Positions 1 to 64,000 of a stretch of 64,000 nt of DNA are shown here, piece by piece; positions within the stretch are counted from its first letter, which is position 1, and each line of letters begins with the position of its first letter. Position numbers and translations under genes: made by a program. Below the pieces are notes generated by a model that searched no databases, had not been told where the DNA came from, and saw only the letters and a program-made list of their open reading frames with translations. The stretch comes from Asaia bogorensis (GTDB lineage Bacteria > Pseudomonadota > Alphaproteobacteria > Acetobacterales > Acetobacteraceae): positions 248,001 to 312,000 of the forward strand of contig CAMBMS010000001.1 of the NCBI GenBank assembly GCA_945868845.1, in the 5' to 3' direction.

Positions 1-129
1 GACCGCCACCCTAGCGCAAGCGGGGGTCAAGCCCAGCCGCGTGCGGGTTGCTCGACCGGATCCCGGCTTGCGTCAGGGTGATGGAGCCGGGGTGACGGTG
101 GACGGAATAGTACGGTGGCCCAAAAACGA

Positions 130-159
130 AAAAGGCGGAGGGTTGCCCCACCGCCTTTT
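130..159 (-). terminator. Intrinsic terminator of the porin gene
   Basis: A nine-base stem (AAAAGGCGG at 130-138 with CCGCCTTTT at 151-159) encloses a GC-rich loop. Read on the minus strand it is followed by a T-rich stretch. It lies about 30 bases past the porin stop codon, where a rho-independent terminator is expected. Bases 1-129 hold no ORF I can support. Confidence 0.8.
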
Positions 160-186
160 CGCTCTCGATAGACGATAAAAGTTAGA

Positions 187-1503
187 TTACCAGCGGAACA
201 AGACGCCAGCAGTGACCATCTGGCCCTCCGCCGTGCTCTGAGTGCCGGACTTGTAGGCGTTGATATCGGCACCAGCCTGAGTGGACTCACCCGTGGCAAG
301 GATTAGCATGGCAGCAATACCCGGCGCGATACCGTAGTTAACGGCGGAGTAGATGCCGCTATCCTTCCGCTTGCCAGTGATGGTGGTACCATTCCATGTG
401 CCTGCACGTGAAGCCTCAACGTAGCTTACACCGATCTGCACCGGCCCAGTGGTGTAGCTGGTGCCAAGCTGCCAGGTGAGCTGGTTAGGCGCACCGGTCA
501 CGAGCAAGCCCATCCTGTCTTCCTTGCCGCCTTCGATCGCACCTTCAAAGGTGAAGCCGGCATAGCTCACGGTGACGCCGCCCCAGCCAACGCTCAAGTT
601 TTCGTAGCCGGTAGCAGCGCCAGTGACATTGGCGACTTTTCCGCTGGCTAGATAACCACCAGAAACTGCCACGCCGACTCCATTTACGACACCGCGATAG
701 CGCGCCGCCACGTCAACAGTATTCCGACGACGCTTCAAATCATTCCCTGCGCCGCTCGACTGATTGTCGCAACCGGAATTGGACCCGGCCACTAAGCAAC
801 CGCTTTGCATGCCGCCCGTCCCCGTGTTGGGCTCAAAACCAACGCCGAAATCAAAGCCGTTAAACGAAGGCGTCAGATACACTATCTTGTTGGTAGTGTA
901 CATGTTGCCAGAGCAGTTCTGGAATGGGCTGGGCATAGCTCCCATTCTAGCCGGACCTGCAACGGACCAAGTGTCACCACAGAAATTGGAGTCACCCAGC
1001 CCAAACATTTGGCCCGTGGCCATCAGGGAGAAGGGGCTATCGCCCATACCCAAACGCAACGTGCCCACGCTTGCATGGCCGACATAGCCATATGCCCGGC
1101 GCGCATACAAGCTGTTAGCAGGCGTGGTCTGAGAGCCCGGAGTAGCCAGTGACGCATGGGGCTGGTCTGTACGGATCTCGGCGGAAGCACCATAAAGGAG
1201 CCCATTATTTCCCTGCGCTTCAAAGCCAGGATACAACCGGATATAGGTGGAGGGGAACGCAGTGCTGACTTTGCCCGTGGAGTTACCAAGCGCACCGCCG
1301 CTACTAGCCTGATAGTAGAACCGCACTATACCGTTCAGACGAACGGCCATCTGACCAGGACCCGGCGTTGCCGCAACAACAGAGCCGCCACCCGCCGAGT
1401 TACCGGCCATTTTGGAGTCGCCCGTATCGTGCACTGCTTTCTGCGCCTGAGCGACACTCGTCGCCCCCAGCAATGCTATACTAGCCAATAAAAACTTACG
1501 CAT
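187..1503 (-). CDS. Gram-negative porin (outer membrane)
   Basis: Predicted outer-membrane beta-barrel porin of 438 residues. The N-terminus is a clear signal peptide (MRKFLLASIALL, cleavage expected after AQA near residue 20). The body is rich in Gly, Ser, Thr and aromatic residues in alternating strands (GFDFGVGFEP, GVTVSYAGFTFEGA) and ends in FRW, the aromatic C-terminal residue that BAM recognises in porins. The open frame extends further upstream, but the ATG at 1503 has a GAGGAG ribosome site about six bases before it and directly precedes the signal peptide. It is monocistronic, with a terminator after it. Substrate cannot be told from sequence; general diffusion of small solutes is the family role. 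The gene looks somewhat less GC-rich than its neighbours (by eye only). Confidence 0.88.
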   Translation of the reverse strand: MRKFLLASIALLGATSVAQAQKAVHDTGDSKMAGNSAGGGSVVAATPGPGQMAVRLNGIVRFYYQASSGGALGNSTGKVSTAFPSTYIRLYPGFEAQGNNGLLYGASAEIRTDQPHASLATPGSQTTPANSLYARRAYGYVGHASVGTLRLGMGDSPFSLMATGQMFGLGDSNFCGDTWSVAGPARMGAMPSPFQNCSGNMYTTNKIVYLTPSFNGFDFGVGFEPNTGTGGMQSGCLVAGSNSGCDNQSSGAGNDLKRRRNTVDVAARYRGVVNGVGVAVSGGYLASGKVANVTGAATGYENLSVGWGGVTVSYAGFTFEGAIEGGKEDRMGLLVTGAPNQLTWQLGTSYTTGPVQIGVSYVEASRAGTWNGTTITGKRKDSGIYSAVNYGIAPGIAAMLILATGESTQAGADINAYKSGTQSTAEGQMVTAGVLFRW

Positions 1504-1521
1504 TGATATACTCCTCATTTC

Positions 1522-1535
1522 GCCGGTACTCCGGC
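1522..1535. promoter_or_regulatory. Small hairpin in the porin leader
   Basis: GCCGG-TACT-CCGGC can form a five-base-pair stem directly upstream of the GAGGAG ribosome site of the porin. It could influence translation or mRNA stability, but such a short stem may be chance. The rest of the 286-base gap between the porin and the TenI-like gene must contain the porin promoter, but I cannot assign boxes. Confidence 0.3.
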
Positions 1536-1789
1536 AGTAAACCTTAAAGCCCCGCTCCCAATGCCCAAAAGGACATTCCGATGGTTCGGAAATATCACTT
1601 GTGGGCGGAGTCAGCCAGACCTGGGGCACAGTATTGAACCGCACCGCGAAATTCCGCAACAGTTGAAAAGTATCCAAAGCGGCAATCCTGGAACACTGTG
1701 CTTTTTTTGCCACAAAATCAGGGTCGAAACCGGCGTACAGCACAAAAACCAGCTAAATTCACGGTTTTGCGTCGTCATGCCGCACCCGT

Positions 1790-2434
1790 TCAGCCGCCCA
1801 GCGCCCCGATCGCGCCTACGCCGGCGCATAATTTTGCCGGCAATGCCCGTACTCGCCGCCCGCTCACCCCGCCTAGGGCAAAAATCGCGGCTACTCTGCT
1901 CCCGGGGGCGAGAATCGGCCCACCGCCCGCCCGCACCAATCTGGCCCACCGCATTGCCCCCAGCGCGGGCGCGCCGGGGTGGCTCGCGGTCGGAAAGACC
2001 GGCGATAGGAAAATCAGCCCCCCCCCCGCATGCCGCGCCCGCCTGATATCTGCCAGCGTATGCGCGGAACTGCTCACCAGCCGCCGGCGCCGCAGGTTCA
2101 TCGCCGCTGGCCCCGGCCAGCGCCCGGCCCGCAAATGCACCCCTGCCCCTAAGGCCCGCGCCAGCCTTATATCCCCCGCCACCACCAGCGCCAGGCGCCG
2201 CGCGCGGCAAATTTTCGCGAGGTCTCGGCCGATGCGTGCCCGGTCCGGTGCCGCGTCGTGGCGAAACACCACGCCGCACAGGCCTTTCGGCAGGCGCGCG
2301 GCCGCGACCAGCGGATCGGCCCCGCGCGCAGCATCGGTAAACAGCCATAATACCGGATGCGGCGGGCGCGAGCGGCGCTTGACGGCGCGCGCCCATGCCA
2401 AGAGTCTTTCATCCATGGGGGGGCTTTGATCCAT
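1790..2434 (-). CDS. Thiamine-phosphate-synthase/TenI-family protein
   Basis: A TIM-barrel protein of about 214 residues resembling ThiE/TenI. The match rests on an early strand ending LFTD, the middle segment VSSSAHTLADIRRA, and the strand and loop IFLSPVFPTASHPG, which corresponds to the ThiE motif around the phosphate-binding loop, followed by FALGGV near the C-terminus. ThiE joins HMP-PP and thiazole phosphate; TenI relatives aromatise the thiazole or have no known activity. No other thiamine gene is nearby, so a specific activity is not assigned. The start is uncertain: the ATG at 2434 overlaps the yggS start codon on the other strand, and an ATG at 2416 would leave a small gap. Neither has a convincing ribosome site. 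A run of ten C (2018-2027, G10 in the coding sense) lies inside the gene at the codons for HAGGG. Confidence 0.7.
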   Translation of the reverse strand: MDQSPPMDERLLAWARAVKRRSRPPHPVLWLFTDAARGADPLVAAARLPKGLCGVVFRHDAAPDRARIGRDLAKICRARRLALVVAGDIRLARALGAGVHLRAGRWPGPAAMNLRRRRLVSSSAHTLADIRRARHAGGGLIFLSPVFPTASHPGAPALGAMRWARLVRAGGGPILAPGSRVAAIFALGGVSGRRVRALPAKLCAGVGAIGALGG

Positions 2435-3101
2435 GACAGAAGATATAGCAGCCAATCTCCGCGCCGTTCAGGCCCGCATCGCCGCCGCCGCCATCGCCGC
2501 GGGGCGGGATGCGGCGGGGATCACGCTGGTGGCGGTGTCGAAAACCAAGCCGACGGCGGATGTGCGCCCGGCGCTGGCCGCCGGGCAGATGATGTTCGGC
2601 GAAAACCGCGTGCAGGAAGCAGCGGAAAAATTCCCCGCTTTGCGCGGCGAATTTCCCGGGCTGAACCTGCACCTCATCGGCGGGTTGCAGACCAACAAGG
2701 CGCGCGACGCCGTGCGACTGGCCGATGTCATCGAAACCCTCGATCGCCCGAAACTCGCCGATGCGATCGCCGGCGCGATCCAGAAGGAAGGCAAGACGCC
2801 CACCCTGCTGGTGGAAGTGAACACCGGGAATGAGCCGCAGAAATCGGGCGTGGCGCGGGCCGAGGCCGACGCCTTCATCGTGGCGTGCATGACGCGGTTC
2901 GGGGCGGCCCTGGTGGGGTTGATGTGCGTGCCCCCAATGGGACAGGATCCGGCGCCACATTTCACTTGGCTGGGCGATTGCGCGCGCCGGCATGGGCTGG
3001 GGGTACTGTCAATGGGGATGTCGGCGGACTTTGAGATCGCGATTCGCCATGGGGCGACGCATGTGCGCGTGGGCAGCGCGATTTTCGGGGCGCGCGGGTA
3101 G
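2433..3101 (+). CDS. yggS: YggS-family PLP homeostasis protein
   Basis: A single-domain alanine-racemase-fold protein (222 residues) that binds pyridoxal phosphate and buffers the free cofactor. The PLP lysine is in AVSKTK (Lys37). Other family signatures are GENRVQE, HLIGGLQTNK (the usual His before LQ is Gly here), MCVPP and SMGMSADFEIAI near the phosphate-binding C-terminal region. Length matches the family. The start ATG is preceded by a G7 run about nine bases upstream that can serve as ribosome site. It is divergent from the TenI-like gene, with overlapping start codons, so the promoters must lie within or very close to each other's coding sequence. Confidence 0.9.
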   Translation: MTEDIAANLRAVQARIAAAAIAAGRDAAGITLVAVSKTKPTADVRPALAAGQMMFGENRVQEAAEKFPALRGEFPGLNLHLIGGLQTNKARDAVRLADVIETLDRPKLADAIAGAIQKEGKTPTLLVEVNTGNEPQKSGVARAEADAFIVACMTRFGAALVGLMCVPPMGQDPAPHFTWLGDCARRHGLGVLSMGMSADFEIAIRHGATHVRVGSAIFGARG

Positions 3102-3156
3102 ATTTCGGCTCGGCGCGATGGCAGCTTGCGAGCAGGCTTGAGAGGAAATTTACGCG

Positions 3157-3864
3157 ATGGCTGTGGATAAGATTTTTGCGACGCCCGCTGCGGCTCTAGC
3201 CGGCGTGCTGAAGGACGGCATGACGATCATGGCCGGCGGGTTTGGCCTGTGCGGGATCCCCAGCGTGCTGATCGCGGCGATCCGCGAATCGGGGGTAAAG
3301 GATCTCACTTGCATTTCCAACAATGCCGGGGTGGACGATGCCGGGCTAGGCATGCTGTTGCAGACGCGGCAAGTGAAAAAGATGATTTCCTCGTATGTCG
3401 GGGAGAACGCGACATTCGCGAAGCAGTTTCTGGCTGGCGAACTGGAGATCGAATTCAATCCGCAGGGCACGTTGGCCGAACGTATTCGCGCCGGGGGTGC
3501 GGGCATTCCGGCTTTCTATACCGCGACCGGCGCGGGGACGGACATCGCCAAGGGCAAGGAGACAAAAATTTTCGATGGTCGCACCTATGTGATGGAGCGC
3601 GGGTTGTTCGCCGATCTGGCGATCATCCATGCATGGAAGGCGGACCCTGAAGGCAATTTGGTCTATCGCAAGACAGCGCGAAATTTTAACCCGATGATGG
3701 CGACGGCGGCGAGGATGACGGTGGTGGAAGTGGAAGAAATGGTGCCGCAAGGATCTTTCGATCCCGACCATATCATTACACCGGGGATTTTCGTTCGCCG
3801 CATCGTGAAGTTGGACACGGTCGAAAAACGAATCGAACAGCGCACCGTGCGGAAACGGGTTTAG
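3157..3864 (+). CDS. scoA: 3-oxoacid CoA-transferase subunit A
   Basis: Alpha subunit (235 residues) of a heterodimeric class I CoA-transferase that moves CoA from succinyl-CoA to a 3-oxoacid such as acetoacetate. Family motifs are GGFGLCGIP near the N-terminus, ISNNAG, SSYVGEN and the segment FNPQGTLAERIRAGGAGIPAF. It is followed after 14 bases by the B subunit in the same direction, so the two are co-transcribed and presumably assemble. GAGAGG lies about ten bases before the start. The exact acyl substrate is inferred from best family resemblance to ScoA rather than AtoD. Confidence 0.9.
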   Translation: MAVDKIFATPAAALAGVLKDGMTIMAGGFGLCGIPSVLIAAIRESGVKDLTCISNNAGVDDAGLGMLLQTRQVKKMISSYVGENATFAKQFLAGELEIEFNPQGTLAERIRAGGAGIPAFYTATGAGTDIAKGKETKIFDGRTYVMERGLFADLAIIHAWKADPEGNLVYRKTARNFNPMMATAARMTVVEVEEMVPQGSFDPDHIITPGIFVRRIVKLDTVEKRIEQRTVRKRV

Positions 3865-3878
3865 GGGGAGCAGCGAAC

Positions 3879-4535
3879 ATGCCTTGGACACGCGATGAAA
3901 TGGCCGCCCGCGCGGCGCGAGAATTGAAAGACGGGTTCTATGTCAATCTCGGCATCGGCATTCCCACCATGGTGGCGAACCATATTCCCGACGGTATCTC
4001 CGTCCAATTGCACAGCGAGAACGGCATGCTAGGCATGGGCGCCTTCCCGTTCGAGGGGGAGGAAGACGCCGATATCATCAATGCCGGCAAGCAGACGGTA
4101 ACGGAAATTCCCACCACCAGCTATGTCGACAGCGCCGCCAGTTTCGCCATGGTGCGCGGCGGACATATCAATATTTCCATTCTCGGTGCGTTGCAGGTGG
4201 CGCAGAACGGTGACCTCGCCAACTGGATGATCCCCGGCAAGATGGTGAAGGGCATGGGCGGCGCGATGGACCTCGTCGCCGGCGTGCCGCGCGTCGTCGT
4301 GCTGATGGAACATACCGCCGGCGGCAAACCAAAACTATTGAAGGAATGCTCCCTTCCGTTAACCGGCGCGGGTGTGGTCAGCATGGTAATCACCGAGTTG
4401 GGCGTGTTCGAAGTGGGCTCGCAAGGCAATAAAACCGGCCTCACCCTGACCGAACTCGCCACCGACGTCACGCTGCAGGAAATCCGCGAAAAAACCGACG
4501 CGGAGTTCGTGGTGGGGCCGGGAGTGAAAGGCTGA
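3879..4535 (+). CDS. scoB: 3-oxoacid CoA-transferase subunit B
   Basis: Beta subunit (218 residues), carrying the catalytic glutamate in the SENG motif (Glu47), which forms the glutamyl-CoA thioester. Other signatures are NLGIGIPT, the segment with ENGMLGMG, GGHINISILGA and GAMDLVAG. GGGGGAG precedes the ATG. Together with the A subunit it would activate acetoacetate for entry into the TCA cycle, or the reverse. Both subunits are full length with no sign of decay. Confidence 0.92.
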   Translation: MPWTRDEMAARAARELKDGFYVNLGIGIPTMVANHIPDGISVQLHSENGMLGMGAFPFEGEEDADIINAGKQTVTEIPTTSYVDSAASFAMVRGGHINISILGALQVAQNGDLANWMIPGKMVKGMGGAMDLVAGVPRVVVLMEHTAGGKPKLLKECSLPLTGAGVVSMVITELGVFEVGSQGNKTGLTLTELATDVTLQEIREKTDAEFVVGPGVKG

Positions 4536-4555
4536 TCGGCGGGGGTAAGTAAGCA

Positions 4556-4604
4556 AGGTCGGGGCTCTGCCCCGAACCCGCTAAGGAGCGACGCCCTTAG
4601 AATC
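4556..4604. repeat. GC-rich intergenic repeat, copy 1
   Basis: The core GGTCGGGGCTCTGCCCCGA forms a perfect seven-base stem with a three-base loop and is followed by CCCGCTAAGG and CGCCCTTAG. The same core and tail recur at about 11729-11799, there interrupted by about 20 extra bases. It follows scoB, so this copy could also terminate or stabilise the scoAB mRNA. Confidence 0.6.
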
Positions 4605-4689
4605 CGTTACTTGGTTCTTATTGAGAAGGAGAGCCAGATTGAGAAGGGGAGCCAGAGCGCACCTCTCCCTGGTAGGGGTTTTGGGGCCT

Positions 4690-4991
4690 ACACCCACTTA
4701 TACCGAACATCGCTGCCACTAACGCTACCAACAGCCGAACCTGATTCAACCTGCATTGAAGGACCTTTCAGGTATCAACCATGTGATGGTGGTACCGGAC
4801 GGTGCTCTGACGAGTTTACCGCTGTCTATCCTTGTGAGCTCTCGGTATGAGGGCAAGGGCAAGCCTGCGTGGCTGGCGGAGAAGTATGCGTTTGCGACAC
4901 TGCCATCGGTCTTGTCTCTGAGGGCACTGCGTGTTCTGGCGAAGAAAGCTGGACTTTACCTGGGCACCCTGACCTTGCCTCTGAAGAGCGT
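4690..4991 (+). pseudogene. CHAT-domain protein remnant
   Basis: A fragment of a CHAT (caspase-like) domain. One frame reads LYRT; the next reads LIQPALKDLSGINHV, then MVVPDGALTSLPLSIL, then WLAEKYAFATLPSVLSLRALR, which matches the region of CHAT domains just before the catalytic His/Cys part. There is a stop or frameshift between the first two pieces. The reading frame then runs into unrelated sequence with a near match to the next family motif (GHPDL for GDPVL) in another frame. The catalytic residues, the rest of the domain and any TPR region are gone. It abuts the 3' end of rimI on the other strand. Family assignment is fairly secure; function is lost. Confidence 0.65.
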
Positions 4992-4994
4992 CTC

Positions 4995-5459
4995 CTAAGG
5001 CCCCGACCTTTCCTGCGACCGGGCCAGCTCCGCCCGTAGGACCAGGGCGTCGCCGCCGTCGGGGTAGTAGCGGGACCGTTGGCCGACCTGGGTAAAGCCA
5101 GCCTGGGCATACAGGGCACGGGCCGCGATATTCCTGACGGCGACTTCCAAAAACATACAACGCGCACCCTGCCGCCCGGCCTCCTCCATGGCGGCGCACA
5201 GCAGTGTACGGCCTAGACCGTCGCGGCGGCGTTCAGGCATGACGGCAACGACCAGAATTTCCGATTCGTCGGCCACGCAGCGGGCCAGGATCATGGCGCT
5301 GCCGATATGCATAAGGCCGAACGCACCGGGCAGGCCGAGTTGCAGCGCCATGACATCCGCCCCCCATTGCTCGGTCGGCGGAAAGCTGGCGGCATGAATG
5401 GCGGCGAGCTCGTGGGCATAGGCTGGCGTGGCACGCAACAACGGGACGCCCGCGGTCAT
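4995..5459 (-). CDS. rimI: Ribosomal-protein-S18-alanine N-acetyltransferase (RimI)
   Basis: A GNAT acetyltransferase of 154 residues. Motif A for acetyl-CoA is seen as ILVVAVMPERRRDGLGRTLL (R-x-x-G-x-G variant), followed by FLEVAVRNIAARALYAQAGF, which is diagnostic of RimI (LEV, then N-x-x-A, then LY-x-x-x-GF), and RSRYYPDGGDALVL at the end. The longer open frame overlaps tsaB; the ATG at 5459 starts 10 bases past the tsaB stop and is chosen for that reason, although GGGAG lies immediately against it. TsaB-RimI adjacency is common, and the two are probably co-transcribed. Confidence 0.88.
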   Translation of the reverse strand: MTAGVPLLRATPAYAHELAAIHAASFPPTEQWGADVMALQLGLPGAFGLMHIGSAMILARCVADESEILVVAVMPERRRDGLGRTLLCAAMEEAGRQGARCMFLEVAVRNIAARALYAQAGFTQVGQRSRYYPDGGDALVLRAELARSQERSGP

Positions 5460-5469
5460 CTCCCATATC

Positions 5470-6126
5470 TCATAACGGCGCCGGGCGTGGGCCGGCGGGC
5501 GACGGGCGGGCTTCGGGCGGATCGACATAGAGCGGCTGCGCCGCGCGCGGCGGCAGGCGCCCGGTATGGCGCGCGACGGCGACCATGGCGATGTGGCGCG
5601 GCATGGGCAGGCGGGCATTGGTCAGCATGACATTGCAATCGCGCGCCGCGAGGCGGGCGGCGACCGTAATGGCGGCGTCCCCGGCCACGGCAATGGCAAA
5701 TTTCGGCAGCGGCAGATCGACGAGGAACAGCGACTCGATCGACCCGCCTTGTTCCAGAAAAATCCGGTCGCGTCGCGAATCGATGGCGACCCAAAGCTGG
5801 CGGCTGCCGAGATGCGGCAGGGAATCGGCCAGCGCCTCCGCCACCGTGACCCCAATAACGGGGATATTGGCGCCGAGCGCAAGACCGTGCGCCAGCGAAA
5901 GCGCGGCCCGGATCCCCGTAAAACTGCCAGGGCCGATGGTAACCGCGATGGCATCAAGCTCGGTGGCAGCAAGGCCCGAATCCGCGAGCGTATTTTGCGC
6001 CAGGATGGGCAGCAGGGCGGCATGGCCCCGCCGCGCCTCCGCCTGATGCGCGGCGCGCAGAGTTCCATCCACCACCACACCGGCGGAGCAACGGGTCAGA
6101 GCAGCGTCGAGAGCGAGGATTCGCAT
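5470..6126 (-). CDS. tsaB: tRNA threonylcarbamoyladenosine biosynthesis protein TsaB
   Basis: An ASKHA-fold protein of 218 residues that partners TsaD in making the t6A37 modification of ANN-decoding tRNAs. The N-terminus MRILALDAALTRCSAG and the segment with IGPGSFTGIRAALS are strongly conserved in TsaB. The 3' end is followed by rimI after 10 bases. A tRNA-Pro gene on the same strand lies just upstream (its 3' end is 66 bases away), so the tsaB promoter is probably in that short interval, or the gene is read from the tRNA promoter. Confidence 0.92.
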   Translation of the reverse strand: MRILALDAALTRCSAGVVVDGTLRAAHQAEARRGHAALLPILAQNTLADSGLAATELDAIAVTIGPGSFTGIRAALSLAHGLALGANIPVIGVTVAEALADSLPHLGSRQLWVAIDSRRDRIFLEQGGSIESLFLVDLPLPKFAIAVAGDAAITVAARLAARDCNVMLTNARLPMPRHIAMVAVARHTGRLPPRAAQPLYVDPPEARPSPAGPRPAPL

Positions 6127-6192
6127 GCGGGAAGGTTAGAGAATTTACTCCGCCGAACAAAATGGGTCGGACAAAATGCGCCGCAGAGAACC

Positions 6193-6269
6193 TGGTCGGA
6201 GTGAGAGGATTCGAACCTCCGGCCCCTGCGTCCCGAACACAGTGCTCTACCAGGCTGAGCTACACTCCG
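6193..6269 (-). tRNA. tRNA-Pro (anticodon CGG)
   Basis: Seventy-seven bases on the minus strand fold into a cloverleaf. The acceptor stem pairs CGGAGTG with CACTCCG, there is a D arm TAGCTCAGCCTGGTAGAGC, and the anticodon stem CTGTG/CGCAG has loop TTCGGGA giving anticodon CGG. The T arm contains GGTTCGAATCC and the gene encodes ACCA at the 3' end (TGGT at 6193-6196 on the plus strand). Reads proline codon CCG. Confidence 0.97.
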
Positions 6270-6427
6270 ACCGAGGGGCGGCATATAGCCTTGTGCTAGG
6301 CCCAGGGCAAGGCGGCGGGGGCAAGGCGGTGGGGGCGAGGCGGCAACACGCGTTGCTGTCAGGCAGGTTCTTTGGCACCATGGCCGCAAGAAATATCGCG
6401 TGTGTCGCGCCATTAGGGGAAAACGTA

Positions 6428-8026
6428 ATGACGGGCCAAGAATATGATTTCATCGTGGTGGGCGCGGGTTCCGCCGGCTCGGTGCTGGCCAACCGGCTGA
6501 GCGCGGATCCGAAACACAAAGTGCTGGTGCTGGAAGCCGGCCGGGAAAGCCATCCCTGGTCGCGCATTCCGGTCGGTTTCGCCAGGCTAATCGAAAACCC
6601 GGCCGCGAACTGGCTCTACTCCTCCGAACCCGATGAGGGGACAGGGCAGCGGCGTATTCCGATTCCACGCGGCAAGCTGTTGGGCGGGTCGTCGTCCATC
6701 AACGGCATGGTGTTCGTACGCGGCCAGTCGCAGGACTATGATACCTGGGCGCAGCTGGGCAATCGCGGCTGGAGCTATCGCGAGGTGCTGCCAATTTTCC
6801 GCGACATGGAAAGTTATCAAGGTGAGGGCGATGAAGAATATCGCGGCCGCTCCGGCCCACTGAAAGTTACGGAAAACCGTGAGACCGGCCCACTTTACGA
6901 CAAACTGATCCAGGCCGCCGGGGAAATCGGCATTCCCTATACGAAGGATTATAACGGCGCCAAACAAGACGGCATCGGCATGACACAGACCACTATCCGT
7001 AACGGCAGGCGGATGAGCACGGCCTATTGCTATCTCGATCCCGTCCGTGGACGGCCAAACCTAACGATCCAGACACATGCGCTGACCGAATGCCTGCTGA
7101 TCGAGGGTAAGCGCTGTGTCGGCGTGCGCTACACGGTCAATGGCCAGACCGTCGAGGCCCGTGCGGGGCGCGAAGTTATCATCAGCGCCGGGTCGATCAA
7201 CTCGCCGCAATTACTGGAACTATCCGGCATCGGCCAGGCGAAACATCTGAAAAGCGTCGGCATCGAGGTCAAGCACGAGTTAAACGGCGTCGGAGAAAAT
7301 CTACGCGACCATTACTCGCCGCGCATGAAATGGACGATCCCCGAAGCACTGAACCTGACCTATAATTCCAGGACACGCGGTCTGGGGATGGTGTGGCAGG
7401 CCATAAAATATGCGGTCACCGGCGCCGGCTTGCTGGGTATTCCGGCCTCGCCCATCCGCGCCTATGTACGCACCCGCCCCGGCCTGGACGCGCCGGATGC
7501 GGCCATTTCCTGGATCCCGTTCCTGTCGACCGCAGATTTTAAAATGTCGAAGCAATCCGGGGTGACCGGAATCACGAACATCCTGCGTTCGGAAAGCACC
7601 GGTAGCATTCATGTTTCGTCCAGCGCACCAAACAAGGCTCCTGCTGTCCGCTTTAACTTTATGTCCGCGCAACTGGATCGCGATGTCACCCTGGAAGCAA
7701 TGCGCATCGCCCGACGCATCATGACCGCACCCTCCCTGCAAGGCATCGTCACCAATGAAATCACGCCCGGTATAAATATTCAGTCCGACGACGAATTGCT
7801 CGATTGGGTGAAGAAGAATGCCGAGACCACCTATCATCCGGTCGGCACCTGCAAAATGGGATCGGACGCGATGGCGGTGGTGGACGATCAATTACGCGTG
7901 CATGGCATGGAGGGGCTGCGGGTGGCCGATGCCTCAATCATGCCGACTCTGACATCAGGCAACACCAACGCACCATCGATCATGATCGGCGAGAAAGCAT
8001 CACGAATGGTGCTCGCAGCGGCATGA
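6428..8026 (+). CDS. GMC-family FAD-dependent oxidoreductase
   Basis: A glucose-methanol-choline oxidoreductase of 532 residues, close to the choline/alcohol dehydrogenase (acceptor) subgroup. It has the FAD dinucleotide motif GAGSAG (residues 12-17), GMC signature 1 around GGSSSINGMVFVRG, signature 2 around SAGSINSPQLLELSGIG, the catalytic histidine in TYHPVGTCKMG, and the C-terminal SGNTNAPSIMIGEKA with the second active-site residue (Asn). AGGGGA lies eight bases before the chosen ATG; the open frame runs further upstream into the tRNA. Substrate unknown. It is divergent from the tRNA and convergent with the TRAP transporter. A paralogue lies at 20334. Confidence 0.9.
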   Translation: MTGQEYDFIVVGAGSAGSVLANRLSADPKHKVLVLEAGRESHPWSRIPVGFARLIENPAANWLYSSEPDEGTGQRRIPIPRGKLLGGSSSINGMVFVRGQSQDYDTWAQLGNRGWSYREVLPIFRDMESYQGEGDEEYRGRSGPLKVTENRETGPLYDKLIQAAGEIGIPYTKDYNGAKQDGIGMTQTTIRNGRRMSTAYCYLDPVRGRPNLTIQTHALTECLLIEGKRCVGVRYTVNGQTVEARAGREVIISAGSINSPQLLELSGIGQAKHLKSVGIEVKHELNGVGENLRDHYSPRMKWTIPEALNLTYNSRTRGLGMVWQAIKYAVTGAGLLGIPASPIRAYVRTRPGLDAPDAAISWIPFLSTADFKMSKQSGVTGITNILRSESTGSIHVSSSAPNKAPAVRFNFMSAQLDRDVTLEAMRIARRIMTAPSLQGIVTNEITPGINIQSDDELLDWVKKNAETTYHPVGTCKMGSDAMAVVDDQLRVHGMEGLRVADASIMPTLTSGNTNAPSIMIGEKASRMVLAAA

Positions 8027-8039
8027 GGAAAGCTGCGGT

Positions 8040-8062
8040 GCCACCTTATAATATAAGGCGGC
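8040..8062. terminator. Hairpin between convergent GMC and dctM genes
   Basis: CCTTAT-AAT-ATAAGG (8044-8058) is a perfect six-base stem that extends, after one mismatch, with GCC/GGC. It sits midway between two convergent stop codons and could end transcription from either side, although a clear T-run is absent. Confidence 0.45.
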
Positions 8063-8068
8063 TGGGTG

Positions 8069-9355
8069 CTAACCCATCACCAGCTTCGGCAGCCACAGCG
8101 TCACGTCGGGCCAGAACGTCAGCAACAGAATCAGCAGTAGCATCAGACCGACGAAAGGTAGAGAACCCCAGATCACATCGGCGAAGGGACCGCTTTCGCG
8201 CATGCCCTGCACCACGTAAAGATTGAGGCCGACCGGCGGGGTGATCAGCGCCGCCTCGATCAGGATGGTCAGCACGATGCCCCACCAGATCGGATCCCAG
8301 CCCAGATTCTCGATGATCGGAAAAATAAACGGCGTGGTCAGGATCATCATAGAGATCGTCTCCATGAAGCAGCCCAGGATCAGGTAGAAGATCACGATCA
8401 GCAGCAAGGTGCCATATTTACCTAGGCCGAGACCTTCGATCGCCTTGCCCATGCCGTCCGTCACGCCAATCGCGGCGAGCACGAAATTCAAAAATTGCGC
8501 GGCCAGGATGATCAGCATGATCAGCGCCGTGGTCCGCATCGTGCCTTCCAGCGCAGTGCGCAGCATCGACACGGTCAGGGTGCGTTCCCAGGCCGCCAGC
8601 ACTAACGCGGCGGCGACGCCCAAAGACGCGGCCTCGGTCGGTGTCGCCCAGCCGGCATAGATGGAACCGACCACGACGAAGAAAATAAACAAAGGCGCGA
8701 TCAGATCCTTTAGCCCACGCAGCCGCTGGCCCCAGCTGGTTTCCAGCTTCATCCCGCCCTTACTAGGGGTGATGACGCAGACCACGAACACATAGACCAT
8801 GAACAGGCCGGCCAACAGGACCCCGGGGATCATGCCCGCCAGATACAGCCGTGGCACGGAGGTATTGGTCAACAGTCCATACAAAATAAAATTGATCGAG
8901 GGCGGGATCAGGATGCCCAAGGTACCACCGGCGGCTAGGGTGCCGAGGAAGAGCCGTTGGTCATATTTGCGCTGCTCGATCTGCGGTAGCGCGACGATGC
9001 CGACAGTAGCGGCGGTGGCGACCGACGAACCCGACGTTGCGGCGAACATCGCGCAGGTGCCGATATTGGCGTGCATCAGCCCGCCCGGCAACCAGGATAG
9101 CCATTGCGCAATGGCATTATACACCCGCGCCGCGACGCCAGAGCGCAGCAGGATTTCCCCCAGCATGACGAACAGCGGGATGGCGATCAGGATATATTCG
9201 GAACTGGAATTCCAGATGATCTCCCCCATCGCGCGATAGAGCGGCATGGAGGAATAGAACTGGTTCAGCGCTAGGCCCAACACGCCCATCACGGCGGCGA
9301 TGGGCACGCTGATAGCGAGCAGAACAATCAGCATCAACAGGGCGGAAGCCAACAT
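8069..9355 (-). CDS. dctM: TRAP transporter large permease (DctM)
   Basis: The 12-13 helix membrane subunit (428 residues) of a tripartite ATP-independent periplasmic transporter, which moves a carboxylate or related solute with sodium or proton symport. Highly hydrophobic throughout. DctM-type motifs are IPLFVMLGEILLRSG near residue 60, ATSGSSVATAATVG, IPPSINFILYG and the late LITPPVGLNLYVVQG. It is the last gene of dctP-dctQ-dctM, starting five bases after dctQ ends, so expression is coupled. Confidence 0.93.
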   Translation of the reverse strand: MLASALLMLIVLLAISVPIAAVMGVLGLALNQFYSSMPLYRAMGEIIWNSSSEYILIAIPLFVMLGEILLRSGVAARVYNAIAQWLSWLPGGLMHANIGTCAMFAATSGSSVATAATVGIVALPQIEQRKYDQRLFLGTLAAGGTLGILIPPSINFILYGLLTNTSVPRLYLAGMIPGVLLAGLFMVYVFVVCVITPSKGGMKLETSWGQRLRGLKDLIAPLFIFFVVVGSIYAGWATPTEAASLGVAAALVLAAWERTLTVSMLRTALEGTMRTTALIMLIILAAQFLNFVLAAIGVTDGMGKAIEGLGLGKYGTLLLIVIFYLILGCFMETISMMILTTPFIFPIIENLGWDPIWWGIVLTILIEAALITPPVGLNLYVVQGMRESGPFADVIWGSLPFVGLMLLLILLLTFWPDVTLWLPKLVMG

Positions 9356-9360
9356 CGTCG

Positions 9361-9963
9361 TTATTTTCCCTCGTGCTGCCGATGCTGGAAGGCGATCCCC
9401 AGGCCCGCCAGCTCATCGGCGATTTCCTCATCCTGGGAGGCAATGCCAGCGGTCTGCCCAGCGGTTATGTAATCGCCCTTCGCCAGCGCCACCACGGTGC
9501 GCAGCAGCGCTACGACAATGGAGATCAGGAACAGCGTCAGCCCCAGCAGCCAGGGGATTTGCGGCAGCGCCAACGGCGTGCGCAGCAGCGTGTTGGCGCG
9601 GTTCCATTCGGTAAGATTCGCGAATACCAGGTTAAAACCAGTATCGACCAGCACATAAGCCAGCACGCCCAGCGTCAGCAATGCCACCACATCCAGCGCC
9701 GCGCGCGCGCGCAAGGGCAGATAGCCATACAGCGCATCGATCCGCACATGCCCGCGCGTGACCAAGACATGCGCCATCGACCAGGTCGTGCCGGCAGCGA
9801 ACAGATAGGCCGCCATCTCGTCCGATCCCGAATAGACGAAGGCAAGCATCTTGCGCGAAATGACCTCTGCCGTGACCAGCAGCGCCGCCAGCAGTAGCAT
9901 AACCCCGCCGAGCATGGCGAACAGGCGCGAAATCCGCGCGGTGATGTTCCAAAGAGCGTCCAT
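9361..9963 (-). CDS. dctQ: TRAP transporter small permease (DctQ)
   Basis: The four-helix small membrane subunit (200 residues) of the TRAP transporter, between dctP and dctM. It has helices around residues 15-40, 50-70, 90-115 and 130-155, with the motif SDEMAAYLFAAGTTW, which corresponds to the conserved DctQ segment between helices one and two. The ATG at 9963 is chosen because residues upstream are not hydrophobic. It lacks a clear ribosome site; an AAAGGAG sequence lies about 45 bases upstream, on the far side of a perfect hairpin (9978-9999). Confidence 0.88.
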   Translation of the reverse strand: MDALWNITARISRLFAMLGGVMLLLAALLVTAEVISRKMLAFVYSGSDEMAAYLFAAGTTWSMAHVLVTRGHVRIDALYGYLPLRARAALDVVALLTLGVLAYVLVDTGFNLVFANLTEWNRANTLLRTPLALPQIPWLLGLTLFLISIVVALLRTVVALAKGDYITAGQTAGIASQDEEIADELAGLGIAFQHRQHEGK

Positions 9964-9977
9964 CTGCACGATCAGGG

Positions 9978-9999
9978 CCCGGTATTCGAAAATACCGGG
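9978..9999 (-). promoter_or_regulatory. Perfect hairpin between dctP and dctQ
   Basis: CCCGGTATT (9978-9986), loop CGAA, AATACCGGG (9991-9999): nine perfect pairs. On the transcribed strand the loop is UUCG. It lies between the binding-protein gene and the two permease genes without a following T-run. In many transporter operons such a hairpin protects the upstream binding-protein mRNA from 3' exonucleases and lowers permease expression. Here it could also bring the AAAGGAG at about 10010 closer to the dctQ start. Confidence 0.6.
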
Positions 10000-10027
10000 A
10001 TCCCATCTCCTTTCGAAAAAAAATCCC

Positions 10028-11095
10028 TCACTTAGCTTTCGCCACGAGGCCGTATTTCTTGCCAACCAGATCGGTCCATTTCTGCGCGCATTCGGCCCCA
10101 CAGCGGCTAGCCCAGGCGGGCAGCACCACCTCGTTCAGCACACGGTCACGCTCCGCCAAGTCGGCGGCGGAGGGCTGCACGAGCTTCATCTTGCCCGGCT
10201 CTCCGGCGGTGCATTTGCCGGTGCCTGTGGTGCAAAATACGCCTTCCTCGCTTTCATCCGCTGCCACTTTCCAGGAACGGTCGGAGAGCGAGGCGAATTC
10301 CTTCTTCAGCAGCGCCTGAGTGGCCGGAGACAGGCCATTCCAAGTTTTCAGATTGACCGCCCAGAGGGAGGCGGTGAAGCCGACCGGCAGGCGGAACAGC
10401 GTGTTGGTTACTTCGTGCCACTTGGCCTTGTAGGCCGGCATGGTGCCGGTGATGCTGCAATCCACCACGCCCTTTTCCAGCGCCGGCACCACTTCGCCGA
10501 ATGACAAGGTGACGGCGGAACCACCAAGACCCTTCACCAAATCGGCCTGCGAGGTACCTTGGACGCGCACCTTCTTGCCCTTCAGGTCGGCGACGGACTT
10601 GATATCGCCGCGGCAGTAGAAATTCTGTTCCGGCCAGGTGAACGTGCCGAGCACCAAGGAGCCATGGCGCTCTTCCATCACCTTCTGCATCTCCGGCATC
10701 CAGATATTGGCGATCTCGCGGCTCATGGCGAAGGAGCGCGCGACGGCGGAGATATCCACCGCCTCCACGATCGCGGCGCCATCCTCCACATAGATCGGCA
10801 GCATGGCGGCGAAATCGAACACACCGGTCTTCAGCAGGCGCAGGACCTCGGTACCCTTCAGGTTCAGCTCGGTGACGGATTTGATATTGCCCGAGAGCTT
10901 GCCGCCGGAGGCCGCAGCTAGTTCCTTCTCCCAGAACGGAACCTCCAGCGCCTTCCAGTTGGTAAGGAAGTTCCAGGTGCCCACGACGTTGAATTTCTTT
11001 TGGTCGATGGCCTGCGCGTGCGCGGGGGCGCTAGCGCCCAGGATAGCGGCCATTCCGATTATAGCCACAGTTATAGCAGCCAGATAACGGCGCAT
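10028..11095 (-). CDS. dctP: TRAP transporter substrate-binding protein (DctP)
   Basis: Periplasmic solute-binding protein of 355 residues, first gene of the TRAP operon. It has a signal peptide of about 30 residues ending AHAQA. The family pattern includes GTEVLRLLKTGVFDFAAM and, in the ligand-binding core, DLKGKKVRVQGTSQ, where the arginine that contacts substrate carboxylates is expected (KVRV). It also has the segment TLSFGEVVPALEKGVVDC. Two cysteine pairs (CTTGTGKC and CGAEC) are unusual and could form disulfides in the periplasm. AGGGAG precedes the ATG at 11095; the upstream extension of the frame is not supported. Ligand unknown. Confidence 0.9.
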   Translation of the reverse strand: MRRYLAAITVAIIGMAAILGASAPAHAQAIDQKKFNVVGTWNFLTNWKALEVPFWEKELAAASGGKLSGNIKSVTELNLKGTEVLRLLKTGVFDFAAMLPIYVEDGAAIVEAVDISAVARSFAMSREIANIWMPEMQKVMEERHGSLVLGTFTWPEQNFYCRGDIKSVADLKGKKVRVQGTSQADLVKGLGGSAVTLSFGEVVPALEKGVVDCSITGTMPAYKAKWHEVTNTLFRLPVGFTASLWAVNLKTWNGLSPATQALLKKEFASLSDRSWKVAADESEEGVFCTTGTGKCTAGEPGKMKLVQPSAADLAERDRVLNEVVLPAWASRCGAECAQKWTDLVGKKYGLVAKAK

Positions 11096-11232
11096 ATTCT
11101 GTCTCCCTCGACTATGTTTCGTCCCAGACGTCCGGCAACATTCCCCATCGGACAGAAAGATGCAAGGCCGGCGCGACGATGATAAGCTTTCCATCCGGCA
11201 CGAAACCACCGGACAGTCAGGGAGATCGCAGC

Positions 11233-11673
11233 ATGACAGAGACGACCGAACGGACGCGCGGGCGCTGTCATTGCGGCGCCGTCTCATTCACCGTGCGCGG
11301 CAAATTGCGTGACGTGCTGATCTGCCATTGCTCGGACTGCCTGCGCCATCACGGCCACGCCTCCGCCCATACGCGCTGCGCCGGGGCAGACCTAGAGATG
11401 CAGGAGGTGCGTGGCCTGCGCTGGTTCGATACCTCGGAGACCGGCAGCCGGGGGTTTTGCAACGAATGTGGGTCACTGCTGTTCTTCCGCCGCAAGGGGG
11501 TGGACGGGCTGGCGATCAATGCCGGGGTGCTGGACCCACCGACCGGGCTACGCACGGCAGCGCATCTGTTCGTCACCAGCAAGCCCGATTACTACGAACT
11601 GGAAAACGACGGCGCGCCAAAGCTGAACGGCATGCCCTCGGCGGCCGAGATGGCGGCGTACCGTTATAGCTAG
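11233..11673 (+). CDS. GFA-family (glutathione-dependent formaldehyde-activating-like) zinc protein
   Basis: A 146-residue protein of the GFA/CENP-V fold. Cysteine motifs for two zinc sites are visible: RCHCGAVSF (C-x-C) near the N-terminus, ICHCSDCLRHHG (C-x-C-x-x-C) and FCNECGSLLFFR (C-x-x-C). These match the family pattern. The family name comes from an enzyme proposed to join formaldehyde and glutathione, but most members have no proven activity, so only the fold is assigned. GGGAGA lies eight bases before the ATG. It is divergent from dctP. Confidence 0.85.
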   Translation: MTETTERTRGRCHCGAVSFTVRGKLRDVLICHCSDCLRHHGHASAHTRCAGADLEMQEVRGLRWFDTSETGSRGFCNECGSLLFFRRKGVDGLAINAGVLDPPTGLRTAAHLFVTSKPDYYELENDGAPKLNGMPSAAEMAAYRYS

Positions 11674-11987
11674 AGTATTTCGTCACCTCATACCAAACCC
11701 TGCGGGTGGTGACTTACCGGAACGGAAGGTCGGGGCTCTGCCCATTGATCTTCTTCGAAGCTCAACCCCGCTAAGGGCGGAACGCCCTTAGAACCCATTC
11801 ATCTGATTACGTTGAAGAAGGGGCCAACCTCGTGCTGGTGGCAATTGTTCTGTAGGCCCCTCATCGCCATACGGACGGGGACCCGGAGACGACGCGTCTT
11901 TGGCAGAGGGTGCGGGGGACAGCGTCCCCTGACCTTTCTTTCCGGCGAGCGCCCACCCAAAGCATTTAGTATGAGGTAAAGAATGCC
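11674..11987. repeat. Intergenic region with GC-rich repeats, copy 2
   Basis: This 314-base stretch has no supportable gene. At 11729-11799 it repeats the GGTCGGGGCTCTGCCC ... CCGCTAAGG ... CGCCCTTAGAA block found after scoB, split by about 20 bases. At 11895-11940 a second palindromic block (GCGGGGGACAGCGTCCCCTG) resembles the one between rluB and rsmD. At 11678-11715 GTCACC and GGTGAC flank a loop, a possible terminator for the GFA gene. Confidence 0.55.
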
Positions 11988-12335
11988 CTAATGCCCGCCT
12001 TCGGGCGGGCGGATCAGAATAAAGGCCCGGCGAAGATGCTGGATGCCACTACGGGTCTGGCCGTGCTTGCACAGCCGTCCGCCCTCCTGCGACAGGCTGA
12101 GCACCTGCTCCGTCGTCTGGGATTTAGCGTCGCGTGCCATCGTGTCGACGCGGTCTTGCAATTCAGAGCAATATTCCGCCGAGTTCGTCGTTGTGCGGAC
12201 AGCATCGGTGGCAATCCACGCTTCCCGTCCCGGCGTCGGCAATAACGAAATCGGCCCCTCTTGCGCCCTGGCCCCCGATGGCAAAATCGGGAGCAGCGAA
12301 GCGGACACTATCCAGGAAATCAGAGCAGCCTTCAT
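11988..12335 (-). CDS. Small exported protein coupled to the sensor kinase
   Basis: A 115-residue protein with a probable signal peptide (about 24 residues, ending ARAQ) and two cysteines (YCSELQ and LCKHGQ). Its ATG overlaps the kinase stop codon (ATGA), so it is translationally coupled to the two-component system. I do not recognise a family. The position suggests a periplasmic accessory or sensor-domain partner for the kinase, or a small envelope protein controlled with it. The last codons contain a perfect GCCCGCC-TTCG-GGCGGGC hairpin (11993-12010), followed on the coding strand by a short T-rich stretch, which probably ends the operon transcript. Confidence 0.7.
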   Translation of the reverse strand: MKAALISWIVSASLLPILPSGARAQEGPISLLPTPGREAWIATDAVRTTTNSAEYCSELQDRVDTMARDAKSQTTEQVLSLSQEGGRLCKHGQTRSGIQHLRRAFILIRPPEGGH

Positions 12336-13882
12336 GTCCCATGTTCCATACGCAAAGCTCGACCATCCGAACCCTGACCATCCGAAGCCAGACTACCGGC
12401 GTTGGGGAGATTATCATCGCCAAGCGCCAGGAACAGTATCGCCCGCAATCCCGGCGCCGCGTCGGACAGAAAAAGATGACCGCCGTGCAACTGGGCAACC
12501 GCATGCACCAATGCAAGTCCCAGGCCGGATCCTGGTGTGCTGCGCGCCGCTTCCCCCCGGTAAAATCGCTTAATCGCGTGGTCCCGCTCCACCTCGGGAA
12601 TGCCGGGCCCCTGATCGGTGACCTCGATCTCCACGCCACCGCGTATGGCGCGCGCGCGGAGGCTGACCGTACCGGCGGAAGAGGAAAATTTCAGTGCGTT
12701 GTCGAGCAGATTGGCGACTGCCTGCTGGATCATGTCCCGATCTCCCTGAACAGTCAGCGAAGCTGGTGCATCGAGCACTAGGCAAAATCCGCGTTCCTCC
12801 GCCACCGCACCATACAGCTCCGCTAGGTCCGCCAGCAGCGGTGCAAGATCCACAGCGGCGAAGGCGCCGCGGCGCGATCCCGCCTCGATCTCGGCGATGC
12901 GCAGCAAGGCCTGGAAAACGCGCACGATCCCATCCAGGTCCCCGGTCGCCTGCTCGATCGCAGCGCGCAAATCGGCCTCGCCGCGCGCATGCAGTGCCGC
13001 ATCCTCCAGCTTGGTGCGCGCCCGCGCGATCGGCGTTCGCAGGTCATGGGCGATGGCGTTGGACACCTGGCGCACCCCATCCATCAGCCGACCGATACGG
13101 TCCAGCATGTTGTTGATCGTCTCCGCCAACTGGTCGAATTCGTCGCCGCGCCCGGACAGCGCCACACGCCGGGAAAAATTTCCCGCGGCGATCGCGCTGG
13201 CGGTTTCCGAAATATTGGCAATGGTGCGCCGAAACAGATTACGCGCCACCACCGCGCCGACACTGGCCATGGCTACCACCACTACCAGCGCCCAGGCCAA
13301 CGCATCGGTCAGCAGTTCGCGCAACTGCACGCGCAGGCGCACATCGCGCCCGATCAACAGATGGTAGCCACCCGGCAGATCGAATCGCTGCACCCGCGCA
13401 AGCGACTTTGCCCCCGCACGTTCCACCGGCAGCGGGTACCATTTATTGGCTTCCGTCGCCACAGCAGGCCAGCCAGAAAGATTGCCCGCCAGCTTGCGCA
13501 TGCGTGAATCGACCAGAAAATAAATGGCATCGTCGTCGATATTCTGCGCCAACCGATCGTCGATGGTCAGCATCAGCGCAGCCAAATTGCCATCCAACCA
13601 ACGCTCCGAAAGCCCTTGCGCATCGGCACGGATCGCAGCCTCCGTCTGCCGGTCCAGCAGCCCGGCCGTGGCCCACCATAAAAACACCGCCAGCGCGGCG
13701 GCGCTGAACGCCAGTAGGATCGCATAGATAATAGCAAACCGCAGCCCTGCCGAACGCAGCAGGGGTGCCTGCATCCAGACTGTTTTCCGCAGGAATGGTG
13801 GCAAGGACCACACGACAGATCGAACCGGCCGCGGGCCTGGGACCAAATCGCCACGCCGAATCGCACGTGGCCAGAAATTCAT
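12332..13882 (-). CDS. Two-component sensor histidine kinase
   Basis: Membrane sensor kinase of 516 residues. First helix at about residues 48-70, a periplasmic region of about 110 residues, second helix at about 190-212, HAMP linker (AAGNFSRRVALSGRGDEFDQLAETIN), then the DHp domain with the phospho-acceptor in IAHDLRTPIARAR. The ATPase domain follows with N box (LLDNALKF), G1 (DQGPGIP) and G2 (GSGLGLALV). The start overlaps the regulator stop (ATGA). Signal unknown; the linked Deg protease and exported small protein suggest envelope or protein-folding stress (inference). Confidence 0.9.
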   Translation of the reverse strand: MNFWPRAIRRGDLVPGPRPVRSVVWSLPPFLRKTVWMQAPLLRSAGLRFAIIYAILLAFSAAALAVFLWWATAGLLDRQTEAAIRADAQGLSERWLDGNLAALMLTIDDRLAQNIDDDAIYFLVDSRMRKLAGNLSGWPAVATEANKWYPLPVERAGAKSLARVQRFDLPGGYHLLIGRDVRLRVQLRELLTDALAWALVVVVAMASVGAVVARNLFRRTIANISETASAIAAGNFSRRVALSGRGDEFDQLAETINNMLDRIGRLMDGVRQVSNAIAHDLRTPIARARTKLEDAALHARGEADLRAAIEQATGDLDGIVRVFQALLRIAEIEAGSRRGAFAAVDLAPLLADLAELYGAVAEERGFCLVLDAPASLTVQGDRDMIQQAVANLLDNALKFSSSAGTVSLRARAIRGGVEIEVTDQGPGIPEVERDHAIKRFYRGEAARSTPGSGLGLALVHAVAQLHGGHLFLSDAAPGLRAILFLALGDDNLPNAGSLASDGQGSDGRALRMEHGT

Positions 13883-14562
13883 CCCGCCTCGGCCCGTACC
13901 ATGTATCCAGCATTGCGCACGGTATGGATCAACGCCGAGCCGAACGGCCTGTCAATCTTCTGGCGCAGGCGGGAGACATGCACATCGATCACATTTGTCT
14001 GCGGATCAAAATGATAATCCCATACACCTTCCAGCAACATGGTGCGCGTAACCACCTGCCCGCCATATCGCATCAGATATTCCAGTAAACGAAACTCACG
14101 CGGTTGCAGATCGATCTTTTGTCCCGCACGCCGCACCTGGCGCGACAGCAGATCAAGTTCCAGATCGCCCACTATTAACTTCGTCACCGGCGCATCGCTC
14201 TTACCACGCCGCGCCAGGGCTTCGACGCGCGCCAGTAATTCTGAAAACGCAAAGGGCTTTGTCAGGTAATCATCGCCGCCGGCCTTCAATCCGCGCACCC
14301 GGTCATCTACCTCCGCCATGGCGGAGAGAAACAGTACCGGCACCGTGTTTTTCTGCCCTCGCAGGGTTTCCAGAATACGCAGCCCATCGATGCCACCGGG
14401 CAGCATGCGGTCCAGCACGATCGCGTCGAACGCCTCGGTGGCGGCCAGAAAAAGTCCGTCGCGGCCATTATCGGCGTGCTCCACCACGTGCCCAGCCTCT
14501 CTCAAGCCGCGCACCACGAAGCCGGCGACGACCTTGTCATCCTCTACCATCAGGATGCGCAT
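13879..14562 (-). CDS. OmpR/PhoB-family response regulator
   Basis: 227 residues: receiver domain with acidic pocket (VEDDK), the phospho-acceptor aspartate in IVLDRMLPGG (about residue 50), the conserved Lys in LTKPFAFSEL, and a C-terminal winged helix (QPREFRLLEYLM through RLRQKI, then TVRNAGYMV). It is the cognate regulator of the downstream kinase, with ATGA coupling. It starts only three bases after the Deg protease stop, so the order protease-regulator-kinase-small protein is one transcription unit. Confidence 0.93.
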   Translation of the reverse strand: MRILMVEDDKVVAGFVVRGLREAGHVVEHADNGRDGLFLAATEAFDAIVLDRMLPGGIDGLRILETLRGQKNTVPVLFLSAMAEVDDRVRGLKAGGDDYLTKPFAFSELLARVEALARRGKSDAPVTKLIVGDLELDLLSRQVRRAGQKIDLQPREFRLLEYLMRYGGQVVTRTMLLEGVWDYHFDPQTNVIDVHVSRLRQKIDRPFGSALIHTVRNAGYMVRAEAG

Positions 14563-14565
14563 ATT

Positions 14566-15648
14566 CTACTCCTCCGACCCATTGGCTGCTGATGTCGGGG
14601 GGCGTTTACCAACGGTCACGGGCAACTCCACGTCACGACCCTGGCGGCGCACATTGAGGGTCGCGTTGGCGCCCGGGGATTTGCGCGCCACCACGCGGAT
14701 CAGTTCGCGCGCGGTATCCACCTTGATGCCATCCACCGCAATCACGACATCCCCCGGCCGCAACCCCGCGCGCGCCGCCGGCCCCGCGCGCTCCACCCCG
14801 GCGATGCCGACGCCGGCTGTTTGGATTTCCTGCATGGACACGCCGAGCCAACCACGCTCGATCCGACCCTTTTCGCGCAAATCCCGCACCACGCCCAACA
14901 CGATCTCACTCGGAATGGCAAAGCCGATGCCAACTGAGCCGCCGGAGGGGGAAACGATGGCAGTGTTCACCCCCACCACCTGCCCATCCATGTTGAAGAG
15001 CGGCCCGCCCGAATTGCCCGGATTGATCGGCGCGTCTAGCTGAAGGAAATCATCGAACGGCCCGGCCCCCAGATCGCGCCCACGCGCCGAGATGATCCCC
15101 GCCGAGACCGATCCACCCAGGCCGAACGGATTGCCCGCGGCGATGATCCAGTCACCAACTTCCACCTGCCGCGAATCGCCAAAAGCCACGAAGGGCAAGG
15201 GCCGCGGCGCATTCACTTTCAACAGTGCGATATCGGTCAACTCATCGGCACCGATCAGCCGCGCCACGAACTCCGTGCCATCGGCGAGGGCCACCTTAAT
15301 GCGATCCGCGCGCCCAACGACATGGCGATTGGTCACGATGAAACCAGCGGGATCGACAATAAAGCCGGACCCCGCACCCATTGTCTGCTGCCGGCCGCCA
15401 AAACGTTCACGGAATTGCCGCTCGAACGGCGTGCCGCGCAGCTCCGGCGGCAGGGTGGGGCCGCGCATCGTGGTCTCCGCAACGGAAATGTTGACCACGG
15501 CCGGCAACACGCGCTTGACCAGCGGCGCAAAACTTTCCGACGCCCCGCGTGCCAGGGCCGGTTGTCCCAACCAGAGCGGGGCACACAAGGCCAGACCCAA
15601 AACCAAACCGCGCAGCACGGCAAAACGGACAATCGAGGCAAGTATCAT
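14566..15648 (-). CDS. Periplasmic serine protease of the HtrA/Deg family
   Basis: A 360-residue trypsin-like protease with signal peptide or anchor (residues 1-34), catalytic triad His in TNRHVV, Asp in LTDIALLK and Ser in NPGNSGGPL, and a single C-terminal PDZ domain (GLRPGDVVIAVDGIKV). One PDZ domain makes it closer to DegS/HhoB-type members than to two-PDZ DegP. GGAGAG lies about nine bases before the ATG at 15648; an upstream GTG at 15672 is less likely. It is first in an operon with a two-component system, a layout fitting regulated envelope proteolysis. The catalytic residues are intact. Confidence 0.9.
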   Translation of the reverse strand: MILASIVRFAVLRGLVLGLALCAPLWLGQPALARGASESFAPLVKRVLPAVVNISVAETTMRGPTLPPELRGTPFERQFRERFGGRQQTMGAGSGFIVDPAGFIVTNRHVVGRADRIKVALADGTEFVARLIGADELTDIALLKVNAPRPLPFVAFGDSRQVEVGDWIIAAGNPFGLGGSVSAGIISARGRDLGAGPFDDFLQLDAPINPGNSGGPLFNMDGQVVGVNTAIVSPSGGSVGIGFAIPSEIVLGVVRDLREKGRIERGWLGVSMQEIQTAGVGIAGVERAGPAARAGLRPGDVVIAVDGIKVDTARELIRVVARKSPGANATLNVRRQGRDVELPVTVGKRPPTSAANGSEE

Positions 15649-15796
15649 CGTGCAGAACTCTCCTGTCACCACTGGGAGGATAGCTCAGCACATGGCACGC
15701 AAGGCGGGACACAACAAGAACGCGATTTATAATTCGCCGTAACCTTTACTGGTCGCAACCTTCGATGGCGTTGCCTGCATCGGCTCCCACCCCGGC

Positions 15797-18220
15797 TCAG
15801 GCCCCCTTCCCCCCATCCTCCGGCCAGTCATGCTTCGGGTAGCGCCCCCGCATGTCCTTGCGCACATCTGCCCAGCCCGTCTTCCAGAACCCGGCAATAT
15901 CGGCGGTGATCGCTACTGGCCTTAGAGCGGGGGAGAGCAAGGCGAGTTTTAGTTTAATCCGGCCACCGGCCAAAACTGGGGTCTGGGTAAACCCATAAAA
16001 AGCCTGCGCCCGTGCCGCCGCTACGGGCTCGGGCTGCGTGTAATCGATCGCGGCACGCCCGCCGGGCAAGGCCAGCGCCGCCGGCAATTCCCGATCCAGA
16101 CGTTGCGCGAATTCCCAACCCAGCCGATCACGCAGGATGGTGAGCAAATCCAGTTTTCCGGCATCCGCCAACTTCGTGCAGCCCGCCAGATAGGGAGATA
16201 GCCAGTCACGTGCCGCGGCAATTAGGGCAGAATCGCAAAAATCCGGCCATACGTCTGACTCCAACCTTCGCATCAACGCAACGCGCGCCTGCAACTGCCG
16301 CGCCGCTTCGGTCCAATCCAGTGCCCGTAAGCCTTGTCCCGCGATCGCCTCCGCCAGCGCCCCGGCCAGCGCGGCGGGATCGGCCTGTTCGGTCCGGTCG
16401 GACAGGATAATGGCCCCCAGCCGCCGCCGTCGCCGCGCCAGCAGAGCGCCGGAGACCGAATCGAGCGTCATCTCCACCGTCTCGGTCACCCGCGCCGCCA
16501 GCACCGCCGGCAGGGCATCCGGATCCAGCGGCGCGGCCAGCCGGATGCGGGCCGAAAGCTTCATTTCCAGCGCCGGCACCACCAGAAACCGCGCCGTCGC
16601 CAATTTATCCGCGCGCGGCAATTTTCCGGCACCCCCGCCAGAGAGGCGAAACGCACCGATTTCGCCCCGTGCCTGCGCGATCCGGTCGGGAAACCCCGCC
16701 GCCAGCAACACACCCGCCTCGCCATCCGCGGCCACGTCCTGACGCAGCCGCAATCGCCGCCGATATTGGCCGGCGGCCTGGCGCACGCGCGCCAGCACGC
16801 CCCGATCCGCCGCCGCGTCGCCATCGACCAGCGCTGCCAGGCGCAGCCGGATATCCGCCGGCGCTTCCGGACCGCGAAACGCGTCGCGCTCCTCCAATAT
16901 GGCGGCCAGGGTCGCCGCGAGCGCCGCCTCCGCCTCCGAGCTGGCCGCCAACATCATCGCCGCCAGCCTGGGATGCGCCCCCAGCTTTGCCATGCGCCGC
17001 CCGGCATCGGTGATTCGCCCGTCGTGATCCAAACCACCCAGCTCGCGCAGCAATGCCCCCGCTGCCGCCAGCGCGCCCGCCGGCGGCGGATCAGCAAAAG
17101 GCAGATCACCCGGCGCGGCGCCCCAGCCGGCGCAGTCCAGCAGCAGCGACGACAACTCGGCCTCCGAAATCTCCGGCCGTTCCTGCGCCGCCAGCCCACG
17201 ATGCAGCGCCTGGGACCAGAGCCGGATCGCCACCCCCGGCGCCTCCCGTCCCGCCCGGCCGGCGCGCTGCTCGGCTGCCGCGCGGCTGATGCGCAACGTG
17301 GCCAGCCGCGTCAGTCCCGTCGCCGCATCCAGCCGCGGTGCCCGCCGCCAGCCGCCATCGATCACAATGCGCACGCCGGGCACGGTCAGCGCGGTTTCCG
17401 CGATGGAGGTTGCCAATACCACCCGCCGCCCCTCAGCCGGTCGCAGCGCAAGATCCTGCTCCACAACGGGCAGATCGCCATGCAGAGGCAACACTAGCGC
17501 GCCGCAACGATCCAACGCGGCCTGGGTGCGGCGAATTTCCCCCATGCCAGGCAGAAAAGCCAAAATATCGCCGGCATGCTCCGTCAGGGCGGATCGCACC
17601 GCCCGCGCCATCGCCTCCGGCACATCGCGGACACTCGCCAGATCGCGCTCCGCATGGCGCATTGTCACCGGAAACATTTTTCCGAGGCTTTCCACCAGCG
17701 CCGCGTCCAGCAGCGCCACCAGCCGCACGGTGTCCGGCGTCGCCGACATCGCTAAAAGTCGCAGTTCAGGCCGCAGATTGCGTTGCAGATCGAGGCAAAA
17801 GGCGAGTGCGAGGTCGCCTTCCAGCGCCCGCTCATGCACTTCGTCGAAAATAATCGCCGCCACACCGTCCAGCCCCGGATCGGATTGCAGGCGGCGCACC
17901 AGGATGCCTTCGGTCACCACCTCGATGCGGGTGCGCGGCGAGATGGCGCTTTCCAGCCTTGTCCGGTAACCGACGGTTTCGCCCACCTGCTCGCCCAGCA
18001 GGGAGGCCATGCGCATCGCCGCCGCCCGAGCGGCCAGCCGACGCGGTTCCAGCATGACGATCCGGCCATCGCCGCGCCACGCCGAGCCAAGTAGCGCCAG
18101 CGGCACCAAAGTGGTCTTGCCGGCGCCAGGCGGGGCCACCAGCACCGTATTGCGTCCTTCGGCCAGTGCCTGGGAGAGCGCCGGTAAGGCTTCCGTCACG
18201 GGAAGGTCGGGCAGTTCCAT
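15797..18220 (-). CDS. hrpB: ATP-dependent RNA helicase HrpB
   Basis: A DEAH-box helicase of 807 residues. Motif I is APPGAGKTT (residues 29-37), motif Ia EPRRLAAR, motif II DEVH in FDEVHERALEGD, motif III SATPD, motif V TSIAETALTVPGV and motif VI EQRAGRAGR. The C-terminal half matches the HrpB-specific region, ending RGRYPKHDWPEDGG, a well-conserved tail. Second residue DEVH instead of DEAH is normal for HrpB. The role in E. coli is not established; it is a non-essential RNA helicase. It is divergent from the dsbD-like gene, with 56 bases between starts. Confidence 0.93.
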   Translation of the reverse strand: MELPDLPVTEALPALSQALAEGRNTVLVAPPGAGKTTLVPLALLGSAWRGDGRIVMLEPRRLAARAAAMRMASLLGEQVGETVGYRTRLESAISPRTRIEVVTEGILVRRLQSDPGLDGVAAIIFDEVHERALEGDLALAFCLDLQRNLRPELRLLAMSATPDTVRLVALLDAALVESLGKMFPVTMRHAERDLASVRDVPEAMARAVRSALTEHAGDILAFLPGMGEIRRTQAALDRCGALVLPLHGDLPVVEQDLALRPAEGRRVVLATSIAETALTVPGVRIVIDGGWRRAPRLDAATGLTRLATLRISRAAAEQRAGRAGREAPGVAIRLWSQALHRGLAAQERPEISEAELSSLLLDCAGWGAAPGDLPFADPPPAGALAAAGALLRELGGLDHDGRITDAGRRMAKLGAHPRLAAMMLAASSEAEAALAATLAAILEERDAFRGPEAPADIRLRLAALVDGDAAADRGVLARVRQAAGQYRRRLRLRQDVAADGEAGVLLAAGFPDRIAQARGEIGAFRLSGGGAGKLPRADKLATARFLVVPALEMKLSARIRLAAPLDPDALPAVLAARVTETVEMTLDSVSGALLARRRRRLGAIILSDRTEQADPAALAGALAEAIAGQGLRALDWTEAARQLQARVALMRRLESDVWPDFCDSALIAAARDWLSPYLAGCTKLADAGKLDLLTILRDRLGWEFAQRLDRELPAALALPGGRAAIDYTQPEPVAAARAQAFYGFTQTPVLAGGRIKLKLALLSPALRPVAITADIAGFWKTGWADVRKDMRGRYPKHDWPEDGGKGA

Positions 18221-18276
18221 GGTCCAGGTTGGTAGCACGCTGGCATTTCCTCCGGCGATGGCCGATATGGGGCCGC

Positions 18277-20319
18277 ATGCGCGCCTCGTCGCTCCTCGCC
18301 CTGCTGCTACTCATGCTGACCGACCCGACGCTGGCCGCCGAAAGTGTCGCCACCAGTTCGCCGCGCGCCATCGTCACCCTGATCTCCGACACCGACGCGC
18401 CCGCCCGGGGCGAACCGTTTCGGGTCGGCCTGCGGCTGCGCATGGCACCGGGCTGGCATATCTACTGGAAGAATTCCGGCGATTCAGGCCTGCCGCCGGA
18501 GATCGCGCTGGACCTGCCCGAGGGCACCACCATTTCCGCTATCGCCTGGCCGGCGCCCCAGCGCCTGCCGGAAGGCGAGATCGTCACCTACGGCTATACC
18601 GGCGAGGTGCTGCTGCCGATTACCCTCACCCCCGGCGCATCGCCCGGCCCGATCACCGCCACCAGAATACAAGCCCGGGCGACCTGGCTGATCTGCGAAA
18701 AAATCTGCGTGCCGGAAGACGGCAGCTTCCACCTCGACCTTCCCACCGGCCCCGGCGTGCCCTCGACGGAAGCAACGCTATTCGCCGCGGCAGAAGCAGT
18801 CACCCCGCGCCCGCTTCCCGGCACCGCCAGCATCGCCCCGGATGGCGGCCTTGCCATCCACACCCTCGAATTCACCAGGGCCAGTGTGCGGGAAGCCTGG
18901 TTCTTCCCCGCCGTCCCTGGCCCGATTGCACACAGCAAGGACCAAATACTCGAGTTCACCACCACCGGCCTGCTGCTGCGTCTGCCGCGCGCCGAGGGTT
19001 TCCGTCCGGAAACCCCGCTTGCCGGTGTGCTGGTGGTGACGGGTCGATCCGGCCAGCGCGACGCCTTCGACCTCATTGCCGCCGCCGGCCCGCTGCCCGC
19101 CGCCGGGCTGTCACTGGCCCAGGCCATGGTGTTTGCTTTCCTGGGTGGGTTGATCCTGAATCTGATGCCCTGTGTGTTTCCGGTGCTGGCAATGAAGGCG
19201 CTGGCGCTCGCCAGCCTGGCGCAGAAGGAACGCGCCCACATCCGCATCGGCGCGCTGTTCTTTATGCTGGGCAACATTTCCGCCTTCGCCATCCTGGCCG
19301 GCGCGCTGCTCGCCGCCCGCGCAACGGGGGCGGCGGTAGGCTGGGGTTTTCAGTTCCAGTCTCCCATCTTCGTCGCCCTGATGGCCTGGCTGTTCCTGGT
19401 CATTGGGTTGAATCTCTCCGGCGTATTCCAGGTGAGCACCCGCCTTGCCGGCGCCGGCCACAGCCTGACCGCGCGCGGCGGCGCGGCGGGAAACTTCGCC
19501 ACCGGGTTGCTGGCCGCGGTCGTCGCCACCCCCTGCACCGCCCCTTTCATGGGCGCGGCCATCGCCGTCGCGCTGAGCGAACCCTTACCGGTGACATTGG
19601 GGGTATTCCTCGCCATGGGCATCGGCCTTGGCACGCCCTATGCGGTGTTCGCCCTGATCCCCGGTTGCGCTCGCCTGCTACCGCGCCCCGGCGCCTGGAT
19701 GGAGGTGCTGAAGCAGGCGCTGGCCTTTCCCATGTATGCCGCCGCCATCTGGCTGGTGTGGGTACTGAGCCAATCGCTCGGCTCGCCCGGCGTGCTGATC
19801 GGGCTAGCCGGCGCGTTGTTGCTTGGCTTCGCCGCCTGGACGGTAGGCTGGGTGCAAACGGCAGCACACCCTAAGCCCAGCCGCCTCGCCCGCGCACCGG
19901 CCGTGCTGGCGGTATTGGGCGCGCTGGCACTCTTGTCGGAACTTCGCGCCGAGCCCCCCGCCAGCGCCCCAACGCCGGAAGCCGGCAGCGAGGCCTATTC
20001 GCCCACTCGCCTCGCCACTCTGCGCGCCGAGGGCAAGGCGGTGTTCGTCAACATGACCGCTGCCTGGTGCATCACCTGCCTCGTGAATGAACGGATCGCC
20101 CTAGCCCCTGCCGCCATCCGCGCCGCTTTTACGGAGCGAAAAATCGTCTATCTGAAAGGCGATTGGACCCGCCAGGACAGGGACATCACCGCATTCCTCC
20201 GCCAGCATGGACGCGACGGCGTGCCACTGTATGTCTTCTATCCGCAGGGCAAGGACGGCCAAGTCTTGCCGCAACTACTCACCGAGGGCACGGTGTTGGC
20301 AGCAATCGGGGCGAATTAA
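18277..20319 (+). CDS. Thiol:disulfide interchange protein, DsbD/ScsB type
   Basis: A 680-residue membrane protein carrying electrons from cytoplasmic thioredoxin to the periplasm. Signal peptide 1-20, then an N-terminal periplasmic domain whose motif APGWHIYWKNSGDSGLP and CEKICVPE cysteines are typical of ScsB-like DsbD proteins. A central eight-helix domain holds the paired redox cysteines (NLMPCVFPV and ATPCTAPF), and a C-terminal thioredoxin-like domain carries WCITC. All six redox cysteines are present. GGGG lies eight bases before the ATG. It could serve cytochrome c maturation, disulfide isomerisation or copper tolerance; the context does not decide. A GMC gene follows after 14 bases. 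Confidence 0.88.
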   Translation: MRASSLLALLLLMLTDPTLAAESVATSSPRAIVTLISDTDAPARGEPFRVGLRLRMAPGWHIYWKNSGDSGLPPEIALDLPEGTTISAIAWPAPQRLPEGEIVTYGYTGEVLLPITLTPGASPGPITATRIQARATWLICEKICVPEDGSFHLDLPTGPGVPSTEATLFAAAEAVTPRPLPGTASIAPDGGLAIHTLEFTRASVREAWFFPAVPGPIAHSKDQILEFTTTGLLLRLPRAEGFRPETPLAGVLVVTGRSGQRDAFDLIAAAGPLPAAGLSLAQAMVFAFLGGLILNLMPCVFPVLAMKALALASLAQKERAHIRIGALFFMLGNISAFAILAGALLAARATGAAVGWGFQFQSPIFVALMAWLFLVIGLNLSGVFQVSTRLAGAGHSLTARGGAAGNFATGLLAAVVATPCTAPFMGAAIAVALSEPLPVTLGVFLAMGIGLGTPYAVFALIPGCARLLPRPGAWMEVLKQALAFPMYAAAIWLVWVLSQSLGSPGVLIGLAGALLLGFAAWTVGWVQTAAHPKPSRLARAPAVLAVLGALALLSELRAEPPASAPTPEAGSEAYSPTRLATLRAEGKAVFVNMTAAWCITCLVNERIALAPAAIRAAFTERKIVYLKGDWTRQDRDITAFLRQHGRDGVPLYVFYPQGKDGQVLPQLLTEGTVLAAIGAN

Positions 20320-20333
20320 TCAGGGGTGAAACA

Positions 20334-21929
20334 ATGGATGCGGATTTCTTGGTGGTGGGCGCCGGTTCCGCCGGCTGTGTCGTCGCCAGCCGCCTGAGCG
20401 AGACCGGCGCGCACGTGGTGCTGCTGGAAGCCGGGCCGAAAGATTCTCATCCGTGGATTCATATTCCCGCCGGCATCCTGAAGCTGCTCTATCACCCGAC
20501 CCTGAACTGGAATTTCGCCTCCCAGCCGGAGCCCGGCACCAACGGACGGTCGATCCATTGGCCGCGCGGCAAAACACTCGGCGGCTCCAGCTCCATCAAC
20601 GGCATGCTTTATGTGCGCGGCAATCCAGCCGATTTCGACGGCTGGTCGCAGATGGGTGCACGCGGCTGGGGTTTTGACGATGTGCTGCCCTTCTTCCGCA
20701 AATCCGAACATTATGTGCAAGGCGGCGATGCGAATTTTCGCGGCAAAGGCGGCGTGCTGCAGGTGGAGGATTACCGCACCATCCTGCCCCTCACCCACGC
20801 CTTCGTGCAGGCCGCGCAGCAGGCCGGCCATATTTTCCGCCACGATCTAAATGGCGAGGAACAGGAAGGCGTCGGCTATTCGCAAATGACCCGCAAGGGT
20901 CAATGGCGTGGCTCCACCGCGCGTACGTTTTTGGCGGCGGCGAAAAACCGGAATAATTTACAGATCGAAACCAATGCCACCGCCACCCGTTTGCTCTTCG
21001 ATGGCAGGAAATGCGTGGGTGTCGCCTTTCGCCAAAACGGCCAGGACCGTGAAGTGCGCGTGACGCGGGAAGTGATCCTCTCAGGAGGCGCGGTGAACTC
21101 GCCTCATTTACTGCAAATTTCCGGCATCGGCCCCGCCGCGCATCTGCAATCTATCGGCGTCGATGTCGTGCACGCGGCGGATAGTGTTGGCGGCAATCTG
21201 CAGGATCACTACGTCACGCGTGTCTCGCACCGCGTACGCGCCGCCACTTCCATCAACCAGCTTTCGCGCGGTCTACCATTGGTGGGGGAGGCGATAAAAT
21301 TCGCGCTTAGCGGAAATGGTGCGTTAACTTTTGGAGTCACCAGCGCGCAAGTTTTCTGCCGGTCACGCGAAGGCCTGGCCAGCCCTGACCTGCAATTGCT
21401 GTTTACCCCCGCCAGCTACGACCCGACCAAGTTCGGCACCCTCGAACGCGAGAAGGGCATGACGGTCGCGATCTGCCCGACGCGTCCCGATAGCCGGGGC
21501 AGCATCATGGCGCAATCATCCGATCCCTTCGCCAAGCCGGTGATCCGGCCGAATTATCTCTCGGCACCCGGCGATTTGCAGGTCTTGAAAGCCGGCATGG
21601 GATATGTCCGAAAAATCTTCGAGCAGCCAGCGCTGGCCGAACACAGCGTCGCGGAAACCCTGCCGGGCCCGGATGTGCTATCAGATGCCGCGCTGGCCGA
21701 TTACGCACGCCGTTTCGGCACCACCATCTATCACCCCGTCGGCACCTGCCGGATGGGCGAGGACCCCGGCGCGGTTGTCGATTCGCGCCTGCGCGTGCGC
21801 GGCATCGAAGGCTTGCGCGTAGTCGATGCGTCGGTGATGCCCTCCTTGACCACCGGCAACACCAACGCGCCGACCATCATGATCGGCGAAAAGGGCGCGG
21901 CCATGATCCGCGCGGATATGGCGGCATAG
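20334..21929 (+). CDS. GMC-family FAD-dependent oxidoreductase (second copy)
   Basis: 531 residues and clearly paralogous to the GMC enzyme at 6428. FAD motif GAGSAG (residues 9-14), GMC signature 1 around GGSSSINGMLYVRG, signature 2 around SGGAVNSPHLLQISGIG, active-site His in IYHPVGTCRMG and the SLTTGNTNAPTIMIGEK tail. AGGGG lies nine bases before the ATG. It starts 14 bases after the dsbD-like gene and may be co-transcribed with it. Choline- or alcohol-dehydrogenase-like; the true substrate cannot be told. Confidence 0.9.
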   Translation: MDADFLVVGAGSAGCVVASRLSETGAHVVLLEAGPKDSHPWIHIPAGILKLLYHPTLNWNFASQPEPGTNGRSIHWPRGKTLGGSSSINGMLYVRGNPADFDGWSQMGARGWGFDDVLPFFRKSEHYVQGGDANFRGKGGVLQVEDYRTILPLTHAFVQAAQQAGHIFRHDLNGEEQEGVGYSQMTRKGQWRGSTARTFLAAAKNRNNLQIETNATATRLLFDGRKCVGVAFRQNGQDREVRVTREVILSGGAVNSPHLLQISGIGPAAHLQSIGVDVVHAADSVGGNLQDHYVTRVSHRVRAATSINQLSRGLPLVGEAIKFALSGNGALTFGVTSAQVFCRSREGLASPDLQLLFTPASYDPTKFGTLEREKGMTVAICPTRPDSRGSIMAQSSDPFAKPVIRPNYLSAPGDLQVLKAGMGYVRKIFEQPALAEHSVAETLPGPDVLSDAALADYARRFGTTIYHPVGTCRMGEDPGAVVDSRLRVRGIEGLRVVDASVMPSLTTGNTNAPTIMIGEKGAAMIRADMAA

Positions 21930-21965
21930 CCTTATGTCACTGTGCTAAGTATTCGCCACTTAAGC

Positions 21966-24900
21966 TTAGTCGGTCTGGCCCGCATCCATACGCCGCACTC
22001 CGGACGCCTGATGATCGATCAGCCGCGCATAGAAGCCCGCGCGCGCGAGCAGGGCATCGTGCGTGCCGGATTCCACTACCCGCCCTGCTTGAATGACAAG
22101 GATAAGATGGGCAGTCTGAATGGTGGATAGGCGATGAGCGACAACGATAGTGGTGCGATCGGCCATCAGCGCATCCAGCGCCGAGCGCACCATCTGCTCG
22201 CTAATCGTATCCAGATGCGACGTCGCCTCATCCAGCACCAGGATCGGCGCGTCCTTCAGGAAGGCTCGTGCAATCGCCACGCGCTGGCGCTGCCCGCCCG
22301 ATAATTGCACGCCGCGTTCCCCCACACGGGTCTGCAATCCCAACGGCAAGCCGCCGACGAATTCCGCCAGCGCGGCGCGACGCAATGCCAGCAAGACCTC
22401 TTCACTACTCGCATCCGGTCGTGCGAGGCGGACATTTTTTTCCAGCGTGTCGTTGAACAGATACGTATCCTGCGCCACCAGCGCGATCCGCCCGCGTAAT
22501 CCATCCAAAGTCAAAGCACGCAGATCGACCCCATCCAAGGTAATGCGCCCCGCATCCGGATCCCAGAAACGAAGCAAAAGATTCGCGACCGTTGTCTTAC
22601 CCGCCCCCGAGGGGCCGACTAGCGCCACGGTCATCCCTGGCGCGATCAAACAGGAAAACTTTTCGAGCGCCCGCTCCGCGCGACCAGGATAGATAAAATC
22701 CACCTGCTCGAACGCGACCGTCGATCCGCCTTGTGGCGCGGCCGGCATGGCGGCGCCATCTAAGATCGCCTCGGGTGCCGCATGCACCACATGCAGCCGC
22801 CGTGTCGCCGCGATCGTGTCGGCCAGTTGACGCCCGACCTGCGCGATTTCCGAAACGGGCAGGAACGCGGCAATTGAGACCAGTACCAGCAGCGGTAGCA
22901 GCTCCGGCGCGATCCTGCCTTGCGCAGACCACCAAGCCCCCATCGCCGCCACCGCCAGCCCGCCCAAACCGGTGGCGATTTCCAAGCCGTTACTCTGCCG
23001 CGACAGATCGTCCAGCAATGCCGTTCGCACGGCCTGATAGCGCGTTGTCAGGGCCACGAACCCCGCTTGCCGACGCTCCGTCGCCTGAAAGGCAAAAAGC
23101 TCCGCCAGCCCCTGGATGGTCTCTGCCGCATAGGCGTTCAATGCCCCCAGCGCCGCCCGCGCCGCCGATCCCATCCGATCGATCCGCGCCCGTCCGAGCA
23201 CCGGCGAGGCCGCGGCAAAGATCAGGAACGGCATCAGCACCAGCGCCAGCGGCCAGGCGATCCAGCCAAGCAACAGCAGCACCGACACCGGCACGAACAC
23301 GGCCACGCAAGCGGGCGCTACGGTATGGGCATAAAAATACTCCACCGTCTCCACATCCTGCGTCGCCAGTGCGACCAGATCACCGGAACGTCGGCGCAGC
23401 AGATAGGCCGGCGCCAAACGATCCAGTTTGGCGAATAAATCGATGCGCATCTCCGCCAGCAGCTGATAGGCCATGGCATGCGCTTTCCATGACTCCAGCC
23501 AGTGTAGCAGCCCCGCCAAAGGGGCCGCCACCAGCAGCGCGACCACCAGAGCCGCGTCGAAGACCCCGGCCTTCACCGCGCCCACAATCAACGCGCCCAG
23601 GATACCGACGCCGATGAAAGCCAGCACCCGCCCGATTCCGCAAAGCACCGTCAGCGCCAGATCGCGCCTCCACGGCCGGATGAAGCGCAACAATGCGCCG
23701 AGGGTCTGCCGCCAGCCGATTTCCTCGGCATCCGCCGCCAGGGCGCGCGGCGCGGCGTCGGGCACTGGCGTGGTAACGCCGGGCAGCGCGCTGGCAAACA
23801 CCCGCTCCGGCGCGCGCATCGTTTGCAGTTGCGGTGCCATCAGATCGCGATACGGGCCGTTCGCGACAATCAGATCGTCATGCCGCCCCGACTGCACCAC
23901 CGCACCCTGATCCAGCACGAGGATCCGATCCGCTCCGATCACACTGGATAAACGATGCGCGAGAATAAGCGTTGTACGGCCTTGCATCAGGCGATCCAGC
24001 GCTTGTTGGATCACCGCCTCATTTTCCGCATCCACGGCAGACAGGGCCTCATCCAGTACTAGAATCGGCGCGTCACGCAGTAGGGCCCGCGCTATAGCGA
24101 TACGCTGGCGCTGCCCGCCCGACAGCAGCGCGCCGCGTTCGCCAATCACGGTCGCATAGCCATCGGGCAACCCGGTGATGAAATCATGCGCATTGGCAGC
24201 GGTCGTCGCGGCGATCAGCTCCTCGGCGGTCGCACCCGCCCGCCCCAGCCGCAGATTCTCTTCGACCGTCCCATGAAACAGATACGAATCCTGCGCCACC
24301 ACGGCGATCATCCCCCGCAACGCCTCCGGGTCGAGGTGGGAAATATTCTGTCCCCCAACGCGCACCACGCCCGTCTGCGGATCATGCAAGCGCAGCAGCA
24401 GGCGCACGATGGAGGATTTCCCCGCCCCACTCGGCCCAACGACACCAACGCGCTCCCCTGCAGCGATGGAGAAATCTAGCTGCGCATGCGCAGCGCGCCG
24501 CGCGCCGGGATAGGCGAAGCCCACATTCTCGAATGTGATCGTCGGAACTAATGCGACCGTGACGGGCCGAGCTGGCGCGGCAGGCGAGTGCACGGGTTCA
24601 TCCAGCAAGGCATGGATCCCGGTCGCGGCGGATTGCCCCGCCATGCCATTATGTAGCACCGCGCGCAGATCGCGCAGCGGGCGGAAAATTTCGGTGCCTG
24701 CCATCAGCACTATCAGCAGCGCCTCCAGACTCATCTGTCCGTGACGAACCCGCCATGCGCCCAACGCCAGCGCCAGCGCAGCCCCCAGCGCGATGCCGAG
24801 ATCGGTGATGCCGCGCGTGATGATACTCATCGCCAGCACCCATAGCGTGCTGGAGGACAACGCCCGTGCCTTTTCCGCCAGCATCCGTCCGTAAGCCCCG

Positions 24901-25541
24901 CTCTGGCCGAAGGCCTTCAAGGTGGGAAGGCCCTGGAGACCATCGAGAAATTCCTCGCCGAATGCCTTAAAAGCGGCCTGCCGCGCCTGAGAAGCGGCCC
25001 GATCGCGCCGGTGCAAGGTCAGCGGCAACACCAAGGTAAACAACGCCGCGACCAGTAATACCGAAGCGACCGGCAGGTCCCACCAGACGATGAATGCGAA
25101 GATCACCACCGGCGCCACCGCCGCCACGCAAAGCTGCGGCAGATACTGGCCAAAAAAGGTTTGCATCTGCTCCACGCCATCGACCATCGACAGCATGACA
25201 CCGCCGGTCCGCTCAGCGCCAAACCAGGCTGGACCGAGGGCGATAATTTTTTCCGCCAACGCCGCGCGCAAACGCGCCTGCAATAACGCGGCCGTAGCAT
25301 GCGCGACGCGGGTTCGCACATGGTCCAGCCAGGCACGCAATAAAATCGCTACCGCCGCCGCCAGGAGCGGAGCGATCAAGGCGGTTATCGACGTGCCGGC
25401 GAACACCCCAGCCAGGAAAATACCCAGAAACGCAAACCGGGATATCCCGACGCACAGCGCCAGCAACCCCAGCGCCACACCCAGCGCCATCCGCCCGCGC
25501 TGGCCCCGCATCATCCGCCATAATCTGCGATCGAAATACAT
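21966..25541 (-). CDS. Fused two-module ABC exporter, CydDC-like
   Basis: A 1191-residue protein with two complete ABC-exporter modules in one chain: membrane domain (six helices, about 20-310), nucleotide-binding domain with [17 protein letters not shown] and LVLDEALSA, then a second membrane domain (about 640-900) and a second nucleotide-binding domain with GPSGAGKTT, LSGGQRQR and LVLDEATSH. The first half has CydD-like features (DGVEQMQTFFGQYLPQ, LQGLPTLKAFG). CydDC exports cysteine and glutathione and is needed for cytochrome bd assembly. The first Walker-B-linked region has DEAL rather than DEAT, which may be a mild departure. The ATG at 25541 has GGGAAAG before it; a TTG further upstream is less likely. 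No cydAB genes are nearby, so the substrate is inferred. Confidence 0.82.
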   Translation of the reverse strand: MYFDRRLWRMMRGQRGRMALGVALGLLALCVGISRFAFLGIFLAGVFAGTSITALIAPLLAAAVAILLRAWLDHVRTRVAHATAALLQARLRAALAEKIIALGPAWFGAERTGGVMLSMVDGVEQMQTFFGQYLPQLCVAAVAPVVIFAFIVWWDLPVASVLLVAALFTLVLPLTLHRRDRAASQARQAAFKAFGEEFLDGLQGLPTLKAFGQSGAYGRMLAEKARALSSSTLWVLAMSIITRGITDLGIALGAALALALGAWRVRHGQMSLEALLIVLMAGTEIFRPLRDLRAVLHNGMAGQSAATGIHALLDEPVHSPAAPARPVTVALVPTITFENVGFAYPGARRAAHAQLDFSIAAGERVGVVGPSGAGKSSIVRLLLRLHDPQTGVVRVGGQNISHLDPEALRGMIAVVAQDSYLFHGTVEENLRLGRAGATAEELIAATTAANAHDFITGLPDGYATVIGERGALLSGGQRQRIAIARALLRDAPILVLDEALSAVDAENEAVIQQALDRLMQGRTTLILAHRLSSVIGADRILVLDQGAVVQSGRHDDLIVANGPYRDLMAPQLQTMRAPERVFASALPGVTTPVPDAAPRALAADAEEIGWRQTLGALLRFIRPWRRDLALTVLCGIGRVLAFIGVGILGALIVGAVKAGVFDAALVVALLVAAPLAGLLHWLESWKAHAMAYQLLAEMRIDLFAKLDRLAPAYLLRRRSGDLVALATQDVETVEYFYAHTVAPACVAVFVPVSVLLLLGWIAWPLALVLMPFLIFAAASPVLGRARIDRMGSAARAALGALNAYAAETIQGLAELFAFQATERRQAGFVALTTRYQAVRTALLDDLSRQSNGLEIATGLGGLAVAAMGAWWSAQGRIAPELLPLLVLVSIAAFLPVSEIAQVGRQLADTIAATRRLHVVHAAPEAILDGAAMPAAPQGGSTVAFEQVDFIYPGRAERALEKFSCLIAPGMTVALVGPSGAGKTTVANLLLRFWDPDAGRITLDGVDLRALTLDGLRGRIALVAQDTYLFNDTLEKNVRLARPDASSEEVLLALRRAALAEFVGGLPLGLQTRVGERGVQLSGGQRQRVAIARAFLKDAPILVLDEATSHLDTISEQMVRSALDALMADRTTIVVAHRLSTIQTAHLILVIQAGRVVESGTHDALLARAGFYARLIDHQASGVRRMDAGQTD

Positions 25542-25634
25542 TCTTTCCCACGTCCTGGTTCGCCCGCCAGACTGTGGCGGGTTCGTCAATCGGTTGCTAG
25601 TATGCGTCCCATATCGAGAAAAGGACGCGAAATC

Positions 25635-26369
25635 ATGTTGGACCTACATTTTTGGCCCACGCCGAACGGCAAGAAAGTAACAATCCTGCTAGAGGAATGC
25701 GGCCTGCCCTATCGCGTAGTACCCTGCAATATCGGCGCGGGCGATCAGTTCACGCCGGAATTCCTGGCCATCAATCCCAATCACCGCATGCCGGTGCTGG
25801 TGGACCACAAACCGGCGGGTGGCGGCGCGGCGATCAGTGTCTTTGAATCAGGAGCGATCATGCTCTACCTTGCCGAAAAGACCGGCAAATTCATGCCGGC
25901 TGATCTACCCGGGCGCACCCAGGCGCAAGAATGGCTGATGTGGCAAATGGCAAACCAGGGCCCGAAGACCGGCGAATGCGGGCATTTCCGCCGCCTCGAC
26001 GATACGAAGGGCGATCAATCCTATGCGGTGAACCGCTTTACCGATGAAGTGAACCGGCTTTATGGCGTGCTGAACAACCGGTTGTATAACAATCGCTATC
26101 TGGCCGGGGGTATGTACTCGATCGCGGATATGATCTGCTATCCCTGGACCATCAATTGGAAGGCCCAGGGTCAGGACGTCGAGGAATTTCCCTACTTCAA
26201 GCGCTGGCAAGCCGAACTCGCCGCGCGTCCGGCGGTGCAGCGCGGCATGGCCATAGGCAGCGATTTGCAGAACGATCCGTCGAAACTCACGCCCGAGGAA
26301 CAGGCGCGGCGGATCAAGATGCTCTATAATCAGCGCGCACGGCCGGCGCCGGTGGGCGGGCTGCTGTAG
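25635..26369 (+). CDS. Glutathione S-transferase, YfcG/YghU type
   Basis: 244 residues with an N-terminal thioredoxin-fold domain and all-helical C-terminal domain. The signature FWPTPNGKKVTILLEECGLPY, GDQFTPEFLAINPNHRMPVLVD and FESGAIMLYLAEKTG are those of the disulfide-bond oxidoreductase (YfcG/YghU) branch, which uses two glutathiones rather than a catalytic Ser or Tyr. AAGGA lies nine bases before the ATG. It is divergent from the ABC exporter by 93 bases; a thiol exporter beside a glutathione enzyme suggests a shared thiol-redox theme (inference). Confidence 0.87.
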   Translation: MLDLHFWPTPNGKKVTILLEECGLPYRVVPCNIGAGDQFTPEFLAINPNHRMPVLVDHKPAGGGAAISVFESGAIMLYLAEKTGKFMPADLPGRTQAQEWLMWQMANQGPKTGECGHFRRLDDTKGDQSYAVNRFTDEVNRLYGVLNNRLYNNRYLAGGMYSIADMICYPWTINWKAQGQDVEEFPYFKRWQAELAARPAVQRGMAIGSDLQNDPSKLTPEEQARRIKMLYNQRARPAPVGGLL

Positions 26370-26469
26370 AGTGTTTTTCGTGCTGATAGAATCATGGGAA
26401 ACACTCTATCTCACTATCTCACTCGTTTGAGTGAGAAATTGTACTCGACCAGATGATTCCATCTGGTCG
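26367..26469. repeat. Three consecutive hairpins between GST and XRE genes
   Basis: Three perfect inverted repeats in 103 bases: TAGAGTGTTT (26367-26376) with AAACACTCTA (26399-26408); TCTCACTC-GTTT-GAGTGAGA (26417-26436); and CGACCAGATG-ATTC-CATCTGGTCG (26446-26469). The first includes the GST stop codon. They lie between convergent genes, so termination in both directions is one explanation, but T-runs are weak and the arrangement resembles dispersed intergenic repeats of alphaproteobacteria. Similar TAGAGT starts follow the genes ending at 11673 and 32144. Confidence 0.7.
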
Positions 26470-26499
26470 GATGTTGCTCTAAAAGTCTCTCGCGCGGCG

Positions 26500-26838
26500 C
26501 TATTTTTTTGTCTTACCCAGCCGCCGCGCCGTGCGCAGCAAAAGCTGCCGGTCCTTCGGCGTAGCCTCGCGGTAGAGACGCACCAGAGCCATCTCGTCGC
26601 TGGTAAGTTTGCTTCTAGGCGCGCCACGTGGTGGCGCGCCCAGAAGCACGGCGACATGCACACCCAGGACATCGGCCACCCGGGTCAGGTTGCCGGTCAC
26701 CTGCCCGGCCCGCCCCGTCTCCCATTGCGCGACGGCGGAGCGAGAGACGCCCACTGCTTCCGCCAAGCCCTCCTGCGTGATACCACGCTGGCGGCGAATA
26801 TCACGAATTCGTTCGCCAATAGCTTCCGGTGTGTCCAT
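26500..26838 (-). CDS. XRE-family transcriptional regulator
   Basis: 112 residues with an N-terminal lambda-repressor-like helix-turn-helix (IGERIRDIRRQRGITQEGLAEAVGVSRSAVAQWETG, given here as a region spanning residues 7-42) and a C-terminal tail rich in Arg and Lys (KDRQLLLRTARRLGKTKK), so no known ligand or peptidase domain. GGAGG five bases before the ATG at 26838 decides this start over the in-frame ATG at 26850. An AGTC-N5-GACT inverted repeat about 28 bases upstream is a candidate autoregulatory site. Targets unknown. Confidence 0.85.
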   Translation of the reverse strand: MDTPEAIGERIRDIRRQRGITQEGLAEAVGVSRSAVAQWETGRAGQVTGNLTRVADVLGVHVAVLLGAPPRGAPRSKLTSDEMALVRLYREATPKDRQLLLRTARRLGKTKK

Positions 26839-26865
26839 GCCTACCTCCATTTACCCCACAGAATA

Positions 26866-26878
26866 AGTCATTAGGACT
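26866..26878. promoter_or_regulatory. Candidate XRE operator
   Basis: AGTC-ATTAG-GACT, a short inverted repeat upstream of the XRE start on the coding strand. XRE repressors commonly bind such AGTC/GACT repeats at their own promoter. Only four bases per arm, so support is modest. Confidence 0.35.
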
Positions 26879-26960
26879 AACGCTGTCCAGGGCGCGCTTT
26901 GAGAGTCACATCAGTATTTTATTAGCTATATATTGACTGTTGCAGGCATACAGGAATGTC

Positions 26961-26980
26961 TTCCGAAATCATTTTCGGAA
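26961..26980. promoter_or_regulatory. Perfect palindrome before a decayed HTH gene
   Basis: TTCCGAAA-TCAT-TTTCGGAA: eight perfect pairs with a four-base centre, ending seven bases before the ATG at 26988. It could be an operator for the HTH protein once encoded there, or an RNA hairpin that holds the GGAA ribosome-binding bases. Confidence 0.5.
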
Positions 26981-26987
26981 ACGCTCC

Positions 26988-27231
26988 ATGCCGCTCAAAC
27001 TCAACTGGTCCGAAGCCGCCGATACCATCCTGCGTCGACAGCGCGCCGAGGGCGAAATCTGGGACACGATCGTCACCGCCCTTAGTGTGTCCCAATAGAC
27101 CGTGATTGATCGCAGCCGGCGGAAGGTCGTCCGCAACCAGAATTTGCCCCGAAGTCGGACCTAGCCCATCCACCCCTGCCCGCCGAACATCCGCTCTGGT
27201 GAGGCCTGCCGACCCCGGGCACCGCTGCGGG
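26988..27231 (+). pseudogene. Decayed short helix-turn-helix protein
   Basis: The frame from 26988 reads LNWSEAADTILRRQRAEG, then EIWDTIVTALSVSQ, then a TAG at 27096, then TVIDRSRRKVVRNQ before a second TAG at 27162. The pattern W-[ST]-x-x-A-D-x-x-LR-x-x-RAEG-x-x-W-D-x-I-x-x-x-LGVSR-W-TVI-x-R-x-R matches short HTH proteins I recall from Acetobacteraceae, where TAG replaces a Trp codon TGG. A third piece in another frame (HPPLPAEHPLW) matches the PLPxGHP tail of the same proteins. So the gene has two kinds of lesion, stops and a frameshift. It is directly upstream of malate synthase. Confidence 0.6.
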
Positions 27232-27305
27232 CGCATTTACGCTCTCGACAAATGCCGCGCTAGCAGAAACAAGAGCGCCCTGCTCATACTCGGGGAGGAG
27301 CCCTG

Positions 27306-29486
27306 ATGGACTACATCGCCGCCGGTGGCCTGCGTGTCGCCAAACCCTTATTCGATTTCGTCAATGCCGAAGCCCTGCCCAACACCGGCCTGATACAAGT
27401 CGCATTCTGGGACGGGTTCGGCCGGCTAGTTGGCGATCTGAGGGCGCGCAACCGGGCCTTGCTGGACCGCCGCGACGAACTGCAAAGCCAGATCAATGAC
27501 TGGCACAAGCAAAATCTCGGCAGGCCGATCGACATGGATGCCTATCTCGGTTTCCTGCGCGCGATCGGATATCTGCTCGCCTCACCACCAGCTTTCGCCG
27601 TCTCTACCGCCAATGTGGACCCGGAAATCGCCATCATCGCCGGGCCGCAGCTGGTCGTGCCGCTGATGAATGCGCGCTATGCGCTGAATGCGGCCAATGC
27701 GCGCTGGGGCAGCCTGTATGATGCACTGTACGGCACTGATGCCATTCCCGAAGATGGCGAGGCCACACGTGCCGGCGGCTATAACAAGATCCGCGGCGCG
27801 AAAGTCATCGCCCGCGCCCGCGAAGTCCTCGACGAGCAGACGCCGCTGACCACCGGCAGCCACGCGCAGGTGGCGCTTTACACCATCGTCGATGGTGCGC
27901 TCGCGATCACGCGCGAGAACGGCGAGAGGGCAGCCTTGCTCGATCCCAGCCAGCTTGTCGGCTACCAGGGTCCGGCCAACGCCCCCAGTCTCATACTCCT
28001 GCGCCATAACAATCTGCACATCGAAATCCATATTGATCACACGCATCCGATCGGCAAGGAAGATCCCGCCGGCATCGCCGACGTCGTGTTGGAATCAGCC
28101 ATAACCACCATCCAAGATTGCGAAGATTCCGTCGCCGCTGTCGATGCGCTGGACAAGGTGGAGATCTATCGCAACTGGCTGGGCCTGATGAAGGGCTGCT
28201 TGGTAGAGAGCTTCGACAAAGGTGGCCAAACCGTTACCCGCCGACTTAACCTCGACCGCGTCTACAATGCCCCGCTCGGTGGGAAAATAACTTTACCCGG
28301 CCGCAGCCTGATGCTGGTGCGCAATGTCGGGCACCATATGTATACCGATGCGGCACTCACCGCGGATGGACAGGAAATCCCGGAAGGCATGCTCGATGCC
28401 GCAATCACCGCGCTCTGCGCCCTGCATGATCTGCAAGGCACAGGCCCAATCCGCAATAGCCGTGTGGGTTCCATCTATATCGTCAAGCCAAAGATGCACG
28501 GGCCGGAGGAGGTCGACCTCACCGCCGAAATTTTTATTCGCGTCGAAGATCTACTGGGCCTTAGACGAAATACACTGAAGGTTGGCATCATGGATGAGGA
28601 GCGGCGCACCTCCGCCAACCTAGCCGCCTGCATCCATGCGGTGCGCGAACGTGTGGTGTTTATCAATACCGGCTTTCTCGATCGCACCGGCGATGAGATG
28701 CACACGGCAATGGAAGCCGGGCCGATGATCCGCAAAAACGACATGCGCAGCACCGCCTGGATCAAGACGTATGAGGACCAGAACGTCGATATTGGCCTCG
28801 CCTGTGGCTTGCGCGGCAAGGGGCAGATCGGCAAGGGCATGTGGGCGGTACCGGACCGCATGGCCGATATGCTGGCACAAAAAATCAACCATCCGCGCGC
28901 CGGGGCCAACACCGCCTGGGTACCCTCGCCCACCGCCGCGACATTGCACGCGCTGCATTATCACCAGGTCAATGTCGTGGACCGGCAAAGCGAACTGGCA
29001 TCACGCGCACCGACAAGGCTTTCCGATCTGCTTGTCTTACCCATCGCCGATCGCATCAACTGGTCGGCAGAAGAAATCCAGCAGGAGCTGGACAACAACG
29101 TCCAGGGCATCCTGGGCTATGTGGTGCGCTGGATTGACCAGGGCGTAGGCTGTTCCAAGGTGCCGGACATTTACAATGTGGGGCTGATGGAAGATCGCGC
29201 CACCTTGCGCATCTCATCGCAGCATATCGCCAACTGGCTACATCATGGCGTGGTGAGCGAGGCGCAGGTGATGGCAACAATGCAGCGCATGGCCGCCGTG
29301 GTGGACCGCCAGAACGCGGGCGATCCCGCCTACCAGCCGATGGCCCCGCATTTCCGCGGCTCCGCTTTCGCAGCCGCCCGCGACCTGATCTTGCAGGGCC
29401 GCGCGCAGCCGAACGGCTATACGGAATTCATTCTGCACGCACGCCGGCGGGAGGCGAAGGCAGCCGGTTACGACATCACCCGCTGA
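27306..29486 (+). CDS. glcB: Malate synthase G
   Basis: A 726-residue single-chain malate synthase (isoform G length), condensing glyoxylate and acetyl-CoA to malate in the glyoxylate and glycolate pathways. Characteristic regions are [19 protein letters not shown] near the N-terminus, [15 protein letters not shown] (metal-binding acidic residues), [39 protein letters not shown]-like [16 protein letters not shown] and [28 protein letters not shown] lies six bases before the ATG. No isocitrate lyase or glycolate oxidase gene lies in the window. Confidence 0.95.
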
Positions 29487-29504
29487 CGCTAGGTCGGTTC
29501 TTGG

Positions 29505-29960
29505 CTACGCAACTGGGCCCTCGCGTTTCGGCAGGAAAAAGGCGCGCAGCAGCGTCGCTGCCTCACCTTCGCGCACGCCACCGATGATTTCCGGCCTGTA
29601 ATGGCAGGAAGCGGCCGCAAACACCCTCGCCCCATGCTCTACGCCGCCGCCTTTCGGATCATAGGCCCCGAAGATAAGCCGGCGGATGCGCGCAAAGGAG
29701 ATCGCCTGCGCGCACATCGGGCAGGGCTCCAGGGTGACATAGAGATCGCAGCCGATCAGGCGCGGCGAACCGTACCGCGCGCTGGCCGCGCGGATTGCAA
29801 GGATCTCTGCATGCGCGGTGGGGTCGTGGCTAGCCTCCACCTGGTTACCGGCGCGGGCCAGAATGGCGCCATCCGGGCCGACTACCACGGCCCCCACGGG
29901 AACCTCGCCACGCGCAGCGGCGGCGTGGGCCTCGGCCAGGGCTTCTTGCATTGAAACCAT
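29505..29960 (-). CDS. tadA: tRNA-specific adenosine deaminase TadA
   Basis: A zinc deaminase of about 151 residues converting the wobble adenosine of tRNA-Arg(ACG) to inosine. The active site is intact: HAEILAI (zinc His and catalytic Glu) and PCPMCAQA (two zinc cysteines), with VPVGAVVV at the N-terminus. The ATG at 29960 is preferred, but starts at 29981 or 29951 are possible since none has a strong ribosome site. It is divergent from the C26 amidohydrolase. Confidence 0.9.
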   Translation of the reverse strand: MVSMQEALAEAHAAAARGEVPVGAVVVGPDGAILARAGNQVEASHDPTAHAEILAIRAASARYGSPRLIGCDLYVTLEPCPMCAQAISFARIRRLIFGAYDPKGGGVEHGARVFAAASCHYRPEIIGGVREGEAATLLRAFFLPKREGPVA

Positions 29961-30005
29961 CCGATCTTCTTGCCCTCTCATGGCGCGCGGGTCTAGCAAC
30001 ACATC

Positions 30006-30722
30006 ATGAAAGCACTTCCCTTGATCGGCGTGACCCTAGATTCGGAGCAGCCGGGCGGCTACTCGAAGTATCCCTGGTATGCATTGCGGCAAAACTACGC
30101 CGACGCCATCATCGCCGCCGGCGGGCTGCCGGTGGCGCTGCCGCACCACCCGGAGCTGGCGGCATCCTATCTAGATCGTATCCAGGGGCTGGTGGTGACC
30201 GGCGGGGCATTCGATGTCGATCCGGCCTTGTATGGGGAGGGCGACCGGCATGCCACCATAACCTTGAAGGAAAACCGCACCGCCGCCGAACTTTCGCTCA
30301 TCTCCGGTGCCCTGGGGCGAAACATGCCGGTGTTGGGGATTTGCGGCGGCCAGCAATTGCTCGCCGTGGCTTTGGGGGGCACCTTGATCCAGCATATTCC
30401 CGATAGCGTGGCGAAGGCGCTAAAGCATGAGCAGCCGAACCCACGCCATGAACCCGGACATACGGTCTCCGTCATGCCAGGGACGTTGCTGCACCGCGTG
30501 GTCGGCAGCGCGGTGATGAATGTGAACTCGGCCCATCATCAGGCCGTGCGCGCCACCGGGCCGCACGCAGTGGTGAACGCGTTGGCGCCCGATGGGGTAA
30601 TCGAGGGAGTAGAGGACACGCGCTATCGCTTCGCACTCGGCGTGCAATGGCATCCGGAATATCTGATCGATCCGGGTGACGCGAAAATTTTTTTGGCGTT
30701 TATGGCCGCATGCCAGATATGA
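30006..30722 (+). CDS. Class I glutamine-amidotransferase-like hydrolase (peptidase C26)
   Basis: 238 residues, related to gamma-glutamyl-GABA hydrolase PuuD. Nucleophile Cys in LGICGGQQLLAV, catalytic His and Glu in VQWHPEYL, and the oxyanion segment VVTGGAFDVDP. PuuD acts in putrescine breakdown, but no other puu genes are present, so only the hydrolase class is firm. The 3' end overlaps rluB by 13 bases, so the two are co-transcribed. Confidence 0.87.
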   Translation: MKALPLIGVTLDSEQPGGYSKYPWYALRQNYADAIIAAGGLPVALPHHPELAASYLDRIQGLVVTGGAFDVDPALYGEGDRHATITLKENRTAAELSLISGALGRNMPVLGICGGQQLLAVALGGTLIQHIPDSVAKALKHEQPNPRHEPGHTVSVMPGTLLHRVVGSAVMNVNSAHHQAVRATGPHAVVNALAPDGVIEGVEDTRYRFALGVQWHPEYLIDPGDAKIFLAFMAACQI

Positions 30723-31480
30723 GTGACGCCCCGGAACAGGCAGTGCCAGAAGAACGCGGTGAGCGCATCGCCAAATATCTGTCACGCGCAGGCGTGACCA
30801 GCCGTCGCGATGTGGAAAAACTGATTGCGGACGGCCAGATAAAACTTAACAACAAGAAAGTCACGCACCCTGCCACCTTCGTCACCGAAGGTGATCTGAT
30901 CACGGTTAATGGAAAACTGGTGGAACCACCCGCCCGCACCCGCCTTTGGCGCTATCACAAGGCGGCAGGCGTGATGACCACGCATCGCGACCCCGAAGGC
31001 CGCCCCACCGTATTCGAAAAACTGAAAGACCGGCTGCCACGCGTCATCAGCGTCGGCCGGCTCGATCTCAACAGCGAGGGTCTGCTGCTGCTTACCAATG
31101 ATGGCGCGCTGGCCCGCAAGCTGGAATTACCCGCCACCGGCTGGCTGCGCCGCTACCGCGTGCGCGTGAACGGACACCCCGACCCACAGGCACTGGCAGC
31201 TCTGGCCGAGGGCACCACCGTCCACGGCGTCCGCTACGGCCCCATCATAGCCGGTCTCGATTCCGGCAAGGGCGATAATGCCTGGCTGACAGTCTCCCTG
31301 CGCGAAGGCCGTAATCGCGAAATCCGCAAAGTTATGGCCCATCTCCACCTGCCGGTCAGCCGCCTCATCCGCATCGCCTATGGCCCCTTCCAACTCGGTA
31401 CCCTCGCCCGCGGCGAAGTCGCAGAAATCCCGCCACGCGTCTTGCGCGACCAATTGCCCACGCCGGAGCGCACAGGGTGA
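30710..31480 (+). CDS. rluB: 23S rRNA pseudouridine synthase, RluB-like
   Basis: 256 residues: N-terminal S4 RNA-binding domain (RIAKYLSRAGVTSRRDVEKLI, about residues 19-40), then the RsuA/RluB catalytic domain with the essential aspartate in GRLDLNSEGLLLLTNDG and the later REGRNREIRKVM. RluB modifies U2605 of 23S rRNA; RsuA, RluE and RluF share the fold, and RluB is chosen on S4-domain presence and general resemblance. It overlaps the C26 gene upstream and is followed by rsmD, another rRNA modification gene. Confidence 0.87.
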   Translation: MPDMSDAPEQAVPEERGERIAKYLSRAGVTSRRDVEKLIADGQIKLNNKKVTHPATFVTEGDLITVNGKLVEPPARTRLWRYHKAAGVMTTHRDPEGRPTVFEKLKDRLPRVISVGRLDLNSEGLLLLTNDGALARKLELPATGWLRRYRVRVNGHPDPQALAALAEGTTVHGVRYGPIIAGLDSGKGDNAWLTVSLREGRNREIRKVMAHLHLPVSRLIRIAYGPFQLGTLARGEVAEIPPRVLRDQLPTPERTG

Positions 31481-31494
31481 TGCGGGGGAAGAAC

Positions 31495-31556
31495 GGCGGT
31501 CCAGGGAGCCCTGCTCTCTGGCGAGGTGCAGGGGCAGCGTCCCTGCCTTCCTCTTC
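31495..31556. repeat. GC-rich palindromic intergenic block
   Basis: The interval between rluB and rsmD holds CCAGGGAGCCCTG and GCAGGGGCAGCGTCCCTGC, both imperfect palindromes. The second resembles the block at 11895-11940. It looks like another member of the dispersed GC-rich repeats in this window. Confidence 0.45.
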
Positions 31557-31568
31557 CGCCCCCACCTG

Positions 31569-32144
31569 ATGCGCATCGTCGCGGGTACCTGGCGGGGGCG
31601 AGGGTTGGTGGCGCCTTCGGGGCTAACAACCAGGCCAACGTCGGATCGGGTGCGGCAGGTGGTGTTTGATATGCTGTGGCATGCGCCTTGGGCCGGCCGT
31701 GCGGCGGTGGAGAGGGCGCGGGTGCTGGATGGTTTCGCCGGCACCGGGGCGATGGGGCTAGAGGCTTTGTCGCGCGGCGCGGCGGAGGCAGTGTTCATGG
31801 AGCGAGATCGCGCAGCCCTGGCAGTCTTGCGGGAGAATATTTCGGCCTGCCGGGCGGAGGCGGTATGCCAGGTGCTGGCAGTGGATGCCCTGGCGCCGCC
31901 GGCCGGCGCGCCTTGCGGGCTGGTATTTTTGGACCCGCCTTATAGCCAGGGCTTGGCGGTGCGCGCAGCGCTGGCTTTGGCGCTGGCTGGCTGGCTGGCG
32001 CCGGCGGCATTGGTAGTGGTGGAGACAGGGCGCGACGAAACGCTGGAATTGCCGGGGGAGCGGCTAGCGGAGCGCGCGCATGGAGCGGCACGGATGACGT
32101 TCTGGCGTCTGGGTGGAATGGATGCCGTTTCACATCTTCGCTAG
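31569..32144 (+). CDS. rsmD: 16S rRNA (guanine966-N2)-methyltransferase RsmD
   Basis: 191 residues, Rossmann methyltransferase. N-terminal MRIVAGTWRGRGL, then RPTSDRVRQVVFDML, SAM-binding DGFAGTGAMGLEALSRGA and catalytic DPPY in VFLDPPYSQG are all RsmD hallmarks. The ATG at 31569 is fixed by the conserved N-terminus; a ribosome site is not obvious, because the upstream sequence is a repeat. It probably continues the C26-rluB transcript. Confidence 0.93.
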   Translation: MRIVAGTWRGRGLVAPSGLTTRPTSDRVRQVVFDMLWHAPWAGRAAVERARVLDGFAGTGAMGLEALSRGAAEAVFMERDRAALAVLRENISACRAEAVCQVLAVDALAPPAGAPCGLVFLDPPYSQGLAVRAALALALAGWLAPAALVVVETGRDETLELPGERLAERAHGAARMTFWRLGGMDAVSHLR

Positions 32145-32335
32145 AGTGTTCTTGCCCCAACCTGAACAGTAATCGGCGTGGCGAAGGTAGTTTGCGCACT
32201 TGGCGCGGCCGCTCCGTGTGGCACCGTCTCCCAATCATGTCCGCAAGTCGCGCAGCGCATCATCCGCGGCTGGGTCAACATCACCGCGGGCAGTTCGTAA
32301 ACCGCCACGTAGGCCGGGGAGGCGATCTCAGGCAA
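32141..32335 (-). pseudogene. Degenerate zinc-ribbon (MJ0042-type) protein
   Basis: An open frame of 64 codons beginning with TTG reads EIASPAYVAVYELPAVMLTQ, then RMMRCATCGHDWETVP. The second part is the C-x-x-C half of an MJ0042-type zinc ribbon. In the first half the expected C-x-x-C (as in IACPACGAVYELP) has become S-x-x-Y through what look like single-base changes. An ATG 10 bases upstream (32345) is in another frame and soon meets a stop. Such zinc-ribbon genes often sit divergent from ftsE in related bacteria (my recollection) and are longer. I take this as a decaying remnant. It ends four bases into rsmD on the other strand. Confidence 0.6.
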
Positions 32336-32650
32336 TCAGCATGCGAACGGTCAACTCATACGGCAAGCCAGGGGACATGGTGGGGGAGGTCGCGCATCTC
32401 TGCATTGGTTTCCCCCACTTACCAGGCCCACACTAGCGCGAATGTCTTGTCGAAGCCGGTCTCGTGGCGGTCGTGATTTGGTTTAAATCCCGCTCCAGCG
32501 TGCAGCCCTCCCGACCGCCCATGAGAGTATACTTCCGCGGGTGGCCGGCAGGGGATGCGAGCCGGTGCCGGACTTGAACCGCCCCCCATGCACGGGCTGG
32601 TGCCCCACACACCCACATATTACCCTCCCTCGATGGCAGCGATTCCCAGC
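32336..32650. other. Intergenic region upstream of ftsE
   Basis: About 315 bases without a supportable gene. It must contain the ftsE operon promoter. No repeat of the GGTCGGGG type is seen. A TTTAAATCCC stretch at 32481-32491 and a possible upstream part of the zinc-ribbon gene are the only landmarks. Confidence 0.4.
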
Positions 32651-33364
32651 ATGGTCCAGTGCGAGCAGATTGGCCTGAGCTATTCCAGCGCCGGAGTTAC
32701 GAATAATACTACTCGGGCAAATGATGCCGCCCGGGACCATGACGCATCGAAGGTGTTACAGGATCTGCGTTTCACCATCCCGGAAGGCGCATTCCGCTGG
32801 CTGCTCGGCCCGTCTGGGGCGGGCAAATCCAGCCTGCTCAAGCTACTGTATCTGGCCGTGCGCCCGACGTGCGGGCGGCTGATGCTCATGGGCCAGGATA
32901 TCGCCACGATCCCACGCCACGCGCTGCCCTTGCTGCGCCGGCGTATCGGCGTGGTATTCCAGGATTTTCGCCTGCTCTCCCATCTCTCCGCTTTCGACAA
33001 TGTGGCCTTGCCTTTGCGCCTCGCCGGCCGCCCCGAAGGCCCGCTGCGCGCCGATGTGACGGAGCTTCTCCGATGGGTCGGACTTGCCCGCAAGATGGAG
33101 CAACGTCCGGACGAACTGTCGGGGGGGGAGCAGCAGCGCGTCGCCATCGCCCGCGCCGTGATTGCCCGTCCGGCCCTGCTACTTGCCGATGAACCCACCG
33201 GCAATCTGGACGACGCGCAGGCCGAACGCCTGATGCAATTGCTGCATGAATTGAACCATCTTGGCACCACGGTCGTGGTCGCCACCCATAACCAGACCCT
33301 GGTCCACCGCCACCCCGCCCCCGCCCTGATTCTGGATGCAGGCCGGCTCCAGGTCACTGCCTGA
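32651..33364 (+). CDS. ftsE: Cell division ATP-binding protein FtsE
   Basis: ABC ATPase of about 237 residues, partner of FtsX in activating peptidoglycan hydrolases at the septum. Walker [11 protein letters not shown] loop VFQDFRLL, signature [14 protein letters not shown] and Walker [10 protein letters not shown], with H loop ATHNQ. The FtsE-specific [20 protein letters not shown] is well conserved. The start is uncertain (ATG at 32651 or 32633); neither has a ribosome site. An insertion of about 20 residues after LSYS, rich in Asn, Thr and Ala, precedes the usual ALQDLSF-like strand and is atypical. ftsX begins two bases after the stop. Confidence 0.9.
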
Positions 33365-33365
33365 A

Positions 33366-34310
33366 ATGGCTTTCCGTCCGCCCGGCCGGCGTCGCCAATC
33401 ACTGCGTCCCGCCGGTTTCGACGAGCTTGGTCTGCGCCGTGCCCTGGCTGGGAGGATGCTGCCCTTTCTGGTGGCCGCGATGGCGATCCTCGCCGCCCTG
33501 GCGTTGGCCGGCGGGCTCGGCGCGGCAACATTGGCGCACCAATGGCGCGTCGGCCCAGCCACCACCCTGACCGCGCAAATTCCCCGCCCCACCCATCCGG
33601 CCGAGGCTGGCCGTGGCACGCGGCTAGACCAAGCCCTGGCCCTGCTCCGCGCTACCCCGGGCATCGTCTCCGCCAGGCCTATATCGGAGGACGAGCTTAA
33701 CGACCTGCTGCGCCCCTGGCTGGGCCGCGACGGCGAACGCCTCGCCTTGCCGCTGCCAGCGGTGGTGGAACTCCGCCTCGCCGAGCACGCAGCCCCGCCC
33801 GATGACCTTGCCCGCCGGCTGGGCGACGCGGTGCCCGGCAGCCTTCTTGAAAGCCATGGCCCCTGGCTGCACAAGCTTTCCATCCTGGCGCGCAGCCTGC
33901 AAGCCTGCGCTCTGACGGCCCTGGCGCTGGTCATCGGCATCGCCATCCTGGTCATCGGTGTCGCCACCCGCGCTGGCCTCGCCGCCCGGCGGGAAGCGAT
34001 CGAGATCGTGCACGGACTAGGCGCCGCCGACGCCTACATTGCCGGGCGCTTTGCCGCGCGGATCTCCTGGCTTACCATGCTGGGCGGAATTATCGGCGCC
34101 GTGCTGGCATTGCCGATGCTCGCCGGCCTTGCCTGGCTCGCTGCCCCATTCACTGGCTCCGGCTTTGCGGTTGCCACCGATTTCGATCCGCGCGTCGTGC
34201 TCTCGCCGTCTTTATGGGGTTTGCTGCCCGGTCTGCCGGCGGCATCCTGGTTGATCGGCTGGTTCACTGCACAAACCACCGTGCGCCGCTGGCTTCGGCA
34301 ATTGCCATGA
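33366..34310 (+). CDS. ftsX: Cell division protein FtsX
   Basis: 314 residues, four membrane helices (about 40-62, 180-205, 228-255, 280-300) with an extracellular loop between the first two and a FtsX/MacB-like C-terminal membrane domain. Sequence conservation is low, as usual for alphaproteobacterial FtsX. The assignment rests on topology, the motif [25 protein letters not shown] (the coupling region) and its position right after ftsE. Its stop overlaps the ydcF start. Confidence 0.85.
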
Positions 34311-34924
34311 AGCTGCGCCGCGCCGCCGCCCTTACCGTCCTGCCACTCACCGCCACCAGCCTCGGCTTCACTTGGTTCCTACACATGACCGCCGCCAGGC
34401 CCGCCTTGCCCCATCACGCCGATGGTATTGTAGTGCTTACCGGCGGGCCGGACCGGATCGAGGCCGGCCTACGCCTCCTAGCCGATGACCGCGCCGCGCA
34501 ATTGCTTATCTCCGGCGTTGGCCGTGGTCCGGAGTTTTCTGGCTTGGCCCATCGCGCGGGACTGGACCCTGACCCTCTGGCGGGGCGCGTTACGCTCGGG
34601 CGCTTCGCCACGTCGACGCGTACCAACGCCGAAGAAACCGCCTATTGGGCGCACGATAAAAATATCCATTCCCTGATCGTGGTCACGGCCGCATACCATA
34701 TGCCTCGCGCCATGGTAGAGCTGCGCCGTGCGCTGCCCGACATCGATCTGTATCCGGCGCCAGTGCCACCCCAGCACGACACAACATTCGCCCCATCCTG
34801 GCGCCGCCTCGCGGGGGAGTATGTCAAATGGGTGCTGGCTCAGCTTGGTCTGTCGCGCTACGGCCGCGTCCGACCCCCCAGCACGGGTGCGGCAATTTCG
34901 ACCCCGAACGGACTGGCCCCATGA
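34307..34924 (+). CDS. YdcF/ElyC-like DUF218 protein
   Basis: 205 residues: an N-terminal membrane helix (about 8-25) and a DUF218 domain with IVVLTGGPDRIEAGLRLL, LLISGVG, a conserved STRTNAEET and VVTAAYHMPRA. The family includes ElyC, which affects lipid-carrier recycling for cell wall synthesis; the biochemical role is unproven. ATGA overlap with ftsX, and its own stop overlaps plsC, so this is one coupled operon of cell-envelope genes. Confidence 0.87.
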   Translation: MKLRRAAALTVLPLTATSLGFTWFLHMTAARPALPHHADGIVVLTGGPDRIEAGLRLLADDRAAQLLISGVGRGPEFSGLAHRAGLDPDPLAGRVTLGRFATSTRTNAEETAYWAHDKNIHSLIVVTAAYHMPRAMVELRRALPDIDLYPAPVPPQHDTTFAPSWRRLAGEYVKWVLAQLGLSRYGRVRPPSTGAAISTPNGLAP

Positions 34925-35640
34925 TCGTCCTGCGCTCACTGCTGTTCAACAGCGTCTATTTTGGCCTGACCGCGCTGTTGATGATCCCGGGCCTGTTCAT
35001 TCGCCTGTTCGCCCCCCGTCACGCGCTGCCGCTGGCGATGTTCTGGGCGCGCCTGTCGCTGGCGGCGCTGCGGTTAATCTGTTGCATCCGACTGACGATC
35101 TCCGGCCTAGAAAATCTGCCCCGCGACGGCGCCGCGTTGATCGCCTCGCGCCACGAATCCGCCTTTGATACGATGGTCTGGCTCACCCTCGTCCCGCGCG
35201 CCTGCTACGTGCTGAAAGTCGAGCTTCTGCGCGTTCCCTTCTTCGGCGGCCTACTCCGCCCCGCCGGCATGATTCCGGTGGACCGCGATGGTGGCGCCAC
35301 GGCGATGCGTAAATTGATGCGCGATGGCATCCGCGCCGCCGCGGAAGGCCGTCAGATCGTGATCTTTCCCGAAGGCACGCGTGGCGAGTCTAACACCTTG
35401 CTCACGCTACACCCCGGTGTCGCAGCCCTGGCCTTAAGCACCCGATTGCCGGTCATCCCGGTCGTTACCGACTCCGGCCGGCTCTGGGGTAGGCGGTCAT
35501 TCCGCAAGCATGCCGGCACCATCCAAATCTGTATCCTGCCGCCCTTGCCCACCGATCTGAAACGCCCGGAACTGATGGCGCGCCTGCAGGCGTCCCTGCG
35601 CGAGGGCCTGATCAATATCGGCACCGGGCAACCACTGTGA
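34921..35640 (+). CDS. plsC: 1-acyl-sn-glycerol-3-phosphate acyltransferase
   Basis: 239 residues, membrane-bound acyltransferase making phosphatidic acid from lysophosphatidic acid. The H-x4-D motif is SRHESAFD, substrate motif FPEGTRGES, and VPFFGGLLRPAGMIPVDRDGG matches motif II. N-terminal hydrophobic segment at residues 10-30. It overlaps the ydcF stop by four bases and the next gene by four bases. Confidence 0.9.
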   Translation: MIVLRSLLFNSVYFGLTALLMIPGLFIRLFAPRHALPLAMFWARLSLAALRLICCIRLTISGLENLPRDGAALIASRHESAFDTMVWLTLVPRACYVLKVELLRVPFFGGLLRPAGMIPVDRDGGATAMRKLMRDGIRAAAEGRQIVIFPEGTRGESNTLLTLHPGVAALALSTRLPVIPVVTDSGRLWGRRSFRKHAGTIQICILPPLPTDLKRPELMARLQASLREGLINIGTGQPL

Positions 35641-36719
35641 TCGCCTGGCGGCATGGCTGGCGCTGGCCGCTAACGGTCTTGCTGGTGTTCCTCGCCGCGG
35701 GCCATGCCATGTTGTGGCACGTCTCCACCCGCCAGTTAGAACAGGGCTTCGCGCAATGGCTCGACATGCAGCGCCAGGCCGGTTGGACGGTGGAGGCCGG
35801 TGCGCCCATCCGCGGCGGCTATCCGCTCTCCGCCAGGCTGTTCGTGCCGGAGGTCCGCCTGCAGGGCTTAGGTGCCGCCATCCCGCCCGCCATCGCCTGG
35901 CAGGCACAACAACTGACCTTGGGCGTGGCAATCTGGCAGCCCCACAAGCTGATCATCAGTGCCAGCGGCGCACAGAGCCTGCGTCTTGGCTCTGGTGCCA
36001 CCCTGCCGTTCCGCGCCGATTATGTGCATCTGGTCTTGCCGCTGGAGACAGGCGTTCCGCGCTGGAGTCTGTTCTCGCTTGCGCAATTCCATGCCGGGAT
36101 GGCGCTGGCCGAAGGCACCGCCAGCCTGACCGTGCGTGAATTACAGGCCCGCGTCGACCTGCACCCCGCCGCGCCGCAAGGCGAAGCCGCCATCAGCATC
36201 GCCATCAAGGCGGAAGGTATTCGCCTGCCGGACCGCATGCCGGCGGATGGCAAACCGTGGGCGCTTGGCCCGGACATCGCGGCGCTGGAACTGGCCGCGC
36301 ATCTAGACGGGCCGCTGCCACGCCTCGCAACATTGGATAGCAGGCTGACCCAGGCCGCCAGCCAGTGGCGTGACGGCGGTGGGCTGATCAAAATCGAGCG
36401 CCTGCATTTGCGGTGGGGCCAGCTCGGCATGACCAGTAGTGCTACCCTGGCGCTGGACGCGCAATTGCAGCCCATGGGCAGCGCGACCCTACGGATAGCC
36501 GGCCACGCCGCCGGCCTCGACGCCCTCGTTGCCGCCGGGCTGCTGCACGCGAATGCCGCTCAAATGGCCAAGGCCGTGGCCACGATGTTCGCCACTCCAA
36601 CCCGGGATAATGATGGGGAGCAGCAGGTCGAACTGCCGTTGAGCCTGAAAAATCGCCGCCTGCTGCTGCGCCAATTCGCGGTCACCCGCCTGCCGGCCCT
36701 GTCATGGCCTGGGCAATAA
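35637..36719 (+). CDS. DUF2125 domain protein
   Basis: 360 residues, starting with GTG that overlaps the plsC stop (GTGA). N-terminal membrane anchor at about residues 10-28, then a periplasmic region with the family's GYPLSARLFVPEVRL (residues about 60-75) and repeating amphipathic strands. DUF2125 proteins are alphaproteobacterial, of unknown function. Fifth gene in the coupled ftsE-ftsX-ydcF-plsC run, so an envelope role is likely (inference). Confidence 0.85.
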   Translation: MIAWRHGWRWPLTVLLVFLAAGHAMLWHVSTRQLEQGFAQWLDMQRQAGWTVEAGAPIRGGYPLSARLFVPEVRLQGLGAAIPPAIAWQAQQLTLGVAIWQPHKLIISASGAQSLRLGSGATLPFRADYVHLVLPLETGVPRWSLFSLAQFHAGMALAEGTASLTVRELQARVDLHPAAPQGEAAISIAIKAEGIRLPDRMPADGKPWALGPDIAALELAAHLDGPLPRLATLDSRLTQAASQWRDGGGLIKIERLHLRWGQLGMTSSATLALDAQLQPMGSATLRIAGHAAGLDALVAAGLLHANAAQMAKAVATMFATPTRDNDGEQQVELPLSLKNRRLLLRQFAVTRLPALSWPGQ

Positions 36720-37068
36720 GATTGGCGATACTGATGCCGTTCGTCGTGACCGTCACGGCACAGTCCCAGGTCGGTGCACTGGTCTCGCCGGTCAGTCCGG
36801 CCCGCGCATCCTGCCCGGCCGACCCAAAGCGGGCACGTTCCATCCTGGCATCGACCTTCCCGCCCCGACCGGCACGGCGGTGGGCGCGGCTGCGGCCGGC
36901 CACGTGATCGCCATCCGCCGTTGAAGCGTCGGGTATTGTTCGTGCTGGTCCGCCATACCGGTTTCGACTCGCTCTACGCCCATCGCGACGCAGTCACCCC
37001 CGCTCTCGCCGGCGGCAGACGCACCACCGAGGCTGGCGATAAACTTGGTGCGGACGGGCACTGCTTGT
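36704..37068 (+). pseudogene. Broken M23 metallopeptidase gene
   Basis: Three frames hold pieces of one M23 peptidase. Frame A (from 36704) begins MAWAIRLAILMPFVVTVTAQ, a signal peptide. Frame B (about 36793-36924) reads GPRILPGRPKAGTFHPGID and LPAPTGTAVGAAAAGHVIA, which includes the zinc-ligand H-x3-D region, then stops with TGA. Frame C (36919 on) reads VLVRHTGFDSLYAHRDAV, the following strand. So at least two frameshifts have broken it, and the last zinc motif (HxH) is missing. An intact M23 gene follows directly, suggesting either tandem paralogues or a lost duplicate. Confidence 0.75.
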
Positions 37069-37103
37069 AGACTCATGCATAAATGGCATGCTAGGGGCGC
37101 TGC

Positions 37104-37973
37104 ATGTGCAAAATTGCAGCCCTCGCCCTGGCGATTTTGGCCTTTACCGTCGATTCTAACCAATGGGCCGTCGCCCAAACGGTATCCGGACCGCCAGCAT
37201 CCGCTACAACCACGCATCCGCAAGCTGCCCGTGCTCCGAGGGCGCAGGCCGCCCAAGCACCGTCCGGTCACACAATAACGCCCCAAGTGGCTACGCAACG
37301 CATCGCGCCGCGCAGTGTAGCCAAGCCAGTATCGCGCCCATCGGCCAGTGAAGGCACCGCCCTTGTGCCCGTTACCTCCCGACCCGTCGAGGGTCGTTCC
37401 GCCGCGGCACGCGGTCGCGACGCAATGCGCTACGCCGCCCACGCCCATCCTGGCCTGGGAGATAGCGACTTCGCGTCATCGTCGGCCGAGGCCTTCGGCA
37501 TGTGCGGCCAGATGCGGATGCCCGCCGCCGCCCTGCGCGAAATCTCGCGTGGTTTCCGCCGCGGCCATACCGGAATCGACCTGATGGCGCCACATGGTTC
37601 ACCCGCCCACGCCGCCGCCGCTGGCAGCGTGCTCTATGCCGGTTGGTACTATGCCTATGGCAATATCGTTGATATCCGCCATGCCCACGGCGTGGTCACT
37701 CGCTATGCCCATCTCTTCGCAATTGCGCCCGACATTATCCCCGGCGTCACGGTCCTGGCCGGCGACGAAATCGGCAAGGTCGGCGCGACCGGGCGCGCCT
37801 CCGGTCCGCATATCCATTTTGAGGTGCGCCTTGGCGGCCGCCCCGTCGACCCCGGGCCCTATCTAGCCCTCACCAGCTGCCCTACCCCCGGCAGCAGGCC
37901 CGAAATCCTCGAAGCCTACGACGGTGCACGCTCCACCCGAGCAACCCAGCGCCCACGCCAACCGGCACAATAA
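37104..37973 (+). CDS. M23-family metallopeptidase
   Basis: 289 residues, exported: signal peptide about 1-25 ending AVAQ, then a low-complexity linker rich in Ala, Pro and Thr (about 26-115), then the M23 domain with GHTGIDLMAPHGSPAHAAA (His and Asp zinc ligands), RYAHLFAI and the H-x-H motif PHIHFEVRLGG. Catalytic residues are intact. It would cut peptidoglycan cross-bridges or act as an activator; being next to ftsEX, whose targets include M23-type (EnvC-like) proteins, it could be a partner, but it lacks the EnvC coiled coil. A run of nine G lies just past the stop (37985-37993). Confidence 0.85.
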   Translation: MCKIAALALAILAFTVDSNQWAVAQTVSGPPASATTTHPQAARAPRAQAAQAPSGHTITPQVATQRIAPRSVAKPVSRPSASEGTALVPVTSRPVEGRSAAARGRDAMRYAAHAHPGLGDSDFASSSAEAFGMCGQMRMPAAALREISRGFRRGHTGIDLMAPHGSPAHAAAAGSVLYAGWYYAYGNIVDIRHAHGVVTRYAHLFAIAPDIIPGVTVLAGDEIGKVGATGRASGPHIHFEVRLGGRPVDPGPYLALTSCPTPGSRPEILEAYDGARSTRATQRPRQPAQ

Positions 37974-38052
37974 TTCCGGGGCCTGGGGGGGGGTGCAACC
38001 GGCGCCATAGGTTACAGTTTAGATTGGTGCCCTGGGTGACGGTTTTCGGTGT

Positions 38053-38090
38053 TTTTTTAGAGCTGGCCTAATCTGGCCAGACCTAAAAAA
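38053..38090. terminator. Bidirectional intrinsic terminator
   Basis: A long inverted repeat: TTTTTTAG at 38053-38060 pairs with CTAAAAAA at 38083-38090, and CTGGCC (38063-38068) pairs with GGCCAG (38075-38080), with two mismatches between. A- and T-runs flank the GC stem on both sides, as in bidirectional terminators. It lies between the M23 gene and leftward genes. Confidence 0.75.
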
Positions 38091-38167
38091 CTTAGTGGTC
38101 TAATGTTTTCTGTCAGTGTTGCGAGGTCAAAGGAACGGAAACGCAGTGACCAATCGCCGGCGTCGCG

Positions 38168-38380
38168 TCAGGCGATAACGGCGTATTCCTTGGCCAGGGC
38201 CTCGGTGAGGGAGTGGCGCAGAGCCAGAACCAGCGCGGTAAGCTCCGGCGCTGCCGGTTGCGGGCCAGTTAGTTGTAGCCCGCCCTGCAGCTGATCCCGT
38301 GACGGCCGCAAACCAAACCAAGTGGTAGATCCGCGCGCAGACGCTCCATAATAAAGCAAAGACGAGCATCCATCGCGCAA
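38168..38380 (-). pseudogene. Possible decayed ORF of unknown family
   Basis: A minus-strand frame of 70 codons with only a TTG start reads YYGASARGSTTWFGLRP ... LTALVLALRHSLTEALAKEYAVIA. An ATG with a GAGAGG ribosome site (38373) lies in another frame and stops after 34 codons. This suggests a frameshifted small gene, but I recognise no family and chance is possible. The 527 bases from 37974 to 38500 otherwise hold only the terminator. Confidence 0.3.
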
Positions 38381-38500
38381 ACCTCTCGTTAGGACATCAC
38401 CGACCCTAAAAATGACAGTCTAAACTATCACCAACGTAGTCGGCCCCTACCTCCCAAACCCCCACCTTGCTTCCGATGGATTGCAGACCCCGACCACGGT

Positions 38501-39355
38501 TTAATGCCTGCGCACGCCGAGGCGGCCGGCCATTTCCTGGATGAACTGCCAGGCGACGCGTCCGGAGCGCGCGCCGCGCGTGATTGACCATTCGATGGCA
38601 GTGGCGTGCAGGGCCTCGGTCCCGATCGGCAGTTTCAGATCGGCGGCATAGCCGTCGATGATGGCGAAGAACGTATCCTGGTCGCAATTATGAAAGCCGA
38701 TCCAGAGACCGAAGCGATCTGAGAGCGAAACTTTTTCGTCGATCGATTCATTCGGGTTGATCGCCGTGCTACGCTCGTTCTCGATCATGTCGCGCGGCAT
38801 CAAATGGCGGCGGTTGGACGTGGCATAGAACAGCACATTGTCGGGCCGTCCCTCGATGCCACCTTCAAGCACGGATTTCAGGGCCTTGTAGTCGGCGTCC
38901 TCTTTCTCAAACGAAAGATCGTCGCAGAGGATCAGGGCGCGGCGTGTCATACCGCGCACGGCATTGAGCAGATCAGGCAGGGTGCGGATATCCTCGCGAT
39001 GAATTTCCACCAGCGCGATGGCGCCGGTCACCTCCCGGTTCGCCACCGTATGCACAGCCTTGACGAGGGACGACTTGCCCATGCCGCGCGCGCCCCACAG
39101 CATCGCGTTGTTGGCCGGCAGGCCGCGGGCGAAACGCAGCGTATTTTCCAGTAGGATATCTCGCTGGCGGTCCACGCCCTTGAGCAAGGAGATATCGACG
39201 CGCGAGATCTTGGCTACCGGCGCCAGCCGCGCGGGCGTGGGATGCCAGACGAAGGCATCCGCCCCGTCCAGGCTAAGCGGCGCGGCTGGCGGTGGCGCCA
39301 GACGTTCCAGCGCTGCGGCGATGCGCGTCAATAGGTCGAACTGGCTCTGATCCAT
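38501..39355 (-). CDS. DUF815 AAA+ family ATPase
   Basis: 284 residues: N-terminal helix, then the P-loop LWGARGMGKSSLVKAVH (Walker A) and ALILCDDLSFEKEDADYKALKSVLEGG (Walker B with DD and the conserved DUF815 segment), ending LFYATSNRRHLMPRDMIENE (sensor). The C-terminal part holds LSDRFGLWIGFHNCDQDTF and SGRVAWQFI. A soluble ATPase family of unknown role, typically next to yajC in alphaproteobacteria, as here (divergent, 126 bases apart). Confidence 0.88.
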   Translation of the reverse strand: MDQSQFDLLTRIAAALERLAPPPAAPLSLDGADAFVWHPTPARLAPVAKISRVDISLLKGVDRQRDILLENTLRFARGLPANNAMLWGARGMGKSSLVKAVHTVANREVTGAIALVEIHREDIRTLPDLLNAVRGMTRRALILCDDLSFEKEDADYKALKSVLEGGIEGRPDNVLFYATSNRRHLMPRDMIENERSTAINPNESIDEKVSLSDRFGLWIGFHNCDQDTFFAIIDGYAADLKLPIGTEALHATAIEWSITRGARSGRVAWQFIQEMAGRLGVRRH

Positions 39356-39481
39356 CGGAAAATCCAAAAAACTTGACGAGAGAGAGGCGGAAACTATGGT
39401 CCCCCGGCACTCCAGGCAACCCGCCGAATGGGTGTACCGTCCGGCTTGCGCCCGCCGGACACCAAATAAGGACAATGACTG

Positions 39482-39853
39482 ATGCTGATCTCTCCCGCCT
39501 ATGCCCAGGACGCCGGTTCCGATCCGATGGCGATGGTGGCGCAATTCGCGCCATTGCTGCTGATTTTCGGCGTGTTCTATTTCCTGCTGATCCGCCCGCA
39601 ACAGCGGAAGCAGAAGGAAATGCGCGCGTCGCTGGGCACATTGAAGCGCGGCGACCGCGTACTGACTGGCGGCGGCATCATCGGCACGGTGGCCCGCGTG
39701 CCGCCCGATCGGGACGGCAAGCCCGTGCCGGAGATCGAGGTAGAAATCGCGCCAAACCTGAAGGTGACCGTTCTGCGTGAGACGATCACTACCATTTTTC
39801 GCTCCACTGGCGACGTGAAAGCGGCCAACGACAGCAAGCCCGGCGCTGGCTAG
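39482..39853 (+). CDS. yajC: Sec translocon accessory protein YajC
   Basis: 123 residues: a short N-terminal segment ending AYAQ, a single membrane helix (FAPLLLIFGVFYFLLIRP, about 22-40) then PQQRKQKEM, and the cytoplasmic KRGDRVLTGGGIIGTV, which is the YajC signature. YajC is normally followed by secD and secF; here they are absent, and a leftward LLM gene follows. An AAGGA lies about ten bases before the ATG. Confidence 0.92.
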   Translation: MLISPAYAQDAGSDPMAMVAQFAPLLLIFGVFYFLLIRPQQRKQKEMRASLGTLKRGDRVLTGGGIIGTVARVPPDRDGKPVPEIEVEIAPNLKVTVLRETITTIFRSTGDVKAANDSKPGAG

Positions 39854-39869
39854 CCCGCAGCCCCAGCCC

Positions 39870-40100
39870 GTGCCGCCCGGACTTTCCGTCTATCTGGATT
39901 TGTTGCTCTAGATCGCCGCATTCTTGGTTGTTTCCGGGCTCCTGTTAACGCGTCCCTATAGGGCCGGCACGGGTCTGTTCCGTGCGGACTGCGCCTTGCC
40001 GGCCATGTGCTTGCTATCCGCGAAACTGGAGGGACACCGGGCGGCATGGTCCGCCTGGCTCGACAAAGGCTGGGCAAGACTCGCCCAGCCGCTCATCTGA
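39870..40100 (+). pseudogene. Possible decayed small membrane protein
   Basis: One frame reads VPPGLSVYLDLLL, then TAG (39910 region), then IAAFLVVSGLLLTRPYRAG (a membrane helix), then LEGHRAAWSAWLDKGWARLA before a TGA at 40098. A single in-frame stop in an otherwise open 75-codon frame with one helix suggests a broken gene, but I recognise no family. Low confidence. Confidence 0.3.
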
Positions 40101-40110
40101 ACGCCATAAC

Positions 40111-40929
40111 TCACATCAAGTCACGCATGCGCCCCAACTGGTCCGGCGCGTCGAAGGGCACCACCAGCAACGCATCGTCGAATCCGAGATCCGCAATGCG
40201 CTTGAGCTGCTCACGTGCTTTGCCCGGCGTGCAATAAAGCGTAATCTTGTTGGTGGCGGCGCGGTTATTCGGCGCGTCGCCACCGCGGAAATCGGTAAAG
40301 ATATTGGCGAGCACCGAACGCTTACCACTGGCTTCGTGGAATATTCTTGTCCCAATCGCCAAATCCGATAGGTCTGAATAAATACCCGAGGCAATCCAGC
40401 CTTGCAGTTGGCCGGCCGCCAGATTGATCCAGCGCTGGCTGCGCCAGGCACCGAGCAGCACGGGTGGACCACCCTCCGTACCGGGCCAGATGCTCAAAGG
40501 CGGGCCAAATACACCCTCTCCCGCCCAGGTGCGCCGCATGACATCGAGGGAAGACGTCAGGGTTTTGGAGCGGCCGGAAAAATCCGCCTCGACGGCATCG
40601 AAATCATGCTGGGTGGAACCGGAGCCGACGCCCAAACGCAGCCTTCCATTGGAAAGCATATGCAGCGACTGCACCCGGTGGGCGTGTTCCACCGGGTGGC
40701 GCAGCGGTATCTGCACGACGCACGTGCCGAGCTCGATCGTCTTTGTCACACCACAGAGCGTGCCAAGCAGCACCAGGGGATCGATGGTGGGGAAACCGCG
40801 CCCGAACGCATCCGTCACCCACAGGCCGGAAAACTCCAGCTCCTCCACCTTGCGTCCGATCTCGATAAAGCGATCGATGGTCAAAACGCCATCTAGCGGG
40901 CGTGGGATACAGACGATACCAAGCTGCAT
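40111..40929 (-). CDS. LLM-class flavin-dependent oxidoreductase
   Basis: 272 residues of the bacterial-luciferase-like fold: GLWVTDAFGRG, IELGTCVVQIPLRHPVEHAHRVQSLHMLSNGRLRLGVGSGS (the conserved strand-turn with LGVG, about residues 65-105) and the C-terminal CTPGKAREQLKRIADLGFDDALLVVP. It uses FMN or F420 in family members; substrate unknown. A terminator follows the upstream PuuD-like gene, so this gene has its own promoter. Confidence 0.87.
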   Translation of the reverse strand: MQLGIVCIPRPLDGVLTIDRFIEIGRKVEELEFSGLWVTDAFGRGFPTIDPLVLLGTLCGVTKTIELGTCVVQIPLRHPVEHAHRVQSLHMLSNGRLRLGVGSGSTQHDFDAVEADFSGRSKTLTSSLDVMRRTWAGEGVFGPPLSIWPGTEGGPPVLLGAWRSQRWINLAAGQLQGWIASGIYSDLSDLAIGTRIFHEASGKRSVLANIFTDFRGGDAPNNRAATNKITLYCTPGKAREQLKRIADLGFDDALLVVPFDAPDQLGRMRDLM

Positions 40930-41011
40930 GGCGGATAGCTCCTTTCCAGGATACGGATGCGCGATGTTGATGCCCCCGCATTATGAAGGCACGGACGAGC
41001 ATGCCGATATA

Positions 41012-41037
41012 AAAAAGGCCCCTTGCGGGGCCTTTTT
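41012..41037 (-). terminator. Intrinsic terminator
   Basis: AAAAAGGCCCC (41012-41022), loop TTGC, GGGGCCTTTTT (41027-41037): eleven perfect pairs. On the minus strand the stem is followed by six T. It ends the PuuD-like gene at 41061 and could act both ways. Confidence 0.9.
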
Positions 41038-41060
41038 CGCCGCATAGAACAATCGCGATT

Positions 41061-41654
41061 TCAGAGGCCGCCATTCTGCTGCGCTACCATGCAGTAGAGC
41101 ATGGTAATCGACGCCATCGTGTTAAAGCGCGAAGCATAGAGTGCAATGCGTCCGGCCGCAGCTTTCTCTTCCGCTGTAGCGTCGACAAGACCCAGTACCT
41201 TCTGCTGGTTCGGCCAAATCACGAACCACACATTGAAGGCCATGATCAGGGCCAGCCACATACCGATGCCAATGGCATGATACCCGGCCTTCAACATCAG
41301 CGCCGGCAACAGATAGCCGTTCATGATCGCCAGCAGAAGCCCGGTGATGACGGTCGCCAGCGCTGCATAGCGGAAATAAAACAGCACCGCCGGCGCGATC
41401 ACCTTGGTGATGGCCGGGCGCTGGGCTTCCGGAATGTTCGGCATGTTCGGCACCTGCACGAAATTCAGATACCAGAGCAGCCCGATCCACATCACGCCGG
41501 ACAGGACATGCAGCCAACGCATGACAAAGGTAAACCAGGCCTTATCCGGTTGGATGAATTGGCCCGTCAGCGCACCACTGAGTATCAGAACCAGCACCAA
41601 AAGCGCGATGCCGGCTAGTATGGTGCGTTGGAGTGATGGAAATATGCTACCCAT
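41061..41654 (-). CDS. PuuD-like multi-helix membrane protein
   Basis: 197 residues with five to six predicted membrane helices. The segment WLHVLSGVMWIGLLWYLNFVQVP is the signature of the family annotated as urate hydroxylase PuuD (membrane part); later ones are FYFRYAALATVITGLLL and the NVWFVIWPNQQKVLG loop. Full PuuD has a C-terminal cytochrome c domain, which is missing here, and no purine genes are nearby, so urate oxidation is not claimed. Histidines at about residues 48 and 125 could bind haem. Confidence 0.75.
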   Translation of the reverse strand: MGSIFPSLQRTILAGIALLVLVLILSGALTGQFIQPDKAWFTFVMRWLHVLSGVMWIGLLWYLNFVQVPNMPNIPEAQRPAITKVIAPAVLFYFRYAALATVITGLLLAIMNGYLLPALMLKAGYHAIGIGMWLALIMAFNVWFVIWPNQQKVLGLVDATAEEKAAAGRIALYASRFNTMASITMLYCMVAQQNGGL

Positions 41655-41798
41655 GGACGCCTCTTTCCTGTGTGTTGTTCAACGGCTTCCGGATCAACTC
41701 CATCCGGGACGAATCCGCTCTCGGAGATTACGTTAACCATTGTGGCCGGTCCCGACAATGCATTGTCTGAACCGATGGTACACACCCCGCTGGGCGAC

Positions 41799-42383
41799 GT
41801 CCGCGTGGCTGTGCGCCGGCCACGACCCGGACTGGTTTTTTGCCGCCCTCTTCGCCCCTCCCGCACGGCGACACGCGCTGTTCGTCCTCTAATCCTTCAA
41901 CCATAAACGGGCGAGCAAGAGAGGCGGTCACGGAGCCACATCTGGCGCTGATCCGGCTGTATTAGTGGTGGGAAGTGGTGCAAGGCGTGGCGAAATGGCA
42001 TCCTCTGGCTGACGCAGTCCTCGCGGCGCGGCAAACCGGCGCGTTGAAGGCCGACGACCTACTGGCGCTGGTCGACGCGCGGGAGGCGGAGGCGGGCCCG
42101 GACATCCACACCCTCGCGGACTGGCGGTGACGGCGGGGCGGTTGCTGGGTGCGGCGGACCCGGAGACGCTGCGTCCGTTGGGCGTCGCCCATAACGTGGC
42201 AGGGGTGCTGCGGGCGTCGCCGAGGCCGGCACGGCACGGCAGGGGTAATGCCTGTTGCCGGCGGGTGTGCAGAGATGGCATGATCTGTCGGTGAAAGCGG
42301 TGATCGGTGGGGCCAATCTGCGTGCCGTAGTGGCCGAACTGGCGCAGATCGGGCGGGATCAGCGACCGGCTGGGCGGGACTGA
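41799..42383 (+). pseudogene. Decayed squalene/phytoene-synthase-like (NDUFAF6-type) gene
   Basis: Pieces in successive frames follow one protein: GHDPDWFFAALFAPPARRHALFVL, then TAA (41890) where a Tyr codon is expected, then SFNHKRAS; frameshift; TEPHLALIRLY, TAG (41963), then WWEVVQGVAKWHPLADAVLA and ADDLLALVDAREAEA to a TGA at 42128; frameshift; AGRLLGAADPETLRPLGVAH and VAGVLRASPRPARHGR. These match HDPDRFF-ALFAP-REALFALYAFNHE, EPMLGEIRLQWWREAL and LIDARE of the squalene/phytoene synthase family. At least three stops and two frameshifts. Confidence 0.75.
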
Positions 42384-42436
42384 CGGGGCGGCACGGTTTA
42401 CGCTAGAATTGCGTCGTCAAAGTACGGGGGACCGCC

Positions 42437-43237
42437 ATGCGCCTGAGCGATCAGCAACTGAAGGATTTCCACGAAAAGGGCTATTTATTCCTGCCCGCGT
42501 TGTTCAGCGACGGCGAGGTCGCCGCGTTGCGGGTAGAGGCCGAGCGCATTTACGACACCAACCGCAAGGAAATCTGGCGGGAAAAATCCGGCGCGCCGCG
42601 CACCGCCTTTGCCGCGCATCAATATAACGAGGCGTTCGCCATCCTGGGCGCGCATCCGCGCCTAATCGAACCCGTCGAGCAGATCTTCGGCGAACAACTC
42701 TACATGCATCAGTACAAGATCAATGCCAAGGCAGCATTCGAGGGCGATGTGTGGCAATGGCACCAGGATTACGGCACGTGGAAACGTGATGACGGTATGC
42801 CGGAGCCACGCGCGATGAATATTGCCGTTTACCTCGATGAGGTGATGTATATCAATGGCCCGCTGATGCTGGTCCCCGGCAGCCATGTGTATGGCACGCT
42901 GGCGGCCGACCATGATCTCGGTACCACATCGTATCCTCTGTGGACCTTGGATAACGCCACGGTTAAGAAGCTAGTGGACGCGGGCGGAATATTTACCGCC
43001 GTTGGCCCCCCGGGCTCGGTGCTGATGTTCCAGGGCAATCTGGTGCATGGCTCCGCCGGAAATATCACGCCCTATCCGCGCAAGATCGTCTATTTAACCT
43101 TGAACGCGGTCTCTAATTACATCCGCACGCCGACGCGGCCTGAATGGATCGCGCATCAGGACTTTGCGCCGATCTGGCCGGTCGCGGATGACGCATTGAT
43201 GCAGTATGCGCGGCGTTGGCAGGCCGCGGCGGAGTAG
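42437..43237 (+). CDS. Phytanoyl-CoA dioxygenase (PhyH) family protein
   Basis: 266 residues, non-haem iron and 2-oxoglutarate dioxygenase fold. Iron ligands His and Asp in VWQWHQDYGTW, further conserved region PRAMNIAVYLDEV and PLMLVPGSH, and the distal histidine in FQGNLVHGSAGN. The WHQDYGTW and MPEPRAMN segments resemble ectoine hydroxylase EctD, but no ectABC genes are here, so the substrate is open. The start has GGGGGA about nine bases upstream. It converges with uvrA, one base apart. Confidence 0.87.
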   Translation: MRLSDQQLKDFHEKGYLFLPALFSDGEVAALRVEAERIYDTNRKEIWREKSGAPRTAFAAHQYNEAFAILGAHPRLIEPVEQIFGEQLYMHQYKINAKAAFEGDVWQWHQDYGTWKRDDGMPEPRAMNIAVYLDEVMYINGPLMLVPGSHVYGTLAADHDLGTTSYPLWTLDNATVKKLVDAGGIFTAVGPPGSVLMFQGNLVHGSAGNITPYPRKIVYLTLNAVSNYIRTPTRPEWIAHQDFAPIWPVADDALMQYARRWQAAAE

Positions 43238-43238
43238 G

Positions 43239-46097
43239 TCACGCCCGCCGGCGCCCCCGTAGCGGTTTGGCAACAGGCAGCAAGGGCGCCAGAAATCGCC
43301 CGGTATGACTGTGCGGGTTCTCTGAGATATCCTCTGGCGTGCCGGCGGCAACGATATGCCCGCCGCCATCGCCGCCTTCGGGACCGAGATCGAGAATCCA
43401 GTCGGCGGTTTTGATCACTTCCAGGTTATGCTCTATCACGACCACGGTGTTGCCTTGGTCCACCAGCACGTGCAGCACTTCCAGCAACTTTCGTACGTCT
43501 TCGAAATGTAGCCCGGTGGTGGGTTCATCCAGAATATAAAGCGTTCTGCCCGTGGCACGGCGGGCGAGTTCCTTCGACAATTTTATTCTTTGTGCCTCGC
43601 CGCCAGAGAGGGTGGTCGCCTGCTGGCCAAGGGCGATATAGCCCAACCCCACGTGTTGCAAGATCTGCAGCCGATCGTTGATGCGCGTTTGCGCCGAAAA
43701 ATATGGCACCGCCTCATCCACTGTCATCGCCAAAACTTCGGCGATCGACTTGTCACGGAATTTAATCTCCAGGGTTTCACGGTTGTAGCGGCGGCCCTTG
43801 CAGGTGTCGCAGGTGACATAAACGTCGGGTAGAAAATGCATTTCGATCTTCAGTACACCATCGCCCTGGCAGGCCTCACAGCGCCCGCCTTTCACGTTGA
43901 AACTGAATCGACCCGGCTTGTAGCCACGCGCGCGGGCTTCGGGAAGTTCGGCAAACCAGTCGCGGATGGGGCCGAACAGGTCGGTATAGGTGGCGGGGTT
44001 GGAACGCGGTGTCCGTCCGATCGCCGATTGGTCAATATCGATGATCTTGTCGAGTTGTTCCAACCCTTCGATCCGATCATGCGCGGCCGGAACCTCTCCT
44101 GATCCCATCAACCGACGAGATGCCGCCTTGTACAGCGTGTCCACCACCAACGTCGATTTACCACCGCCGGAGACGCCGGTAACACAGATCAAGGTACCCA
44201 AAGGGAAACTGACGGAAATATTTTTTAAGTTATTGGCCCGGGCGCCGACGACTCGGATTTCCTTGCCCTTATGGACCTTCCGCCGCTGTGTCGGCACCGC
44301 AATGCGCTTGCGGCCAGAAAGATAGTCTCCGGTTAGAGATTTTGGATTTGCGGAAATTTCCGCAGCCGTTCCCTCGGCGATAACATGCCCGCCATGGATG
44401 CCAGCCAGTGGCCCCATATCCACGATATGATCGGCGGCGCGAATGGAATCCTCGTCATGCTCCACGACGAGCACTGTGTTTCCGAGATTGCGCAGCCGGC
44501 GAAGCGTGCCGAGCAGGCGTTCATTGTCGCGCTGGTGAAGGCCGATGGAAGGTTCATCCAGTACATACAGCACGCCCGTCAGGCCGGAACCGATCTGGCT
44601 GGCAAGCCGGATACGCTGGCTTTCCCCGCCCGAGAGGGTAGCGGAGCCACGCGCGAGCGTTAAATAACCCAACCCGACATCGACCAGAAACCGCAACCGC
44701 TCCAAGATCTCGCGCAAGATCCGTCGGGCGATTTCCGCGCGCTGCGGAGAGAGCGTCCCGCCGACATCGGCAAACCAGTCCAGCGCATGACGGATGGAAA
44801 GCTCCGAAGCCTCGGCGATGCTCCTGCCGCCGACGCGCACCGCCAGCGCCTCCGGCCTCAGCCGGGCGCCCGCGCAGGCGGCGCAGGGTTTTTCCGCCTG
44901 ATACCGGGAGAGCTCCTCGCGCACCCAGGCGCTATCGGTACTCTCATACCGGCGTTGCAGATTATGGATCACGCCTTCAAACGGCTTTTCCAGCGTGTAG
45001 GCCCGGGCACCGTCCCGGTAAGTAAAATTAACTTTTGTCTTGTCCGTTCCGAACAGGATGGCGTTGCGCACATCCTCCCGCAAATCCTGCCATTGCGTGC
45101 GGGTACTGACCTTGAAATGCTTGGCCAGGCTTTCGATCGTCTGGTCATAATAGGGCGCCTTGGCATTGGCCCAGGGCCGAATGGCGCCGTCCGCCAGATT
45201 AACCCGGTCATCAGGGACCACCAGATGCGGATCAAAGAAATTTTCCGCCCCAAGCCCGTCGCAGGACGGGCAAGCGCCGTGTGGCGAATTAAAACTGAAC
45301 AGGCGGGGTTCGATTTCCTCGATGGTGAAGCCAGAGACCGGGCAGGCGAAGCGGGAAGAAAAAATGGTTTGCTCGCCATTGTCGGCGTTTTCGGCATAGA
45401 CGATGCCCTCGGTCATGCCGAGCGCGGTCTCAAAGCTATCGGCTAGCCGCGGGGCGATGCCGTCACGTACAACGATGCGGTCCACCACCACCTCGATGTC
45501 GTGGTTCAGGCGGCGGTTGAGGGTAGGAACGGTGGCAATTTCAAAAAGCTTACCGTCCACCTTTACCCGGGTGAAGCCCTTGCGCTGTAATTCAGAAAAT
45601 TCCTTGCGGTATTCGCCCTTGCGCCCGCGCGCAATGGGGGCCAGCAGCAGCAGGCGCGTGCCCTCGGGCATTGCCAGCACGCGGTCTACCATTTGCGAGA
45701 CCGTCTGTGCCTCGATCGGCAATCCGGTGGCCGGCGAATACGGCACGCCGGCACGCGCCCAGAGCAGACGCATATAGTCGGCGATCTCTGTCACCGTGCC
45801 GACGGTGGAGCGTGGGTTCTTGCTCGTTGTCTTCTGTTCGATGGAGATCGCGGGCGACAGCCCGTCGATGCTGTCCACATCCGGCTTGGCCATGAGCTCC
45901 AGGAACTGCCGCGCATAGGCCGAGAGCGATTCCACATAGCGCCGCTGGCCCTCTGCATAGATCGTATCGAACGCCAGCGACGATTTGCCGGAGCCGGACA
46001 GGCCGGTGATCACGGTCAAGCGGTCGCGCGGGATTTGCACATCCACGTTCTTCAGGTTGTGCTCGCGCGCGCCGCGAACATGGATGTGGCCGGCCAT
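43239..46097 (-). CDS. uvrA: Excinuclease ABC subunit A
   Basis: 952 residues, the damage-sensing ATPase of nucleotide excision repair. Two ABC modules: Walker [10 protein letters not shown] near residue 32 and GVSGGGKST near 645, signatures [16 protein letters not shown] and [16 protein letters not shown], and zinc-binding cysteines ([16 protein letters not shown] to [17 protein letters not shown] and CEACQGDG to CDTC). Length is normal. It is divergent from ssb, with a perfect GTTC-N7-GTTC LexA box 19-33 bases before its start, so both are probably SOS-induced. Confidence 0.96.
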
Positions 46098-46115
46098 CAG
46101 GGATTTCTTCCGTTT

Positions 46116-46130
46116 GTTCTCTGGATGTTC
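46116..46130. promoter_or_regulatory. LexA (SOS) box between uvrA and ssb
   Basis: GTTC-TCTGGAT-GTTC exactly matches the alphaproteobacterial LexA operator GTTC-N7-GTTC and lies between the divergent uvrA and ssb starts, both classical SOS genes. This supports both the operator and the taxonomic placement. Confidence 0.88.
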
Positions 46131-46220
46131 TGGGTGTATATGGCGTGTTCCGCGTTCCCTGGGAAGGGGAATCGCGGGGTGCTAGGCTGGTTTCTGGCGA
46201 GTATGGAAGAGGGGCGTAAC

Positions 46221-46721
46221 ATGGCAGGCAGCATCAACAAGGTCATCCTGGTGGGCAATCTGGGCAAGGATCCGGAAGTGCGCACGACGCAGGATGGCAG
46301 CAAAATCGTCAATCTGACCCTGGCCACCAGCGAGACCTGGAACGACCGCGCCTCCGGCGAGCGCAAGGAGCGCACTGAATGGCACCGCGTGGTCATCTTC
46401 AATGATCGCATCGGTGAGGTGGCAGAGAAATACCTGAAGAAGGGCCGCAAGGTTTACGTCGAGGGCACGTTGCAGACCAGAAAATGGACGGATCAGGCCG
46501 GGCAGGAAAAATATAGCACCGAAGTGGTGATCGGTCGCTTCAAGGGTGAACTGACCCTTCTCGACAGCAACCGCGGCGAGGAAGGCGGCATGGACGAAGG
46601 CGGCAGCTATCAGCCCCGCGAACGCGCCCCGGCCCGTGCTGTCAGTGGCGGCGGCGGTCGCGGCAGCCCATCCTGGGAAGCCCCGAAGGGCGGCGATCTG
46701 GACGACGAGATTCCGTTCTGA
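46221..46721 (+). CDS. ssb: Single-stranded DNA-binding protein
   Basis: 166 residues: OB fold with [48 protein letters not shown] (about residues 34-64), [16 protein letters not shown], then a Gly-rich linker and the acidic C-terminal tip DDEIPF that binds replication and repair partners. GAGGGG lies six bases before the ATG. It is divergent from uvrA across a LexA box. A GCTGG/CCAGC inverted repeat (46724-46747) right after the stop may help termination. Confidence 0.96.
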
Positions 46722-46747
46722 TCGCTGGATATATCCCGATAGCCAGC

Positions 46748-46763
46748 AAGTTCTTGAGAACTT
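46748..46763. promoter_or_regulatory. Palindrome upstream of a small HTH-like ORF
   Basis: AAGTTCT-TG-AGAACTT, seven perfect pairs, 25 bases before the ATG at 46788. Candidate operator for the small HTH-like protein, or part of the ssb terminator region. Confidence 0.45.
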
Positions 46764-46787
46764 TGGTGTTTCTTTAAGGAGGCACAG

Positions 46788-46958
46788 ATGGGTGAAAATC
46801 CCAAGTCTCATCGAGACAGGATCATCCATCGCTGGGCAGCTGAACGCGACAAAACCCAGACTGAGATCGCGTTTTGGAGGGAGCCGAGTTGGCATTACGT
46901 TAGTCGGATTGCAATAAGGACTGGCAAGATGTCACGGCGGAATAGGTCACTGGCCTGA
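46788..46958 (+). CDS. Small HTH-like protein
   Basis: A 56-residue ORF with a strong AAGGAGG ribosome site six bases before its ATG. The middle reads RIIHRWAAERDKTQTEIA, then YVSRIAIRTGK, with eight residues between EIA and YVSRI, the spacing of a helix-turn-helix (TQ-EIA-x8-YVSRI). Residues in the turn (FWREPSWH) are unusual, without the normal Gly. It lies between ssb and gyrA and is preceded by a palindrome. It may be a small regulator or a shortened remnant. Confidence 0.55.
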   Translation: MGENPKSHRDRIIHRWAAERDKTQTEIAFWREPSWHYVSRIAIRTGKMSRRNRSLA

Positions 46959-47177
46959 AGGTGGAAGCAGCACGTCACGCTACGGTGATCGCCGCGCGTT
47001 CACCAGGTAGCGATTTGAGCTGAACCTTCCGGGCCTGACCGGAAAACTCCCCAGGCCATTGCCGTAACCAGCGGCCATCCTCAGGTAGCGACACGAGGGG
47101 CGCTGTGCTAGACATCATCCGTACGGGTCGAACCATGGGCGGGGCCGTCCAGCCCCCCGCAAAATATCGGAACTGCG

Positions 47178-49949
47178 TTGAGCGATACGCCTGAAACACC
47201 CCCCCCGAGCGAACCGCCGGAGGATATGCAGCCGGTGATGCTCGAGGAGGAGATGCGTCGCTCCTACCTCGACTACGCCATGTCCGTAATCGTTTCGCGG
47301 GCTTTGCCCGATGCGCGCGACGGGCTGAAGCCGGTGCACCGGCGCATCCTGTATGCCATGCACGATACCGGCAACACGCCGGATCGTCCGTACCGCAAAT
47401 CTGCCTCCGTCGTCGGCGAGGTGATGGGCAAATACCATCCACACGGCGATTCCGCGATCTACGACGCCATGGTGCGTATGGCGCAAAGCTTTTCCGTGCG
47501 CGTCCGCCTGATCGACGGCCAGGGCAACTTTGGCAGTGTTGACGGCGATCCGCCGGCGGCCATGCGCTATACCGAATCGCGCCTGGCCGGGGCGGCGATG
47601 CTTTTGCTCGTCGACATAGACCAGGAGACCGTGGATTTCACTCCCACCTATGATGAAAGTCGGGAAGAGCCGCGTGTGCTGCCGGCGCGATTTCCGAACC
47701 TGCTGATCAATGGCGCTGGCGGCATCGCCGTCGGTATGGCGACCAATATTCCGACGCATAATCCAGGCGAGATCGTCGATGCCACCCTTGCGTTAATGGA
47801 CAACCCCGACCTGTCCCTCGACGAACTGCTGAAAATCGTCCCCGGCCCGGATTTTCCGACCGGCGGGCTCATACTTGGTCGTTCCGGCATTCGCAGTGCC
47901 TATGAAACGGGCCGCGGCTCCGTCGTCATTCGCGCCCGTGCCGAAGTGGAGGAAATCCGCAAGGATCGCGAAGCCATCGTGATCACGGAAATTCCCTATC
48001 AGGTGAACAAATCCACCTTGCTCGAACGCATCGCCGAACTGGTGCGCGCCAAGCAGGTGGAGGGCATCGCCGATATGCGTGACGAGTCCGACCGATCCGG
48101 CATGCGCGTTGTGATCGAGCTGAAGCGCGACGCAACCGGTGATGTGGTGCTGAACCAGCTTTATCGATTCACGCAGTTGCAGACCTCGTTCGGCGTCAAC
48201 ATGCTGGCACTGGATGGCGGGCGGCCGCGGTTGATGGGGCTGCGCGATGCGCTGAATTGTTTCATCACGTTCCGCGAGGACGTGATCCTCCGGCGATCGC
48301 GATTCGAGCTGAACAAGGCTCGGGACCGGGCGCATCTTTTGGTAGGCCTCGCCATCGCGGTGGCGAATATCGACGCGGTAATCGCACTGATCCGATCGAG
48401 CCCCGACGCTGGCACAGCACGCGCCGCGCTGATGGATCGCGATTGGCCCGCAACCGATATCGATACCCTACTCGCGCTGATCGATGAGCCGGGTAATGTG
48501 GTCACGCCCGAACGCACGGTCCGGCTAACGGAAGAACAGGCGCGCGGTATCCTGGAATTGCGCCTCGCCCGCCTTACTGGCCTAGAACGAGAAAAAATCC
48601 AGCAGGAACTTTCCGAAGTTGCGCAACGAATGCGGGAACTGCTGGAAATTCTTGGCTCGCGCATTCGCCGGATCGAGGTGATGCGCGACGAGCTGATCGC
48701 CGCGCGCGCCGAAATCGTTTCCCCGCGCATGACCGAAATCACCGATGCGGCATCCGATCAGGACGATGAAAGCCTAATCGAGCCAGGGCAGATGGTGGTG
48801 ACCATCACCCGCGACGGCTTCATCAAGCGCACACCGCTAGATACGTATCGCGCCCAGAATCGCGGTGGCCGTGGGCGCAGCGGTGCAGGCACGCGCGGCG
48901 ATGATATCGTCACGCGCAGCTTCAACGCCCACACTCATCAATGGGTGCTGTTCTTTTCGGGCGGTGGCAAGGCGTACCGGGAAAAAGTCTGGAAGCTGCC
49001 GGAAGCGGGCCCGACGGCGAAAGGCCGGGCGCTGGTCAATCTGTTGCCCGACCTGGGCTCCGATTCTATCACCACCGTGCTGCCGCTGCCGCAGGATGAA
49101 AGTCTGTGGGAAAATCTGCACCTCATCTTCGCCACAGCCTCGGGAAATGTGCGGCGCAATCGCCTTTCGGATTTCCGTCATGTGCGCTCCTCCGGCCTAA
49201 TTGCCATGAAGTTGGATGAGGGCGATCATCTAATTGGCGTCGCCACCTGCCGGGAAGGCGACGATGTTTTGCTGGCCGCGCGCGCCGCGCGCTGCATCCG
49301 CTTCCAGGCGACGGATGACAATTTACGTGTCTTCGCCGGCCGCGATTCCACCGGCGTGCGCGGCATCCGCCTGGCCACCGGCGATGCGGTGATCTCCATG
49401 TCCGTGCTGCGCCATGTGGAGGTGAGCACGGAAGAGCGCGCGGCCTATATGAAAATTTCAGCCGCCCGTCGCCGCGCCGAAGGCGACGAGGGCATGGCAG
49501 TGCCGGAGACCGAGGAAGACGTCGCCGACATCACACTCTCCGCCGAAAGGATCGCAGAGCTGGAGACGGCGGAAGAATTTCTGCTGACCGTGACCGATGG
49601 TGGCTTCGGCAAGCGCAGCTCCGCCTATGAATACCGTGTCGCCCACCGAGGCGGGCAGGGGATCGCCAACATTTCTCTCTCCCGCCGTACGGGGGTTGCG
49701 GTTGCCGCGACCTTGCCGGTACGTCCGGGGGATGATGTGATGCTGGTGACCGATGCTGGCAGGCTGATCCGGGTACCGGCAGACCAGGTGCGCGTCACGG
49801 GGCGCATGGCGATGGGTGTCACCTTATTCCGCGTCGATGCCGGCGAGCATGTTACCGCCGCCTTCCCGATCCTGGATGACGGCGGCGACACGGATATCGA
49901 AATACCTACCCAACCCGAACCCAACGGGGAGCCCCACAGAGATGGCTGA
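47178..49949 (+). CDS. gyrA: DNA gyrase subunit A
   Basis: 923 residues. Breakage-reunion domain with the catalytic tyrosine in AAMRYTESR, the quinolone-resistance region [19 protein letters not shown] with Ser and Asp at positions equal to E. coli 83 and 87 (susceptible type), and a C-terminal beta-pinwheel with a GyrA box QNRGGRG. The listed start is a TTG with weak ribosome site; an ATG at 47226 ([13 protein letters not shown]) has GGAGG only two bases before it. The TTG form gives an N-terminal Pro/Glu-rich tail as in relatives, but the region includes a C8 tract (47199-47206). Its stop overlaps coaD by eight bases. Confidence 0.93.
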
Positions 49950-50454
49950 AAAACAGCGGATTGGGCTTTATCCCGGAACCTTCGATCCGGTCACCAATGG
50001 CCATATGGACGTGATCGGGCGCGCCGCGCGGCTATTGGACCGGCTGGTCGTCGGCGTAGCCATCAATACCGGCAAGGGGCCATTGTTTCCGCTGGAAGAA
50101 CGCGTGGAGCTGGTCAAGGCAGAGGTTGCCGCGATTGCGCAGAAGAACGGCAACGTAATCGATGTCCTGCCGTTTGACACCTTGCTGGTGCATTTTGCCC
50201 GTAAGGTCGGCGCCACCATGATTGTGCGCGGCCTGCGCGCAGTCTCCGATTTCGACTATGAATTCCAGATGGCGGGCATGAACTATCGTCTGGACCCGGA
50301 TATCGAGACGGTGTTCCTGACCGCCAGTGAACGCCACCAGTTCATCGCCTCCCGCCTAGTCAAGGAAATTGCCTTTCTGGGCGGCGATATTTCGTCCTTC
50401 GTCCCGCCGCTGACACATACGCGCGTGTTGCAGCGGGTTCGGGACCGCGTCTAG
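49942..50454 (+). CDS. coaD: Phosphopantetheine adenylyltransferase
   Basis: 170 residues, the fourth step of CoA synthesis (4'-phosphopantetheine plus ATP to dephospho-CoA). Nucleotidyltransferase motif [15 protein letters not shown] (T-x-G-H), [22 protein letters not shown], and the ISSFVPP segment. The ATG lies inside the end of gyrA, and GGGAG precedes it, so translation is coupled to gyrA. Confidence 0.95.
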
Positions 50455-50475
50455 TTCTGCCTCGGAGACATCGCC

Positions 50476-51030
50476 ATGCGCCGTCGCACCCTGATCATAA
50501 CATCCTTGTTAGGAATTCTCATGTCCGAATCCGCCGATGCCCAAAGCACGCTCGATCCCGCCAACACATTGTATCTGGATCTGAAAGATGGCCGCGTAGT
50601 GATCGAACTACGCACCGACCTCGCGCCCAAGCATGTGGAGCAGGTCAAGACGCTGGTCGCCAGGAAATTTTACGATAACACGCCATTTCATCGCGTGATC
50701 GAGGGTTTTATGGCCCAGGGTGGCGACCCGACCGGCACCGGCACGGGCGGGTCCGATCTGCCGAACGTGCCGGCCGAGTTCACCAACAAGGCGCGCTTCC
50801 TGCGCGGCACGGTGGGTGCCGCGCGCAGCGGCGATCCGAACAGCGCCAATAGCCAGTTCTACATTATGTTCGCCCCGTCCCCGCACCTGGACGGCCAGTA
50901 CACGATCTGGGGCCGCGTGGTGCAAGGCATGGAGTTCGTCGACAAGATCACTCGCGGCGCCGGTGGCAGCGGCCAGGTGCAGAACCCGGATCGCATCATC
51001 CGGGCCCGGCTGGCCACCGATCCGCAATAG
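50476..51030 (+). CDS. Periplasmic cyclophilin-type peptidyl-prolyl isomerase
   Basis: 184 residues: signal peptide about 1-22 (ends SADAQ), then a compact bacterial cyclophilin domain with FYDNTPFHRVIEGFMAQGGDPTGTGTGG, which includes the catalytic Arg of FHRV and the QGGDPTGTG loop, then NSANSQFYIMFAPSPHLDGQYTIWG. Folding helper in the periplasm. It follows coaD after 21 bases and probably shares its transcript. Confidence 0.93.
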   Translation: MRRRTLIITSLLGILMSESADAQSTLDPANTLYLDLKDGRVVIELRTDLAPKHVEQVKTLVARKFYDNTPFHRVIEGFMAQGGDPTGTGTGGSDLPNVPAEFTNKARFLRGTVGAARSGDPNSANSQFYIMFAPSPHLDGQYTIWGRVVQGMEFVDKITRGAGGSGQVQNPDRIIRARLATDPQ

Positions 51031-51129
51031 TCGCCTGGCGCAACCACGATCCGCACGAATTTGGATTGACCCGAGGCCCACCTTGGCGTTCAAGGCGGGC
51101 CTCGACAGTTGTCCGGGGCAGTTTGGTGA

Positions 51130-51205
51130 GAGCCTGTAGCTCAGTTGGTAGAGCACGAGACTTTTAATCTTGGGGCCGAGGGTTCGAATCCCTCCGGGCT
51201 CACCA
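51130..51205 (+). tRNA. tRNA-Lys (anticodon TTT)
   Basis: Seventy-six bases: acceptor GAGCCTG with CGGGCTC, D arm TAGCTCAGTTGGTAGAGC, anticodon stem CGAGA/TCTTG with loop CTTTTAA giving anticodon TTT, T arm AGGGTTCGAATCCCT and encoded ACCA. Reads AAA and AAG lysine codons. Confidence 0.97.
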
Positions 51206-51314
51206 TGCTGATTTCATCTGCGGATACCCGGTTTTTGATCCGAGCAAAGCATGCGGCGCATTGGTTGGAACCGGGCTTGCGCGTGGGGGGCGAACGCGCC
51301 ACCTGCAGCGTATC

Positions 51315-51572
51315 ATGAACGAGCGTCTTCCACCCGAGATCAACATGCGCCCCGATGGCAGCTTCGTCGATCCGCCACATCTCCCTTGGTCGGCATGGAT
51401 TTTCCGCGCAACGGCCTTAGTGGCGACCCTAGCGGCGGCACTGGCCGGGGCGGTATTCCTAATCGGTTTCGCGCTCATCCTGATTCCGGTCGCGCTGGGG
51501 TCGGCCTTAATCGCCTGGGCGGCTTTGCGGTACCGTTTTTGGAAGGTCCTGCGCTCAGCCAACGGAAAATAG
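51315..51572 (+). CDS. Small two-helix membrane protein
   Basis: 85 residues with two hydrophobic segments (about 28-50 and 52-70) and a basic tail (RYRFWKVLR). The ATG is chosen because MNERLPPEINMRPDGSFVDPP forms a polar N-terminus; the ribosome site is weak. No family recognised. It sits alone between tRNA-Lys and a leftward operon. Confidence 0.6.
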   Translation: MNERLPPEINMRPDGSFVDPPHLPWSAWIFRATALVATLAAALAGAVFLIGFALILIPVALGSALIAWAALRYRFWKVLRSANGK

Positions 51573-51619
51573 GCGATCTACCCTGCAGCGTCGAAGCACT
51601 GGCCAGTTGCCAGATTCGT

Positions 51620-52561
51620 CTACCACGGCATGGCACGCGATCCGACGACCGCCACGAACCGCCGCAATCCGGCCCATTGCTGTTCCCAATACCCACCGAT
51701 TGCAAGCCGTTCATCGCCGGATGAATCACCGGTCGGTAAATAGCGCGGCGAGAAATCCGCCGTACGGAATAGCATGTCCCACCAGGGCAGCACCGCGCCA
51801 TAATTGCACGAACGCCGTCCCGCCGCGTGCAATCCGTGATGCAGGCGATGAAAGCGCGGCGAGATCAGCAGCCGCTCCCCCACCACGCCGAACGACAACC
51901 GCACATTAGCATGCGACAGGCTTTCCAGGAATCGCAGGACGAGAATCAGCAATGGAAACTGCATCGGCGACACGCCGATTAGCAGCGCTACCAAACCGAA
52001 CCAGATAAAGGCGATGATGTCGTCCAGCAGATGATTGCGATCGTCGGACCAGAAGGTCATTTGCCGTTGCCCGTGATGCAGCGCGTGGAGCGCCCACCAC
52101 CAGCGATACCGGTGCGATAGACGATGACGCCAATATTCCGCCGCATCCAGAATGATCGCGTACAGAATGAAGGTCAGGAGTTGCTGGCCGAGCAGGGCCG
52201 GAAACAGGCCCTCCAGGGTGAGCGAGACCCAGCCCTGGTCGGTGAGGAAGCCACTCAGCGCCGTCTGCGCCTGCCAGAAAAGCACGAAGGTAATTAGAGG
52301 AAGCAGGCCGACGCGGGAAATCACCGTGTAGAGCACATCCACCCAGACTGCTTGGCGGTCCGCCCACCGCTCCACCGGCCGCCAGTGCTCCAGCGGCACG
52401 CAGATGGCGAAGGTCAGTGTAACCTGAATGGCGCCATAGACCGCGAATAAGGCCCAGCCGAAGGATAGCTCTTCCCAAGCCATCAATCCCGCCGTGTACA
52501 GCAATGGTAGAAGCAGATACTCCTGCAACCAGCCGGCAATCAGGTCGAGGCTTTCAATCAT
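51620..52561 (-). CDS. Sterol desaturase / fatty-acid hydroxylase family protein
   Basis: 313 residues, di-iron membrane oxygenase fold with several helices and the three histidine motifs HRLSH, HALHHGQ and HRLHHGLH, all intact. Members hydroxylate or desaturate membrane lipids or carotenoids; substrate unknown. Its ATG overlaps the stop of the beta-propeller gene, so they are translationally coupled. Confidence 0.88.
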   Translation of the reverse strand: MIESLDLIAGWLQEYLLLPLLYTAGLMAWEELSFGWALFAVYGAIQVTLTFAICVPLEHWRPVERWADRQAVWVDVLYTVISRVGLLPLITFVLFWQAQTALSGFLTDQGWVSLTLEGLFPALLGQQLLTFILYAIILDAAEYWRHRLSHRYRWWWALHALHHGQRQMTFWSDDRNHLLDDIIAFIWFGLVALLIGVSPMQFPLLILVLRFLESLSHANVRLSFGVVGERLLISPRFHRLHHGLHAAGRRSCNYGAVLPWWDMLFRTADFSPRYLPTGDSSGDERLAIGGYWEQQWAGLRRFVAVVGSRAMPW

Positions 52562-53514
52562 CGCGCCACAGCGTTGGGACTGAGAAAAATACCGTGCGGC
52601 GAGCGCCCCACTAAGATGTTTTCATACGTTCCAGTAACCGGGTCCAGCACCGCCACACGCTCGGCAAAGCGACGCGTGATCCATAATTTTCCATCAGGTG
52701 CGAAATCGAGGCAATCCGGTCCGCCGGACACCTTATAGCTGCGTATGATATTCAGGGTTTTTGCATCCAATGCCGTGGTTGCGCCATCGACGCGGCTGTT
52801 CACCCAGAGCAGCTTGCCATCGGGCGACGGAAAAACCTGATGCGTGCCGCGGCCCACCTTGATACGCCGCTCCACTTGGCCATTGGCAGGATTGATCACC
52901 ACCACATCGTCGCTGCCCATATTGGCGACGAGCAGCCTGCCGTTATGCCAAATGACTCCGGCGGGCGTTTTGCCGACCCGTTCGACCCACAGCACTTCCA
53001 GTCGATTCAGATCGATTGCGGCCAATTGGTCCGTGCCCTGCAAGGTCACGAACACCCGCGAGGAATCCGGTGCATAGGCCAGATGGCTCGGCATGGATTT
53101 TAGCGGAAAACGCTTGATCAATTTGTATGTTGCGGCGTCATAGATATCCACTTGCCCCCGTGCAAGGCCATTTACCACCAGAAATTTCGTGTTTGGCGAG
53201 AACCCCAAATGGTATGGATTTGCGATCGGCAAGCGGCGCTTTACCACTCCGGCAATCGGATCGAGAACGAACATCTCGTTGCCCGAGGAATCGCCCACAA
53301 GCAATTCCTTGCCATCCGGAGTCGCCACCACGTGATGCGGCTCGCGCAGCACCGGGATGCGGCGGATTTCGGTGCGCGTGTCCATGTCGACCACGCTGAT
53401 CGACGCCGCGCCGGAATTCAGCACATAGGCTACACCGCCCGCCCAGGCTGGCGTCGAGACCGCCAGCGGTATGGCGACCAGGAAAAATAAAAACAACCGC
53501 ACGAAATATGTCAT
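52558..53514 (-). CDS. Exported YncE-like beta-propeller protein
   Basis: 318 residues: signal peptide about 1-25 (PAWAGG), then about seven repeating blades with patterns such as VVATPDGKELLVGDSSGNEMFVLD, LGFSPNTKFLVVNGL and DFAPDGKLWITRRFAERVAVLDP, typical of YVTN/YncE propellers. Role unknown; likely periplasmic binding or scaffolding. Coupled to the sterol-desaturase gene (ATGA) and, upstream, to the stop of a broken O-antigen-ligase gene. Confidence 0.85.
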   Translation of the reverse strand: MTYFVRLFLFFLVAIPLAVSTPAWAGGVAYVLNSGAASISVVDMDTRTEIRRIPVLREPHHVVATPDGKELLVGDSSGNEMFVLDPIAGVVKRRLPIANPYHLGFSPNTKFLVVNGLARGQVDIYDAATYKLIKRFPLKSMPSHLAYAPDSSRVFVTLQGTDQLAAIDLNRLEVLWVERVGKTPAGVIWHNGRLLVANMGSDDVVVINPANGQVERRIKVGRGTHQVFPSPDGKLLWVNSRVDGATTALDAKTLNIIRSYKVSGGPDCLDFAPDGKLWITRRFAERVAVLDPVTGTYENILVGRSPHGIFLSPNAVAR

Positions 53515-53985
53515 GTCGTTCCGATCCGTGCGCCATCGGTTGCTGCCTCGCCCGCGCGGTGCGCGAACACCGCCACGACCGAAGCAAGCAACACTTTGGA
53601 TGCGGTAGCAATCAGGGTGTTGTCGGTCGTGGAACGCACCGCGAAGCCGAGCAGCACTATAGGGCATCACCCACCGGTCTGGCCCACGCAAAACGTGCCG
53701 ATGGCGCCATGCCCAGAGTAGGAAAAACCCCGCTAGCAGACCGAGGCCGACAATACCGCCCTCCACGCCGATACGTAGATATTCGTTATGCGCCGCATTG
53801 GTGCCCAGCAAGCCCGAGAGCGGCGCCTCCACCCCCACCAGAATCTTCCCCGCACCGACACCCTGCCCCCAGGCCACCGCCAGGCCGCCCGCCAGCAGCC
53901 CGCCCAGCGCCCAGACTACCTTACGTAACGGGTCGGATGGAGCGGCACTAGACGGGGCGGAAATGGTTATGGGGAACGCGGCCAC
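53511..53985 (-). pseudogene. O-antigen-ligase/polymerase remnant (3' part)
   Basis: Minus strand: one frame reads LRKVVWALGGLLAGGLAVAWG, then GVEAPLSGLLGTNAAHNEYL and RIGVEGGIVGLGLLAGFFLLW, the conserved C-terminal region of WaaL/Wzy-type ligases (AHNEYL then EGGIVGLGLL). Around 53670 the frame shifts, and the next reads PIVLLGFAVRSTTDNTLIAT, ending in a TGA that overlaps the propeller start. The N-terminal 300 or so residues are missing; nagA lies there. So the gene is both truncated and frameshifted. Confidence 0.7.
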
Positions 53986-54040
53986 TTGCATGACCCGGCA
54001 CATAGCATGGATCGCCGCCGCGCGGGCAGGGGCCGCGGCA

Positions 54041-55033
54041 TCATATGACCCAGCCTGGCCGCAAATCTGGCCCCCATTCCAGCCGTCCCGGATCGACGGC
54101 GATGCCATGCGCCGCCAGGGCCGGCGCCAGAAAATCTGCCGGCCGCTCCGACGCCAGGGCCACGGCCTCCCGCACACCCGCCAGTCGCCAATGCACCAGA
54201 TTGCGCACCGCCTGATCCAGGCATAGCGCCGAGCCTGCCAGAGTTGCCCCACCCGGTATCCGCACGCTGCCATCAGCCACACGCTCGATCGGCATTCTGG
54301 CCAACCGATACATTCCGGCCGGCATCGCGGCGGCGGCGGTCCCGTCAGTGACAAGCATGCTCCGCGCCAAACCCTTCGCACGGAGGAATACCTTCAGCGC
54401 GGCCGGCGGGATATGAATGCCATCGGCGATGAAACTCGCGCACAACCCGTCCTCGGCCAGCTGGGCCGTGAGCGGATTGACGAATTTGTGCACCGGCCCC
54501 GACAGTGCATTGCCCAGATGCGTGCTGAGCCCCGCCCCGGCCGCCACCGCGGCGCCAATCGCCGCCGCGCCGGCAAGAGTGTGACCCAACGCCACCAGTC
54601 TGCCTTGCGCCCGCGCCACGCGGATGAAATCCACCGCCCCCGCCACCTCCGGAGCCAGTGTCACCAGCAGGATCGGCCGGCGCAGCCCTGCCTGCCACCG
54701 CGCCAGCATCTCGGGCCGCGCCGGCCCCATTGCCGCCGCCGGATGACACCCCGCGCTGGCCGGCGAGGGATTGAGGAACGGTCCCTCCAGATGAAACCCC
54801 GGCACCATGATCGGCCCCAACCGGCTATTGGCGACCGCCCGGTCCAGCGCAGCGAACCGCGCCGCTAGGTTTTCGTCGGTGGCGGTGATCAAGGTCGGCA
54901 GGCAAAGTCCCACCCCCGCCAAGCGCATTGCCGTTAGCGCATGATCCAATGCCTCGGCGGACAAGTCAGCATCATTGAAATCAACACCGGCATAGCCGTT
55001 CACCTGCAGATCGATCAGGCCCTTTGTGCGCAT
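54041..55033 (-). CDS. nagA: N-acetylglucosamine-6-phosphate deacetylase (NagA-like)
   Basis: 330 residues, amidohydrolase barrel. GLIDLQVNGYAGVDFND at the N-terminus, FHLEGPFLNP (metal-binding Glu), LGHTLA (His), THLGNALSG (His), ASFIADGIHIPP (substrate) and LVTDGTAA (catalytic Asp) are all in place. It lacks the usual N-terminal beta-sandwich strands, so it is shorter than E. coli NagA (382). The ATG at 55033 is the first consistent start; no strong ribosome site. Use in amino-sugar or peptidoglycan recycling is likely, but no other nag genes are nearby. Confidence 0.87.
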   Translation of the reverse strand: MRTKGLIDLQVNGYAGVDFNDADLSAEALDHALTAMRLAGVGLCLPTLITATDENLAARFAALDRAVANSRLGPIMVPGFHLEGPFLNPSPASAGCHPAAAMGPARPEMLARWQAGLRRPILLVTLAPEVAGAVDFIRVARAQGRLVALGHTLAGAAAIGAAVAAGAGLSTHLGNALSGPVHKFVNPLTAQLAEDGLCASFIADGIHIPPAALKVFLRAKGLARSMLVTDGTAAAAMPAGMYRLARMPIERVADGSVRIPGGATLAGSALCLDQAVRNLVHWRLAGVREAVALASERPADFLAPALAAHGIAVDPGRLEWGPDLRPGWVI

Positions 55034-55154
55034 GTGCCAAGCTGGTTGGTGGGCGCGGGTTCTGTCAATGCGCATCCGCCCCCTTGGCGCACCGCCGCGG
55101 CACCGCATGCCCAGAAGATGGATCATGACCCAACGACCGCGAGGGAGACCGGCC

Positions 55155-55412
55155 ATGCCTAAAACCTCCACCCTGGCCGCTGGCGAAATGATAAGCTGGA
55201 ACGTGGTCAGCGTCCGCCCGGAGACATCACTGCGCGAGGCGATCCGGCTGATGCTGGATGGCGGCTTCAGCGGTATGCCGGTGGTCATTGAGACCGGCGC
55301 CGCGATCGACATGCTGGCCGAGTGGGCCATCAAGCGGGTGCCCGTGCTGCGTGATCTGGATATTCTCGCTGCCATGGCGCAACGCCAGCTGGTGAAGGAA
55401 GCGTTTACTTGA
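55155..55412 (+). CDS. Truncated CBS-domain protein
   Basis: 85 residues. The first CBS motif is clear (ISWNVVSVRPETSLREAI, then RLMLDGGFSGMPVV), but right after it the sequence continues with AIDMLAEWAIKRVPVLRD, the start of the last strand of a second CBS motif, so the middle (about 80-100 residues in usual two-CBS proteins) is missing. The end (VLRDLDILAAMAQRQLV) is not CBS-like; it repeats, in frame, a segment of the neighbouring radical-SAM protein. GAGGGAG precedes the ATG. Likely a deletion product and probably not functional as an AMP-binding protein. Confidence 0.6.
   Translation: MPKTSTLAAGEMISWNVVSVRPETSLREAIRLMLDGGFSGMPVVIETGAAIDMLAEWAIKRVPVLRDLDILAAMAQRQLVKEAFT
55344..55394 (+). 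repeat. 51-base segment shared with the radical-SAM gene
   Basis: This segment at the end of the CBS gene matches 56126-56176 inside the radical-SAM gene at 46 of 51 bases by my alignment, including a run of 26 identical bases at the start. Both are read in the same frame. Within the radical-SAM gene it is part of the family's conserved TKSAGVLRDLDIL segment, so that is the source. Confidence 0.8.
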
Positions 55413-55451
55413 AAGAGGCGGCCCCAGCCAGCACGTCTGATCGTCCCTGAT

Positions 55452-55466
55452 GTTCTCTTTATGTTC
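55452..55466 (+). promoter_or_regulatory. LexA (SOS) box upstream of radical-SAM gene
   Basis: GTTC-TCTTTAT-GTTC exactly fits GTTC-N7-GTTC, 56 bases before the radical-SAM start codon. Seven of the eight defined and spacer positions around the first half are the same as in the uvrA/ssb box (GTTCTCT). This indicates DNA-damage control of the gene. Confidence 0.72.
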
Positions 55467-55522
55467 TTGACTTGGTCGTGCAGCTTTGCTGTTCTCGATG
55501 GAAACGAAGTGAGAACATTCGC

Positions 55523-56701
55523 ATGCGCGACGACCCTGAGACTGACAAGCGCGAGACTGACCGGGACGAACTGGCGGCCCTGGATCGCGCTGGCATGGCC
55601 GAACCGGCGCCTATCCCCCTGCTGCCCGGCCTTTCCACGCGCGGTCGCGGTGCTACGTTAAATCCGGCGGTGCGCTTTGAAAGTCTTCGCACACAAGCCT
55701 TCGACGATGGGTGGGAGACCCTGGAAACGGAGGAAACCCCACCGCCAAAAACCACCCTGACGCGCGATGCCACCCGTAGCGTCATCAGCTGGAACGACAG
55801 CCCCGATCTCGGCTTCGACCGTTCGGTCAATCCTTATCGCGGCTGCGAGCATGGCTGCGTCTATTGCTACGCCCGGCCCACGCATGCCTATCTCGGCTAT
55901 TCCCCCGGCCTCGATTTCGAAACCAAACTGGTCTTCAAGCCGGAAGTAGGCGAATTGCTGGAAAAGGAGCTGCGCAAGCCCGGCTATGTGGCGCAGGTGA
56001 TGGCCCTGGGTACCAACACCGATCCCTATCAGCCTGTGGAACGAACGCTGAAACTGACGCGGGCGGTGCTAGAGATATTGGAAAAATTCAATCACCCAGT
56101 TTCCATCGTCACCAAATCCGCTGGGGTGCTGCGTGATCTGGATATTCTCGCCGCCATGGCGCGACGCCGGTTGGCGCAGGTTTATCTGTCCGTGACTACG
56201 CTGGACCCGGTATTGGCAAGGAAAATGGAACCCCGTGCCGCCGCCCCCACAAGACGTTTGCAGACCGTGACGGAACTTGTCCGCGCCGGGGTCCCGACCG
56301 CGGTGATGGTGGCACCAGTGATCCCGGGACTGAACGATCCGGAGGTGGAAAAACTGGTGGAAGCCGCATCCCGCGCCGGCGCCCGCGAGGTGAGAATGAT
56401 CCTGCTCCGCCTCCCGCATGAGCTGCGCGATCTGTTCACCGACTGGCTGCACACGCATTACCCGGACCGCGCCGGACATGTGCTGAGCCTGATCCGCGAA
56501 ACGCGCGCCGGGGCGCTGAACGAATCAAGTTTTCACCAGCGCTTCACAGGCACCGGGATCTACGCCGAACTGCTGCGCAAGCGATTCGCTCGCGCCGCGC
56601 GCCAGTGGGGGCTGAACACGGATAGGGAGGCGCTGGATTGCAGCCAGTTTGCGGTTCCAGGGGCGGCAAAGGGGGTGGACAGGCAGCTTTCGCTATTCTG
56701 A
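55523..56701 (+). CDS. Radical SAM protein, PA0069/Rv2578c-like
   Basis: 392 residues. The iron-sulfur motif is CEHGCVYCYARPTHAY (C-x3-C-x2-C), with RGCEHG and FKPEVGELLEKEL, TNTDPYQPVE, SIVTKSAGVLRDLDIL, SVTTLDPVLARKMEPRAAAP and APVIPGLNDPEVE, the pattern of the PA0069 branch of COG1533, related to spore photoproduct lyase. The N-terminal 90 residues are less conserved. The ATG at 55523 follows the conserved layout; ribosome site weak. Function in the family is not established; a LexA box suggests a role in DNA damage. The C-terminus ends QLSLF, which resembles a beta-clamp-binding motif (inference). Confidence 0.87.
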   Translation: MRDDPETDKRETDRDELAALDRAGMAEPAPIPLLPGLSTRGRGATLNPAVRFESLRTQAFDDGWETLETEETPPPKTTLTRDATRSVISWNDSPDLGFDRSVNPYRGCEHGCVYCYARPTHAYLGYSPGLDFETKLVFKPEVGELLEKELRKPGYVAQVMALGTNTDPYQPVERTLKLTRAVLEILEKFNHPVSIVTKSAGVLRDLDILAAMARRRLAQVYLSVTTLDPVLARKMEPRAAAPTRRLQTVTELVRAGVPTAVMVAPVIPGLNDPEVEKLVEAASRAGAREVRMILLRLPHELRDLFTDWLHTHYPDRAGHVLSLIRETRAGALNESSFHQRFTGTGIYAELLRKRFARAARQWGLNTDREALDCSQFAVPGAAKGVDRQLSLF

Positions 56702-56751
56702 CGTTGAACGCGCTCCCGGGATCGGCCATGATAGCCTCTTCCCAGCCACCC

Positions 56752-56936
56752 GGCGCGGGAGAGAGTGGTTGGTAGCAACCGCCGCCGAAGGCGCAACCGG
56801 CCCCCGGAAACGCTCAGGCAAAAGGACCGCACTGGGATCAAAGGATCTCTGGAAAGCCATCCCCGGACCATAGGGGCCGCACCGACGGAGAAAGGGTTCT
56901 CACCCGAATCTCTCAGGTTCCAAGACAGAGGGGGGT
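56752..56936 (+). ncRNA. Tandem glycine riboswitch (gcvT element)
   Basis: Two consecutive aptamers. The first has GGGAGAG, GCCGAAGGCGCAA, CGGAAACGCTCAGGCAAAAG, and ATCTCTGGAAAG; the second has CGACGGAGAAAGG, AATCTCTCAGGTTCCAAG and ACAGAGGGG. Both patterns are classic for glycine riboswitches, and the element lies before gcvT-gcvH-gcvP, which degrade glycine. Glycine binding is expected to turn the operon on. Limits are approximate. In the linker, GGGTCGC (56933-56939) can pair with GCGACCC (56986-56992), next to the gcvT ribosome site, a possible off-state stem. Confidence 0.93.
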
Positions 56937-56993
56937 CGCACCCGCGCACGCTCCGGCATTTCGCCGGCGCGGCGTCGCAGAAGGAGCGACCCG

Positions 56994-58175
56994 TTGACTG
57001 AAACAACCGATCAGACCACCCCGTTGCACACCACGCCGCTGGACGCGCTCCATCGCGCATGGGGCGCGCGTATGGTGCCGTTCGCCGGATATGCGATGCC
57101 AGTGCAATATGATTTCAGGGACATGCTCTCCCCCGATTCTGATTTCAAGAACGCGCTCTCCGTGCGATGCAAAGGCGGTGTCCTGGCAGAACACCTGCAT
57201 TGCCGTGCGCAGGCCGGTATGTTCGATGTCTCCCATATGGGCCAGGCCAGCCTGCACGGCGCCACCGCCGCGGCCGCGCTGGAACGCCTGGTCCCCAGCG
57301 ATATTCAGGCCCTGCGCCAGGGGCGGCAGCGCTACACACTGCTTATCAACGAAGTCGGTGGCATCATCGACGATTTGATGGTCGCCCGACTGGCCGAGGA
57401 CCGTCTGTTCCTGGTCGTCAATGCCGACCGCAAGGACATCGATTTTTCCTATTTGCGCACCAACCTGCCCGCGGACGTCACGCTGGAGGAGCATCCCGAC
57501 CGCGCTTTGATCGCCCTGCAAGGACCGCTCGCCGCCGCCGTGATGACACGGCTCTGCCCACCGGCTGCCGCCCTGCCCTTCATGGGTATCACGATAGCCA
57601 CTATCGACGGCATTGCCGCCCTGATCTCGCGCTCCGGCTATACCGGCGAGGACGGGTTCGAGATTTCCGTCCGCGCGCCGGATGCCGAGCGTCTTGCCCG
57701 GCTGCTGCTGGAACAGCCGGAAATAATCCCGATCGGCCTTGGCGCTCGTGATTCGCTGCGCCTGGAAGCCGGGCTTTGCTTGTATGGCCACGATATCGAC
57801 GGGGTCACCACGCCGATCGAGGCGGGCCTGACCTGGGTCATCGGCAAGCGTCGCAAGATGGAATGGAATTTTCCTGGCGCCATCGCCATCCGCGACCAGC
57901 TCGACAATGGCGCGCCGCGCCAGCGCGTCGGCCTGCGCCCGGATGGCCGCGCCCCGGCCCGCGAGGGGACCGAGATCCGCGCCAACGATGGCAGCAAGGC
58001 CGGGCTGATTACCTCCGGCGGCTTCTCGCCCAGCCTGCATGCCCCCATCGCCATGGGCTATGTCCGCCGCGACCTCGCCGCCGACGGCACAGAGGTCCAA
58101 CTGATGGTGCGCGGCAAAGCCCTGCCCGCTCGCGTCGCCCCCTTGCCCTTTCACCCGCACCGCTACGCCCGATAA
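56994..58175 (+). CDS. gcvT: Glycine cleavage system T protein (aminomethyltransferase)
   Basis: 393 residues; T-protein of glycine cleavage, moving the aminomethyl carbon to tetrahydrofolate. MVPFAGYAMPVQY, AGMFDVSHMGQ, SGYTGEDGFEI and LGARDSLRLEAGLCLYGHDI are family landmarks, with the catalytic Asp in LCLYGHDID. The start is TTG, decided by AAGGAG seven bases upstream. The protein is about 20 residues longer than usual because of an in-frame insertion between PVQY and GGVLAEHLH (residues about 40-60) formed by two similar ten-residue units (57111-57170). First gene of the riboswitch-controlled gcvTHP operon. Confidence 0.93.
   Translation: MTETTDQTTPLHTTPLDALHRAWGARMVPFAGYAMPVQYDFRDMLSPDSDFKNALSVRCKGGVLAEHLHCRAQAGMFDVSHMGQASLHGATAAAALERLVPSDIQALRQGRQRYTLLINEVGGIIDDLMVARLAEDRLFLVVNADRKDIDFSYLRTNLPADVTLEEHPDRALIALQGPLAAAVMTRLCPPAAALPFMGITIATIDGIAALISRSGYTGEDGFEISVRAPDAERLARLLLEQPEIIPIGLGARDSLRLEAGLCLYGHDIDGVTTPIEAGLTWVIGKRRKMEWNFPGAIAIRDQLDNGAPRQRVGLRPDGRAPAREGTEIRANDGSKAGLITSGGFSPSLHAPIAMGYVRRDLAADGTEVQLMVRGKALPARVAPLPFHPHRYAR
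57111..57170 (+). repeat. Tandem 30-base duplication inside gcvT
   Basis: Two adjoining 30-base units begin GATTTCAGGGACATGCTCTCC and GATTTCAAGAACGCGCTCTCC; 17 of the first 21 bases agree. They encode DFRDMLSPDS and DFKNALSVRC. The pair makes up the insertion absent from typical GcvT proteins. Confidence 0.75.
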
Positions 58176-58186
58176 AGGACATCACC

Positions 58187-58561
58187 ATGCCCCAGATCCG
58201 TTATTCCAAGGACCATGAATGGGCGCGCCTGGACGGCGACATCGCCACCGTGGGCATCACGGACCACGCCCAGGAGGCGCTCGGTGACGTGGTGTTCGTG
58301 GAACTGCCAGACCCTGGCCGCGCGGTGGAAGCGGGAGAAGCCTGCGCCGTGGTCGAAAGCGTCAAGGCTGCCTCCGATGTCTATGCCCCGTTGGCCGGTA
58401 CCGTAACCGAAATCAATGCGTCCATCGTCGATGATCCCGCCAAGGTGAACGCCGCCGCGACGGATGATGGCTGGTTCTTTAAACTTAAAATCTCCGACCC
58501 CGCCGCTTTCACAACGCTCCTGACCGAGGCCGATTACAAAGCCTTCCTGGAGACGCAGTGA
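58187..58561 (+). CDS. gcvH: Glycine cleavage system H protein
   Basis: 124 residues, lipoyl carrier of the glycine cleavage complex. [20 protein letters not shown] at the N-terminus and the lipoyl lysine in [20 protein letters not shown] lies six bases before the ATG, 11 bases after the gcvT stop. Its stop overlaps the gcvP start (TGATG). Confidence 0.95.
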
Positions 58562-61449
58562 TGCCCGACTCCATCAAGATCGACGCACTGGAAGAGCTGA
58601 AAATCCTGGAAGAAGCGGATGGTTTCATCGCCCGCCATATCGGGCCCAGCGAAAGCGATGTTGCGTCCATGCTGCGTACGCTCGGCCTTGTTAGCCTGGA
58701 TGATTTGGCAATGAAAATCATGCCCGGAAACATCCGTACCAATCAGGCGATGAACCTGCCGCCCGCCATCGACGAGGCTGCGACCATCGCCGAATTGCGC
58801 GCCCTCGCGGCACAAAACTCGACCGCCAAATCCCTGATCGGCCTTGGCTATCACGGCACCGTTATACCGCCTGTTATTTTGCGTAACGTGCTGGAAAACC
58901 CCGGCTGGTACACCGCCTACACGCCCTATCAGGCCGAGATTTCCCAGGGTCGGCTGGAGGCCCTGGTTAATTTCCAGACCATGATCTGCGATCTGACCGG
59001 GATGGAGATCGCCAATGCGTCGTTGCTCGATGAAGCGACTGCGGCGGCCGAGGGCATGGCGATGGCACACGCGCTCTCCAAAACAAAATCGGATGTCCTC
59101 GCCGTGGCGCGCGATGTGCACCCACAAACCCGCGCAGTTATCGCCACACGGGCGAAACCGGTCGGTATCACCCTGATCGATTTCGATCCTGGTGACATCG
59201 TGGCGATCCGCGCTGCCAAGCCGTTCGCGCTATTGCTGCAATATCCTGGCTCCACCGGCGAAATCCGCTCCCTGGAAATGGAGATCGAAGCCATTCACGC
59301 CGTGCAGGGCCTCGCCATCGTCGCCGCCGACCCGCTGTCGCTGGCACTGCTGACGCCACCCGGCGAGATGGGCGCCGATATAGTGGTCGGATCTGCCCAG
59401 CGTTTCGGTGTGCCAATGGGATTCGGCGGCCCGCATGCCGGATTTTTCGCGACGCGCGATGCCTTCAAGCGCGCCATGCCCGGCCGCCTGGTCGGCGTTT
59501 CCATCGATGCCACGGGGGCGCCGGCCATGCGACTCGCCCTGCAAACACGCGAGCAGCATATCAGGCGCGAAAAAGCCACCTCAAATATCTGCACCGCGCA
59601 GGTTCTACTGGCTGTCATCGCGGGATTCTACGCCGTCTGGCACGGCCCGCGCGGGCTGGCCCGTATCGCGCGGCGCGTTAACTTGCAGGCGCGCCTGCTG
59701 GCCGATGTCGCCCGCTACGCCGGTTTTCCCCTTCGCCACGATGCGTTCTTCGATACCATTGCCATTACGACGGGCGTGCGAACAGACGCGATCGTGGCGT
59801 CGGCATTAGCCGCCGGCTTCAACCTACGTCGCGTCGATGCCGGCACGATCGCCATCGCATTAGATGAGACGGTCACCCGCGACGACCTGATGAACCTTGC
59901 CGCCGTGCTCGGTGGCACGCTCTCCGCCGCGACGCCGGATATTCCCCCACCCCTGCTGCGCGGCACCCAGATACTGGCACACGTCGTGTTCAACATGCAT
60001 CACAGCGAACACGAAATGCTGCGCTATCTGAAACGCTTGGAAGACAAGGACATCGCGCTCAATCGCAGCATGATTCCGCTCGGTTCCTGCACGATGAAAC
60101 TGAACGCAGCGGCGGAGATGATCTCCGTCACTCTGCCCGGATTTGCCGATATCCATCCCTTCGCCCCGGCGGATCAGACGCGCGGCTTCCTCACTGTCAT
60201 AAACCAGCTGGCGAACTGGCTGAAGGAAGCCACTGGTTTCGCTGCGATTTCCCTCCAACCCAATGCCGGTTCGCAGGGCGAATATGCGGGTTTGCTCGCG
60301 ATCCGCGCCTGGCACGAAGCACGCGGCGAAGAAACACGCGATATTTGCCTCATCCCCTCCTCCGCCCACGGCACGAATCCCGCCAGTGCCGCAATGGCCG
60401 GATTGCGCGTCGTCGTCGTCGCCTGCGACGCGCGCGGCAATGTCGATCTTTCAGACCTACGAAGCAAAGTCGCCCAACACATGGAAAAACTTTGCTGCCT
60501 GATGATCACCTACCCCTCCACGCATGGCGTGTTCGAGGAAAAAATCCGTGATATATGTGCCCTCGTGCATACGGCTGGCGGCCAAGTCTATATGGATGGC
60601 GCTAATATGAACGCCCAAGTAGGCCTGACCAACCCCGCCGCCATTGGCGCCGATGTTTGTCACCTTAACTTACATAAAACTTTTTGCATTCCACATGGCG
60701 GTGGTGGCCCTGGTGTCGGCCCGATTGGCGTCGCCGCGCATCTTGTACCACATCTGCCGAACCATCCGCTGCGCGACGATGCCGGTCCGGTAACGGGCTT
60801 CGGTCCCGTCTCTGCCGCGCCTTTCGGCTCAGCGTTGATTCTGCCGATCTCCTACGCCTATATCCGCATGATGGGCGCGGCGGGCTTGACCCGCGCGACC
60901 GAGGTCGCAATCCTCAATGCTAACTACGTGGCGTTTCGTTTGAGGGGTCATTACCCGATTCTCTATACCGGCCCTTCCGGCATGGTCGCCCATGAATGTA
61001 TCGTCGATTGTCGCGGTTTCCAGGTCGAGGCCGACGTGATGGTGGAGGATATCGCTAAACGCCTGCAGGATTACGGCTATCACGCCCCCACCATGTCCTG
61101 GCCTGTCGCCGGCACCCTGATGATCGAGCCCACCGAAAGCGAAGCTAAATCTGAGCTGGATCGGTTTTGCGACGCGATGATCGCCATTCGCGCGGAAATT
61201 TCCGCTATTGCCGCCGGGACGCTGGATAAGGCCGATAATCCGCTCAAGAACGCGCCGCACACGGCCAACGAAGTCGCCGCGAATGACTGGGCGCATGCCT
61301 ATTCTCGCCAGCAGGCGGCGTTTCCGTTGCCCTGGGTCGCACGCGCGAAATACTGGCCGCCGGTGAAGCGCGTGGATAACGTGTACGGCGACCGCAACCT
61401 GGCCTGCACCTGCGCGCCACTGGAAGACTATGCGCAGGCTGCGGAATAA
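58561..61449 (+). CDS. gcvP: Glycine dehydrogenase (decarboxylating), P protein
   Basis: 962 residues: single-chain P protein (fused alpha and beta). [17 protein letters not shown] at the N-terminus, [21 protein letters not shown], the PLP lysine in [20 protein letters not shown], and the glycine-rich loop region all present. It decarboxylates glycine and hands the aminomethyl group to GcvH. A GTG three bases earlier is an alternative start. It ends the gcv operon; a ThDP decarboxylase pair follows after 27 bases. Confidence 0.95.
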
Positions 61450-61476
61450 ACAGCCTCGCTCGGGGGACGAACCAAT

Positions 61477-61989
61477 ATGACGAACACAGCCGCGCTCAGC
61501 CCGGAAACGGTGATGCGCCAGATGAAGCAGAATGGCGTGACCGACATCGTCTGGCTGCCGGACAGCGAGACCAACTGGCTATTCCTCCTGATGCAGGCCG
61601 ACCCCGATCTGCGCCTGGTCGGTGTAACACGTGAAGGCCATGCCTGCTCCATCGCCGCAGGCCTCTTCGCCGGGGGTAAGAGGCCGATGATACTGATCCA
61701 GAATACCGGTATGATGGAATCGGGCGATTCCATTCGCGGCTGGCTGATGGGATTGAAAATCCCCATCGTGCTGATGGTCGGTTATCGCGGCTACACCCGC
61801 CATGGCGTGAACACGGACACGGCCGCGACCTACACGGAACGCTTCTTGATGGCCTTCAGCATTCCCTTCTACCTCGTGGAAAATGACGCCGACGCCGATC
61901 GCATCTCCATCGCATTTAAGGAAGCCGAGAAAATACAGGGTCCCGTCGTCGTCCTGGTCGGAGATGAATATCACGGCTTTAACCGGTAG
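61477..61989 (+). CDS. ThDP-dependent decarboxylase, alpha (PYR-type) subunit
   Basis: 170 residues, similar to the alpha subunit of sulfopyruvate or phosphonopyruvate decarboxylase. It has VWLPDSETNWLFLLMQ, the ThDP-activating glutamate in VTREGHACSIAAGLFAGGKR, MILIQNTGMMESGDS and GYRGYTRHGVNTDTAA. GGGGGA lies about nine bases before the ATG. Natural substrate unclear; no sulfonate or phosphonate genes are in the window. It starts 27 bases after gcvP and may be read with the glycine operon. Confidence 0.82.
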   Translation: MTNTAALSPETVMRQMKQNGVTDIVWLPDSETNWLFLLMQADPDLRLVGVTREGHACSIAAGLFAGGKRPMILIQNTGMMESGDSIRGWLMGLKIPIVLMVGYRGYTRHGVNTDTAATYTERFLMAFSIPFYLVENDADADRISIAFKEAEKIQGPVVVLVGDEYHGFNR

Positions 61990-62001
61990 GATTTCCGTAT
62001 C

Positions 62002-62586
62002 ATGATGCACACAGCCGACATGCTGAAAATCTTTGCCCAACATCGCGGTGATTCCATCGTCATCTCCGGCCGTGGCGGCAAGCACTGGATCGCACTTTCG
62101 GACACAGCCCTCGATCTGCCCCTCGGCGATCCCGCCATGGGCGGGCATTCGGGCTTTGGCCTCGGCTTGGCGCTGGCGCGGCCCGACAAGCGCGTGGTGC
62201 TGTTCGATTCCGAGGGCGATATCCTCATGAGCCTCGGCCAGCTTCCCACCATTGCCGAGCAGGCACCGGCAAATTTCTATCATTTCATTCTCGACAACGA
62301 AGTCTATGCCACCACCGGCGGCCAGCCTGTGCCGAATGCGAAAAATGTGGATTACGCCATGATGGCGCGCAGCACCGGCTATCCGCGCGCCTTTAACTTT
62401 TCCGAACTGGGCGAATTCGCCACCGCACTGCCCACTATTCTTGGTGCCCCTGGCCCCGTGCTCGTGGCTCTCAAGGTCTGGCCGGAAGTGGAAAATACCC
62501 CCATCAACCAGCGCGTCCGCTGGCGCAAGCGCGGCGCCGACAAGGTGGTGCAGGATCTGCGCGGCGCGTTGGGCGTGGCACGTTGA
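62002..62586 (+). CDS. ThDP-dependent decarboxylase, beta (PP-type) subunit
   Basis: 194 residues, the pyrophosphate-binding partner of the preceding subunit, 12 bases downstream. GDPAMGGHSGFGLGLALARP and the ThDP and Mg segment VVLFDSEGDILMSLGQLPTIA ... FILDNEVY (the first Gly of the usual GDG is represented by EGD here). Together the two would make an alpha/beta decarboxylase like ComDE. Substrate unknown. Confidence 0.82.
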   Translation: MMHTADMLKIFAQHRGDSIVISGRGGKHWIALSDTALDLPLGDPAMGGHSGFGLGLALARPDKRVVLFDSEGDILMSLGQLPTIAEQAPANFYHFILDNEVYATTGGQPVPNAKNVDYAMMARSTGYPRAFNFSELGEFATALPTILGAPGPVLVALKVWPEVENTPINQRVRWRKRGADKVVQDLRGALGVAR

Positions 62587-62640
62587 TATCCGGTTCTGGT
62601 GGGTTGGGCCGTCGGTACCGGCCCACCCCCTAGCTCGCTA

Positions 62641-62862
62641 TCATGCGCTGATGTCGACCAGGGCCAGTTCCATCTTGGTGGTTACGGTGATGTTTAATTG
62701 TTCTTCGTCCGTGATGGCGGCACAATCGCATGGGCCAACGGCAATGCCGATGGCGGTGATATCGCCACGCGCCGCCACCAGATAAACGGCCCGACCGGGG
62801 CCGAGGCTGTAATTGACCTGTTGCCCCGCAGCCGGCGGCGACTGAGCGCCAGCGACGAATAC
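62641..62862 (-). pseudogene. Pirin-like (quercetinase-type) C-terminal remnant
   Basis: Minus-strand frame ending in TGA at 62643-62641: FVAGAQSPPAAGQQVNYSLG, then PGRAVYLVAARGDITAIGIA and DCAAITDEEQLNITVTTKME. This fits the C-terminal cupin of pirin/YhhW proteins (AGQ-V-Y-L-PGR-VYL-VARG-ITVNG-L-GDGAAITDE-L). The N-terminal cupin is absent; the universal stress gene lies upstream, its stop within a few bases. The usual GD-GA before ITDE has become CDCA. Confidence 0.6.
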
Positions 62863-62863
62863 C

Positions 62864-63730
62864 CTATCGGCTCATCATCACCGGCAGGTTTGCACGCTCC
62901 AGCACGTGGCGGGTGACACCTCCCAAAATCAACTGGCGCAAGCGCGAATGCGAATAGGCACCCATCGACAGCAGATCGCAGCCGAACTCCCGCGCAGCGG
63001 CAAGCAGGCCGCCACCGACCTCCCGATCGACCGGGGCGAAGGTAGTGATTTCAGCATCCACGCCATGCAGGGCGAGATACGCGGCCAGTTCGTGCCCGCT
63101 CGGACCGCGGCGTTGATATCCCTCGGCGGTGAGGATACGCACTGCATCCGCTCGCTGTAACCAGGGCAAAGCGGCCAGCGCGGAGGCCGCCGATTCGGCA
63201 GTGCCATTCCAGGCCAGGCAGACGCGTGTTCCGATCGTATCCGGCGCCTTGTGCGGCGCGATAAGCACCGGACGGCCGGAATCAAATAGCACGGCGTGCA
63301 ACGCATCAGACGAGGACACGTCTTCCCCGGAATCCGGATGCGGCACCACGGTCAGATCGGCGAGGCGTGCCTGCTGCGCGACGAGATCTTCCTCGCGCCC
63401 CACCGCGGCCACGAAACTCGCGGTGGCGTGGTCCGTGCCCGCCCGCGCCTCGGCCACCACCACACCGTGATCGGCGACGAAGCGTTCGAACAGGCTGCGC
63501 ACGGCCTGGGCTCGTTCGTTGCTTTCCCGCTCCGTGGCCGTCATCATTTCCTCGATCATCGCGCCCGATAGGCCTTCGCCGGCCAGCGGAGCGACGTCGC
63601 GCGCATCGACGCGCACATGCAAGGCGGTGACATGCGAGTTCCAATGGCGTGCGATCATCAGCGCGGTGGACAGGGCGGCTGCGCCGGCGGCGGTTCCGGT
63701 CAGCGGCAGTAATACTTTGCGAATGGCCAT
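62864..63730 (-). CDS. Universal stress protein, two-domain
   Basis: 288 residues with two UspA-like folds: KVLLPLTGTAAGAAALSTA at the N-terminus and the ATP-binding pattern G-x2-G-x9-G near the end (MGAYSHSRLRQLILGGVTRHVL). AAAAGGAG is eight bases before the ATG at 63730; an ATG ten codons earlier is weaker. Role: stress tolerance or nucleotide-bound regulation, unspecified. It is followed by a pirin remnant. Confidence 0.87.
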   Translation of the reverse strand: MAIRKVLLPLTGTAAGAAALSTALMIARHWNSHVTALHVRVDARDVAPLAGEGLSGAMIEEMMTATERESNERAQAVRSLFERFVADHGVVVAEARAGTDHATASFVAAVGREEDLVAQQARLADLTVVPHPDSGEDVSSSDALHAVLFDSGRPVLIAPHKAPDTIGTRVCLAWNGTAESAASALAALPWLQRADAVRILTAEGYQRRGPSGHELAAYLALHGVDAEITTFAPVDREVGGGLLAAAREFGCDLLSMGAYSHSRLRQLILGGVTRHVLERANLPVMMSR

Positions 63731-63779
63731 GGCTCTGGCTCCTTTTCCTCCCAGCGCCATGACGTTAACACGATGCCGT

Positions 63780-64000
63780 TTAGACTGAAACGATTTCTCG
63801 CACGTGCATCACGGCGGCAGCGCTATCGGTCGTATCGATCCCGACCCAGTCATCCGCACCGCTGGCGCGCGCAACGGCGGCGCGAGTATATTGATCTTTG
63901 CGCCCGAAGCACCGGCGCGGCGGAGTTTGACCCGCTGTTCCAGTACCGCGAGCGGCGCGCGCGCCAGTCGCGTCAGGAAGGCCGCGACCTCCCGTTGCGC
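63780..64000 (-). other. Edge region with a possible partial ORF
   Basis: On the minus strand one frame reaches a TAA at 63782-63780 after GRKDQYTRAAVARASGADDW and VGIDTTDSAAAVMHVREIV, and it stays open to the window edge. A different frame nearer the edge (EVAAFLTRLARAPLAVLEQR) also looks protein-like, so there may be a frameshift near 63900, or one of the two is chance. I recognise no family. The gene would start beyond the window. Confidence 0.35.

Follow-up and report, generated by a model that had tools for sequence, protein, structure and literature searches.

The gcvT locus and its product

The DNA stretch of Asaia bogorensis analysed here (64,000 nucleotides, hereafter the window) carries an intact gcvT gene encoding the glycine-breakdown enzyme aminomethyltransferase, or T-protein, of 393 amino acids. 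The gene is preceded by a glycine riboswitch aptamer and contains an unusual in-frame repeat near its 5' end. The features concerned are the following:

56746-56839, + strand: glycine riboswitch aptamer preceding gcvT (RF00504, 69.9 bits)
56994-58175, + strand: gcvT, TTG start, assigned by Pfam domains and predicted fold
57111-57140, + strand: unit copy 1 (DFRDMLSPDS), additional to that of relatives and seen in the genome of the window alone
57141-57170, + strand: unit copy 2, DFKNALSVRC, which aligns with the single unit of relatives
57171-57176, + strand: KG, the end of an older 12-residue spacer common to all carriers
57177-57209, + strand: GVLAEHLHCRA, the conserved helix (residues 62-72) after the insertion and a possible source of the older insertion

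No second glycine riboswitch aptamer was detected ahead of gcvT in 56700-57010, even at E<=5. Downstream, the frames at 58187-58561 and 58561-61449 are, judging by their translations, what we take to be gcvH and gcvP, respectively. Beyond gcvP lie two adjoining frames (61477-62586, + strand), which presumably resemble one half each of a thiamine-diphosphate decarboxylase.

The gcvT product matches the folate-binding domain GCV_T at residues 16-282 (1e-82, 277.7 bits) and the barrel domain GCV_T_C at residues 309-386 (2.8e-21, 75.6 bits), both above the Pfam cut-off. By these domains and by its whole-length modelled fold the protein is classed as a T-protein, for which aminomethyl transfer is predicted. 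The AlphaFold2 model, built with 81 sequences, reached a pLDDT of 95.1 and a pTM of 0.92, and superposed on the human T-protein 1wsr with a Z of 52.4 and an rmsd of 1.2 over 362 residues. Near the site of the repeat, G62, E66, H67 and R71 are invariant in 81 GcvT sequences and kept in the window. The GcvT proteins of human (1wsr), Bartonella henselae (3gir) and Escherichia coli (3a8i) share the whole fold, the Pfam domains and the invariant residues with the window protein, which differs from them in having 20 additional residues after the strand that ends in PVQY and before the GVLAEHLH helix. In most GcvT proteins the spacer from PVQY to VLAEHLH has three residues (e.g. PAG), while in the window it has 23 (DFRDMLSPDSDFKNALSVRCKGG), hence the excess of 20; the 26 residues given in a preliminary description of this DNA were an overcount.

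A worn tandem repeat in the spacer

As the preliminary description had proposed, the insertion contains two adjacent 30-base units, at 57111-57140 and 57141-57170, both in frame and with 17 of 21 matching bases. This figure applies to the first 21 bases, a length picked in that description after the match had been seen; the unselected figure is 18/30 over the whole unit, the two copies thus differing at 12 of 30 bases. When ten-codon strings were drawn at random from 2,232 codons of six frames in the same part of the window, 17/21 was reached in two of 2,000,000 draws and 18/30 in 331 of 2,000,000. Among real in-frame coding 30-mers nearby, none of 2,162 reached 17/21, the best attaining 14. 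The adjacent direct repeat at 57111-57170 thus exceeds chance.

A scan of the whole 64 kb at 37 lags of 12 to 120 bases returned 11 places with 17/21 matches, one of them, the gcvT site, at a lag of 30. Matches of this quality thus occur elsewhere in the window, and what gives this one weight is its position exactly in the insertion. Tandem Repeats Finder at score 30 did not report the unit pair, since the copies are worn rather than fresh. The last nine bases of the units (CCCGATTCT versus GTGCGATGC) resemble each other no more than random tails do, even in a gapped alignment (p 0.56), so that copy 1 may represent a partial duplication plus other changes. A compensated frameshift near the end of copy 1 was considered as well and was dropped, because random codon tails align equally well in 56% of draws.

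Distribution among the Acetobacteraceae

The occurrence of the insertion was surveyed in 397 genomes of the family with a 67-residue query at E<=1e-12. Matches were found in 24 genomes, that of the window included, spread over eight genera. Each of the 23 other carriers (loci L118-L140) is exactly ten residues shorter than the window over the matched stretch: counted from PVQY to GVL or GVM, the spacer has 12 residues in all 23 and 22 in the window only. A longer query at E<=1e-5 gave a GcvT-type match in 350 of the 397 genomes, a number that may include paralogues. The same 24 carriers ranked first, and among the matches listed the next ones span the site without insertion. Of 80 loci from named genomes (L032-L111), 74 fitted a spacer pattern between MP and EH. 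The spacing was nine residues in 51 of them, eight in 20, 12 in one (L092) and 19 in the carrier L032, as against 29 in the window; the three residues read in one further locus are an artefact of the pattern. In the GcvT of L092 (uncultured Erythrobacter sp.) the same loop contains a small insertion distinct from these (IQYTGEGGGIVAEH), which may be taken as a sign of a loop tolerating changes in length.

The spacer being 12 residues long in the 23 other carriers and 22 in the window, this comparison assigns the 20 extra residues to two events: part of the family gained ten residues early on, and a ten-residue repeat was added later in the genome of the window only. The earlier idea that the extra residues form one tandem repeat thus holds for ten of them, which belong to the duplication; the other ten belong to the older insertion common to 23 other genomes. 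Nor is the insertion a repeat-free feature of all Acetobacteraceae GcvT proteins, one half of it occurring in part of the family and the other in the genome of the window alone.

Order of events

One congener was available for comparison (G001), its genome being 85% complete, which leaves some room for a loss there. It carries the unit once, as DFRDAMAARC, and the two GcvT proteins align over 382 residues with one ten-residue gap and no other (83.2% amino acid and 81.5% nucleotide identity). Over 21 bases, each window unit matches the congener unit at 14 positions, against 17 between the two window units, and CTCTCC is found in both window units where the congener has ATGGCC. Because the window copies are closer to each other than to the congener unit, the tandem duplication most likely came after the split from this congener.

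In a tree built from 45 GcvT rows, the window and the congener are joined as a pair with full support (100/100). The best tree does not unite the carriers of the older insertion in one clade, the non-carriers L011 (on a long branch) and L023 falling among them; a single clade of carriers is not rejected (p-AU 0.27), and the tree is poorly resolved in depth, with 16 of 42 inner branches starred.

The comparison with close relatives agrees with the slippage-type tandem duplication suggested at the outset, as the congener and 22 further carriers, that is 23 of the 23 other genomes with the longer spacer, have just one unit in this position. The word "recent", which had been attached to this event, finds no support, the copies being 81% alike over 21 bases, about the identity of the whole gene to that of the congener (81.5%).

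Predicted structure of the insertion

In the model of the window protein, copy 1 appears mostly as a loop (residues 40-48), with a block pLDDT of 67 for residues 41-50, and copy 2 lies in a short helix (residues 49-58) ahead of the conserved helix 62-72. The model of L032, which has the older insertion only, shows a short helix at residues 33-38 with a block pLDDT of 88 for residues 31-40. A local alteration of the fold, as first surmised, is therefore plausible, although the models point to a modest one, limited to a loop and a short helix in an otherwise normal T-protein.

Origin of the repeat

What was observed here comprises the sequences, the genomes in which they occur and the timing of the events with respect to the split from one congener. 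On that footing, the repeat is very probably a lineage-specific in-frame tandem duplication of an ordinary kind, placed on top of an older insertion found in part of the family; it lies in a surface loop, presumably a tolerant one, of an otherwise normal T-protein. In an old first step, ten residues would have been gained in part of the family, adding a short turn or helix ahead of the conserved GVLAEHLH helix. In a younger step, restricted to the lineage of the window, the 30 bases of the extra unit would have been duplicated in tandem, most simply through replication slippage or misaligned repair, and both copies would then have diverged. The loop probably tolerates such changes in length, and the enzyme would consequently be expected to work normally, with unchanged function. 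Short insertions seem commonly to be of this kind: in a human-lineage study, 134 of 151 coding insertions were tandem duplications (PMC2151769), a figure that applies to humans. The gcvT case has the same traits as such short in-frame tandem duplications, i.e. an adjacent direct copy, a length that is a multiple of three, a preserved frame and a restriction to one lineage. It differs in that its copies are worn, the event being older than the recent ones catalogued in that study (PMC2151769).

The extension could instead be adaptive, altering the docking of the T-protein with the H-protein or the folate site. The T-protein N-terminal region is described as essential for inducing changes in the H-protein (PMC7733448), and the constant length of the older insertion in all 23 other carriers may reflect constraint. 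Such constancy is, however, also expected from shared descent, and copy 1 is predicted with low confidence and mostly as loop, which makes this explanation an unlikely one. A chance resemblance between stretches of unrelated sequence, acquired in one insertion or several to make up the 20 residues, would be in line with the overall match of only 18/30, with a repeat below the Tandem Repeats Finder threshold and with the unaligned tails of the units. The rarity of 17/21 and 18/30 matches in the random draws reported above nevertheless speaks against it, as do the extra length, equal to exactly one unit, and the closer resemblance of the copies to each other than to the congener unit, and we regard it as very improbable. 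An assembly or sequencing artefact might be suspected in a draft genome of 49 contigs, but a false duplication would yield identical copies, whereas these differ at 12 of 30 bases and keep the frame; its probability appears negligible.

The preliminary description had also raised the possibility of a mobile in-gene palindrome-type element. Rickettsia palindromic elements are palindromic, dispersed, short in-frame insertions in protein genes. Like them, the gcvT insertion is short, in frame and situated in a loop of a housekeeping protein; unlike them, it is neither palindromic nor dispersed. The repeat is direct and not inverted, and the single-stranded DNA folds no better than shuffled sequences (z 0.28, 110 of 200 shuffles being as good). 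The sole inverted repeat in 57060-57220 is a weak pair 79 bases apart. In the 3.2 Mb genome, a 21-base pattern with three mismatches allowed recovered, besides both units, three scattered sites that just reached the mismatch limit, and a 20-amino-acid query at E<=10 found only itself, so that neither search revealed a further copy of the 30-base unit. With no hairpin signal, no close inverted repeat and no dispersed copies, an insertion of an element of this type was rejected as highly implausible.

The older insertion

The origin of the older ten residues was considered from their resemblance to the neighbouring helix. With a two-residue gap allowed, a likeness to the adjoining GVLAEHLHCR is seen in the 12-residue spacer (e.g. 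DLTGALAERCKG) of 21 carriers out of 23; the two others did not fit the pattern of the script and were left out of this comparison. The local score averaged 17.3 over the 21 carriers, against 10.2 in column-permuted inserts, and permutations as good as the real spacers occurred in 1/1000 cases for protein and 3/1000 for DNA. These values concern a likeness spotted by eye before testing, thus post hoc, between two stretches that are both helical, and the alignment needs indels. The spacer of the congener itself has hardly any likeness to the helix that follows. The comparison hints that the older insertion may have arisen as a tandem copy, since worn, of the ten codons that follow it. It is accordingly conceivable, if rather doubtful, that the loop grew twice by duplication of its neighbour, the GVLAEHLHCR codons being copied first and this copy being duplicated later in the lineage of the window, which would make the site a length hot spot in GcvT. 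If so, this would be a loop where new short helices arise from the adjacent one.

Conserved signature indels are clade-restricted insertions in housekeeping proteins. The older insertion is like them in its constant length (23 of the 23 other carriers), its conserved flanks and its occurrence in a subset of one family; it may differ from them in its carriers, which do not group together in the best gcvT tree, a single clade not being rejected (p-AU 0.27). A search of the literature on Acetobacteraceae signature indels and on GcvT insertions found no description of it. The older ten-residue insertion is thus a possible signature indel, which could mark a subset of the family given monophyly of the carriers. 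The finding has otherwise little importance beyond bookkeeping, and the nested insertions provide a neat small example of how a loop in a housekeeping enzyme may grow through short tandem duplications.
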